Positions 1-42,008 of a DNA stretch of 42,008 nt are shown piece after piece. The position numbers and the translations under genes were made by a program. This DNA is from K189A clade bacterium (lineage in GTDB: Bacteria > Pseudomonadota > Gammaproteobacteria > Pseudomonadales > Azotimanducaceae), in assembly GCA_902565895.1 (NCBI GenBank), contig CACFGV010000016.1, positions 1-42,008 of the forward strand, given 5' to 3'. Every line of letters begins with the position of its first letter. Within the stretch, counting starts at the first letter, position 1. The notes beneath the pieces are model-generated. The model was not told the origin of the DNA. It saw only the letters and a list, made by a program, of their open reading frames with translations, and made no database searches.

Positions 1-594
1 GCCAGTGCAGCGACCATGGCGTTATTGGCGGTGCGGCGGCTCGGTAAGGGGCAAGAGATCTTCCTCGATATGTTTGGCGCCAACGCCTACGCCAACTTCG
101 ATGACTTTATCGATAATGGCAACGGGTCTCAGCGGCAGCCCTTGAACGGGGACTACACAGGTCTTGGTGACTATCAGCGCCTGTATCCATGCCAGCAGGG
201 TTGGTTGTATGTGTATTTACCCACTGCCGAGGATCAAACTGCCTTTCATCAGCACGTACCCTCTTTTGCTCACTTAAGTGAGCAGTCCGCAGAAGCGTGG
301 GAATCGCTGCTTTTGCCCCAGGGTTTATGTTGTGTACAAGCCGATGTTGAGGTGCCAGGTCTGCGCATTCAGCAATCGATGTTTGCGCAAAGCGGTGTAA
401 CAGCGCGATTTACTCACGCCAAACACGGTTCAGGACTGCGTCATGGGGCCATGTCGGAGTGGCCTGAAGTCACGCGAGAGTTGCGCGGGCCCTGTGAAGT
501 GGGTGATGCCACAGAACAATTGCTAGCCGAGCTAGGTTATACCAGCCAGGCGGCGGCAGAGCTTGCGGCCAGCGGCGTCGTCAGAGTGGGTTAA
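1..594 (+). CDS. CaiB/BaiF (class III) CoA-transferase family protein, C-terminal part
   Basis: The reading frame is open from base 1, so the gene begins before the window and only about 197 C-terminal residues are seen. The early segment with an alanine-rich helix followed by a GKGQ motif is typical of the middle of class III CoA-transferases, which are normally about 380-400 residues. The C-terminal half contains the usual hydrophobic pattern and a closing segment with LLAELGYT, as seen in the family just before the end of the protein. These enzymes move CoA between acyl donors and carboxylic acids in the cytoplasm; the substrate cannot be read from this fragment. The catalytic Asp lies in the missing N-terminal half. 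The stop TAA overlaps by 4 nt with the stop of the next, convergent gene. Confidence 0.75.
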   Translation, partial: ASAATMALLAVRRLGKGQEIFLDMFGANAYANFDDFIDNGNGSQRQPLNGDYTGLGDYQRLYPCQQGWLYVYLPTAEDQTAFHQHVPSFAHLSEQSAEAWESLLLPQGLCCVQADVEVPGLRIQQSMFAQSGVTARFTHAKHGSGLRHGAMSEWPEVTRELRGPCEVGDATEQLLAELGYTSQAAAELAASGVVRVG

Positions 595-917
595 TTCTTA
601 AAGTTGCGACGGCGGCGTGCCTCCTGGTGTTCCCAATTAAATAATGCAACAAAGTAGCCACCTAACGCGCAGACCAGGGCAGTGATGACGATAAGGCTTG
701 GTTCAAAGCTGATCTCGCGCCAGCCAAAGTCGGCCCTGTCCAGCAGCAGGTAAACGCTCAATACTAAAAACAAACAGCCGCTCCAGTACATCACGCCGTA
801 CTTATACGCATAGGTCTTGCGTCCAAGTCGGCGTAAACGCTCCCAACGTCGTAATTCTTCAGGCGGTATTGGCGTAATTTTTCTCCATATATCGGGATTC
901 CTGACCCTCTTCAGCAA
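591..917 (-). CDS. small inner-membrane protein of unknown function
   Basis: A 108-residue protein with a basic, tryptophan-containing N-terminus (about residues 1-40), two hydrophobic segments (about 43-60 and 73-93) and a very basic tail containing RRRR near residue 101. This predicts a two-helix membrane protein with both ends in the cytoplasm. I do not recognise a named family. It sits tail to tail with the CoA-transferase gene (4-nt overlap) and head to head with the desaturase gene about 143 bp away, so it may share a promoter region with the desaturase. Codon use and composition look like a real gene, but there is no strong Shine-Dalgarno sequence before the ATG. Confidence 0.55.
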   Translation of the reverse strand: MLKRVRNPDIWRKITPIPPEELRRWERLRRLGRKTYAYKYGVMYWSGCLFLVLSVYLLLDRADFGWREISFEPSLIVITALVCALGGYFVALFNWEHQEARRRRNFKN

Positions 918-1026
918 AGCTAATGATCATAGATTTGCTGACACTAGGCCATAGACCAGTGGTGTCATTCTTGGGACTGGCGGTAGTTTTGCCGGGATGC
1001 GAGGAAACTACCTAGACAAATCAGGG

Positions 1027-1054
1027 TTGCGGAGTCGTTATAGCGCGCTAAGAT
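1027..1054 (+). promoter_or_regulatory. possible promoter for a leaderless desaturase mRNA
   Basis: TTGCGG at 1027-1032, a 16-bp spacer and TAAGAT at 1049-1054 form a weak sigma70-like pair. The start codon of the desaturase is at 1061, only 6 nt after the -10 box, and no ribosome binding site is visible, so transcription may start at or next to the ATG. This is inferred from spacing only. Confidence 0.25.
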
Positions 1055-1060
1055 TGCGCC

Positions 1061-1990
1061 ATGAGTGAATTGCAACGACCTAGCGATTTTTTTTCGCCAA
1101 GCGAAATCGACCAGCTACGTGAAATTTCGGATTGGCGTGCGGCAGCGTCGGTAGCGCACTGTTGGGGCGTTATTCTGCTGACTTGGGTAGTTGTGTCCAT
1201 CTGGACCAATCCGCTGACGGTACTGCTTGGTATTATGATCATCGGCACTCGTCAGCTGGGCTTATTCGTACTCACCCATGATGCGTCTCATATGGCGTTG
1301 TTTAGCAATCGGAAGCTTAATGATTGGGTGGCGCAATGGGTGTTAAACCGACCTCACACTGATGCCTCTATTGATGTTTATCGCCGCTACCACATTCAAC
1401 ACCATCTCCACACCCAGCAGTCGGACGACCCCGACCTCGCACTGTCCGCGCCATTCCCGATAAGTAAGAAATCGTTGCGGCGCAAGTTTATTAGGGACCT
1501 GACTGGGCAGACTGGTTGGAAGCAATACAGTCGTTTGATTAACAGCGCCTTTAGCGGCGATACCTGGCGTCAAAAGTTAGCAAATGGCTTGGCGCGATTA
1601 GGCCCGAACATTGCTATCAACCTGATTTTTTTAAGCGCTTTCAGTCTGGCCGGTGTGTGGTATCTATACTTTTTGCTGTGGGTTGTGCCTTCACTGACCT
1701 GGTACCGCTTGGTGGTGCGTATTCGAAATATCGGCGAACACGCGGTGGTACCTGACGACGATGACCGTTTGCGCAACACCCGCACCACTACGGCTAATTT
1801 GTTAGAACGTGCGTTTATTGCGCCTTATAACGTGCAATATCACCTGGAACACCATCTGATTGTGAATTGCCCACACTATAGGCTGCCGTTGGCGCACAGG
1901 TTACTGTTGAACAAAAGTTTGGGTGACAAAATGGAAATCCAGCCTGGCTACCCCACGGTATTACGACTCGCAACCGGCGCAAGCGCCTAG
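1061..1990 (+). CDS. membrane fatty acid desaturase family protein
   Basis: A 309-residue integral membrane di-iron enzyme. The three histidine boxes of membrane desaturases and hydroxylases are clear: HDASH at residues 73-77, HIQHH at 111-115 and HLEHH at 261-265. Hydrophobic segments lie around residues 35-70 and 180-210, as expected for two membrane hairpins with the His boxes facing the cytoplasm. Such enzymes use O2 and reduced ferredoxin or cytochrome b5-type donors to put double bonds or hydroxyls into acyl chains, carotenoids or related lipids; the exact substrate is not readable. The start ATG at 1061 has no clear ribosome binding site. The next gene, an aminotransferase, is convergent and 39 bp away. 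Confidence 0.85.
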   Translation: MSELQRPSDFFSPSEIDQLREISDWRAAASVAHCWGVILLTWVVVSIWTNPLTVLLGIMIIGTRQLGLFVLTHDASHMALFSNRKLNDWVAQWVLNRPHTDASIDVYRRYHIQHHLHTQQSDDPDLALSAPFPISKKSLRRKFIRDLTGQTGWKQYSRLINSAFSGDTWRQKLANGLARLGPNIAINLIFLSAFSLAGVWYLYFLLWVVPSLTWYRLVVRIRNIGEHAVVPDDDDRLRNTRTTTANLLERAFIAPYNVQYHLEHHLIVNCPHYRLPLAHRLLLNKSLGDKMEIQPGYPTVLRLATGASA

Positions 1991-2029
1991 GCCTCTAGTT
2001 CGCCAAAACTCCACGCTCTGGTTGGAGTA

Positions 2030-3184
2030 CTAAAATAACGATTCAAAATTGCGTGCTTCGTTGCTGCCTCGGCAGCTGCGAATGCACCGCGCCAATATAG
2101 GCAGACCGGTGGTGATTTGGTCCGGCGTTAAGTGACCAAACGCCAAGCGCAGATAAGGCACATCCTGTCGCTGATAATGAAAAGATTGGCCCGGCAGATA
2201 GGCTACACCTTGTTCCCGCGACATTGACCAGAGTTTGCTGCGATCGACATCGTCGGGTAAGCGAACCCAAATAAATAGACCGCCCACTGGCACTGACCAA
2301 ACGCAGGTATCTCCCAGTTCTTCTTCCAATCCCTTCAAGGTCAGATCTCGTTTGTCTTGCAATACAGGGTTCGCAACCTTGGCGTGTGCGGCAATGCCGT
2401 CTTTATAAAACTCGGCGGTAATGGCTGCGGCCAGAGTGTTGCTGCCGGCATCGCTGCGTCGTGCTAACAAGCGATCCAGCATAGGCGGTTTTGCGTAGAT
2501 ATAGCCCAGGCGCAAACCCGGTGCGAGAATCTTAGATAACGAGCACAGATAGATAATGTTTGGATCATCGTCGAGTGCGTAAAAAGCTGGCTCCAGCGGC
2601 CCTTCGTAGTGCACATCTGCGTAGCAATTGTCTTCGATAATAGGTACGCCGTAATGTTTGCCGAGCTCAATGATTTGTTTGCGGCGCTGGGCAGGCATAA
2701 CAAAGCCGGTAGGGTTTTGATAGGTGCTGATGGTGTAAATGAATTTGGGCAGTCGCTGGGCCTTGCTCAACCGATCGAGTTGTTCTTCAACTTTATCTGG
2801 GCGCATGCCGCCCTCGTCTAATGGCACGCCGACCATGTCTAACTTTAAGTTGCGGTAGGCGCTGAGAGTTCCGGGATAGCTGTATTCTTCTACAAGAATC
2901 GTATCGCCATGATTTTCCTGCAAAGCCTCAGCACTTAATGTCACGCCCTGCATAGAGCCGTTTGTGAGCATCAAGTGATCCGGATCTACCGACACCCCCT
3001 CGCGCTCGCACTCGCGTTGCGCCATGGCCTGGCGCATGCCTAGGTGGCCTAGATTGCCCGGATATTCGGTGAGTTCTTGTGCCTGCTCGGCAATGACCTT
3101 TGTTGCCGCAGCTTGCAAGCCCGCTACCGGAAAGGTGCTGGGGTCAGATCGGCCACTGCCGAAGTCGTACTTTATGCTAGACAT
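2030..3184 (-). CDS. PLP-dependent aminotransferase, class I/II (2-aminoadipate/valine-pyruvate-like)
   Basis: A 384-residue fold-type I aminotransferase without the GntR-type DNA-binding domain found in MocR regulators. Visible PLP-site features are YQNPTG at 155-160, the pyridine-binding Asp in IIEDNCYAD (Asp185) and the Schiff-base lysine in SLSK (Lys218), followed by the phosphate-binding run PGLRLGY. A C-terminal Arg in YLRLAFG probably binds the substrate carboxylate. The family moves amino groups between amino acids and 2-oxo acids; substrate is unknown. Its ATG lies 8 nt inside the end of the upstream TIM-barrel gene, so the two are translationally coupled and probably act on related compounds. 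A short GAAGGG sequence precedes the start. Confidence 0.85.
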   Translation of the reverse strand: MSSIKYDFGSGRSDPSTFPVAGLQAAATKVIAEQAQELTEYPGNLGHLGMRQAMAQRECEREGVSVDPDHLMLTNGSMQGVTLSAEALQENHGDTILVEEYSYPGTLSAYRNLKLDMVGVPLDEGGMRPDKVEEQLDRLSKAQRLPKFIYTISTYQNPTGFVMPAQRRKQIIELGKHYGVPIIEDNCYADVHYEGPLEPAFYALDDDPNIIYLCSLSKILAPGLRLGYIYAKPPMLDRLLARRSDAGSNTLAAAITAEFYKDGIAAHAKVANPVLQDKRDLTLKGLEEELGDTCVWSVPVGGLFIWVRLPDDVDRSKLWSMSREQGVAYLPGQSFHYQRQDVPYLRLAFGHLTPDQITTGLPILARCIRSCRGSNEARNFESLF

Positions 3185-3947
3185 TGCCCTTCGCCATATT
3201 GTTTTCGGTCAGATATTTATAGCTCATGGCTACGGCCGTGAGCATGTCTGTTGCGCAGTTGTCCAGTTCTACAACGGCCCATTCAAATACGTCTGGGTCC
3301 ACCGCGGCAAAAATCGGTTTGAAGTCCATCTTACCGCTGCCAACAGCAACATGGGGTTGGTCTCTGACCAACGGGCCATCCTTGATGTGCGCCAATGGCA
3401 TGCGTTCGCGTACTCGAGTCACCTCTTCTACGGGATCGTTTTTGCCAAAATTGGCGGCCCAGTACGTGTCGATTTGGAACTCCACCTCAGGCACCGCATC
3501 CTGCAGGTAGTGGTAGCCAGTTCGACCATTGATAGGCTCGTATTCCCAATGATGATTGTGCAGGAACAGGGTGAGATCGTAGGGTTTAAGCGCGTCGACG
3601 ACTTTTTGGGTGGTATCGATTGTGCGGTTAAGCGCATCCATGTCTTTGAAGTCGTCCGGCCCAAAGCCGCCAGGTACTCGGTTCAGCCCTAAGGTTTTTA
3701 CGATATCAGCAACTTGGGAGATGTCCGGGCTGCGGGTCACCCAGGGAAAGTGAGTAGACGATACTTCCATGCCCAAATCGTTCACCTGCTTTTTGAACTC
3801 GGTTGGGCTTTTACCGAATAGATTGAAAGGCTCGACGCCCTTAAAACCGATCTTGGCGATCAGTTCCAGGACTTGATCAAAATTTTCAAGCGAGGCTTCG
3901 CGCACGCTGTACAGCTGAACTGAAATCGGCGGGGTCGTGGTTGTCAT
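3177..3947 (-). CDS. sugar phosphate isomerase/epimerase-like TIM-barrel protein (AP endonuclease 2 fold)
   Basis: A 256-residue protein of the xylose-isomerase-like family. It starts with SVQLYSVREA, the first barrel strand that is typical of the family, and carries metal-ligand-type strands further on: HNHHWEY near residues 131-137, QIDTYWAAN near 158-166 and AHIKDGP near 186-192. An acidic strand, WAVVELD (about 224-230), closes the barrel. Such enzymes isomerise or epimerise sugars, keto-sugars and inositol derivatives using a divalent metal. A strong GGGAGG sequence lies just before the ATG. It leads a two-gene operon with the aminotransferase and is divergent from a Gfo/Idh dehydrogenase, the classic genomic partner of these enzymes. 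Confidence 0.8.
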   Translation of the reverse strand: MTTTTPPISVQLYSVREASLENFDQVLELIAKIGFKGVEPFNLFGKSPTEFKKQVNDLGMEVSSTHFPWVTRSPDISQVADIVKTLGLNRVPGGFGPDDFKDMDALNRTIDTTQKVVDALKPYDLTLFLHNHHWEYEPINGRTGYHYLQDAVPEVEFQIDTYWAANFGKNDPVEEVTRVRERMPLAHIKDGPLVRDQPHVAVGSGKMDFKPIFAAVDPDVFEWAVVELDNCATDMLTAVAMSYKYLTENNMAKGNV

Positions 3948-4052
3948 AAGCTCCTCCCTAAGCGCTATCCTAACCCGAACATTGGTCAGACATCATGATC
4001 GGTGCGGTGTTAAATTTGCCCTCTCAAGCATACTTTCAGGGGAAGGAGAGCT

Positions 4053-5198
4053 GTGGCGAAACTCAGGTTCGGGCTGGTGGGCGGCGGTTATGGTGCCTTT
4101 ATTGGCCAAGTACACCGCATGGCCGCCGAATTGGATGGGCTGGCTGAACTGGTCTGCGGGGCATTTTCTTCTGACCCAGAGCGTTCCCAGAGCGCGGGTG
4201 CACAGTTGTACAAGCTACCCAAGGCTCGATCTTATCCGTCCTTCGAGGCGATGTTCGCAGGTGAACAACAGTTACCTGCCCTACAGCGCATGGACTTTGT
4301 CATTATTGCCACGCCAAATCACATGCATTACCCCATCGCTCGCGCGGCGTTAGACAGTGGGTTTCATGTGATGTGTGACAAGCCGGTGACCTTTTCTTTG
4401 AGCGAGGCTTTGGCGCTGCAACAGCAAATTCAAAACAGTGGCTTGACCTTCGGCCTGACTCATAACTACACCGGTTACGCCATGGTGCGTGAAGCGCGTC
4501 AACTAGTGCGTAGTGGCGTTATTGGTGAAATACGTAGGGTAAATTGCGAATACCTGCAAGGTTGGTTGGCACAAGCCGAACACGACAACAAACAGGCCCA
4601 GTGGCGAACCGATCCTAACCGAGCCGGTGTGGCGGGATGTTTTGGCGATATTGGCAGCCACGCAGAGAACTTGCTGAGCTTTGTGACGGGTTTGCAGATT
4701 GAGGAACTGTGTGCGGATCTGACCACTTTTGTCGATGGCCGCGAACTGGACGACGACGGCAATGTATTGCTGCGTATGCAGGGGGGTGCAAAGGGCACGA
4801 TCAGTGCCAGTCAGATTGCGTTGGGTAAGGAAAACGACTTGCGCTTGCAGGTATTTGGCACCAAGGCGAGTTTGGAGTGGCAGCAATCAGATGCGAATTC
4901 GTTGATCGTGCGCTACAGCGACAAGCCCATGGCGGTGCATCGCAGTGGTTGGGCGGGCACCAGTGCCGTGTCGGTAGCCGCTACGCGCTTGCCGGCCGGG
5001 CATCCAGAGGGCTACTTGGAGGCCTTTGCGCAACTGTACAAAGACTTCTGTCTTACTCTATTGGGCGATGAGTCTGCCGAGGTTTTTCCGACCATTGATG
5101 ACGGTGTGCGCGGTATGCGTTTTATTGAACAAGTGGTCGCCAGTTCTAAAGCCGGTGGTCAGTGGGTGTCCTTTGTGGCGCCAAAAAAGGGAGGGTGA
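4053..5198 (+). CDS. Gfo/Idh/MocA family NAD(P)-dependent oxidoreductase
   Basis: A 381-residue dehydrogenase. The N-terminal Rossmann fold shows [12 protein letters not shown] (residues 7-18) and the strand [12 protein letters not shown] (82-93). The family CEKP-type motif is present as CDKP (108-111), whose lysine is catalytic, and GDIGSHAEN about 90 residues later gives the typical C-terminal domain Asp/His pair. The family oxidises sugars, sugar acids or cyclitols with NAD(P). The start is a GTG placed 5-7 nt behind GGAAGGAGAG, a strong ribosome binding site. It is followed after 1 nt by another TIM-barrel epimerase gene, so the two form a translation-coupled pair. Substrate is not readable. 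Confidence 0.9.
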
Positions 5199-5199
5199 T

Positions 5200-6255
5200 A
5201 TGCGAACGTTAAAGGGTCCCGCGATATTTCTGGCTCAGTTTATGGCGGACGATGAGCCATTTAACTCAATTGATGCGATGGCGCAGTGGGCATCACAGCT
5301 GGGCTTTGTTGGTCTGCAAGTGCCTATTGGCAATCCGGCATTTATTGATGTGGCCGTGGCGGCTGAGAGTAAGGACTATTGCGATGAGTTGCGTGAGCGA
5401 GTGGCGGCTCACGGCGTAGAGATTACCGAGTTATCGACCCATTTGGAGGGGCAGTTGGTGGCTGTGCACCCTGCCTATAACGAGATGTTCGACGGCTTTG
5501 CGCCCGCAGAGCTTCGTGGTAATCCCTCTGGGCGAACGGAGTGGGCAATTCAACAGGTGAAACTCGCGGCCCAGGCCAGTCGCAATATGGGTTTGAGCGA
5601 ACACGCAACTTTTTCTGGCGCGTTGTTGTGGCCTTATATGTATCCCTGGCCCCAACGGCCTCAGGGGTTGGTCGAAGAGGGTTTTACCGAGCTGGCTAAG
5701 CGTTGGCGGCCTATATTGGATACTTTCGACGAGCAGGGGGTAAACGTTTGTTACGAGATACACCCCGGCGAGGACCTTCACGATGGAGTAACGTTTGAGC
5801 GCTTTTTGGCTGCGGTAGATGACCATGCCCGGGCCAACATTCTTTACGATCCAAGCCATTTTGCACTGCAGGGCATGGACTACTTGAGCTTTATCGACCA
5901 TTACCACGAACGCATTCGCATGTTTCATGTCAAAGACGCGGAGCTGAATACCAACGGACGCAGCGGTGTATACGGTGGTTATCAGGACTGGTTGCAGCGC
6001 CCTGGCCGTTTTCGCTCCCTTGGCGATGGGCAGATCGATTTCAAAGGCATTTTTTCAAAGCTCGCAGGTTATGACTTCGAAGGGTGGGCGGTGCTTGAGT
6101 GGGAGTGCTGCTTAAAGCATCAACAAGACGGTGCCCGAGAAGGCGCTGAATTTATTCGCGAGCACATTATTCGGGTTACCGATAAAGCCTTTGATGACTT
6201 TGCTGCGGCCGGCACAGACGCTGTTGCAAACCGCAGAATACTGGGCTTGGACTAG
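5200..6255 (+). CDS. sugar phosphate isomerase/epimerase-like TIM-barrel protein
   Basis: A 351-residue protein. I place the start at ATG 5200, right behind GGGAGGGTGAT and 1 nt after the dehydrogenase stop; the frame is open further upstream, but that part lies inside the dehydrogenase gene. Barrel signatures include GLQVPIGNPAF early, ITELSTHLEGQ, the metal-site strand VCYEIHPGE, ANILYDPSHFALQGMD, RMFHVKDAE and the final acidic strand WAVLEWEC. This arrangement of Glu, Asp, His and Glu is the usual divalent metal site of the xylose-isomerase-like superfamily. At 351 residues it belongs to the longer subgroup often found next to Gfo/Idh/MocA dehydrogenases. It probably works in the same pathway as its upstream neighbour. 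Confidence 0.88.
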   Translation: MRTLKGPAIFLAQFMADDEPFNSIDAMAQWASQLGFVGLQVPIGNPAFIDVAVAAESKDYCDELRERVAAHGVEITELSTHLEGQLVAVHPAYNEMFDGFAPAELRGNPSGRTEWAIQQVKLAAQASRNMGLSEHATFSGALLWPYMYPWPQRPQGLVEEGFTELAKRWRPILDTFDEQGVNVCYEIHPGEDLHDGVTFERFLAAVDDHARANILYDPSHFALQGMDYLSFIDHYHERIRMFHVKDAELNTNGRSGVYGGYQDWLQRPGRFRSLGDGQIDFKGIFSKLAGYDFEGWAVLEWECCLKHQQDGAREGAEFIREHIIRVTDKAFDDFAAAGTDAVANRRILGLD

Positions 6256-6264
6256 AGCATACAG

Positions 6265-7152
6265 ATGCAAGAGATACTGAATAGGCCGGCAAAATTTCTG
6301 ACCCAGGGGCAACGCGAAGCGTACTTTGCTGATGGCTTTATTGGAGTGAAGGGTTTGGTGGATGCGCATTGGCTCGAGCGCCTGAATGAGGTCACCAACG
6401 AATTTATTGAGATAAGCAAAGATTATTCAAGCGAGCGCAAAGACAAACGCTTTGATCTTGAACCAGATCACAGCGCTGAAAATCCGCGTTTGCGTCGCCT
6501 GAACTCGCCGGTTGATCACCATGAGGCCTATTGGGATTTTGCGAGCACCGGACCCTTTGTTGACATAGCCGAAGATTTGCTGGGTCCGAACGTCAAATTT
6601 CATCACGCCAAATTGAACTTCAAATGGGGTGGCGGCGGAGAAGAGGTCAAATGGCACCAGGACATACAGTTTTGGCCACATACGAATTATCAGGTGCTGA
6701 CGCTCGGTGTGTATCTGGACGATGTAACAGCAGATATGGCACCGATGAGGATAATCCCTGACAGTCATAATGGCCCGCTGTACGATCTTTACGATAACGA
6801 CGGTAATTGGACCGGTAATATCCGCGATGCCGAAGTGCCTAAGCTGGGCACCGAACGCGCGGTCTATTTGGGTGGCCCAGCAGGCAGTATTACTGCCCAC
6901 AATTGTCGTTGTGTGCATGGTTCGCCGCCCAATAACAGCCCTAGGCCGCGGCCATTGCTGCTATGCGCTTACTCCGCAGCCCACGCCTTGCCCATTACGG
7001 ATCTCACCAAAGGTGGCAAATACGCAGAAACAATAGTGCGCGGTGAACCCGCACGGTGGGCGCAGTTTGACCCTCGACCAGTGCTTATGCCGCCGGATTG
7101 GTCGAAGACTCGGTATAAGTCGATTTTTGAGCATCAGCAGGGGGATGGCTGA
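6265..7152 (+). CDS. phytanoyl-CoA dioxygenase (PhyH) family Fe(II)/2-oxoglutarate oxygenase
   Basis: A 295-residue non-heme iron oxygenase. The facial triad is visible as HQD (His131, Asp133) and the distal His218 in CVHGSPPN, followed by an RPRP stretch whose arginine probably binds 2-oxoglutarate. The central MRIIPDSHNGPLY is the usual family signature. These enzymes hydroxylate or otherwise oxidise small organic substrates while decarboxylating 2-oxoglutarate. It lies 9 nt after the epimerase gene in the same direction, so it is probably the last gene of the Gfo/Idh operon and acts on a compound of that pathway. It is not closely similar to the other two PhyH proteins in this window. Confidence 0.85.
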   Translation: MQEILNRPAKFLTQGQREAYFADGFIGVKGLVDAHWLERLNEVTNEFIEISKDYSSERKDKRFDLEPDHSAENPRLRRLNSPVDHHEAYWDFASTGPFVDIAEDLLGPNVKFHHAKLNFKWGGGGEEVKWHQDIQFWPHTNYQVLTLGVYLDDVTADMAPMRIIPDSHNGPLYDLYDNDGNWTGNIRDAEVPKLGTERAVYLGGPAGSITAHNCRCVHGSPPNNSPRPRPLLLCAYSAAHALPITDLTKGGKYAETIVRGEPARWAQFDPRPVLMPPDWSKTRYKSIFEHQQGDG

Positions 7153-7222
7153 TCGTTGCTGTCGCACCGCGCCATGTGGACTAACTTTAAGAATAATTTA
7201 CGGCTGATAATGGCTGTTAGTG

Positions 7223-7251
7223 TTGACTCTTTGGTTAAGCATCGCCATTAT
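7223..7251 (+). promoter_or_regulatory. sigma70-like promoter inside the intergenic region
   Basis: TTGACT (7223-7228) and CATTAT (7246-7251) are separated by exactly 17 bp, matching the consensus at 5 of 6 and 4 of 6 positions. A transcript would start near 7258 and run into the terminator at 7544-7581, giving an RNA of about 320 nt that contains no large gene. Confidence 0.4.
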
Positions 7252-7371
7252 GCGCGCCCTTGTCCGAATGGCTATATCAAACGCGATTAAAATCCGTTAG
7301 CTATAACGTTCAGAAAAGAATTAAGCAATCAATCAAAAGTTGCGAAAGCAACCAAAAAGCAATTACTCGTT

Positions 7372-7521
7372 ATGAAATTCGCCATGACCACATATTCATC
7401 TTCTACCGCTGTGTGTAGAGCAACACTGCGTCGCGTCGCAGTGGGCGGCGTCGTGTGGGCGATTCAATCGCAAATGCACCTAGCGAGCGATGTTCATCAA
7501 GCAGGAGGCTATGACGGCTAA
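7372..7521 (+). CDS. possible 49-residue small protein
   Basis: An ATG-to-TAA frame of 49 codons ends 22 nt before a strong terminator. The peptide begins MKFAMTTYSSS, has a mildly basic and hydrophobic middle (RRVAVGGVVWAIQ) and ends in a glycine-rich HQAGGYDG tail. The ribosome binding site is weak: only an A-rich sequence precedes the ATG. I do not recognise a family. A second in-frame ATG lies at 7384. The coding potential is uncertain, because the frame also contains the 7424-7443 hairpin and could simply be a chance frame within a structured RNA. Confidence 0.25.
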   Translation: MKFAMTTYSSSTAVCRATLRRVAVGGVVWAIQSQMHLASDVHQAGGYDG

Positions 7522-7543
7522 TTTGATCTTTTTAATACGATTC

Positions 7544-7581
7544 AAAAAACCCCGAAGAGCCGCAAGCCTTCGGGGTTTTTT
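7544..7581. terminator. strong intrinsic terminator, able to work in both directions
   Basis: An 8-bp G+C-rich stem (CCCCGAAG at 7550-7557 pairing with CTTCGGGG at 7568-7575) is flanked by A6 (7544-7549) and T6 (7576-7581). It separates the PhyH operon and the intergenic unit from the MFS gene that follows. Confidence 0.9.
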
Positions 7582-7619
7582 GCTTCTGGGTTTAACGATT
7601 TTCTGCCAAGGAAATGGCT

Positions 7620-8831
7620 ATGACCGATAGACAAAAATTACAACGCAATATCAGCAGAGCACTGTATTTGCGCTTTTTTCAGGCCTTCATGGTGTTGGTG
7701 CCTGTTGCTGTGCCGTTCTTTCAGAGCAAGGGTTTAACCATGCGTGATGTCTTCACCCTGCAAGCTTTGTTTGCCGGTGTGGTGCTGTTGGCAGAAGTAC
7801 CGTTGGGATACATGGCGGATCTGTTTGGTCGCCGTCGGGTGCTGTTGGTGGGCGCATTGTTTTGTGGTCTGGGTCACTCTTTGTTGCTGATCGCCGAGGG
7901 GTTTTGGACGCTCGCGCTTTATGAGCTGCTCTTGGGAATCTCTTTTTCGTTAACTTCTGGCTCAGACTTGGCGTTGTTGTATGACTCGGAATTAGCGCTG
8001 GGCGCCAGTGCTGAGCGACAGCGCCGTGTGGTTGGCAAGATCTACAGCTTAGGCACATTGTCTGGCGCTTTATCGGGGGCGGTTTGCTCGTTGATATTCC
8101 TTGGCGGCTCCTTTGTCGAAGTCATCTGGGTTCAGGTCATTGTGGGCTGGATACCTTTCATGGTCGCGTTGGGGCTTGTTGAAGCACCGCGCCAGAGTTT
8201 GGACCGCGAGGCGGGTCATGGTCGCGAGATGAAACGCATTTTGCGCTATCTGTGGAGTCACTCGCTGTTGCTTAGACAGGTCTTTGTGACTGCCTGTATC
8301 TGGCCTTTGACCACATTCTATGCGGTCTGGTTGCTGCAGGAAGTTTGGCGGCTGCAACACATTCCCCTGTATCTATTTGGTTGGATTTGGGGCGGGCTCA
8401 CCTTATTAACCGCACTCCCAGGTCGCTATGCTACTGCCTTGGAAAAACATTGCGGTCCGCGTGCGCTGTTATTTTGTATCGGTGTGTTGCCCATTGTTGG
8501 ATATCTGGGGCTTGCGGTTGCCGGGCCGCTTGCGGGGATCGCGGTTGCAGCGCTGTTCTTCGTTGCCCGAGGACTGGGCCAAGTGCTGTTGGCTGATGCC
8601 TTGAACCATCGGATACCCAGTCAGTTCCGAGCGACGGGAAATTCGTTGGTTAGCTTTGGGTTTCGTGCCTGTTTTGCGGTGACTGGGCCACTGGTAGGTT
8701 ACGGTCTAGATAGGCTTGGTATGGATGTGATCCTAGGGCTGCTGGCAGTACTCAGCGCGTTGATCGTCTTGGTCTGTTTGTTGCCGCTGTTATTCAGCGT
8801 GGCTTCGCGCAAAGTCTTCCGCCGCAGCTAA
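7620..8831 (+). CDS. major facilitator superfamily (MFS) transporter
   Basis: An integral membrane transporter of about 403 residues with roughly 12 hydrophobic segments. The conserved MFS loop 2-3 motif is present as GYMADLFGRRRVLL (about residues 62-75), with the family Gly, Asp and Arg/Arg positions. I choose ATG 7620 rather than ATG 7614 because AAGGA at 7608-7612 is 7 nt from 7620 but only 1 nt from 7614. The substrate cannot be told from sequence; the family moves drugs, sugars and other small molecules using the proton gradient. It stands alone, behind a strong terminator, and faces the DUF1640 gene. Confidence 0.85.
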   Translation: MTDRQKLQRNISRALYLRFFQAFMVLVPVAVPFFQSKGLTMRDVFTLQALFAGVVLLAEVPLGYMADLFGRRRVLLVGALFCGLGHSLLLIAEGFWTLALYELLLGISFSLTSGSDLALLYDSELALGASAERQRRVVGKIYSLGTLSGALSGAVCSLIFLGGSFVEVIWVQVIVGWIPFMVALGLVEAPRQSLDREAGHGREMKRILRYLWSHSLLLRQVFVTACIWPLTTFYAVWLLQEVWRLQHIPLYLFGWIWGGLTLLTALPGRYATALEKHCGPRALLFCIGVLPIVGYLGLAVAGPLAGIAVAALFFVARGLGQVLLADALNHRIPSQFRATGNSLVSFGFRACFAVTGPLVGYGLDRLGMDVILGLLAVLSALIVLVCLLPLLFSVASRKVFRRS

Positions 8832-8849
8832 CTTGGTTCGCTTGGGCTG

Positions 8850-9188
8850 TTACAGCAGTTTGGTGAGTGTGGTCATTGCGCCAAGAGCGATGACCACAAC
8901 AGATCCAAGGCGTAGAGTCAGTCTAGTTTCCGAGGCTTTCACGTCGCGCTGTAACCCGGTTTCTAGTTTCTTAATGGACCACCGTAGATCCACGTCCATG
9001 CGTTTCATATCCCGCTGTATTCCGGCGATATCGATCTTGGTAGCCAGTTCGTTTTCAATCAGGCTGCGCTGGCGTAGTGAAATCACCTCAGCCTGCTGTT
9101 GTGGCACGCCAGCGGCGATCAGTTCCTTAGCGTAACTCAGTGTATCGAAGGTATATGAAGCCATAGGGTCGTTTGACGATTCAGACAC
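8850..9188 (-). CDS. DUF1640 (CCDC90-like) coiled-coil membrane protein
   Basis: A 112-residue protein with the layout of bacterial DUF1640 proteins: an N-terminal head YTFDTLSYAKELIAAGVP (about residues 12-29) with an adjoining QQQAEVI helix, then the ELATKIDI segment, a long amphipathic coiled coil (about 50-92) and a single C-terminal membrane helix (LGSVVVIALGAMTTLTKLL). The start is GTG at 9188, placed about 10 nt behind AAGGAG; an internal ATG at residue 9 is an alternative. The eukaryotic relatives include regulators of the mitochondrial calcium uniporter; the bacterial function is unknown. It probably forms oligomers anchored in the inner membrane. It converges with the MFS gene. Confidence 0.8.
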   Translation of the reverse strand: MSESSNDPMASYTFDTLSYAKELIAAGVPQQQAEVISLRQRSLIENELATKIDIAGIQRDMKRMDVDLRWSIKKLETGLQRDVKASETRLTLRLGSVVVIALGAMTTLTKLL

Positions 9189-9376
9189 GTTGAGGCTACT
9201 CCTTCATCCAGCGAACAGCAATTGTTTGGCAAAACTACGATGTGCGCCAGCAGCTAAGGATGAAAGTTCTGTAGGTGTTTTGCTTTAGGCCTGTGCTCAA
9301 ACCGACTAAGGCTAAATGTACATATAGTTAGAGCGCAGTCAGCGCACAGCGGCTGCTGGCTCCGCCTTCACTAAAG

Positions 9377-10363
9377 CTATCCCACGAGTTCGGTCTGATT
9401 GTCATTCAGCTCAGGTACTGGTGGTAACTTGAACGTTCTCACTTTGCTCGCTTCTACGACATTAGGGAATTCGTCGGCGTTGATAAAACGGTCACTCCAA
9501 TTTGTCGTGGACACCAAGTTTTCTACCGCAGCGCGGCGTTTAGCTATGACTTTCTCGTTGGACTTGCTCTTAGGCATCATGCAAACAAGGCTGATGGCTC
9601 GAAACAGCCGGTCATTAAATGACGGTGTTGCCAGTCCAGGACTGCTGCAGTGAATTGTGCGGGAATCCCACAGCAGCAAATCACCGGCTTCTAGGTGACA
9701 GATGATTGGCTGGGTGTCGGCAAGCAGCTCGTCATCGTTTGGAAAGCGAAAGTGGTCAATGGTCGGGTGAATACGCGCTAAGCGCTCTGGATATTTTTCT
9801 GGAATTGACGCAAAACGTTTATGGCTGCCGGGCACCATGACATTGCCACCACAAGCAGGTGAGGTTGGGATCAGGTTTACTAAACCTTGTACGCAGTGTT
9901 TGCCGGGGCGACCAATAGGATGTTGGTCTATGTGCATCCAGCTCGGGCCATCATTCGTGCGCCAGTGGGCATGGCGAGTCCATGGCCGCCAGAGCGCAAC
10001 GCCATCAAAACTGGTAAGTAGATCGTCGTCTTGCCATATCGAGGCAAAGGCCTGTTTCACTCGAGCTCGGTCGCGAATGTACCACTGGGCAGCACAATGC
10101 CCAATGCCGTGGCTGGGTAAAATCCCGCCATGAACCGCAGTTGGCCAACGGTCATCATCCCAGGTCTCAGGATCATTACGATCTATACCGGTGCCCAGCT
10201 CTTCTAGGTAATCCCACAGCAGGGCAAGGGCATGATCGGCTTCTTCTGTGGTTAACGCATTAGCGACCACCACGTAGCCATGTTCCTCTAAATAGTCGAG
10301 GCCGTCTTTATCCCCAGCTGCGAACCTCGGCACATGGCTGTAGGTGATGTTGATGTTGCTCAT
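9377..10363 (-). CDS. phytanoyl-CoA dioxygenase (PhyH) family Fe(II)/2-oxoglutarate oxygenase
   Basis: A protein of about 328 residues. The iron site is visible as MHIDQHP (His144, Asp146) and the distal His238 in RTIHCSSPG, preceded by the usual EAGDLLLWD strand. The sequence CGGNVMVPGSHKRF (about 171-184) is a family hallmark. I choose ATG 10363 because GGAGAGG sits 9 nt before it, whereas the upstream in-frame ATG at 10372 directly abuts that purine run. The enzyme oxidises a small organic substrate with O2 and 2-oxoglutarate; the substrate is unknown. The first 140 residues are rich in Trp, Asp and His. It is divergent from the ion-channel gene and not part of an operon. Confidence 0.85.
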   Translation of the reverse strand: MSNINITYSHVPRFAAGDKDGLDYLEEHGYVVVANALTTEEADHALALLWDYLEELGTGIDRNDPETWDDDRWPTAVHGGILPSHGIGHCAAQWYIRDRARVKQAFASIWQDDDLLTSFDGVALWRPWTRHAHWRTNDGPSWMHIDQHPIGRPGKHCVQGLVNLIPTSPACGGNVMVPGSHKRFASIPEKYPERLARIHPTIDHFRFPNDDELLADTQPIICHLEAGDLLLWDSRTIHCSSPGLATPSFNDRLFRAISLVCMMPKSKSNEKVIAKRRAAVENLVSTTNWSDRFINADEFPNVVEASKVRTFKLPPVPELNDNQTELVG

Positions 10364-10517
10364 AGTATGCATCCTCTCCCCGATAAGCCCGGTCGATTAA
10401 ACCACTTTTATAGAACGGGCGTGAGATGATATTTTCCGCCGAAATTTTGCACCTCTCAGCTGTAACCGGCTGAAGTGGGCTTGATCTAACATTCGCCGAT
10501 CAGAGGATTTTACAAGC

Positions 10518-11336
10518 ATGAGTGCCCCAACGACCCAAAAATTGCAGATATTTTTCGATCGTATTCGTTCCAACAAAGTGTTCGAAATGTTCGTGGTCGG
10601 GGTGATCTTGTTTTCGGCGGTCATCATAGGTATTCACAGCTACGAATTAGACAGCCGGGTAGTGCAAATCATGGCGGTCTTAGATCTGGCCATTACCTTG
10701 TTCTTTTTATTCGAGTTAAGTGTGCGTTTTCTCGGGGAACCAGAAAAACGCAGATTCTTTCGTCAAGGTTGGAATGTATTCGATACCTTGATCGTTACTG
10801 TGAGCCTGATACCCATTGATGAATCGGAGTTAGCTTTACTCGGTCGTCTAATAAGGATATTCCGTGTTCTGCGTATGGTTTCCATCATTCCGGAGTTGCG
10901 TATTCTGGTGAATTCGCTTCTACGCGCATTGCCGCAAATGGGCTACGTCTGCCTGCTTATTTTTATCATCTTCTACATTTATGCCGCGGTGGGCACCAGT
11001 TTGTTCGCTTCAGTAAATCCGGTTTTGTGGGGTGATATCGCTCTGGCCCTGCTGACCCTATTTAGGGTTATGACCTTTGAGGATTGGACTGATGTCATGT
11101 ACGAAACAATGGATGCGGGTTTCGGTTGGAGTTGGATCTTTTATTTGTCGTTTATTTTTCTAACAGCATTTGCCTTTCTTAATATGATAATAGGCATCGT
11201 AGTGAAAGTGTTAGAAGAAGAGCACCAGCGCGAACGTGATGCGCTTAATGAGTCCGAAGCAGACGGCGCTGAGCCGAACCTTCGTGACATTCAGCAACAA
11301 TTGGTGGAGCTTCGAGCGCTGGTAGAAAAACGTTAG
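10518..11336 (+). CDS. homotetrameric voltage-gated cation channel (NaChBac/BacNav-like) with calcium-type filter
   Basis: A 272-residue six-TM ion channel subunit. S1-S3 lie at about residues 22-40, 52-70 and 86-100. The S4 voltage sensor has four arginines at every third position (Arg110, 113, 116, 119), followed by the S4-S5 linker and S5 (about 142-162). The pore filter is TFEDWTD (186-192) and S6 is about 205-230. A C-terminal coiled coil (about 255-272) matches the tetramerising tail of BacNav channels. NaChBac and NavAb have TLESW-type filters, so the extra Asp189 and Asp192 here predict calcium-selective or mixed conduction. GAGGA precedes the ATG. The stop overlaps the FbiC stop by 4 nt. 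Confidence 0.88.
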   Translation: MSAPTTQKLQIFFDRIRSNKVFEMFVVGVILFSAVIIGIHSYELDSRVVQIMAVLDLAITLFFLFELSVRFLGEPEKRRFFRQGWNVFDTLIVTVSLIPIDESELALLGRLIRIFRVLRMVSIIPELRILVNSLLRALPQMGYVCLLIFIIFYIYAAVGTSLFASVNPVLWGDIALALLTLFRVMTFEDWTDVMYETMDAGFGWSWIFYLSFIFLTAFAFLNMIIGIVVKVLEEEHQRERDALNESEADGAEPNLRDIQQQLVELRALVEKR

Positions 11337-13828
11337 GTACCTGTAGTGCCGGATGATCTTGGTGCATTCGTCTCCACAGCCAGTGGTTCGTTGCGAATGA
11401 GTTCGTCACTCGAGCGCTTGCGCTCGTACTTGCGCGCGGGCGTATTGACGATTTGCACTAACTCAATTTGTCGCATGCCCGCGTTTATTCGTTCTTGGTT
11501 CACATCGGCGTAATTTGTGGCGCGTTGGCGTGGATTGCGATTAAGGGTGCGAATAATCTGATTCATTTGTTGCGGCGATGTTTCTTCACCGTGCAGGGTG
11601 CCTGCGGCGCGGCTGATTGATTCATTCATTAAGGTACCGCCAAGGTCATTGCAGCCAGCATTAAGACAGCCTTTTACGCCCTCGTGGCCCATCTTCACCC
11701 AACTGGTTTGAATGTTGTCAATTTGACCGTGCAAGGCCAACCGAGCCACTGCGTGCATCAGTATGGCCTCGCGGAACGTTGGTCCCTTGCGTGCTTTGCC
11801 CTTTAAGTACATGGGCGCTTCCATGTGCACAAAGGGCAGTGGGACGAATTCGGTAAAGCCACCGGTTTGTTCTTGCAGTGTTCGCACGCGCATCAGATGG
11901 CGCGCCCAATGCACCGGCTGTTCGACATGGCCGTACATGATAGTGGCGGTGGTTTTAAAGCCCAGGTCATGAGCGGCGCGCATGACGTCCAGCCATTGCT
12001 GGGTATTGATCTTGTCGGCGCAGATTACTGCACGCACCTCATCGTCGAGAATCTCTGCGGCGGTACCGGGCAGGGTATTCAGGCCAGCTTGTTGCAAGCG
12101 CCGCAAATAGTCACTGAGGCTGACATCCAGGGTTGCTGCCCCTTGCCACACTTCCAAGGGCGAGAACGCATGCACATGCATTTCGGGTACGGCTTGCTTT
12201 ACTACTTCTACAATATGGACGTAGGTATCGCCGGTATATTCTGGGTGGATACCCCCTTGCATGCAGACTTCGGTGGCCCCGCGTTGCCAAGCTTCGACAG
12301 TGCGGCGCTGAATTTCCTCATCAGATAAGTCGTAGGGTCGGCCACGCAAATTTTCTGACAGTTTGCCTTTGGAAAAAGCGCAGAACTGGCATTTGAAATA
12401 ACAGATATTGGTGTAGTTGATGTTGCGATTGACCACAAAACTGACGCTGTCGCCGTTAGTTTTACGGCGCAGCTGATCAGCGCTTTGCACCACGGCACTG
12501 AAGTCGTCGCCGCGGGCGCTGAACAGCCGCACGATTTGCTGCTCGCTGAGAGCCTCACCCTTCTTGGCCTGTTGTATGGCCTGGCGAATGTCTTGGGATA
12601 CCTGGCGAGGTGGATTGATAATGGCGTTCATGATCGAGCTAGGTGGCGCAATGTCTGGATCGCCAGGGCACCACTCATCAATGCGAGGAAAGCCTTCGCT
12701 GTCGATCATCTCCAATATGCGCTCGTGCAGGTCGGTGTGTGTCCACTGCTCTAGATCTACGGCGTATGCGGGGTAAACGGTTAGGCGCTCGGTCAGAAAC
12801 TTTCCGGCCGCCGCAGTCTCTCGAGTCAGCTCGTCCAAGTGGGGCCACGGCGCCTCGGGATTGACAAAGTCTGGTGTCACCGGCGACACGCCCCCCCAAT
12901 CGTTAATGCCGGCATGAACAATTTGCGGCAGCACTCCGGGACTCAGGTTTGGAGGGGCTTGAACACTCATCTGTGCGCCAAACAAAATCCGCGCGCAAGC
13001 GATGGTCCACAGCAGCTCGCCCAAGTCGGGCTCCGGCGCGTTGACCATTTTAGTTTCTGCCTTGGCGCGGAAGTTCTGCACGATGATTTCTTGAATGTGC
13101 CCGTACTGTTGATGCACGCGCCGAATTGCGAGCAGGCTCTCAATGCGCTCCAGGCGCGTTTCACCAATACCGATCAAAATACCGGTAGTGAACGGCACTT
13201 GGGCTTTGCCGGCCTCAGCAAGAGTCTGCAAACGCACGGCAGGAATTTTGTCCGGCGAGCCGTAGTGAGGCATGCCTTTTTCGCACAACCGCTCGGAGGC
13301 GGATTCGAGCATTATGCCCATCGACGGCGATACACTGCGCAATCGGGACAGTTCTTCGGCGTCGAGGTTGCCAGGATTCAAATGCGGCAGTAAGCCGGTT
13401 TCTTCAAAGACCGCCTTGGCTGCGGCGAATAAGTAGTCTGTGGTGCTGGCGTAGCCCATTTCAGCCAACGCATCACGTGCAGCCTTGTAACGTAGTTCCG
13501 GTTTTTCACCCAGGGTAAAGAGCGCTTCTTTGCAGCCCATACGTTGGCCATGTCGCGCCAGCTCTAAAACTTCGTCGATACTTAAATAAGGCGCCTGCAC
13601 TTTGCGCGGCACTTGGGCAAAGGTGCAGTAGTGGCACACATCGCGACACAAGTGGGTCAGCGGAATAAACACCTTGCGGGAGTAGGTCACGACGTTATTA
13701 AAACCCTGGTCGCGCATCTGTGATGCAGTATCAGCCAGGGCTCTTGTGTCGGTATAGTCGGCTAAGGCCAAGGCTTCTTCGTCCGTCGGCAAGATGCCGG
13801 CAACAGCGTTTTCGAGCATCGTTTTCAT
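11333..13828 (-). CDS. fbiC: FO synthase, CofG-CofH fusion (FbiC type)
   Basis: An 831-residue double radical-SAM enzyme. The N-terminal CofG half has its iron-sulfur motif CRDVCHYC (Cys61, 65, 68); the C-terminal CofH half has CYFKCQFC (Cys476, 480, 483). Order and total length match actinobacterial FbiC (about 850 residues). CofH joins a tyrosine-derived radical to 5-amino-6-ribitylaminouracil, and CofG closes the ring to give FO, the deazaflavin core of coenzyme F420. It is the last gene of the F420 operon: its ATG lies 3 nt after the cofC stop. A Pro/Ser-rich linker around residues 385-430 joins the halves. The C-terminal tail (about 800-831) is low in conservation. Confidence 0.96.
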   Translation of the reverse strand: MKTMLENAVAGILPTDEEALALADYTDTRALADTASQMRDQGFNNVVTYSRKVFIPLTHLCRDVCHYCTFAQVPRKVQAPYLSIDEVLELARHGQRMGCKEALFTLGEKPELRYKAARDALAEMGYASTTDYLFAAAKAVFEETGLLPHLNPGNLDAEELSRLRSVSPSMGIMLESASERLCEKGMPHYGSPDKIPAVRLQTLAEAGKAQVPFTTGILIGIGETRLERIESLLAIRRVHQQYGHIQEIIVQNFRAKAETKMVNAPEPDLGELLWTIACARILFGAQMSVQAPPNLSPGVLPQIVHAGINDWGGVSPVTPDFVNPEAPWPHLDELTRETAAAGKFLTERLTVYPAYAVDLEQWTHTDLHERILEMIDSEGFPRIDEWCPGDPDIAPPSSIMNAIINPPRQVSQDIRQAIQQAKKGEALSEQQIVRLFSARGDDFSAVVQSADQLRRKTNGDSVSFVVNRNINYTNICYFKCQFCAFSKGKLSENLRGRPYDLSDEEIQRRTVEAWQRGATEVCMQGGIHPEYTGDTYVHIVEVVKQAVPEMHVHAFSPLEVWQGAATLDVSLSDYLRRLQQAGLNTLPGTAAEILDDEVRAVICADKINTQQWLDVMRAAHDLGFKTTATIMYGHVEQPVHWARHLMRVRTLQEQTGGFTEFVPLPFVHMEAPMYLKGKARKGPTFREAILMHAVARLALHGQIDNIQTSWVKMGHEGVKGCLNAGCNDLGGTLMNESISRAAGTLHGEETSPQQMNQIIRTLNRNPRQRATNYADVNQERINAGMRQIELVQIVNTPARKYERKRSSDELIRNEPLAVETNAPRSSGTTGT

Positions 13829-13831
13829 GGC

Positions 13832-14497
13832 CTATCCTGAATGAGATTGGTGAGTAGCGTACAAGCGGCGTGCTATGCCCGACCGGTTTAAATAAGAAGC
13901 GGTCTGACTACCGGGTTGCTGTTGGTATACCGCGCTGAGGTCCTCCGGCAGATCAACGTCCAAGGCAAACTCGCTGGCGGGAACAATTCTTGGCGTAATA
14001 CCTGCGGTAAATGCTGCATCGGCGTGTGGCTTGAAGCTTTGGCCATTAAATACATAGGGAATACTAAGTGGTGGCGCGCAGATAAATCCATTAGTGCCTT
14101 TGTGCTCGGCGTCAGGCAGTAGGGTAATACCGCTGTTGTTGCGAATTAACTCATCCACCTGCTCGGGGTCTATACCCGGTACGTCTGCGGGGACTACGAA
14201 TATCCCCTGGGCATTGAAGTGGGCGACTAAATGTTCCGTAGCTTGGGTCAGGGCTTGGGCAAGATCGGCGTCAGGACTTTCGGCAAAGCGCTCGGTCGCG
14301 AATGCGGCGGCCAGAGAATCAGCTTCTGTCGTGCGCGAAACGATTAGAATACCCGTCAGTTCGGTGCACCGAGACAGGCAGGTCAAAACGTCTCGGGCCA
14401 TGGCGAGCATTAGGGCTCTACGCTCTTCTTCGCTTAGAACATCAGCTAAACGCTGTTTCGCGCGCTCGAACGTCTTGATGGGAACAATCGCCCACAT
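13832..14497 (-). CDS. cofC: 2-phospho-L-lactate guanylyltransferase family enzyme (CofC/FbiD)
   Basis: A 221-residue nucleotidyltransferase. The N-terminus MWAIVPIKTFERAKQRLA carries the family PxK...AKxRL nucleotide-binding motif (about residues 6-17). The acidic motif VPADVPGIDPEQ (about 111-122) binds metal, and GTNGFICAPP (about 143-152) is the substrate loop. CofC/FbiD joins GMP to a three-carbon phospho-acid (2-phospholactate, phosphoenolpyruvate or 3-phosphoglycerate depending on organism), giving the activated side-chain precursor used by CofD. Which substrate is used here cannot be read. GGGGTAGGAT immediately precedes the ATG. A 101-bp gap separates it from cofD, the largest within the operon. 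Confidence 0.93.
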   Translation of the reverse strand: MWAIVPIKTFERAKQRLADVLSEEERRALMLAMARDVLTCLSRCTELTGILIVSRTTEADSLAAAFATERFAESPDADLAQALTQATEHLVAHFNAQGIFVVPADVPGIDPEQVDELIRNNSGITLLPDAEHKGTNGFICAPPLSIPYVFNGQSFKPHADAAFTAGITPRIVPASEFALDVDLPEDLSAVYQQQPGSQTASYLNRSGIARRLYATHQSHSG

Positions 14498-14598
14498 ATC
14501 CTACCCCTGTAATGCTCGTTGTCGTTGCGACCTCGGCCCCTATTCGCACTCCTTCTTTGTGCGACTGAGTTGCCGAAACCGTTTTGCCAGCGCTGTGC

Positions 14599-15528
14599 TC
14601 AGTTGCTGCTCAGCGACGCCAAAAAGCTTACGCATGTCCTTGCTAGGTCGATGCGATCTTGCAACGTTACCATGACACTGGGGGTACTGATAGTCGGGAC
14701 ATTGAACTGCTCAACCAGTGCCGCATCGGTCTGGTCTACAACAAAACCATCAATGAGGCCTTGGTAGTGATCCGCAACAGCTAGCGCTGTCGCTGGCATG
14801 TTCAGCTCATGCATCATTTTTGCGGCTGGGCCTTTAATAGCAATACCGCCGACGATGGGTGAAACGGCAATTACCGGCAGCGACTTCAAGGCTTCGCCAA
14901 AACCGTCTAGATGCAGCATTGGGTCCACCGATACGAAAGGATTAGACGGGCAAATAATGACGCCGTCGCAGTCGGCTAACCACTCGCGAATGAGAGGATT
15001 CAATTCGGCGTTTGCTATGCCGTCGAAACTAAAGCCGCTGACCTTAGGGCCGCAACCTTCGCGTACAAAGTAGTGTTGGAACGCCAAGTCGCCTTGATCG
15101 CTGTGCACAATGGTGCGTACCGGGCTGTCGCTCATAGGCGCCACAGTGTGCTCAATTCCCATACTTTGGGTGATCGCTGCGGAGGCTTGACTGAGTGTTG
15201 CGCCACTTCTTAGCATCTGGGTGCGCGCCGTGTGCAGTGCCAGATCTTTGTCGCCTAAGCGGAACCAGGCTTCGCCGCCAAGGGCACCCAGAGTTTCTAT
15301 GAAATTCCAACTTTCGCCAGCTCGGCCCCAACCGGTTTCGGTATTGTTCTGTTGCGACAAAGCATAGGTCAGGCTATCGAGATCAGGACTGATGTGCAGA
15401 CCCAGATGTTCAAAGTCGTCACCGGTATTCACGGCAAACAGCAACTCATCGGGCGCCAGGATTTGACTCAGTCCTAAGGCTAATTTGGCGCCACCGACGC
15501 CGCCGGTTAGAGCAAGAATTCTGCCCAT
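14599..15528 (-). CDS. cofD: 2-phospho-L-lactate transferase family enzyme (CofD/FbiA)
   Basis: A 309-residue transferase. It starts with the nucleotide-binding loop LTGGVGGAKLALGL (residues 7-20), then NTGDDFEHLGLHISPDLDSL, a long CofD hallmark that contains FO- and metal-binding residues. CPSNPFVSVDPML and SPIVGGIAIKGPA further on are also typical. It transfers the phospho-three-carbon moiety from its GMP-activated form to FO, making F420-0 or its dehydro form. The ATG shares one base with the cofE stop (TGATG), so the two are translationally coupled. Length agrees with stand-alone CofD from archaea and actinobacteria. Confidence 0.95.
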   Translation of the reverse strand: MGRILALTGGVGGAKLALGLSQILAPDELLFAVNTGDDFEHLGLHISPDLDSLTYALSQQNNTETGWGRAGESWNFIETLGALGGEAWFRLGDKDLALHTARTQMLRSGATLSQASAAITQSMGIEHTVAPMSDSPVRTIVHSDQGDLAFQHYFVREGCGPKVSGFSFDGIANAELNPLIREWLADCDGVIICPSNPFVSVDPMLHLDGFGEALKSLPVIAVSPIVGGIAIKGPAAKMMHELNMPATALAVADHYQGLIDGFVVDQTDAALVEQFNVPTISTPSVMVTLQDRIDLARTCVSFLASLSSN

Positions 15529-16301
15529 CAGCGGAATAAGTCTTCTTCCAATGGCCGATTAATCAGCGCAGCGTTTTCGCCTTCGGCCATGGTTTGGTTT
15601 GAGTTAAGGCCGCGCACGATAACTACCGGGAGCTTCTCTGTGGTCTCACCCATAACCAAAGTGGCGGCGGACGCAATCGCGTCGGCGCGATTGATCAACG
15701 TAGCTTGCAGGGTACGGCCATAGATGTCTTGGCCGCCCACTTGATTATCTAGCACGCGGATACCAGCAGAACCGATCGCGCAGCCAATGGTGCCCATGCG
15801 CCAAGGCCGGTTATGACTGTCGGTAATCACCACGCCGAGTTCCGCACCGGTCTTTTGTTGCAAGTGGTCGCGCAGCCGCGCTGCTGTGGCGTCTGGGTCT
15901 TTTGGCAACAGCAGAGCTTGCTCTTGGTCCTGATGGTCGATATTTGATTGGTCTATGCCGGCATGGGCGCCGACAATGCCCAACTTGTGGCGAACGATTA
16001 ATACATTGGGTTTGTGGCGTAACACTTCAGTGGATTCGTCCAGTATGAGCTGCACCATACGCGGATCTTTGTGCGTGGCCTTGGCCAGGGCTTGCGCCTC
16101 TGGATTAGGTTCAACGGTTGCGAGGGCGCGCATCTGACCTTCGGCTTTGGAAACAATTTTCTGGGCCAGACACACCACATCGCCATCGCGCAATGACTGT
16201 TCTGCTTCTGCCATAGCGTTGAGAATGATGTCGCCTAGAGAATCACCGTGTTCGATCATGGGTATGTCCGGCACGCCGAACACGGAAAATTGCGCGGTCA
16301 T
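15528..16301 (-). CDS. cofE: coenzyme F420-0:L-glutamate ligase (CofE), single-domain
   Basis: A 257-residue ligase that adds the gamma-linked glutamate tail to F420-0 using GTP. Visible family signatures are AQKIVSKAEG (about residues 46-55), HKLGIVGAHAGIDQSN (about 104-119), the metal-binding VVITDSHNRPWRMGTIGCAIG (about 157-177) and DIYGRTLQ. The mycobacterial homologue FbiB carries a second, nitroreductase-like domain of about 200 residues that reduces dehydro-F420; this protein stops after the ligase domain. Its ATG lies 17 nt behind fno and it overlaps cofD by 1 nt. There is no clear Shine-Dalgarno sequence before the start, so translation may depend on fno. Confidence 0.95.
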   Translation of the reverse strand: MTAQFSVFGVPDIPMIEHGDSLGDIILNAMAEAEQSLRDGDVVCLAQKIVSKAEGQMRALATVEPNPEAQALAKATHKDPRMVQLILDESTEVLRHKPNVLIVRHKLGIVGAHAGIDQSNIDHQDQEQALLLPKDPDATAARLRDHLQQKTGAELGVVITDSHNRPWRMGTIGCAIGSAGIRVLDNQVGGQDIYGRTLQATLINRADAIASAATLVMGETTEKLPVVIVRGLNSNQTMAEGENAALINRPLEEDLFR

Positions 16302-16318
16302 TACGAAGCTATTTTGAT

Positions 16319-16981
16319 CTAGTGCTCTTGACCGATGATCTTGATGCCAGAATGCGACACGATGCCGCTGCGGTTGATCTGGATCAGGATCGAAGTCAGT
16401 GCCTCTGCCGCTGCGGCATTGGCAATCGGACCGGCGTGCCAGCCGTTCATGCCAGCCTCACTGATCAGATCAATGACGCGTTGGCGCGCTTCTTTATTGT
16501 TGCCCGCAACCAATACATCGCACTCGATGACTACATCCTGTTGCAGGAGGTGCGCTGCAATGTTTTGAAATGCGCTGACCACCATGACGTCATCGCCAAG
16601 GTGATCTTGGGCCCGCTTGCCCGCGCTGCCCTCTGCGGGCATTTGCACGGTGCCGACCTTTGGCGGCACTAAAGGTACCGTCACATCGATCAGAATTTTG
16701 CCCTTAAGAGACTCTTTAACCCCATCGAGCGTGGAGATTTGATGATCAGCAGGCACGGTGAGCACCACGATGTCGCCGGCAGCGGCGGCAGCGGCATTTT
16801 CCATCGCTTGGGCTGGAGTATCAGGGCTGATTTCAGCCAATGCAGCGACGGCTGCGTCTGCTTTTTCTTGGGTCCGTGAGCCAATAACGATGTTATAGCC
16901 GGCTTTCGACCAACGAATGGCTAAGCCGGTGCCGAGGTCCCCGGTGCCGCCAAGGATCGCGATGGTTTCTTTTGCTGACAT
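16319..16981 (-). CDS. fno: F420-dependent NADP reductase (NADPH:F420 oxidoreductase)
   Basis: A 220-residue Rossmann enzyme that moves hydride between NADP(H) and F420, supplying reduced F420 in organisms without an F420-reducing glucose-6-phosphate dehydrogenase. The N-terminal AILGGTGDLGTGLAIRW (residues 8-24) is the family dinucleotide loop, and GSRTQEKA (about 34-41) is the NADP phosphate-binding stretch. The internal LIDVTVPLVPP and the ending with GPIANAAAAEALTS are also typical. I choose ATG 16981, which has GGAAGA 7 nt upstream; a longer frame to 17047 lacks support. It is the first gene of the F420 operon, directly behind a good promoter. Confidence 0.92.
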   Translation of the reverse strand: MSAKETIAILGGTGDLGTGLAIRWSKAGYNIVIGSRTQEKADAAVAALAEISPDTPAQAMENAAAAAAGDIVVLTVPADHQISTLDGVKESLKGKILIDVTVPLVPPKVGTVQMPAEGSAGKRAQDHLGDDVMVVSAFQNIAAHLLQQDVVIECDVLVAGNNKEARQRVIDLISEAGMNGWHAGPIANAAAAEALTSILIQINRSGIVSHSGIKIIGQEH

Positions 16982-17015
16982 GAATGTTCTTCCGTCGAGT
17001 GGGTTAAAGCGTGAG

Positions 17016-17044
17016 ATTATGCAGCTTCTAACAAACACTGTGAA
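17016..17044 (-). promoter_or_regulatory. sigma70-like promoter of the F420 operon
   Basis: On the minus strand TTCACA (17044-17039), a 17-bp spacer and CATAAT (17021-17016) match the consensus at 5 of 6 positions each. A transcript would start near 17009, leaving a leader of about 28 nt before fno. It is the best promoter match I found in the window. Confidence 0.6.
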
Positions 17045-17064
17045 CACGTCGTGAACTTGTGTTC
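17040..17064. promoter_or_regulatory. possible operator overlapping the -35 box of the F420 operon
   Basis: GTGAAC is repeated directly at 17040-17045 and 17051-17056, 11 bp apart, which is one helical turn. In addition GAACAC (17042-17047) and GTGTTC (17059-17064) form an inverted repeat with an 11-bp spacer. Both overlap the -35 box of the fno promoter, a position typical for repressor binding. No regulator gene is seen next to it. Confidence 0.35.
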
Positions 17065-17099
17065 GCGCAACGGCCCAGGCAGCCTTGGGCGTCGCGAAC
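17061..17099. promoter_or_regulatory. nested inverted repeat upstream of the LLM gene
   Basis: GTTCGCG (17061-17067) pairs with CGCGAAC (17093-17099), and inside it GCCCA (17073-17077) pairs with TGGGC (17086-17090). The sequence TATACT (17100-17105) that follows directly could be a -10 box for the LLM gene, although no matching -35 box is visible. The element may be an operator or a transcription-control hairpin. Confidence 0.3.
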
Positions 17100-17139
17100 T
17101 ATACTTGCGCAAAGCAACAACAATTTAGGGGAGGCGGGA

Positions 17140-18045
17140 ATGAGAATAGGTGCAATGATTGGCGCCGATGGCACTAAAAGCTCGATAAATGCCGTAGTCC
17201 AATTGGGCAAAGATATTGAAGCTGCCGGACTGGATCATGTCTGGTTAGCGAATATCTTTTCCTACGATGCGATTACTGCTTTGGCGCTGATTGGTCGCGA
17301 AACCGAGCGCGTGCGTCTGGGCACCGCAGTGACCCCAACGTATCCGCGGCACCCAGCTGCGATGGCTCAGCAGGCGCTGACCACAGCAGCGGCGACGGAC
17401 AGTCGCTTTACGCTGGGGATAGGGCTCTCTCATAAGGTGGTGATAGAAGACATGTTTGGTCTTAGCTATGCCGCACCGGCAAAGCATATGCGCGAGTACT
17501 TGACTGTGTTGATGCCACTTATTCACGGCGAAACGGTCAGCCACAACGGCGAGCACTATCGGGTCAACGGTGTGACTATGGATATACCCGGGGTGGAATC
17601 CTTGCCAGTAGTCGTAGCTGCCCTTGGGCCGCAAATGATCAAACTCACAGCTGAACTGGCAGATGGCACTAACACTTGGATGGTTGGCCCCAAAACTATG
17701 GAAGAGCACATCATCCCCAGTTTCAATGCGGCGGGTTGTACCGATCCAGACATTGTTGCCGGTATGCCCATTGTGCTGACCACAAAAATCGACGAGGCCA
17801 AAGAAGTTATCGCAAAACAGTTGACGGTATACGGCCAGCTGCCAAGTTATCGCGCCATGCTGGACCGTGAAGGCGCCGCAGGACCAGCGGATCTAGCCAT
17901 TGTTGGCGACGAGAACCAGCTGCGGGGACAGATCAAGCGGTTTGAAGACATGGGTGTGACGGATTTCAACGCAGCGATTATGGACGTGGAAGATGGCGCT
18001 TATGCGCGCACCTTAGAATTTCTCGGCAGCCTGAAAGGCAGTTAG
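17140..18045 (+). CDS. LLM class oxidoreductase, probably F420-dependent
   Basis: A 301-residue luciferase-like TIM-barrel enzyme. It opens with MRIGAMIGADG, then DHVWLANIFSYDAITALALIG, TERVRLGTAVTPTYPRHPA and FTLGIGLSHK, the usual barrel strands of an F420-dependent LLM subfamily. The start ATG 17140 has GGGGAGGCGGG upstream; the open frame reaches further up but without a start site. Enzymes of this group bind F420 or FMN; since the gene is divergent from a full F420 operon and shares its control region, F420 is the likely cofactor. Substrates of related enzymes include alcohols, aldehydes and unsaturated compounds. None can be named here. Confidence 0.88.
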   Translation: MRIGAMIGADGTKSSINAVVQLGKDIEAAGLDHVWLANIFSYDAITALALIGRETERVRLGTAVTPTYPRHPAAMAQQALTTAAATDSRFTLGIGLSHKVVIEDMFGLSYAAPAKHMREYLTVLMPLIHGETVSHNGEHYRVNGVTMDIPGVESLPVVVAALGPQMIKLTAELADGTNTWMVGPKTMEEHIIPSFNAAGCTDPDIVAGMPIVLTTKIDEAKEVIAKQLTVYGQLPSYRAMLDREGAAGPADLAIVGDENQLRGQIKRFEDMGVTDFNAAIMDVEDGAYARTLEFLGSLKGS

Positions 18046-18075
18046 CGGCACGGGGGCAAAAGCCGAACGGGATTG

Positions 18076-18282
18076 TCAGTAATGGGGTGGTGGAGGCTCC
18101 AAGGAGGTGTCCTGTTTGGCCTGAGCTGACTTCAGGTGGGCGATGAGTTGATGTTGACGTTTTTCTAACTCGTCTAAGCGTTTTTGTTGTGCCACCAAGG
18201 CATCGTTCAATCGCGCGATAGTTTCGTCCTGGAATTCCAAGCGTGTTTCTAATTCACTGATGCGTTCTGCGGTGTTGTGCAA
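18076..18282 (-). CDS. slyX: SlyX family coiled-coil protein
   Basis: A 68-residue protein with the SlyX layout: an N-terminal coiled coil RISELETRLEFQDETIARLN (about residues 7-26) continuing into a Gln/Lys/Glu-rich helix and ending in a PPPPHY tail, which is the family hallmark. The function of SlyX is unknown. The start is uncertain: I use TTG 18282, with GTAGGCAG 8 nt before it. The frame is open back to the TAA of the upstream PhyH gene, and the two share the same frame, so no ATG is available. It is probably cotranscribed with the PhyH gene. Confidence 0.85.
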   Translation of the reverse strand: MHNTAERISELETRLEFQDETIARLNDALVAQQKRLDELEKRQHQLIAHLKSAQAKQDTSLEPPPPHY

Positions 18283-18309
18283 AATAAAGCTGCCTACAAA
18301 GACTAAGGA

Positions 18310-19173
18310 TTATGGGTTAGAGAATTGTTGGCTCTCGGTCAAACTTGCAAGTCCTGGTGACTCTAGGCCGCGAGCGCGTCGACCTTGGTAATCGGGATCA
18401 ATCAAGCGCTTTGGATGCACGCCATCAACATAACCCATAAAACCTGGATCAATGGTGGCATAGCCCAGCATCTCTTGAATCCTCGGGCTGTACTGACCGG
18501 CAACGCTGGGTGGCACAGCTAACGCCATATTCTCGATCTGGCGCAAACCAGGCATACAGTATTGCGGCGTAATGGCCAGGCGGTCGCTGGCGCTGCGATT
18601 GGCACCGCCGCGGTGCAGTAGCGTGCCGAGAAATACGATGACAGAACCCGCTGGCATGACCACTTGGGTAATCTCGTCTTCTTTGGCTTGCCGTTCTTCT
18701 GGCCAGCGATGACTGCCAGCAACGACCTCGGTGGCGCCGTTGTCGGCAGTGAAATCGTCCAAGGCCCAGATTGTGCTCACGCCGAAATGCGCGCGAGGGC
18801 GAGGAAACGGTAAATTGCCCGCGTTGTCATCTATGTGCATAGGTTGCGGTGTTTCACCGGGGTGCACGTCAATGGCCAAAGCAGCAGATAGCAAAAAGCC
18901 CGGCGGCAACAGTGCGTCCAGAATGGGCAACACAGCAGGGTGCTCAATGATCTTTGCAATGCTTGGAGCTTTACTCAGCAGTGCATAGACCCGTTCGCTG
19001 TACAAACCCTCAAAGTCGTTGCGACCCGGATGTTGGCCTTGTAGAAAAGGCGAGAGTTCATGTTTGATCGCGGTTATGAGTTCGGTGTCGATGACCTTAG
19101 GCAATATGGTGAATCCATCCACCTCAATGCGCTGGAGGTGCTGAGCTAAGTCTCTAGCAGGTGCATTGGCCAT
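18310..19173 (-). CDS. phytanoyl-CoA dioxygenase (PhyH) family Fe(II)/2-oxoglutarate oxygenase
   Basis: A 287-residue enzyme. The iron ligands are visible in PMHIDDN (His113, Asp115) and LLHRGGANRS (His187); the sequence DNGATEVVAGSHRWP (about 144-158) is the family signature, and Arg198 in SDRLA is the likely 2-oxoglutarate anchor. The N-terminus VDGFTILPKVID is the usual PhyH opening. The ending contains a poorly conserved tail after residue 265. Substrate is not readable. The gene heads a likely operon with slyX and is divergent (65 bp) from an SDR dehydrogenase, which may act on the same compound after hydroxylation. Confidence 0.88.
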   Translation of the reverse strand: MANAPARDLAQHLQRIEVDGFTILPKVIDTELITAIKHELSPFLQGQHPGRNDFEGLYSERVYALLSKAPSIAKIIEHPAVLPILDALLPPGFLLSAALAIDVHPGETPQPMHIDDNAGNLPFPRPRAHFGVSTIWALDDFTADNGATEVVAGSHRWPEERQAKEDEITQVVMPAGSVIVFLGTLLHRGGANRSASDRLAITPQYCMPGLRQIENMALAVPPSVAGQYSPRIQEMLGYATIDPGFMGYVDGVHPKRLIDPDYQGRRARGLESPGLASLTESQQFSNP

Positions 19174-19238
19174 AGTATTTTTCCGCGAAACAGTGACAAG
19201 ATATTACGTCATTTATTAGCTGGAAAAAGGGGTACGGG

Positions 19239-20006
19239 ATGTTGCGAGATTTAACCGATAAAGTGGCTTGGGTTACCGGTGCGGGCACAGGTATTGGCGA
19301 GGGTGGTGCGGTGGCTCTGGCCCAAGCCGGTATGCATGTGGTGTTGTCCGGACGTCGTGAAGATAAGTTGCAACAGGTGGCGGAACGTTGCGAGGGTCGA
19401 GCAACGATTGAAGTGCTGGATGTTGCTGACAACGCTGCTGTGAGCGCCGTGGCCGAGCGGATCATTGCGCGATTCGGTCGCATAGATGTCCTGCTTGCCA
19501 GTGCCGGTATTAATGTAAAGGATCGCAATTGGCATAACGTGAGCGTTGAAGATTGGGATTCGGTGATTCGTATCGACCTAGATGGCGCGTTCTATTGCTG
19601 CAAGGCGGTGCTTCCTACCATGAAAGCCCAACGCGAGGGGCTGATCATTAATATTTCCTCTTGGGCTGGTAAGCATGTGAGTGTGGTCACCGGCCCAGCC
19701 TACACTGCCGCTAAACATGCGATGAATGCGATGAACGAAAGCATCAATATGGAAGCGTGCTCCTACGGTGTGCGGGCCTGTGCCATGTGTCCGGGTGAGG
19801 TAGCGACACCGATTTTGGACAACAGGCCAATTCCGGTGCCGGATGAGGAGCGGGCGCGCATGGTTCAGGCAGAGGACTGTGGGGAGGTGATTCGTTTTCT
19901 CGCTCAATTACCGAATCATGTCTGCATCAACGACTTAACGATCAGTCCGACTTGGAACCGCGGCTATGTGGCTGGAGCTAAAGCGCAGATCCCGCAACCG
20001 GACTAG
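19239..20006 (+). CDS. short-chain dehydrogenase/reductase (SDR)
   Basis: A 255-residue classical SDR. The cofactor loop is TGAGTGIG (residues 13-20), with SGRRED (about 37-42) suggesting NADP preference because of the Arg/Arg after the second strand. The structural motif ASAG (87-90) and the catalytic Ser140 or Ser141, Tyr155 and Lys159 (YTAAK) are all present. PGEVATPI follows as in the family. It reduces or oxidises a carbonyl/alcohol pair; substrate unknown. GGGGTACGGG precedes the ATG. It is divergent from a PhyH oxygenase and converges with an LLM oxidoreductase. Confidence 0.9.
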   Translation: MLRDLTDKVAWVTGAGTGIGEGGAVALAQAGMHVVLSGRREDKLQQVAERCEGRATIEVLDVADNAAVSAVAERIIARFGRIDVLLASAGINVKDRNWHNVSVEDWDSVIRIDLDGAFYCCKAVLPTMKAQREGLIINISSWAGKHVSVVTGPAYTAAKHAMNAMNESINMEACSYGVRACAMCPGEVATPILDNRPIPVPDEERARMVQAEDCGEVIRFLAQLPNHVCINDLTISPTWNRGYVAGAKAQIPQPD

Positions 20007-20008
20007 GC

Positions 20009-20938
20009 TCAGTGCTTATTTAGCGCGGAAATTTCCGGCAGTAACAACTCCACCATAAGGCGGGTCTGTTCGAGCATATCTTCTGTGCCTGCCGCGATGG
20101 GCCGAAGTACGAATTTGTGTACGCCGGCATCATGGAAGTCTTTGACCAAAGCCATCATGTCTTCGACGTCGCCAATGGCGCTGTAAGCGGCTGGATCTTT
20201 GCCTAAGCGTTTTTCGAATTGCTCGTTGTATCGAGCAACCAGCGGCTCGTCGTGCTTGCCGAAGCGAAAGCCAAAGCCCGCACCGAAGTGATCGTCATCA
20301 ATTTTTCGACCAAGTTCGGCGGCACGCTGTTTAATGGCGGTGATCACCGGCGCGACCTCTGCGGCAGATTCTATGCCGGCCTGCCAACCCGTCCCCCATC
20401 GTGCCGTGCGTTCGATGGCTGCCGCGGCTGAGCCGCCCACCCACAGTGGCAGCGGCGATTGCACGGGTTTGGGAGCAATGGTGGCATCGTCCAGGGTGTA
20501 ATAGTCGCCACTAAAGCTAACTCGGTCTTCACTCCAAAGGCGGGCCATGATTTCTAAACCTTCGTCGGTGCGCTTACCACGGCCCTTAGTGGGCGTGCCA
20601 GTTGCGACATAGTCTCGTGATTGGGCGCTGCCTACACCAAAGGCTGGGAGCAGTCGGCCATTGGACAGGTAGTCGATGGTGGCGCAAGCCTTGGCCATGA
20701 CCACGGGGTCGCGCAGCCCCATGCTGGCTACGTTCATACCAAATTTAAGCCGTTTACTGCCCCCGGCGAGCGCCGCCATTACGCTCATGGTCTCTAGATT
20801 CGGTGAGCGCTCAATGATGCGGTCGCTTTGCCAAATAGAATCCACACCACCGTTGTCGCAAAGGTCTACCCAGCGCCAAAAGCCGTCGGCGTCGTCGAAG
20901 GTAAAATTTGCCATGCCAATGCCTGCGCCGATGGTCAT
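20009..20938 (-). CDS. LLM class flavin- or F420-dependent oxidoreductase
   Basis: A 309-residue luciferase-like TIM-barrel enzyme of another subgroup than the one at 17140. Visible strands are VDSIWQSDRI (about residues 31-40), SKRLKFGMNVASMGLRDP (about 61-78), the helix and loop ATIDYLSNGRLLPAFGVGS (about 85-103) and PLPLWVGGSA (about 164-173). The phosphate-binding GGS is typical for F420- or FMN-binding members. It lies 41 nt behind oppC in the same direction, so it could be the last gene of the transporter operon and may oxidise or reduce the imported compound. Cofactor choice cannot be decided by reading alone, but the F420 genes nearby make F420 likely. Confidence 0.85.
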   Translation of the reverse strand: MTIGAGIGMANFTFDDADGFWRWVDLCDNGGVDSIWQSDRIIERSPNLETMSVMAALAGGSKRLKFGMNVASMGLRDPVVMAKACATIDYLSNGRLLPAFGVGSAQSRDYVATGTPTKGRGKRTDEGLEIMARLWSEDRVSFSGDYYTLDDATIAPKPVQSPLPLWVGGSAAAAIERTARWGTGWQAGIESAAEVAPVITAIKQRAAELGRKIDDDHFGAGFGFRFGKHDEPLVARYNEQFEKRLGKDPAAYSAIGDVEDMMALVKDFHDAGVHKFVLRPIAAGTEDMLEQTRLMVELLLPEISALNKH

Positions 20939-20979
20939 AGTTGCTCCCGTTTTTACTGCTGGATTTGTCCGTGGATGGA

Positions 20980-21798
20980 TTATCGGCGATTCAGACGATC
21001 GCGCAATCGGTCGCCTAGGGTGTTAATGCTCCACAATGTCAGCATCAGCAATCCCGCTGGAAACAGCAGCTGCCATGGCGCAGATTCCATGCTGTAGATC
21101 CCATCTGCTATGAGTACGCCCCAACTGGTGGCGGGTTCTTGTAGACCTAAGCCGAGGAAGCTGATGAAACTCTCCGCCAGAATGACGCCAGGCAGGGTTA
21201 GGGTGGCGTAAATCAAAATAACGCCAGCGACATTCGGCAGGATATGTCGCCAGATAATTTGTCGCGTATTGGCGCCCAAGCTGCGTGCCGCCTCGATAAA
21301 TAATGATTGGCGCAGGGCCAGGGTTTGGCCGCGCACTATGCGCGCAATATCGAGCCAGAAAAATGCCCCCAGCGCAGTAAACAATAAATATGGATTGCGA
21401 CCGAAAAGTACCACTAACAACACAACAATAAGTATCAGTGGTAAACCGTACAAGCCGTCAACAATACGCATCATGATCAAGTCGGTACGTCCGCCGAAGA
21501 ACCCAGCTACAGCGCCCCAGGGCACGCCGATCGTCACGCTGACAGTGGTTGCGACGAGCGCGATGAACAGCGATGTGCGTGCGCCTTCTAGGGTGCGGAC
21601 AAATAAGTCTCGGCCTATCAGATCGGTACCGAACCAGTGCTGTGCTGAGGGTCCTGTCTGTATGGATTGCCAGTCTATGTCCTCGGGTTGCCAAGAGCTC
21701 AAGCTGGGGCCGACAAGGCACAACATGAGGATTAAGGCCAAGCTGACCAGGGCAAAGCCGGTGCTTCCGAATAACCTGGTGCTAGTGAGCATGTTCAC
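20980..21798 (-). CDS. ABC transporter permease, OppC/DppC type
   Basis: A 272-residue inner-membrane permease with an N-terminal TM helix (about residues 11-31) and five further helices in the transport domain. HWFGTDLIGRDLFVRTLEGAR (about 54-74) is the hallmark of OppC/DppC proteins, and the EAA loop AARSLGANTRQIIWRHILPN (about 170-189) contacts the ATPase. It forms the channel together with the OppB-like partner, whose gene overlaps it by 4 nt. The ending WSINTLGDRLRDRLNRR corresponds to the usual conserved C-terminus. No ATPase gene follows. Confidence 0.92.
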   Translation of the reverse strand: MNMLTSTRLFGSTGFALVSLALILMLCLVGPSLSSWQPEDIDWQSIQTGPSAQHWFGTDLIGRDLFVRTLEGARTSLFIALVATTVSVTIGVPWGAVAGFFGGRTDLIMMRIVDGLYGLPLILIVVLLVVLFGRNPYLLFTALGAFFWLDIARIVRGQTLALRQSLFIEAARSLGANTRQIIWRHILPNVAGVILIYATLTLPGVILAESFISFLGLGLQEPATSWGVLIADGIYSMESAPWQLLFPAGLLMLTLWSINTLGDRLRDRLNRR

Positions 21799-22727
21799 TG
21801 GGCTATGACCAAGCGTGGATCTAGCCAGGCATAGGCCAAGTCGACGAGCAAGTTAAGGCTGGCGATAAACGCTGAGTACACAACGACTACGCCCATAACC
21901 AAGGTGTAGTCATTGTTTAGGGCGCCCTCGACAAAGTAGCGCCCAATACCGGGCATAGCGAAGATCTGTTCCACCACCACTGAGCCGGTGAGCAAGGCTG
22001 CGCTGGCGGGGCCGAGGTAGGACAGTACCGGCAGTAACGACAGCGGTAATACATGACGCATGACAAGCTGGGTCCGGCCCAAGCCCTTGGCTCGGGCAGT
22101 GCGCAGGTGATCGGCCAGCAGAGTATCCACCACGCTGCCGCGACACAGTCGCGCAATGGCACCGCTGAAAGGTAAGGCCAAGGCGATCGCGGGTAATAGA
22201 AAATGCAGCCACCCATCGGCGCCGCCGGCGGGTAGCCAGGACAACATGACGGCAAATAGCAGCACCAACAGCGGTGCGGTGATCAACGTTGGGGTGGCTA
22301 AATTAAGGTTATTGAGGGCCATCAATAAACGATCCGTCCATGAATCGGGGTGCAGGCCCGCAAAGGTGCCAATCGTGACGCCACTGATCAGAGCGAAGGT
22401 CATGGCCAGCAAACCGAGTGTTGCACTGGTGGGTAATCCGGCGGCAATGAGTTCGTTTACGGTGAAGTCTTTGCTGCGAAAGGACGGGCCGAGGTCGCCA
22501 GTTAACAAGCTGCTTAAGTAGCGCAGGTATTGTTGCAGAATGGGCTCGTCTAGGTGATACGCAGCGCGTAGATTTTTTTCCACCGCCTCAGGCAACTGCC
22601 GTTCGCCGTCGAAAGGGCCGCCCGGAGTAAGGCGCACCAGCACAAACACCACGGACACTAAGACCAACACAGTAACGCCGGCAAAGATGATCCGCTGCAA
22701 TAAATAGCGAGCTGGCGGTAACCTCAT
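21795..22727 (-). CDS. ABC transporter permease, OppB/DppB type
   Basis: A 310-residue inner-membrane permease. The N-terminal YLLQRIIFAGVTVLVLVSVV helix and following TPGGPFDGERQLP loop are typical of OppB. The EAA loop is present as LRTARAKGLGRTQLVMRHVL (about residues 204-223). Six hydrophobic segments are visible. The end contains the DPR motif of the family (WLDPRL). The ATG overlaps the end of the binding-protein gene and the stop overlaps the oppC start, each by 4 nt, so all three are translated as a coupled set. Confidence 0.92.
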   Translation of the reverse strand: MRLPPARYLLQRIIFAGVTVLVLVSVVFVLVRLTPGGPFDGERQLPEAVEKNLRAAYHLDEPILQQYLRYLSSLLTGDLGPSFRSKDFTVNELIAAGLPTSATLGLLAMTFALISGVTIGTFAGLHPDSWTDRLLMALNNLNLATPTLITAPLLVLLFAVMLSWLPAGGADGWLHFLLPAIALALPFSGAIARLCRGSVVDTLLADHLRTARAKGLGRTQLVMRHVLPLSLLPVLSYLGPASAALLTGSVVVEQIFAMPGIGRYFVEGALNNDYTLVMGVVVVYSAFIASLNLLVDLAYAWLDPRLVIAQ

Positions 22728-24343
22728 GGCCTTGGCTGATCTGTAGCGAAGTGCAGATAGCGCAGCGGATGTATGTCCCGCGGGTTGTCATACCAGCCAC
22801 CAAGGCGTGGATTAACCAGTCGTCGACTGGCCAGACTGTACAGTGGTACCACCGGCGCTTCGCGTAATGCGACGGCCTCGGCCTGTTGCAGAAGTTTGTT
22901 ACGGCTTTGAACATCTGCGTGGGTGCGCGCTTGTTGAATGAGTTGATCGAATTCGGCGCTGTGATAAGCGCCGTAGTTGACGTCGCCAACATCGGAGGCT
23001 AGCAAGCCCAGGTAATGCTCGGCGTTGCTCTCACCGATCCAGCCCGCCCAAGCCACATCAAACTCACCTTGGCGCAAATCTGCAAAGTGGGCGTTCATAG
23101 TGCCGTGTTGCAGTTGAGTCTGAACCCCAAGTTGCCGCCACATGCCGGCAACGGCCAGATTAACGCGCTTTTCTTCGTTGCCGCTGACATGGCGCAAGGT
23201 GATGCGCAGCGGGCGCTTGGCATCGTAGCCTGCCTCTGCGAGCAACCGCTTCGCGCGTTCGATCAGGTCACCAGGCATGTGGCTGTGATCCATTGGCGGC
23301 GCTTGGTAAGCGGTAATCATTTCTGGTGTGAAGGTTTTAGCCGCTCTAGCACCAGAGCGCAGCACCTTATCGGCAAGCAGGTTCTGATCCACGACCGAAG
23401 CCAGAGCAGTGCGCACACGCACATCATCAAAAGGCGGGCGTCGAGTGTTAAAAACCAAGTACATCATCGACAACAACGGCGACTGGCGCAGACTTGCTGC
23501 ATTATTTTTTTCGACGCGCGCAAGCTCGTTTGCGGGAAAACTCGCGATGGCGTGTAGTTCACCATTGCGATAGCGGTTGTAGGCGGCCTGCTCATTGGCA
23601 AATGGCAGATAACGAGCGCGTTGTATCGCCACAGAATCGACAAAGTGTGGGTTACTGTGCATTTCGATGAAAGCCTCGGGTTGCCAATGGGCCAAGGTAT
23701 ACGCGCCATTCGATACCCAATGCTCTGGTTTAGTCCATGCCGCCCCCACTTTGTTGATGATGTGTTGCGGCACCGGGAATGCTGTTGGGTACAGCAGTCG
23801 CTCTGGTAGAAACGGATACGGTGCTGCGAGTTGCATAACCAGCGTATGCGGCCCTTGGCTGTATACCCCTAGATCGGTCTCGGGAAGTTTGCCCCGATTC
23901 ACCGCCTCTGCGTTGTCCAGCATGTACATAAAATAGGCGAGGCTGGCGGCGGTCTGTGGATTCATCAGTCGCCGTAACGAGTACACAAAGTCATCTGCTG
24001 TGAGTGGAGTACCATCGGACCAACGTAAGTCTTTGCGCAAGTTAAAGGTCCAAGTCAGGCCGTCTTCGCTTACTGTCCAACTGGTTGCGGCACCTGGAAC
24101 AATTTGACCCTGGGCGCTGAACGTTGTCAGCCCCATAAATAGATCGTTCAGCAGTGTTTCTTCTAAGCGCAGGTTGTAACGGTGAGGATCTAGGGTGCCG
24201 GGTTCACCGCTGTTGCCGAGGTAGAGCGTTTCCTCGGTGCTTGAGGCTTGGAGGCTAAAAGCCCATGCGATTAGCAGGGTGACGCTGATGTAGCGACAAC
24301 AACGCTTCAGTGAAAACTGGCGGTAAACGAGGCTGAGAGGCAT
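22724..24343 (-). CDS. ABC transporter extracellular solute-binding protein, family 5 (OppA type)
   Basis: A 539-residue periplasmic binding protein. A basic N-terminus and hydrophobic helix (about residues 17-34) give a Sec signal peptide, cleaved near residue 34; no lipobox cysteine is visible. The mature part starts with YLGNSGEPGTLDPHRYN, followed by TWTFNLRKDLRWSDGTPLTADDFVYSLRR, both hallmarks of family 5. The second lobe contains NTRRPPFDDVRVRTALASVVD. It captures oligopeptides or other medium-size solutes; the ligand is unknown. A TTAACA/TATGGT promoter lies upstream. It is the first gene of the transporter operon. Confidence 0.93.
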   Translation of the reverse strand: MPLSLVYRQFSLKRCCRYISVTLLIAWAFSLQASSTEETLYLGNSGEPGTLDPHRYNLRLEETLLNDLFMGLTTFSAQGQIVPGAATSWTVSEDGLTWTFNLRKDLRWSDGTPLTADDFVYSLRRLMNPQTAASLAYFMYMLDNAEAVNRGKLPETDLGVYSQGPHTLVMQLAAPYPFLPERLLYPTAFPVPQHIINKVGAAWTKPEHWVSNGAYTLAHWQPEAFIEMHSNPHFVDSVAIQRARYLPFANEQAAYNRYRNGELHAIASFPANELARVEKNNAASLRQSPLLSMMYLVFNTRRPPFDDVRVRTALASVVDQNLLADKVLRSGARAAKTFTPEMITAYQAPPMDHSHMPGDLIERAKRLLAEAGYDAKRPLRITLRHVSGNEEKRVNLAVAGMWRQLGVQTQLQHGTMNAHFADLRQGEFDVAWAGWIGESNAEHYLGLLASDVGDVNYGAYHSAEFDQLIQQARTHADVQSRNKLLQQAEAVALREAPVVPLYSLASRRLVNPRLGGWYDNPRDIHPLRYLHFATDQPRP

Positions 24344-24367
24344 GCGGGGTTCCTGTATATTGCGCGC

Positions 24368-24395
24368 ACCATACCAAAATCCAGATCGCTGTTAA
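24368..24395 (-). promoter_or_regulatory. possible promoter of the opp operon
   Basis: On the minus strand TTAACA (24395-24390; 5 of 6 consensus positions), a 16-bp spacer and TATGGT (24373-24368; 4 of 6) lie 25 nt before the ATG of the binding protein. Confidence 0.4.
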
Positions 24396-24423
24396 GTCCC
24401 AATCGGAACTGCGCATTGGGTCT
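24395..24423. promoter_or_regulatory. 29-bp dyad between the opp operon and glucokinase
   Basis: Two 9-bp half-sites, AGTCCCAAT (24395-24403) and ATTGGGTCT (24415-24423), are inverted with one mismatch and an 11-bp spacer. The dyad abuts the -35 box of the opp promoter and lies 31 bp before the glucokinase start, so a regulator bound there could control both genes. Spacing fits a dimeric helix-turn-helix protein. Confidence 0.4.
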
Positions 24424-24453
24424 TTAGCGGATGACCACGAGTAGGGGAAGTAC

Positions 24454-25446
24454 GTGTCTGAATTGGTGTATTTAGTCGCTGACATAGGCGCCACTCACGC
24501 GCGTTTTCAATGTTGCGAAATAGCAAGCAACGGCGCGCCGAGTTTGCTGGCAAAGCCGTTCATTTTGCCTACTCAGAACTTCACCGCCGCTACCGAGTTA
24601 TCTGCTGCGGTAACAGCGCAGTGGCCTCACTTGTCCTTTGCAGGAGCGTTGTTTGCGGTCGCCGGACCCATCGATTTGGTCAGCGGCGATGTGACGGTTC
24701 TAAACACCGGCTTGCGGTTACCGCGGCAGCACCTGGAAGCGACGTTTGACTGCAGCGTGGTGTGCGTGAATGACTTCTATGCGCAAGCTCACGCCGTCCC
24801 CCATCTTTCGGAATACCGCTCGGTGCTGAACAAAGATGCACAAGAAGGGTCACTGGATGCTAAAGATCAGCCCCTTGCATTGCTTGGTCCGGGCAGTGGT
24901 CTAGGTATGGCGACGCTGATTCCACAGCCGCACAATCAGTGGCGGGTTCTCGCATCTGAGGGTGGCCATGCGGACTTAGCGCCCGGCAGTTTCCTAGAAG
25001 CGGAACTTTGGTCGGTGTTGGCTCAACAGCATCAGCATGTGTGCTGGGAGACGGTCCTTAGCGGGCCGGGTTTGGTAAATCTATATCGCGCCATCAGTAG
25101 TATTTGGGACAGTGCGGCTGAAGATCTGTCACCGGCTCAGATCTCTGCTGCCGGCGTGCAGATGGCAGATCCGGTTTGTCATCAGACTTTGGAAACTTTC
25201 GCGGGCCTACTGGGATCCGCAGCTGCTAACTTTGCGCTTATGGTTGGTGCGCGCGGCGGCGTTTACCTAGGCGGCGGCCTAGTCGCCAAGCTTGCTGACT
25301 TTTTGCACACCAGTCCGTTGCGTCGGCGGTTTGATGAACGGGGTGATCTTAGCGCCTATGTCAAAGCCATTCCTGTACATCTCATCACCCAATCTGAACC
25401 CGGTCTGCTCGGCGCCAGTCATTGCTTGGCCAAGCGTTTTGCTTAG
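24454..25446 (+). CDS. glk: glucokinase (Glk family)
   Basis: A 330-residue sugar kinase of the proteobacterial Glk family rather than the ROK family. The phosphate-binding start LVADIGATHARF (residues 7-18) is the family hallmark; VCVNDFYAQAHAVP (about 105-118) has the catalytic Asp, and EGGHADLAPGS (about 169-179) the sugar-binding Glu and His. GGVYLGGGLVAKL (about 268-280) is the second nucleotide motif. It phosphorylates glucose with ATP for the Entner-Doudoroff or Embden-Meyerhof route. The start is GTG 24454 behind AGGGGAAG. It overlaps the convergent crotonase gene by 4 nt at the stop. Confidence 0.9.
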   Translation: MSELVYLVADIGATHARFQCCEIASNGAPSLLAKPFILPTQNFTAATELSAAVTAQWPHLSFAGALFAVAGPIDLVSGDVTVLNTGLRLPRQHLEATFDCSVVCVNDFYAQAHAVPHLSEYRSVLNKDAQEGSLDAKDQPLALLGPGSGLGMATLIPQPHNQWRVLASEGGHADLAPGSFLEAELWSVLAQQHQHVCWETVLSGPGLVNLYRAISSIWDSAAEDLSPAQISAAGVQMADPVCHQTLETFAGLLGSAAANFALMVGARGGVYLGGGLVAKLADFLHTSPLRRRFDERGDLSAYVKAIPVHLITQSEPGLLGASHCLAKRFA

Positions 25447-26222
25447 TCGCTCTGAGTTCGACCACGCTGCTGGATTTGCACGCGACGCGACGCGACCTTT
25501 TCTGGCCTGACCTCCGTTTTTGCATGGAGGCGATTGGCCTTGTGTTCAATGTCTAAACCCTCTGCAAGGGAAGCATGCCAACCTCGGTCCATGATCTGCC
25601 GCACGGCGTTGCGGGTGACCGGCTCGGTAGAAACAATGTCTGAAGCTAATTGCTTGGCCGTAGACATGAGTTCGCCAGCGGGCACCACTCGATTCACCAA
25701 ACCCCACGCGTACGCTGTTTCTGCATCTAAGTAGTTACCGGTTAGGCTAAGCTCCTTGGCCCGATTGATGCCGATTAATCTGGGCAGCCGTTGGGAAAGG
25801 CCCCACCCAGGAACTACACCGACGCGTGCATGGGTGTCGGCAAATTTGGCGTCTTCGCTGGCGATCATGAAGTCGCACATAAGCGCTAGCTCAAAACCAC
25901 CGGTTATGGCATAACCATTTATGGCGCCGATTATGGGCTTGTTGAGGTTTAGCATTGCTTTGCCGAGGTCCTTTTTGATCACAGTATCGGCCGCTTTTTC
26001 GCCACCCAATTCTTTTAAGTCTAAACCGACAGTGAACGCGCGACCGGTGCCTGTGAAAACCACCACTTCGGTAGCCTCTTCTTGAGCCAACTCAGTGAAT
26101 ACCTCAGCCAGTTCATTGCGCAGTGCGGCAGAAAGGGCATTGAGCGCTTCGGGTCGGTTCATGGTGACGGTCGTGACGCCGCCCTTGGTTTCAGTAAGTA
26201 CCAAATCTCTTGCTACAGACAT
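25443..26222 (-). CDS. enoyl-CoA hydratase/isomerase (crotonase) family protein
   Basis: A 259-residue crotonase. It opens with VTTVTMNRPEALNALS, and GRAFTVGLDLKEL and INGYAITGGFELALMCD (about residues 101-117) form the CoA and oxyanion-hole regions. Of the two catalytic glutamates of rat enoyl-CoA hydratase, the first is present (Glu111), while the position 20 residues further, normally Glu164 of the rat enzyme, is His131 (FADTHARVG). This suggests a reaction other than classic hydration, or a shifted catalytic residue, and leaves isomerase, hydrolase or lyase activity possible. The protein is short, without a dehydrogenase domain. It converges with glk and is divergent from the TRAP operon. 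Confidence 0.85.
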   Translation of the reverse strand: MSVARDLVLTETKGGVTTVTMNRPEALNALSAALRNELAEVFTELAQEEATEVVVFTGTGRAFTVGLDLKELGGEKAADTVIKKDLGKAMLNLNKPIIGAINGYAITGGFELALMCDFMIASEDAKFADTHARVGVVPGWGLSQRLPRLIGINRAKELSLTGNYLDAETAYAWGLVNRVVPAGELMSTAKQLASDIVSTEPVTRNAVRQIMDRGWHASLAEGLDIEHKANRLHAKTEVRPEKVASRRVQIQQRGRTQSD

Positions 26223-26295
26223 GTGTTTCCCCTCGATTTTTGCGGTTAAGTATAAATTGCTTAGTGAGCTCGCGTCAGGGTGGAATGGAACGTGG

Positions 26296-26324
26296 TTGAA
26301 CTGCGCGGTCGGTGTCGATTAAAT
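26296..26324 (+). promoter_or_regulatory. possible promoter of the TRAP operon
   Basis: TTGAAC (26296-26301), a 17-bp spacer and TTAAAT (26319-26324) match the sigma70 consensus at 4 of 6 positions each and lie 45 nt upstream of the first gene's ATG. Confidence 0.35.
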
Positions 26325-26369
26325 GGCGGCACTCAACACAACGGCGAATTTAAATTGGACAGCGAAAGA

Positions 26370-27260
26370 ATGAAAACAGTGACCTACGGATGGCCTCTTG
26401 GCTGGCGTCGGACGGGTCGATCTCTGGCTCTGTTGTCGGCCCTGTGGGTGCTGCAAGGCTGTGCTTCGTTGGTGGGTTCGGTAACCCAGAATTTCGCCAA
26501 TGACTTGGGTACTGCGATTCTGGAAAGCGATGATCCAGATATGGTTCGGGATGGCGCACCGGCCTATTTGATTTTGATCGACTCGCTCCTGGCCGGAAAC
26601 TCCGAAAACGCCAGTTTGTTGGAACAGTCCGCAGAGCTGCATTCAGCCTATGCCGGTGCTTTTGTTGCCGAACCTGAGCGTGCGAAAAAACTCCATCTGA
26701 AGGCGAAAACGCAGGTTTTGCAGGCGGCTTGTTTGAGCTTAGAAGATGGCTGCGGTTTAGATCAGCGGCCCTATGCCGAATTCGCCACCTGGGTGGATGC
26801 CCAGCAAAAGGACGAAGTGCCGCTGCTTTACAATGTTGCCAGCATCTGGGCCGGTTGGATCCAGGCTAACAGCGATGACTTTATGGCGATCGCGGAATTG
26901 GGCCGAGTAAAGGCGTTGATGCAGAGGGTCGTGGAGCTGGACGGCGGCTATGCGAACGGCAATGCGCATCTATACATGGGTGTATTTGAGACCTTGGTGC
27001 CGCCGGGCATGGGTGGCCGACCAGAAATAGGTAGGCAACACTTCGAGCAGGCGTTGGACATTTCTGGCGGGCTTAACCTTATGGTCAAGGTAATGTACGC
27101 AGATCAATATGCGCGACTGATGTTTGAGCGTAAACTACACGACCAGCTGCTACAGGATGTGATGGCCGCCGAGGTTAAAGCCCCCGGCCTTACGCTGATG
27201 AACACCGTCGCGAAAGAACGCGCGCAACGTCTACTGGATACTGCCGATGACTATTTTTAA
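26370..27260 (+). CDS. TatT-like lipoprotein, T component of a TRAP transporter
   Basis: A 296-residue lipoprotein. I choose ATG 26370: it gives a basic n-region, a hydrophobic segment and the lipobox LQGC with Cys31 as lipidation site. The long start at 26280 would bury the signal. The mature part is mostly helical, with tetratricopeptide-like repeats, and ends in MNTVAKERAQRLLDTADDYF. The sequence character and the place directly before dctP agree with TatT (TRAP-associated) proteins such as Treponema pallidum Tp0956, which form an oligomer with the binding protein in the periplasm. Its end overlaps dctP by 14 nt. Confidence 0.8.
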   Translation: MKTVTYGWPLGWRRTGRSLALLSALWVLQGCASLVGSVTQNFANDLGTAILESDDPDMVRDGAPAYLILIDSLLAGNSENASLLEQSAELHSAYAGAFVAEPERAKKLHLKAKTQVLQAACLSLEDGCGLDQRPYAEFATWVDAQQKDEVPLLYNVASIWAGWIQANSDDFMAIAELGRVKALMQRVVELDGGYANGNAHLYMGVFETLVPPGMGGRPEIGRQHFEQALDISGGLNLMVKVMYADQYARLMFERKLHDQLLQDVMAAEVKAPGLTLMNTVAKERAQRLLDTADDYF

Positions 27261-28266
27261 CCGCCTGGCTCAAATTTGCGTGTTGATGGCCGGCGCGCTC
27301 ATGTCGCTGACATCAACTCACGCGACGACGCTGAAGATCGCGACCTTATCGCCAGAGGGAACCGCTTGGATGAAAATGCTGCGTCAAGCAGCCAGCAACA
27401 TTGAACAGCGCACCGACGGCTCGGTTAAGTTGAAAATTTATCCCGGCGGTGTGATGGGCGACGACAAGGCGGTGTTGCGTAAATTACGCGTAGGGCAATT
27501 GCACGGGGCTGCTTTAACGTCTGGTGGGGTTATGCAGCCTTATCAAGACATTGTGCTTTACAACCTGCCGCTCACTTTTAGAAGTGCTGAAGAAGCGGAC
27601 TATGTGCGCGAACGCATGGACAGTAAATTAATGGCGGGTTTGGCACAGAATAAGTTTGTTGGTTTTGGTATCGCCGAAGTTGGTTTTGCCTATCCGATGA
27701 TGCAAAAAGCCGTGACCTCGGTTGCTGGCTTCCAAGACCTGCGCGTGTGGGCGCCGGATAACGATCCGGGTGCAATGAAGGCTTACGGTTCATTTGATCT
27801 CACCCCCATTCCTTTGCCCATAGCCGATGTGCTTACGGGTCTGCAAACGGGCCTCATAGACACTATTGGTTCGCCACCCATAGGTGCCATCGCGCTGCAA
27901 TGGCATACCCAGGTCAGCCATGCTCTGAATTTGCCGTTGCTTTACGTATACGGGACGTTTGCCATAACTGAACGGGCCTTCAAGCGCTTAAGCGAGTCTG
28001 AGCAACAGATCGTCACAGAAGAATTGACCGCTGGGGTAAAAGCCGTAGATCAAGTATCACGACAAGACAACGATAAAGCCGCAGCGGCGCTGACTAAGCA
28101 GGGCATCGTTTGGCTTGATCCTAAGCCTGAGGAAGCCGACGAATGGTTTGCGTTGGCTGCCCAAGCAAACGTCAAGCTGATTGACGAGGGCTATGTATCT
28201 CGCGCTATGTACGATGAAATGATGCAGCACCTCAGTGATTTCCGTGCCGCAGCCAAGACCGATTAA
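27247..28266 (+). CDS. TRAP transporter solute-binding protein (DctP/TeaA type)
   Basis: A 339-residue periplasmic binding protein. A Sec signal peptide (about residues 1-26, ending near THA) precedes a mature part starting TLKIATLSPEGTAWMKMLRQ, common in the DctP family. GSVKLKIYPGGVMGDDKAVLRKLRVGQLHG (about 58-87) and the strand LRVWAPDNDPGAMKAYGSFDLTPIPLPIADV (about 166-196) contain the family Arg that binds a carboxylate. It therefore probably imports an organic acid, which cannot be named. It overlaps the TatT gene by 14 nt and the dctQ gene by up to 32 nt. Confidence 0.92.
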   Translation: MTIFNRLAQICVLMAGALMSLTSTHATTLKIATLSPEGTAWMKMLRQAASNIEQRTDGSVKLKIYPGGVMGDDKAVLRKLRVGQLHGAALTSGGVMQPYQDIVLYNLPLTFRSAEEADYVRERMDSKLMAGLAQNKFVGFGIAEVGFAYPMMQKAVTSVAGFQDLRVWAPDNDPGAMKAYGSFDLTPIPLPIADVLTGLQTGLIDTIGSPPIGAIALQWHTQVSHALNLPLLYVYGTFAITERAFKRLSESEQQIVTEELTAGVKAVDQVSRQDNDKAAAALTKQGIVWLDPKPEEADEWFALAAQANVKLIDEGYVSRAMYDEMMQHLSDFRAAAKTD

Positions 28267-28732
28267 TTTTGCACTGACGTTTCTTAAGCGGTGTGAGGAC
28301 GCACTGCTGGTGCTGCTGTTGCTGGGTATGATCAGCATGGCAGCGGGGCAGGTATTACTGCGAAACTTTTTTGACGGTGGTGTGTATTGGGGCGACAGCG
28401 CGGTAAGAGTCATGGTGCTGTGGGTCACCATGCTTGGCGCTATGGTCGCGAGCCGCGACGACAGCCATATTCGTATTGATCTGGTTGGGCGATTTCTAAA
28501 GGACCTGGAAAAGCCGTTGCTGGAGGCGACCGTTGCGCGCATCAATTACAGCTTTACCTGTGTAGTCCTCGGGCTCTTTTGTTGGGCAAGTGGGCACTTT
28601 GTTTACTACGAATATTTGGATGGCAGCATTGCCTTTGCCAAGGTGCCCGCTTGGATCTGTGAAGTGGTGATGCCGCTGGGCTCGGGCATTATGGCGCTAC
28701 GCTACGCGTTGCATGTGGTGAAACGGCCATGA
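28235..28732 (+). CDS. TRAP transporter small permease (DctQ type)
   Basis: A 165-residue membrane protein with four hydrophobic segments (about 22-42, 55-72, 98-122 and 138-158), the usual layout of DctQ. The early RCEDALLVLLLLG and the central SRDDSHIRIDL are typical of the family. The start is uncertain: the GTG at 28235 lies inside dctP, and a second in-frame GTG is at 28244. Neither has a clear ribosome binding site, suggesting coupling to dctP translation. It overlaps the dctM start by 4 nt (ATGA). Confidence 0.9.
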   Translation: MISVPQPRPINFALTFLKRCEDALLVLLLLGMISMAAGQVLLRNFFDGGVYWGDSAVRVMVLWVTMLGAMVASRDDSHIRIDLVGRFLKDLEKPLLEATVARINYSFTCVVLGLFCWASGHFVYYEYLDGSIAFAKVPAWICEVVMPLGSGIMALRYALHVVKRP

Positions 28733-30015
28733 TTTGGGCCGGTATAGCCCTCATTTTGCTCATGGCCGCCTTAGGCGCGCCGCTGTTTGCAGTGTTGTTG
28801 GCTGCTTCCATGTTGGGCTTTTACAGTGCCGACATTGACCTAGCGATCGTTGCCATTGAACTTTATCGGATTGTTGATACGCCGTTACTGGTGGCGTTGC
28901 CGCTATTTACGTTCAGCGGTTATCTTTTGAGCGAGGCCAACACCTCAACGCGGTTGGTCAATCTTATGCAAAGCTTGTTTGGATTTTTGCCCAGCGGTTT
29001 GGCCATCGTCGCCTTTGTTGCTTGCGCCATCTTTACCGCCCTGACGGGTGCCTCCGGCGTCACCATAGTGGCCTTGGGGGCGCTCTTGTTGCCGGCGTTA
29101 CTACAAGCAGGTTTCGCTGAAAAATTTTCAATGGGTCTGGTGACCACGTCCGGTAGTCTGGGTCTGCTGCTGGTGCCATCAGTGCCTCTTATTTTATATG
29201 GCGTCATTGCCCAACAACTGGATTTAGGTGAGCCCTTCGCAATTGTTGATCTGTTTGTTGCGGGCATCGCACCTATGCTGCTCATGCTGATCATGTTGTC
29301 GGGCTGGACACTGTGGCGCCATCGCGGCGGTGAAATACCCAGGGTGCCATTTAAGTGGCGAAGTGTCGGTGCGGCGCTTTGGGATGCACGCTGGGAAGTG
29401 CCCCTGCCCTTTGTGGTTTTAGGGGGTGTTTTTAGTGGCTTGTTTGCGATCTCTGAAGCCGCTGCCGTGACTGCGTTGTATGTGGTGCTGGCTGAAGTCT
29501 TTGGCTATCGCGAGATCAACCTGCGGCAGCTGGCCAAGGTGGCGAAAGAGTCCATGGTTATGGTCGGCGGTATTTTGCTGATTTTAGGTGTGGCATTAGG
29601 GTTCACCAACTTTTTGGTGGACGCAGAAGTGCCGCAACAATTGATGGCGCTGATGCAGGAGCATATTCAAAGCCCCCTTAGTTTCCTGTTGTTGCTGAAC
29701 ATACTGCTGCTGATACTGGGCGCCATGCTGGATATCTTTGCCGCCTTGGTGATCATGGTGCCGCTGTTATTGCCGGTAGCGGTGGGCTACGGCATCCACC
29801 CGGTGCATCTGGGCATCATCTTTCTTGCCAATATGCAGGTGGGGTACTTCACTCCGCCGGTGGGAATGAATCTTTTCATCGCCAGTTATCGCTTTAAGAA
29901 ACCGCTTACAGAACTGTACGCAGCGACCTTGCCGTTCATGCTGATCCTTTTGCTGGCGGTTCTCATCATTACCTACGTGCCGTTGTTAAGTACTTGGCAT
30001 CTACCAAGCTCCTAG
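28729..30015 (+). CDS. TRAP transporter large permease (DctM type)
   Basis: A 428-residue membrane protein with about 11-12 hydrophobic segments. Family signatures include LPLFTFSGYLLSEANTSTRLV (about residues 55-75), FTALTGASGVTIVALGALLLPALLQAGF (about 101-128) and the C-terminal part HLGIIFLANMQVGYFTPPVGMNLF (about 361-384). It forms the sodium-driven channel of the transporter together with DctQ and takes the solute from the DctP protein. It overlaps dctQ by 4 nt, and yjbQ follows after 7 nt. Confidence 0.95.
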   Translation: MIWAGIALILLMAALGAPLFAVLLAASMLGFYSADIDLAIVAIELYRIVDTPLLVALPLFTFSGYLLSEANTSTRLVNLMQSLFGFLPSGLAIVAFVACAIFTALTGASGVTIVALGALLLPALLQAGFAEKFSMGLVTTSGSLGLLLVPSVPLILYGVIAQQLDLGEPFAIVDLFVAGIAPMLLMLIMLSGWTLWRHRGGEIPRVPFKWRSVGAALWDARWEVPLPFVVLGGVFSGLFAISEAAAVTALYVVLAEVFGYREINLRQLAKVAKESMVMVGGILLILGVALGFTNFLVDAEVPQQLMALMQEHIQSPLSFLLLLNILLLILGAMLDIFAALVIMVPLLLPVAVGYGIHPVHLGIIFLANMQVGYFTPPVGMNLFIASYRFKKPLTELYAATLPFMLILLLAVLIITYVPLLSTWHLPSS

Positions 30016-30022
30016 ATGCACT

Positions 30023-30436
30023 ATGAATAGAGAATTGCGCATTCCGGTCCAGGGCCAGGGTCTTTACGATGTCACCTCACATGTCGCTGCTGCGATCAAA
30101 GAGGCGGGGGCGGCCAATGGGCTGGCGACTCTGTTCATTCAGCACACCTCAGCCAGTTTGTTGATTCAGGAAAATGCCGACCCCGCAGTGCAAGTCGATT
30201 TACAAAATTGGTTAAATCGCCTAGTACCGGAAAATGACCCGCTTTATACCCATGTTGAAGAAGGCCCGGATGACATGCCTGCGCATATTAAAAGTGCGTT
30301 GACCTCAGTGAGCTTGTCGATTCCTATTATGGATGGCGCATTAGCACTGGGGGTTTGGCAGGGGATTTACCTTTGGGAACACCGCCATCACCAAGGTGCT
30401 GCACGGCGACTGATAGTGAACATTCAGTCCAGCTAA
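30023..30436 (+). CDS. yjbQ: YjbQ/UPF0047 family protein (secondary thiamine-phosphate synthase-like)
   Basis: A 137-residue protein of the UPF0047 family. IQHTSASLLIQENADPAV (about residues 39-56) and the ending LGVWQGIYLWEHRHH (about 109-123) carry the conserved His, Glu and Asp of the family. Proteins of this group are described as having weak thiamine-phosphate synthase activity; the true role is uncertain. Here it is the last gene of the TRAP operon, 7 nt behind dctM. That position may be accidental. Length agrees with the family (about 130-140 residues). Confidence 0.93.
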   Translation: MNRELRIPVQGQGLYDVTSHVAAAIKEAGAANGLATLFIQHTSASLLIQENADPAVQVDLQNWLNRLVPENDPLYTHVEEGPDDMPAHIKSALTSVSLSIPIMDGALALGVWQGIYLWEHRHHQGAARRLIVNIQSS

Positions 30437-30438
30437 AC

Positions 30439-30846
30439 CTATTTTTTGAGGTCGCTGCGAATTTCTTCCATCCAGCGTTTGTGTCCGTCTGGATCCAAGA
30501 TCATGCTGGAAAAGTACTGCAACAAATCTTTGTGGGTCTGATTCAACTTCGCTTCGATCATGGTTTTTTCTCCGGCTTTGCTGGATACAAAGCGGTAGAC
30601 GGTCTCTAGATCTGTGCCCTCACCGATCACATCGACAAGCTCCGACACGACCAGATCATGGAGGGTGGGTAGATCGTCTTCTCCAATACCCGCCTCCTCT
30701 GGCGACAGCACCACGTTAGCCCAGAGGGTCGCCATATAGAGTTGAAAGAGGTTGCGGTCAATAAAGCGCTCCACGACCGACGCCCGTTCACGAATGTCCA
30801 CAAACACCGGTTCGAAAGCATGTGCGAGTTGTTCTAATGTCAGCAT
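30439..30846 (-). CDS. conserved hypothetical protein, helical
   Basis: A 135-residue soluble protein, acidic and predicted to be almost entirely helical, with no signal peptide, cysteine cluster or membrane segment. It begins MLTLEQLAHAFEPVF and ends in a Lys-rich SDLKK tail. I do not recognise a family. The C-terminal part (about 95-135) has the pattern of an amphipathic helix pair. It converges with yjbQ (2 nt between stops) and is divergent from the acyl-CoA dehydrogenase operon, 144 bp away. The ATG has no clear ribosome binding site. Confidence 0.6.
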   Translation of the reverse strand: MLTLEQLAHAFEPVFVDIRERASVVERFIDRNLFQLYMATLWANVVLSPEEAGIGEDDLPTLHDLVVSELVDVIGEGTDLETVYRFVSSKAGEKTMIEAKLNQTHKDLLQYFSSMILDPDGHKRWMEEIRSDLKK

Positions 30847-30990
30847 GTGCTCATGTTGCCACAGCTAAATGACCGGCACTAATGCTTCGCGCACTGTGCT
30901 TTGGGCGGTTGGCTTGTCTCTATTTTGTACAGCATTGCATCGACTCAGAGCGATCAGTAAGGTGCTCCAGCCTTTTCAGAAAGATGTTGA

Positions 30991-32139
30991 ATGATGTTGC
31001 AGTTTGACCGAGTAGAACTGGACAGCGAGAGCGATGCGCTTCGCCACCATGTCCGTGAGTTTATTGCTGACAATAAGGACCACCTACCACAACCCAATTC
31101 CGACTTCGTTACGGGCCACGATGCTGAATTTTCACGCAAGTTAGGTGCCAAAGGTTGGATTGGTATGACCTGGCCGGCCCAATACGGCGGTGGTGAGAAA
31201 AGTAATTTTGCGCGCTTGGTAGTAACCGAAGAGTTGTTGGCCGCAGGCGCACCGGTCAGCGCACACTGGATCGCCGACCGCCAAAGTGGGCCCTTGCTTC
31301 TGCGTTTTGGTACTGAGCAGCAACGCCAACAATATCTTCCAGGCATAGCTAGCGGCGAAAGCTATTTCTCTATTGGTATGAGCGAACCGGATACTGGTTC
31401 GGACCTGGCTTCTGTACGTACCACCGCCACAGCAGAGGGCGACGCTTACCGAATTAATGGCACTAAGATTTGGACCACCGATGCACATCGTAACCACTAC
31501 ATGATTTGTTTGGTTCGAACCGAAGCCGCGACAGAGAACCGACACGCGGGTTTGTCACAGATCATCGTCGACTTGAAAAATGACGGCGCTCAAGTTCGGC
31601 CCATTGCCAATATGGCAGGCGGTGAAGACTTTAACGAAGTCGTATTCGACAACGTGTTGGTGCCCAAAGATCGCGTAGTAGGCGAACCTGGCAACGGCTG
31701 GGCTCAGGTCACCTCAGAATTGGCCTATGAACGCAGTGGCCCGGAGCGATTTCTTTCAGCGTATCGAGTATTTGTTGAATTGGTGCGCATTTGCGGCGGT
31801 GAGCCCACGCCGGAACAGTCTGCCGCCATCGGCCGTATTGCTTCGCACTTTATGACGCTTCGACGCATGTCCATTTCTGTCGCCGGCATGTTAGAGCAAG
31901 GCAAGGATGTGGTGGTTGAGGCGGCACTCGTGAAAGAGCTCGGTAACAACTTTGAAAAGCTGTTGCCCGAAATAGCGCGCACTGTGGCGCCAGACTTGAG
32001 TCTGGAAAACCCTGATGCGCAACGCCTATTTCGACAAACCTTTGAAGAAACCATGTTGTTGTCGCCGTCATTCACGTTACGTGGTGGTACCCGAGAGATC
32101 CTGCGCGGTGTAATCGCGCGTGGACTGGGGTTGAGATAA
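30991..32139 (+). CDS. acyl-CoA dehydrogenase (large member of a pair)
   Basis: A 382-residue flavoenzyme. The N-terminal helical domain is followed by YFSIGMSEPDTGSDLASVRT (about residues 125-144), the FAD and substrate loop, and IWTTDAHRNHYMI (160-172). The position corresponding to the catalytic Glu of medium-chain enzymes (YEGT) reads RGGT here, so the base is probably Glu247 in YERSG, as in isovaleryl-CoA-type enzymes. It ends GGTREILRGVIARGLGLR. Start ATG 30991 or 30994. The next gene, another dehydrogenase-like protein, begins 3 nt downstream; such pairs occur in steroid- and branched-acyl-degrading bacteria as hetero-oligomers. Confidence 0.92.
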   Translation: MMLQFDRVELDSESDALRHHVREFIADNKDHLPQPNSDFVTGHDAEFSRKLGAKGWIGMTWPAQYGGGEKSNFARLVVTEELLAAGAPVSAHWIADRQSGPLLLRFGTEQQRQQYLPGIASGESYFSIGMSEPDTGSDLASVRTTATAEGDAYRINGTKIWTTDAHRNHYMICLVRTEAATENRHAGLSQIIVDLKNDGAQVRPIANMAGGEDFNEVVFDNVLVPKDRVVGEPGNGWAQVTSELAYERSGPERFLSAYRVFVELVRICGGEPTPEQSAAIGRIASHFMTLRRMSISVAGMLEQGKDVVVEAALVKELGNNFEKLLPEIARTVAPDLSLENPDAQRLFRQTFEETMLLSPSFTLRGGTREILRGVIARGLGLR

Positions 32140-32142
32140 GAC

Positions 32143-33108
32143 ATGGATACACGACAGCTCATAGAAGATACCGCCAGTAAGATATTCACCGATCACTGCG
32201 ACAAGGCGTTGCTCGATCGCTGCGAGCAAGGCGACTTTGCAGAGGATTTATGGCAACAAATCATTGCTAATGGGTTCCATCAATTGGGCGACGCAGCCAG
32301 TGGCACTACTCCTGCAGACATTTTTGCGTTCTTAAAAGTTTGTGGGCGCTTCGCGGTGCCCCTGCCCATGGCGGAATTGTTGTTGGGGCACAGTTGGGCG
32401 GTGGCTCAACTTGCTCCTTGCGAAGGTCTGGTGAGCATCGGTAGACAGCACGGCAAACAAGCCATTCAAGTCCCATGGGGCCGCCGCGCCCAACGCGTGT
32501 TTGGCGTAGCAGAAAATTCGCAAGTGGTTTGTGTTGCAGATGCACCGGTCTGTGTGCAGGAAGGCAGCAATATGGCAGCAGAAGCGCGCGACACCATAGA
32601 GCTGGGACCAGACACGCAACAAATCACCCTCAGCGATGATCCGTTTGCGCAGATGGCGCTAGCGCGCACTAATTTGATGGCAGGCACGTTGCAATCGACG
32701 CTAGATTTGGGGCTGCAATTTGCCGCGGAACGCGAACAATTTGGCCGCTCGATTAGCAAATTCCAAGCAATTCAGCACAGTTTGGCTGTGGTTGCGGCAG
32801 AAGTCGCCGCGGCCCAACGCGCGGCAGATGCCGGGGTCGATGCGCTAGGCACTGATCGTTTCATCGCCGAAGTGGCGGCCAGCAAAGCACGCGTCGGTGA
32901 AGCGGTGGGCATCGTCGCTGAGCAAGTCCACCAAGTACACGGCGCCATGGGTTTTACCCATGAGCATCGGTTGCATCATTTCACCCGCCGACTTTGGGCT
33001 TGGCGTGACGAATGGGGTAATGAAACTCATTGGCAGAGAGTATTAGGTGCAAGAATAGCTGGCCTTGGTGCGGATCAGGCTTGGGGTTTTATCGCTACAA
33101 GGGGCTGA
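32143..33108 (+). CDS. acyl-CoA dehydrogenase-like protein (small member of a pair)
   Basis: A 321-residue protein, shorter than usual acyl-CoA dehydrogenases (about 380). The C-terminal helical domain is clear: LGLQFAAEREQFGRSISKFQAIQH (about residues 188-211), containing the RxQFGxxIxxFQ FAD motif, and VHQVHGAMGFTHEHRLHHFTRR (about 263-284). The central beta domain is reduced and the MSEPxxGSD loop is missing. Such short partners form alpha2beta2 dehydrogenases with a full-size subunit (FadE-type pairs known from actinobacteria), which fits the neighbour 3 nt upstream. Substrate unknown. Confidence 0.88.
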   Translation: MDTRQLIEDTASKIFTDHCDKALLDRCEQGDFAEDLWQQIIANGFHQLGDAASGTTPADIFAFLKVCGRFAVPLPMAELLLGHSWAVAQLAPCEGLVSIGRQHGKQAIQVPWGRRAQRVFGVAENSQVVCVADAPVCVQEGSNMAAEARDTIELGPDTQQITLSDDPFAQMALARTNLMAGTLQSTLDLGLQFAAEREQFGRSISKFQAIQHSLAVVAAEVAAAQRAADAGVDALGTDRFIAEVAASKARVGEAVGIVAEQVHQVHGAMGFTHEHRLHHFTRRLWAWRDEWGNETHWQRVLGARIAGLGADQAWGFIATRG

Positions 33109-33220
33109 CGCAAAACTGGGATGCCGTCTGTCGGCAAATTAGCGCCGTTGATCCATATATGAGTCGTTGGCACTTGGATGTTTGGATAACAGCGCGATCG
33201 TTGTCCTACAGAGACGTTAA

Positions 33221-34297
33221 GTGGATTGGTTCAGCAAATGTTCGTCTTTCAGTGTGGTTGCGGTGGTGCTATGCGTAAGTGCTTCTGCATGGGAATTGAA
33301 TGACGAAAAAGCGACGGCTCTGAATAGCTTTGAAACTCTGGCAGTTGGAAAAAAGCATTTTTTGATCCATGGCAAGATCGCGTCCCGTTTAGTAACTACG
33401 TTGGAGGCTATTTGTAGCGGCTTCGAAAGATCAACCTGTAACAAACGCCTAAAGCCATACAACGATATGCGCGGTGCGCTGCTAACAGATCATCCTACTT
33501 ACCGAAGCAGTACGTACCTTGGTTACCCCGCGATGTTGGAAAACGGCGAGCAGGTTGTTTTGCGTGTGCCCCGATGGCAACAAGTCGATCACCCATTCGA
33601 TGCCTCAGATTTTATCTATGACGCAGAAGACATCGCCCGAGCTGAAGCTTTCGTTGATAAGGAGTTGTCGCCAAATATCGGTATCCGAGCCGGCGGGTTT
33701 GAGTTGATGTCCGACGACGTGCTTCTGAAGTTGGACTACGGTTCTAGACTGCCTCTGATCGCAGTGGATGACCGTCTGCGGTTTTTAGAACGCTTTGTGA
33801 GTGCTAATGATCAAGAGCGAGCATTTTTAGCACTTGATCAGATTGCGCTGGAGCCAGTGGGCGAAACGTCTTGGTCTTTAAGCCCTGCTGATGCACGACA
33901 TATGCCTTTATACGGAGAAGCCGTTGTCGGGCGCACCAAGCAGTTAAATATGGTTGTAAGTTATCAAGGCGCAGGTGGTATTCGCTTCAATGAAGTTGAA
34001 GTGGCGCTTGCAGATAACATCACCCAACCGGTCTACAGTAGAAAATTTGCTCACAGTGAAATCGATATTTCATCTACGAATAGGGGCGGGGTAGTCGAGC
34101 AAGCGGTGGTTCAGGTGGTAACGCAAGAGACTGACCTGCTGGGCGTGTTGATAGATGCACCAGCGCGAATCAGCTTAAGAGGCCAGTACGCGTTTGAAGG
34201 GGCGCTAACCTTGGAGCAGGCAAGGCAGCTACGGGCGGTGCTTGATCTATACGCGCTTATTGATTCATCGACATCAGACCAGTTGGCGTCTAAGTAA
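33221..34297 (+). CDS. exported protein of unknown function
   Basis: A 358-residue protein with a signal peptide: hydrophobic stretch FSVVAVVLCVSASA (about residues 10-23) and predicted cleavage close to residue 23. The start is a GTG at 33221 without a convincing ribosome binding site; later starts would destroy the signal. The mature protein is mixed alpha/beta; the second half (about 235-345) is beta-rich, ending in LTLEQARQLRAVLDLYALID. I recognise no family. Its base composition is lower in G+C than its neighbours. The next gene, a lipoprotein, starts on the last base of the stop (TAATG), so both are probably partners. Confidence 0.65.
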   Translation: MDWFSKCSSFSVVAVVLCVSASAWELNDEKATALNSFETLAVGKKHFLIHGKIASRLVTTLEAICSGFERSTCNKRLKPYNDMRGALLTDHPTYRSSTYLGYPAMLENGEQVVLRVPRWQQVDHPFDASDFIYDAEDIARAEAFVDKELSPNIGIRAGGFELMSDDVLLKLDYGSRLPLIAVDDRLRFLERFVSANDQERAFLALDQIALEPVGETSWSLSPADARHMPLYGEAVVGRTKQLNMVVSYQGAGGIRFNEVEVALADNITQPVYSRKFAHSEIDISSTNRGGVVEQAVVQVVTQETDLLGVLIDAPARISLRGQYAFEGALTLEQARQLRAVLDLYALIDSSTSDQLASK

Positions 34298-34701
34298 TGC
34301 GTGGTGCTTTAGAATCTTCTTTGCTGGTTGCCCTCTGCCTTTTTTTGGGCGGCTGTATAACAGCAGATTCGTCAACAGCGGAGCACTCTCTTGAGGCGGC
34401 AAAACCGTCTTTAGGCCACATGATTGAACAACCACAGTTTTTCAGCGAGCCAGGTTTTGAGCTACCGGTTTATCAACAAGAAAGCCATGAGCTGTTGGAA
34501 ACGGCAGAACAAACACTTGTAAAACCTTGGCCGATTTTTGAATGCGGTTTGGTGGGTTTTGACTCGCTGGCGTGGAAGTTCCACTCGGGTATGCGCCTGA
34601 GTTTGACGAGTGCGACGTTAAGTTGGGTGCCGATTGAGGGCCAAGTGAACACCGAAATGTTGCACTTGGTCCTGCATCCGCCGTTTGATCCGTCCCGGTA
34701 G
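34297..34701 (+). CDS. small lipoprotein of unknown function
   Basis: A 134-residue protein starting with a lipoprotein signal: a hydrophobic stretch LLVALCLFLGG followed by the lipobox cysteine in LGGC (Cys20). The mature part is acidic and proline-containing, with no recognised domain; one further Cys lies in PIFECGL (about residue 82). Residue after Cys20 is Ile, giving no inner-membrane retention Asp, so outer-membrane location is expected. It is translationally coupled to the preceding exported protein by a 1-nt overlap (TAATG), and converges with the MDR gene. Confidence 0.65.
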   Translation: MRGALESSLLVALCLFLGGCITADSSTAEHSLEAAKPSLGHMIEQPQFFSEPGFELPVYQQESHELLETAEQTLVKPWPIFECGLVGFDSLAWKFHSGMRLSLTSATLSWVPIEGQVNTEMLHLVLHPPFDPSR

Positions 34702-34703
34702 TC

Positions 34704-35699
34704 TTAGAAGTTGACGACCATTTTGCCGGTGTTGGCACCGGTAAAGAGCCCAATAAAGGCCTCGCTCGCCTGCTCAATGCCTTCGTATACGGTTTCTTTC
34801 GAGGTGATTTGGCCGCTTGTTACCCAACCTTCCATGTCTTTACGGAATTGCGGGGCCAGATGATTAAAGTGGCTGACTATAAACCCTCGTAGAGTTAGGC
34901 CCAAACCAATAGCCATAGACAGATTGTTTGGTCCGGGTCTTGGCTCGGTGTCGTTGTAAGTGGCAATGGCGCCGCACAGGGGGATGCGTCCGAATGGTCG
35001 CATGCACATGATGGCTGCTTGTAGGTGTTCAGCGCCGACATTGTCGAAATAAACATCCAAGCCCTCTGGTGCGCCTTCCTTGAGATGGCCGATCAGGCTG
35101 CCGTCGTTGTAGTTAAATCCGTGGTCGAAGCCCAACTCGTCAGTCAGCAGCTGTACTTTATCGTCTGAACCCGCGCTGCCAATCACGCGGCAGCCTTTGA
35201 GTTTGGCGATTTGACCGACGATACTGCCCACAGCACCCGCAGCGCCTGAAACAAATACCGTTTCGCCGTCTTTCAAGGCACCAACCTCTAACAAGCCTAC
35301 ATAAGCGGTCATGCCCGGCATACCAATGGTGCCGATATAAGCGGAAGGCGGTGCAACGATTTCGCCCAAGCGCTCTATGCCCTTGGCTGGGGCGGTAAAC
35401 GCCTCGCGCCAACCCCAGGGGCTAGAAACGTAGTCCCCTGGTTGGAAGTCCGGGTGGGCAGATTGGGTGACTTTTCCGATGCTGCCGCCAGTCAGTGCTT
35501 CGCCAATTTGAAAGGGCGGTGTATAAGATTTGCGATCGTACATGCGCCCCCGCATATAGGGGTCTACCGACATGCAAACATTTTCGACCTGAATTTCACC
35601 GTCCTGGGGTTCGGGTACCTCAATGTCTATGATCTGAAAGTTGGCCGTAGTGGGCATACCCTCGGGTCGGGTCTTCAACGCTACTGCGCGTGCCTGCAT
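34704..35699 (-). CDS. zinc-free NADP-dependent MDR oxidoreductase (CurA/leukotriene B4 reductase-like)
   Basis: A 331-residue medium-chain reductase. SVDPYMRGRMYDRKSYTPPFQIGE (about residues 44-67) and SPWGWREAFTAP (93-104) are family hallmarks; the cofactor loop GAAGAVGSIVGQIAKLKG (about 151-168) is followed by GSAGSDDK, which indicates NADP. No zinc ligands are present. Members reduce alkenals, enones or curcumin-like compounds with NADPH. The gene lies 27 nt behind the TPP enzyme in the same direction; both may be in one operon. Upstream, AGGAGAATGCACC provides a good ribosome binding site for ATG 35699. Confidence 0.93.
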   Translation of the reverse strand: MQARAVALKTRPEGMPTTANFQIIDIEVPEPQDGEIQVENVCMSVDPYMRGRMYDRKSYTPPFQIGEALTGGSIGKVTQSAHPDFQPGDYVSSPWGWREAFTAPAKGIERLGEIVAPPSAYIGTIGMPGMTAYVGLLEVGALKDGETVFVSGAAGAVGSIVGQIAKLKGCRVIGSAGSDDKVQLLTDELGFDHGFNYNDGSLIGHLKEGAPEGLDVYFDNVGAEHLQAAIMCMRPFGRIPLCGAIATYNDTEPRPGPNNLSMAIGLGLTLRGFIVSHFNHLAPQFRKDMEGWVTSGQITSKETVYEGIEQASEAFIGLFTGANTGKMVVNF

Positions 35700-35726
35700 G
35701 GTGCATTCTCCTGCTAAGTGGTTGTG

Positions 35727-37358
35727 TTATTCGTTGGAAATAGTGATTTCTTGGTCGGTAATAAATTCCAGCAGAGCGGCTTGGCCCCGTTCAGTTGCCT
35801 CGATACCACGCTTTAAAGCGGCAACGATTTCGTTCGGGTCGGTGACCCGTTCGCCGTAACCACCAAAGGCTTTGGCCATGTCTGCGTAGTGGCCCGAGAT
35901 GTCCGTGGAACGATATTTTTCCGTAGATACAGGCATGATGGGTAGTTCGATGGCCATAGAGAAGTTATTGAACAAAATCGACAAGATCGGAATGTTCTCG
36001 CGCACGGCGGTCTCGAAGTCCATACCGGTAAAGCCTATGGCCGCGTCGCCCCAGACGTTGATGCAGAGTTTTTCTGGAGCGGCTAATTTGGCCCCCATAG
36101 CCAAGCCGAGGCCGTAACCTAACTGGGTGGTCTTGCCCCAGCCGATGTAAGACAACGGTGTAGTTGAGGTCCAAAAGGGTGTGGTTTGGTCGCGCGGACT
36201 GCCTGCATCGTGGGTGATCACCACGTTGTCTTTGTCTACTAAACTATCCAATTCAGCCACTACTCGGTAAGGATTAATGGGTGCTTCGTTATTGGTGAGT
36301 TTAGGCAACCACTCGCTCATCCAGGCATCGCGTAGGGCCGCTATTTTCGTCGGTTCGTCTGCTCGCGCTTTGGCAGGAGATTTATCAAAACTCGCCATTG
36401 CACTGTTCAGCGCATCAAGGCTCAATTTGGCATCGCCAATCAGACCGTATTGGGCGGGCACGTCTTTATTCAGGTCCATAGGGTCTAAGGTCGCGTGAAT
36501 AATGGTCTTATCTTTTGGCATGGGCACGCCAAATGCGGTCAGGGCAAAGGATACGCCGACGCCAAAGATAACGTCCGCCTCGGCAAGATAGTGCTTTACG
36601 GGCCGCGGGTTGGCGCGACCACCGCTCCCCAACGACAAGGGGTGATCTTCGGGAAAGGCACTTTTGCCCTCGATGCTGGTCGTTACGGGTATGTTCCACG
36701 CTTCAGCTAGGGTTTTCAGTTCGTCCCAAGCTTTAGCGTAGTGGACCCCCTGACCGGCATAAATCACTGGCCGCTCGGCCTGGGCTAAAACCTCGGCTGC
36801 GGCGGCAACATCTGCGGGATTGGGTGCCGACTTAGCGCTGAACGCCGGTTCGTAGACCCAGTTGTCGGGCACCTCCTCATTCATCACGTCCAGGGGCACC
36901 TCAACCATCACCGGTCCGGGGCGCCCGTTGCGCAACTGAAAGAAAGCGCGGCGCATGATTTCAGGTACGGCCTTGCCCATGGTGATGGGTTCTGCCCACT
37001 TGGTCACATGCTGCATATTCAAGGTGGAGTTAAAGTTTGGGTAATAATGTGCCAAACGTCGTGGATAACCTGCTGGAATGACCAAGATAGGCACCGATTC
37101 TGAGTAGGCTTGGGCGACGCCACCAAAGGCGTTCTCGGCGCCAGGGCCGTGTTGCATACAAAATACGCCTATCTTGTCTCCCGAAGATAAACGCGAATAA
37201 GCGTCTGCCATATGTAAGCCAATACGCTCTTGACGCACAATGACCGTGCGGATATCGAGTTTGGCGGCCGCCTCAATAAGTGGATTAACTGGATAAGCGA
37301 ATAACACATCAATGCCCTCAGCCTTCATGGCGTGGGCGATGGCGTCAACAACCTGCAT
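35727..37358 (-). CDS. thiamine pyrophosphate-dependent enzyme (acetolactate synthase large-subunit-like)
   Basis: A 543-residue TPP enzyme of the acetohydroxyacid-synthase superfamily. The cofactor-activating Glu44 lies in VRQERIGLHMAD; the phosphate-binding motif GDA...NN spans residues 437-465, with spacing as in the family. The middle domain (about 185-330) is present in reduced similarity. Members include acetolactate synthase, benzoylformate and oxalyl-CoA decarboxylases and glyoxylate carboligase; no residue decides between them, and no small regulatory subunit gene is adjacent, so a catabolic role is more likely. GGGGAGAAAGAT precedes ATG 37358. It is followed by the MDR reductase. 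Confidence 0.88.
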   Translation of the reverse strand: MQVVDAIAHAMKAEGIDVLFAYPVNPLIEAAAKLDIRTVIVRQERIGLHMADAYSRLSSGDKIGVFCMQHGPGAENAFGGVAQAYSESVPILVIPAGYPRRLAHYYPNFNSTLNMQHVTKWAEPITMGKAVPEIMRRAFFQLRNGRPGPVMVEVPLDVMNEEVPDNWVYEPAFSAKSAPNPADVAAAAEVLAQAERPVIYAGQGVHYAKAWDELKTLAEAWNIPVTTSIEGKSAFPEDHPLSLGSGGRANPRPVKHYLAEADVIFGVGVSFALTAFGVPMPKDKTIIHATLDPMDLNKDVPAQYGLIGDAKLSLDALNSAMASFDKSPAKARADEPTKIAALRDAWMSEWLPKLTNNEAPINPYRVVAELDSLVDKDNVVITHDAGSPRDQTTPFWTSTTPLSYIGWGKTTQLGYGLGLAMGAKLAAPEKLCINVWGDAAIGFTGMDFETAVRENIPILSILFNNFSMAIELPIMPVSTEKYRSTDISGHYADMAKAFGGYGERVTDPNEIVAALKRGIEATERGQAALLEFITDQEITISNE

Positions 37359-37436
37359 AGATCTTTCTCCCCAAAAAGCTGACGCTAGTTTGGCAGCAAG
37401 TGGCGACGCTGTCAGGTGGAATTCAAATCTCGACGG

Positions 37437-38375
37437 TCAATTTGCAGCACCCGGTTCAAGATGGATTTTGCCGATGCGGTAGTCGATTGTGACGACAAAG
37501 TGTTTAAGAACATCATAGCCAAGGATTCCCTTGGACTTGCTCTGGATGCGTTTTAGATTTGAACCCGTGCGGGTTTCTTTGCGAAACAGTTCGAGTTTTT
37601 GGCCAGCAGCAGGGACGCTAACTAATGTATCGGCGATTTCGAAATCCCCGATTTTTAGGGATTGCAGTCGAAATCGCTCAAGCTGCCCGGCGGAAATTAC
37701 GCCGCGGCCCAGAACCACCTCGTTAGGGAATTTATTCAACCAACCGCGTTTTGTGGCAATACCTCTGTCCAAGAGAGTGGACCCCGTCGCTCCGGTATCA
37801 ACCATGAGCCAAGTATTGTGTTCGTCGTTCAGCCGAACTTTGGCGAGCACGCTGCCAGTCTCCTGATCAGGTTTAGACTTGACATTGCTAAGCTTTTTCA
37901 TATCAGCCATATCACGGGTTAAAAGGCGTATACGTTGGTTCGGATAGTCGAACTGAACGATAAATTGGCGCAAAAATCCTGCACCGAGAATGAGTTGCAA
38001 TTCTGGACGACCAAGATTGAGGTCCGCGACGTCATGCAGTTCAGTGTCGAAACCAAACAAATTTGCGCTCACTCGGTGATAAAGCGGGCGTCTTTCTCTA
38101 CCGTATACGCCGATGATGTCGATGCTTCGGCGCGAGCCGAGATCAAGTTTATTGGCGCGGACGAAACGTTGATTGATGCCATTAATAGACGCGCCGGTGT
38201 CGATAAGTGAATAACCGTCAGTGCCGCCGATGCGCGTTTCAATAAGGAAGGCTCCGTTTTCTACTTTTATAGGGATCCATTGAGTTGCACCGGCGTGGCT
38301 TAATCCAGTGATGGCAGCCATCGAGGTGGCGAGAACTAAAAGCATTAGATTTCGTAACAGCACGCTATCCCCCAC
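37437..38375 (-). CDS. retropepsin-like aspartic protease family protein, exported
   Basis: A 312-residue protein with two aspartyl protease domains: SLIDTGAS (Asp59) and WLMVDTGATGS (Asp193), each with the DTG active-site motif; together they could form one pepsin-like catalytic site within a single chain. The N-terminus is a signal peptide (about residues 7-28, cut near SHA). The start is GTG 38375; a second GTG at 38363, preceded by a GGGGGAT run, is equally good. It probably acts in the periplasm; substrate unknown. A paralogue lies directly upstream in the same direction, 141 bp away. Similarity extends over the whole length, including FDYPNQR (about 142-148). Confidence 0.82.
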   Translation of the reverse strand: MGDSVLLRNLMLLVLATSMAAITGLSHAGATQWIPIKVENGAFLIETRIGGTDGYSLIDTGASINGINQRFVRANKLDLGSRRSIDIIGVYGRERRPLYHRVSANLFGFDTELHDVADLNLGRPELQLILGAGFLRQFIVQFDYPNQRIRLLTRDMADMKKLSNVKSKPDQETGSVLAKVRLNDEHNTWLMVDTGATGSTLLDRGIATKRGWLNKFPNEVVLGRGVISAGQLERFRLQSLKIGDFEIADTLVSVPAAGQKLELFRKETRTGSNLKRIQSKSKGILGYDVLKHFVVTIDYRIGKIHLEPGAAN

Positions 38376-38516
38376 ATTATTTTTTAAGCGACATTAAAAG
38401 ACGGTTTACTACGTTGGGAGTGTTTGTGAACAACAAAAAAGACCAACGGTATTAATGAGCGGATAATCAGTCCATATCGTTGTTTCGCTTTGTTTTAAGA
38501 GAACGGCAATAGGACG

Positions 38517-39404
38517 CTAAGCTGGTGCTGAAGGTTCAAGGTGAATTTTGCCAATTCGATAATCTATGGTTAAAACAAAGTGTTTCAGCGCATCCCAACC
38601 CAATAAACCGCGAGATTTACCCTTGGGCCGCTGCATTTTTGAACCTGGCCGAGTGCTGCGTTCGAATAATTGATTTGGCTGGTCTGCCGCAGTAACGCTG
38701 ACCAGCGTATTGTTGGTTTCGAATTCGCCAATGTTTACCGTGGGCAAACGAAATTGTTCTATGTTGCCTTCTGCATTGGCACCCCGCGCGCGGGCAGATG
38801 TGGCGTGATGTTTCTTCAGCCAACCTCTCTTTGCAGCTAAGGATCGGTCAATCCATAGGCCTGATGCCGCGCCTGTGTCCACGGTAACCCAAAGATCTTG
38901 TTGGTTGTTCAGATTTACCTTGGCGATGACGCTCTGGGAATGTTTATCGATTTTCGACGGCACATTGCTGATTGTTTTTAGATCCAAACTGTCGCGAGTC
39001 AACCAACGCATACGTTGATTGGGGTAATCGAATTGGAAGATATTTTGCTTAAGCAAATCGCCACCAATCAGCAGTTGGGTGGTGTCTGAGGTCAGCGTGA
39101 CCTCTCCTAGATAAGCAAAGCGGGTGGGGTTGCCGAAAACAGTGGCAGGGATATTGGTGTAGAACGGCCGCTGTTTGGATTGAAAGAAACCGCTGACTTG
39201 AGTTTCACCAGTGGCGTTTAAATCGATACGGTGCTTTTCTAAGAACCGGGTATTGATGGCACTCCAATTAGAACCGGTATCGATCACTGAGTAGCCGTCG
39301 ATACCGGCGAATGTGGTATTCACCAGTATTTTTCCGTTGTCGATCTTTATCGGTATCCACTCGCTGGTTTGTGCTGCGTTGAATGGCGACATTGCTACGA
39401 GCAA
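38517..39404 (-). CDS. retropepsin-like aspartic protease family protein, paralogue of the preceding one
   Basis: At least 295 residues. Two DTG motifs are present (Asp42 in VIDTGSN and Asp176 in VDTGAAS), and FDYPNQR, IDYRIGKIHLEP and other stretches are shared with the neighbour at 37437. The start is a problem: the listed TTG at 39404 cuts into the signal peptide. The frame continues upstream to an ACG at 39434 that has AGAGGAA 6 nt before it; read as Met it would give a perfect signal peptide (MRVTKILLALLLVAM, cleavage near FNA). ATG 39392 is another option but leaves no signal. The gene may be poorly translated or on the way to becoming a pseudogene. Confidence 0.75.
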   Translation of the reverse strand: MLVAMSPFNAAQTSEWIPIKIDNGKILVNTTFAGIDGYSVIDTGSNWSAINTRFLEKHRIDLNATGETQVSGFFQSKQRPFYTNIPATVFGNPTRFAYLGEVTLTSDTTQLLIGGDLLKQNIFQFDYPNQRMRWLTRDSLDLKTISNVPSKIDKHSQSVIAKVNLNNQQDLWVTVDTGAASGLWIDRSLAAKRGWLKKHHATSARARGANAEGNIEQFRLPTVNIGEFETNNTLVSVTAADQPNQLFERSTRPGSKMQRPKGKSRGLLGWDALKHFVLTIDYRIGKIHLEPSAPA

Positions 39405-39631
39405 TAACGCCAGCAGTATCTTGGTAACCCGCGTTCGTCTTTCCTCTATTCAAGTCTTAGACGTGTGGTTTAGACCTGCAGCCTGGGAGTGAGACAGTAA
39501 GGACGGACGAGCGGTAGTTTTTCGCCGATCAAAGCGCCTTTGTGGGGGTTTATGCAGGTGAAACAAAAAAACCGTGGCGCTCGATAACTTGTACACTGCG
39601 CGCTCGGTTTTATTCGACACCAGGGGAGAGC

Positions 39632-40920
39632 ATGGCAAACGAAGCCCAACAGAATCCGTATACCAGTATGTCTGCGCGGTACTACGCCGTAGGTTTGCTG
39701 ACGGTGGTTTATACCTTCAACTTTATCGACCGGTAGTTGTTGTCCATCCTGCAGGAGTCGATAAAGGCGGATCTGTTGTTGTCAGACCAACAATTAGGTC
39801 TGTTAACCGGCATTGCCTTCGCTATGTTTTACGTCACTGCGGTTATACCCATCGCACGATGGGCGGACCGCGGTAATCGTCGCAACATTGTGACGTTGGC
39901 TATTGGCGTGTGGAGCTTTATGACTGCGATCAGCGGGCTGGTGCAGAACTAGGTACAACTACTGCTGGCCCGCATGGGCGTGGGCGTGGGCGAAGCCGGT
40001 GGCAGTCCACCAGCGCACTCCATTATTTCCGACATCTTCCCGCCCGAGCGTCGGGCCAGCGCCCTGGCGTTTTACTCTATGGGCGTAAACATCGGCATCC
40101 TGTTCGGCTTCTTAGCCGGTGGCTGGCTGAACGAGATATTCGACTGGCGTACTGCGTTTTTCGTGGTGGGAGAGCCGGGCCTCATCATTGCGCTGATCGT
40201 TCGCTACACCCTGCGCGAGCCTATTAGAGGCCTCTCAGAACAGCGGCAAGTGGAAACCCGAACCGTGCCGTTCAGCAATGTATTGAACTTGCTGATGAGT
40301 CGGCCTGCTTTCAAACACATGGCATTTGGCGCTGCACTGAACGCATTTGCGGGCTACAGCACCAGCAGTTGGACAGCGTCTTTTATGATCCGCAGTCATG
40401 GCATGAGCACCGGAGAGTTAGGTACATGGTTAGCCATGATCATGGGATTTGGTGGTGCGGTGGGGTTTTCGCGGGCGGCGTAATCGCAGAGCGACTGGCG
40501 CGCAAGGATGTGCGCTGGTACATGTGGTTACCAGCACTTACCGGATTGATCTGCGTACCCTTTATGGTGGCGAACTACATGGTGGCTGGCGCTTATACCG
40601 CGCTGATCGTTTCCATCATTCCGGGCATCCTTTTCAACGTGTACCTAGGTAACACTTTAGCCATGACCTATGGCTTGGTAGGGCTGCGCATGCGAGCGCT
40701 GGCCTCAGCGATTTTGTTCTTCATTCTGAACCTAATCGGCCTTGGCCTAGGCCCGTGGGTAATCGGCCTGTTAAGCAACCAATTGGCACCAACCTTGGGT
40801 CAAGAATCACTGCGCCACGCCATGTTGTACTTGCTGCCCGCGATGATGACCTGGTCGGTTATCCACTTTTATCTGGCGTCAAGCTCGCTTAAAGAGGATT
40901 GGGCCAACGCACCGGATTAG
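39632..40920 (+). pseudogene. MFS transporter pseudogene (two in-frame TAG stops, one frameshift)
   Basis: The open pieces join to one MFS protein of about 430 residues. ATG 39632 follows AGGGGAGAG. The frame is broken by TAG at 39734-39736, after FNFIDR, where relatives normally have Gln (CAG), and by TAG at 39950-39952, after GLVQN, where an aromatic residue is usual. From 39953 the same frame continues (QLLLARMGVGVGEAGGSPP) until about 40470, where a single missing G in a GGGG run moves the reading frame; adding one G restores MGFGGAVGVFAGGVIAERLA. The last part runs to TAG 40920. TAG is the ordinary stop of several intact genes here, so stop recoding is unlikely. Confidence 0.88.
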
Positions 40921-40945
40921 TTGGGATAAGCTTTCCAACAAGCAT

Positions 40946-40974
40946 AAAAAAGGGCGGATAACCGCCCTTTTTTT
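40946..40974. terminator. bidirectional intrinsic terminator
   Basis: GGGCGG (40952-40957) pairs with CCGCCC (40962-40967) around an ATAA loop; A6 precedes and T7 follows. It lies between the convergent MFS pseudogene and the isocitrate lyase gene, and can end transcription from both sides. Confidence 0.92.
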
Positions 40975-40993
40975 CGACCCTATGAACCTCGGT

Positions 40994-42008
40994 TTAGAAC
41001 TGGTTCATGGTGTTTGCCGCGCCGCCTGCGAGCAGGGCTTTCTCGCCAAGGAAGTATTCCTTGTGGTCGTCGCCGACGTTTGAGCCTGCTAGATCCTGGT
41101 GCTTAACAGACGCTAAGTCCTTGCGAATTTCCCGGCGCTGTACGTCGCGTACATAGGCCAACATGCCCAAGTCTCCGAAGTAACCCTCTGCCAGCACGTC
41201 AGTGGACAGTGCGGCGGTGTGGTAGGTCGGTAGGGTGATCAGGTGGTGGAAGATCCCTGCTTCTCGGGCTGCGTCCGCTTGGAATGTATTAACCAAGGCA
41301 TCTGCTCTAGCCGCCAGTTCAGTGTCGTCGATGGCCACATCCATAAGGCCCATTGGGCTTTGCTCTGGGTCTGGGTACGACGATACGTCTTCTCCAGCAT
41401 CTTTCATTTCCTGGTAGACCTGCTCACGGAACTTCAACGTCCAGTTAAAGGACGGGGAGTTGTTGTAGACCAGTTTTGCTTCGGGGCGCACTTCACGGAT
41501 TTTGTTTACCATGGCGGCAATTTGCTCAACGTTTGGCTTCTCGGTTTCGATCCATAATAGATCGGCGCCATGTTCCAGGCTGGTGATGCAGTCCAGTACT
41601 ACGCGGTCGAAGCCGGTGTCGTCTTTAAATGCATACAGTCCGTTGTCCAATCGCTTTGGCTTGGCAAGCTGGCCGTTTGCACGAATAGTGATGTCGCCAT
41701 CTTTTAGATCGGCAACATCGTTTACCACTTCGGTATCTAAGAAGTCATTGTACTTGCTGCCTAGATCCCCTGGCTGAATAGATACGGGCACCTTTTGGGT
41801 TAAACCAGCGCCCAGTGAGTCTGTGCGCGCAACGATGATGCCGTTTTCGATGCCCAGCTCCAAAAATGCGTAACGCACGGCGTTGATTTTCGATACGAAA
41901 TCTTCGTGGGGTACCGTTACTTTCCCTGCCTGGTGTCCGCACTGCTTAGCATCAGATACCTGGTTTTCAATCTGGATGGCGCAAGCACCCGCTTCGATCA
42001 TGCGCTTG
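40994..42008 (-). CDS. aceA: isocitrate lyase, C-terminal part
   Basis: The frame stays open to the window edge (base 42008), so the N-terminal part is missing; about 338 residues remain. The catalytic loop KQCGHQ lies close to the window edge, followed by VPHEDFVSKINAVRYAFLELG and IIVARTDS; WIETEKPN and YNNSPSFNW are further family hallmarks. The insert with a long acidic segment between IIVARTDS and LLWIETEKP, plus the ending with LVNTFQ... and KEYFLGEKALLAGG, matches the long type of isocitrate lyase (about 530 residues) of Pseudomonas-like bacteria. It splits isocitrate to glyoxylate and succinate in the glyoxylate shunt, needed for growth on acetate or fatty acids. Confidence 0.96.
   Translation of the reverse strand, partial: KRMIEAGACAIQIENQVSDAKQCGHQAGKVTVPHEDFVSKINAVRYAFLELGIENGIIVARTDSLGAGLTQKVPVSIQPGDLGSKYNDFLDTEVVNDVADLKDGDITIRANGQLAKPKRLDNGLYAFKDDTGFDRVVLDCITSLEHGADLLWIETEKPNVEQIAAMVNKIREVRPEAKLVYNNSPSFNWTLKFREQVYQEMKDAGEDVSSYPDPEQSPMGLMDVAIDDTELAARADALVNTFQADAAREAGIFHHLITLPTYHTAALSTDVLAEGYFGDLGMLAYVRDVQRREIRKDLASVKHQDLAGSNVGDDHKEYFLGEKALLAGGAANTMNQF

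What the first reader, a model, noticed from the sequence alone, without database searches (positions are those of the whole stretch)
11333..16981. Complete coenzyme F420 operon in an apparent gammaproteobacterium
Five consecutive minus-strand genes encode fno, cofE, cofD, cofC and a CofG-CofH fusion, i.e. all core steps from FO to glutamylated F420 plus a reductase that links F420 to NADPH. Spacings are small (17 nt, 1-nt overlap, 101 nt, 3 nt), so this is a working operon by appearance, and all catalytic motifs are intact. F420 is best known from archaea and actinobacteria; reports in proteobacteria are few. The neighbouring genes look gammaproteobacterial.
Basis: partly seen in the sequence, partly recalled or inferred. 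Interest (0 to 1): 0.75.

Follow-up and report, generated by a model that had tools for sequence, protein, structure and literature searches.

The report
F420 operon, gammaproteobacterial, odd CofC
A probably marine gammaproteobacterium carries a complete-looking gene set for the unusual redox cofactor F420, shared by nearly all of its family, but one enzyme has an unusual residue at the spot that chooses the cofactor's linker, so the exact chemical form it makes is open and testable.

Summary
Confirmed. fno, cofE, cofD, cofC and a CofG-CofH fusion lie at 11333-16981 (minus strand), each over its curated NCBIfam cut-off, with the stated spacings. The host is gammaproteobacterial (nearest named relative TMED92). 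The trait is family-wide: CofD over cut-off in 180 of 200 sampled family genomes, 84 of 293 of the order, 14 of 369 of the class, 5 of 398 of the phylum (window included each time). Gene order is kept in 35 of 39 family loci.

The new part is inside the operon. CofE is stand-alone, and no match at the level of the known dehydro-F420 reductases was found in 200 family or 293 order genomes (a control rang). At the residue that sets CofC's C3-acid choice (Gly in FbiD, Tyr in Methanosarcina, Ser in the 3-PG enzyme) the window has Asn, and 53 of 82 other family genomes read have Asp or Asn; all 35 genomes read from other families of the order and all 10 from elsewhere in the class have Gly. With that site removed the Asp/Asn enzymes still form one clade. 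The linker (2-phospholactate, 3-phosphoglycerate, other) is undecided; Asp and Asn were not among the published mutants I saw.

The parts
16319..16981 (-). fno / npdG, NADPH-dependent F420 reductase, 220 aa
   Evidence: TIGR01915 188.8 bits, cut-off 149.8; ATG at 16981; lengths in relatives
15528..16301 (-). cofE, F420-0:L-glutamate ligase, stand-alone, 257 aa, no fused nitroreductase domain
   Evidence: TIGR01916 264.4 bits; only PF01996 in Pfam
14599..15528 (-). cofD, phosphoacid transferase to FO, 309 aa
   Evidence: TIGR01819 273 bits, over cut-off
13832..14497 (-). cofC, guanylyltransferase, 221 aa; Asn151-Gly152 (codons AAT GGC) at the C3-acid specificity site
   Evidence: TIGR03552 130.4 bits; site mapped onto 7p97 Ser162; codons; AlphaFold2 model mean pLDDT 92.7
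11333..13828 (-). fbiC, CofG-CofH fusion (FO synthase), 831 aa
   Evidence: NF006687 1175.8 bits; two CxxxCxxC motifs
17140..18045 (+). divergent luciferase-like (LLM) oxidoreductase, TIGR03564 family; possible F420 user
   Evidence: TIGR03564 310.5 bits, cut-off 234.25; a related divergent LLM is upstream of fno in many family loci; start read
16982..17139 (.). 158-nt divergent intergenic region, likely promoter region (inference)
   Evidence: a 10-of-12 sigma-70-like match on the minus strand at 17044-17016, but that scan found 5 sites against 6.0 expected in shuffles

Best explanation
A working F420 biosynthesis and recycling operon, a resident trait of one Pseudomonadales family. FbiC makes FO; CofC activates a phosphorylated C3 acid with GTP; CofD moves it onto FO; CofE adds glutamates; Fno exchanges electrons between NADPH and F420 and so feeds luciferase-like and perhaps Ddn-type enzymes of the genome. 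The most likely linker step uses an already saturated C3 acid (2-phospho-L-lactate, or less likely 3-phosphoglycerate), so no dehydro-F420 reductase is needed. Shown by sequence: the genes, their order and conservation, the host, the lack of matches to the known reductases, and the clade-specific CofC site. Inferred: production of F420, the linker, and use by the LLM enzymes.
For: All five proteins exceed curated cut-offs. CofD over cut-off in 180 of 200 family genomes, with a match at 1e-3 in 37 of 37 genera; five-gene order in 35 of 39 family loci. 23 PF00296 matches in the window's 69%-complete genome and 17 to 76 in 7 relatives. PF04075 matches in 8 of 8 genomes and 0 of 14 controls, though the 3 in the window's own genome are weak. 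For a saturated linker: stand-alone CofE; best TIGR03553 match 69.5 bits in 200 family genomes and none at 1e-20 in 293 order genomes, against 163.4 bits for the Thermomicrobium roseum nitroreductase as control; no nitroreductase at 1e-4 in 119 operon loci or the window (control E 6e-36). PMC7253369 (passage) says that the FbiB domain is absent from CofE in most other producers, including M. mazei and P. rhizoxinica, whose routes need no reduction.
Against: No chemistry is known for any carrier. PF00296 also holds FMN enzymes and rings in 10 of 14 control genomes. I know of no accepted gene for a bacterial 2-phospholactate source, so the source of a saturated acid is unnamed. In-vitro preference of CofC for 2-PL does not prove the in-vivo substrate (PMC8764529, section 5). 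An unrelated reductase could exist; weak TIGR03553 matches (generic nitroreductases) are in 198 of 200 family genomes, and those searches scored at most 10 or 15 candidates per genome.
Confidence: 0.7

Rival explanations
1. The operon uses PEP as in actinobacteria, and dehydro-F420-0 is reduced by an enzyme unrelated to FbiB or the Thermomicrobium nitroreductase; the Asp/Asn in CofC does not change the substrate.
For: 29 of 82 other family genomes read have Gly at the site, and Gly-type operons lack a nearby nitroreductase just as Asp-type ones do, so lack of the reductase does not track the CofC type. Generic nitroreductases (up to 69.5 bits) and many flavin or deazaflavin enzymes are present.
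Against: The site is not drifting: in 82 other family genomes it is Asp (51), Asn (2) or Gly (29), and none of 35 genera read mixes Asp/Asn with Gly (many genera have one genome). No match at the level of the known reductases in 293 order genomes.
Confidence: 0.25
2. The Asp/Asn CofC activates 3-phosphoglycerate and the clade makes 3PG-F420, known from Mycetohabitans.
For: The window CofC is closest among solved structures to the 3-PG enzyme 7p97: 112.9 bits against 37.7 and 37.4, and best Foldseek hit at 38% identity. The loop has the same frame, F-x-G-x-S-F-x-x-H, with a non-Gly first residue. Asp-type sequences score 94.5 bits median to 7p97, Gly-type 73.1. No reduction step is needed.
Against: The published diagnostic residue is Ser or Thr (PMC8764529, section 10). 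The window has Leu at the M91 and C95 sites, where M91L reduced and C95L strongly reduced 3-PG use (PMC8764529, passage of section 7), and Lys at the H145 site. 65 of 67 Gly-type sequences also score best to 7p97, so that score is partly plain kinship. 7p97 does not branch with the clade. M. mazei CofC also has the x-G-x-S-F frame.
Confidence: 0.2
3. Contamination or recent transfer: the contig or operon is not native to a gammaproteobacterium.
For: Similar operons sit on plasmids of alpha- and betaproteobacteria, some typed conjugative, so transfer can occur; the genome is only 69% complete.
Against: 191 of 200 family genomes have a CofD match; LLM, ion-channel and PhyH genes are kept beside the operon in L058-L060; no composition break at the operon.
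Confidence: 0.03

Closest known systems
Mycobacterial F420 pathway (FbiA, FbiB, FbiC, FbiD)
   Same: FbiC-type CofGH fusion; homologous CofC and CofD steps
   Different: FbiB carries a C-terminal reductase for dehydro-F420-0; here CofE stands alone and no such domain was found. FbiD has Gly at the specificity site; here Asn, with Asp in near relatives
3PG-F420 pathway of Mycetohabitans (CofC structure 7p97)
   Same: Per the papers, CofE without the reductase domain and no reduction step; closest solved CofC; loop frame F-x-G-x-S-F
   Different: Ser162, M91 and C95 of the 3-PG enzyme are Asn, Leu and Leu here; the two CofCs do not form a clade
Archaeal 2-phospholactate route (M. mazei CofC 2i5e)
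   Same: Per the papers, CofE without the reductase domain; Leu at the M91 and C95 sites; x-G-x-S-F loop with a non-Gly residue
   Different: Tyr at the specificity site; 26.6% identity over the stretch compared; separate CofG and CofH in archaea is recalled, not checked here
Plasmid-borne F420 operons of alpha- and betaproteobacteria (e.g. Sinorhizobium fredii, Paraburkholderia sp. PGU19, Aromatoleum aromaticum)
   Same: Same gene set; S. fredii and Paraburkholderia PGU19 have the same order, Aromatoleum has fbiC moved to the front
   Different: Gly at the CofC site in the 10 plasmid loci read of 32 records; some, such as Leisingera, have separate cofG and cofH

Membership tests
F420 biosynthesis operon | CofG+CofH, CofC, CofD, CofE each over curated cut-off and clustered | tested here: met
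F420 biosynthesis operon | makes F420 in the cell | not testable with these tools
   needs LC-MS or fluorescence
Dehydro-F420 (PEP) route | FbiB C-terminal domain or Thermomicrobium-type nitroreductase | tested here: not met
   CofE has PF01996 only; 0 of 200 family genomes over the TIGR03553 cut-off; 0 of 293 order genomes at 1e-20; T. roseum plasmid rings in the same search. The window's genome is only 69% complete
3PG-F420 route | Ser or Thr at the Mycetohabitans S162 site of CofC | tested here: not met
   Asn in the window; Asp or Asn in 53 of 82 other family genomes read
3PG-F420 route | CofC/CofD turns over 3-PG | not testable with these tools
   enzyme assay needed
2-phospholactate route | CofC/CofD turns over 2-PL and the cell makes 2-PL | not testable with these tools
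   enzyme assay needed; no gene marker for the 2-PL source was searched for
Gammaproteobacterial host | nearest relatives lie in Gammaproteobacteria | tested here: met
   best FbiC relatives are named Gammaproteobacteria/Pseudomonadales; TMED92 lineage. No ribosomal or core-marker tree was built

The most novel reading that the evidence does not exclude
A single ancestral switch from Gly-x to Asp-Gly in the substrate loop of CofC, kept in 20 of the 35 genera read of one Pseudomonadales family, changed the C3 acid built into F420, so this clade makes a non-classical F420: 3PG-F420 by an independent route, or a linker not yet described.
Probability: 0.27. Interest if true: 0.72.

Novelty: new variant of a known kind. 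Interest (0 to 1): 0.42.

Why it matters
The operon itself is a known kind. Its interest is that F420 is a near-universal trait of a whole gammaproteobacterial family, and that this family offers a natural test of an open question: how bacteria without a recognisable dehydro-F420 reductase make a saturated F420, and who besides Mycetohabitans makes 3PG-F420. PMC8764529 (section 15) says that other 3PG-F420 producers must exist because the compound was detected in biogas-producing sludge.

Tried and rejected
A first idea was that Gly-type relatives would carry a dehydro-F420 reductase and Asp-type ones would not. That failed: neither type has a nitroreductase near the operon in the 119 loci read and none rings at 1e-20 in 293 order genomes, so lack of the reductase does not by itself explain the Asp switch. 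Kinship to the 3-PG enzyme was considered as proof of 3-PG use and rejected: 65 of 67 Gly-type sequences also score best to 7p97, and with the two site columns removed 7p97 does not join the Asp/Asn clade. A helix-N-cap explanation of the residue was dropped, because the model's helix begins at residue 155, so residue 154 and not 151 sits before it. The promoter and terminator scans gave no more sites than shuffles. CofD was not mined for matching specificity changes, and the CofD tree does not separate Asp-type from all Gly-type operons, so CofD history is not a clean match to the CofC switch. The alignment paired two unrelated proteins by mistake and was not used.
Full report
Observation. 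CofE is a plain 257-residue ligase with no second domain.

Host. The window is contig C16 of a 2.02-Mb, 69%-complete genome in 87 contigs. In the FbiC tree of 112 rows the window sits with L060 and then L059 (SH-aLRT 98 and 100). No independent marker tree was built. A marine habitat is inferred from record names only.

Spread. CofD (TIGR01819) over cut-off, the window's genome counted each time: 180 of 200 sampled family genomes (191 with a match at 1e-3, 37 of 37 genera); 84 of 293 in the order, of which 10 of 12 are family members; 14 of 369 in the class; 5 of 398 in the phylum, one more of them from the same order. The draws overlap, and the phylum draw shows mostly complete genomes. Weak matches below cut-off in the class and phylum draws look like the paralogue YvcK (recalled; E. 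coli rings among the controls). Of 39 family loci that I picked, 35 show fno-cofE-cofD-cofC-fbiC in that order on one strand (in three of these one gene is short or cut), 3 lack fbiC beside it and 1 lacks both cofC and fbiC. Of 80 named loci 52 show all five genes in order, 11 show a part, and in 17 no cofD was read beside fbiC: some are cut by a contig end, others, such as L071 and L085, have long flanks. Ten plasmid loci, of 32 plasmid records with a match, were read as well.

Use of the cofactor. The window's genome has 23 PF00296 matches; seven relatives have 17 to 76. PF04075, the Ddn family, matches in 8 of 8 genomes and 0 of 14 controls; the three matches in the window's own genome are weak, 23.6 to 27.1 bits against a cut-off of 22. 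PF00296 also holds FMN enzymes and rings in 10 of 14 controls, so its count is support, not proof.

The linker. Three routes are described: 2-PL in archaea, PEP with later reduction in mycobacteria and Thermomicrobia, 3-PG in Mycetohabitans (PMC8498797, passages and section 9; PMC8764529, sections 5, 8-12 and 15 and passages; PMC7253369, passages). The reducing enzyme was sought in four ways. Pfam shows no second domain in the window's CofE. TIGR03553 has no match over cut-off in 200 family genomes, best 69.5 bits; weak matches below it are in 198 of 200, and in 11 of 14 controls, which marks them as generic nitroreductases. In 293 order genomes it has no match at 1e-20; that search rang in no control genome, so I ran it on four plasmid records, where the T. 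roseum plasmid rings at 163.4 bits and the other three do not. A nitroreductase profile from 20 family sequences found nothing at 1e-4 in 119 operon loci and the window, but found the T. roseum enzyme at 6e-36. Gly-type and Asp-type operons alike lack it.

The CofC site. In the Mycetohabitans enzyme Ser162 is critical for 3-PG use; the FbiD equivalent is Gly163 (PMC8764529); the M. mazei residue is Tyr. The window has Asn151-Gly152. Of 82 other family genomes whose CofC could be read, 51 have Asp, 2 Asn, 29 Gly, and none of 35 genera mixes Asp/Asn with Gly; all 35 genomes read from 21 other families of the order and all 10 read from 8 other families of the class have Gly. All 10 plasmid CofCs read have Gly. 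Of three phylum-level loci one reads Gly, one Ala and one could not be read. Loci without a readable CofC were dropped: 22 of 162 (8 of these were weak CofD-like matches) and 28 of 245. Between 41 Asp/Asn-type and 67 Gly-type sequences, the two most different columns of the protein are exactly this residue and the next. With both columns removed, the 47 Asp/Asn rows of a 155-row tree are one clade (SH-aLRT 99, quick method, no bootstrap; rows over 80% identical to a kept row or under 165 residues were left out), and none of the other 108 rows has Asp or Asn. This fits one switch that was kept. In the FbiC tree one Gly-type locus (L046) lies among Asp-type rows, and in the CofD tree several do, so CofC and the other genes do not share one history throughout.

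What the site may mean. The AlphaFold2 model (39 sequences, mean pLDDT 92.7) has as best structural hits the 3-PG enzyme 7p97, then FbiD, then M. mazei CofC. For 3-PG: the loop frame and the closer match. Against 3-PG: Leu at the M91 and C95 sites, where Leu lowers 3-PG use, and the rule that Ser or Thr marks 3-PG enzymes. For 2-PL: the Leu/Leu pocket and the non-Gly residue, as in M. mazei. Asp and Asn are not among the mutants named in the parts I read. I rate a saturated linker, 2-PL first, as likeliest, then PEP with an unknown reductase, then 3-PG.

Literature. Listings only: F420 with gammaproteobacteria and other terms (30 of 58 shown), with Halieaceae or deazaflavin (20 of 184 shown, none of these holding Halieaceae), with sponge symbionts (20 of 900 shown), with OM182 (none), dehydro-F420 with Gram-negative and other terms (12 of 13 shown), with Pseudomonadales (all 10 shown), with Zhongshania (none). 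In what was shown I saw no paper whose title or abstract start treats F420 synthesis in this family. The review PMC8498797 does not use the word gammaproteobacteria in its held main text, but the entries of its Table 4 are not held. The library is open-licence only and Ney et al. 2017 was not held, so this is not proof of absence from print.

Verdict. A genuine F420 operon, ordinary in gene content, family-wide, in a gammaproteobacterium; new in one respect, a clade-specific change at the residue that sets the cofactor's linker.

Noticed in passing
window 20009-20938 (-): A second luciferase-like enzyme (PF00296; below the NCBIfam cut-offs of the F420 LLM families) beside a peptide-type ABC transporter (20980-24343).
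   Followed up: partly
window 9377-10372 (-) and 18310-19173 (-): Two PhyH-family dioxygenase genes flank the operon region; the first is kept beside the operon in L058-L060, together with the ion channel 10518-11336.
   Followed up: partly
L023, L028, L033, L038, L042, L044, L047, L050, L054, L056: These Gly-type family loci carry one to three LLM genes downstream of fbiC on the same strand, while many Asp-type ones (and Gly-type L046 and L051) have an LLM like the window's divergent to fno.
   Followed up: partly
L131, L134, L137: Three contigs labelled Holophagales, Acidobacteriota and Acidobacteria carry the operon in the same order with Gly-type CofC, and their CofD falls among the family's Gly-type rows (SH-aLRT 97): a possible transfer between phyla.
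   Followed up: no
   Followed up: no
L202 (G004): CofC with F-G-G-G-S-F at the specificity loop, a form between the Gly-x and Asp-Gly types.
   Followed up: no
L040 (G103, same genus): fno-cofE-cofD present, but cofC and fbiC were not found in the 11 kb fetched.
   Followed up: no
L278: A CofD homologue in a more distant genome of the phylum with an in-frame TAG; it was left as it is.
   Followed up: no
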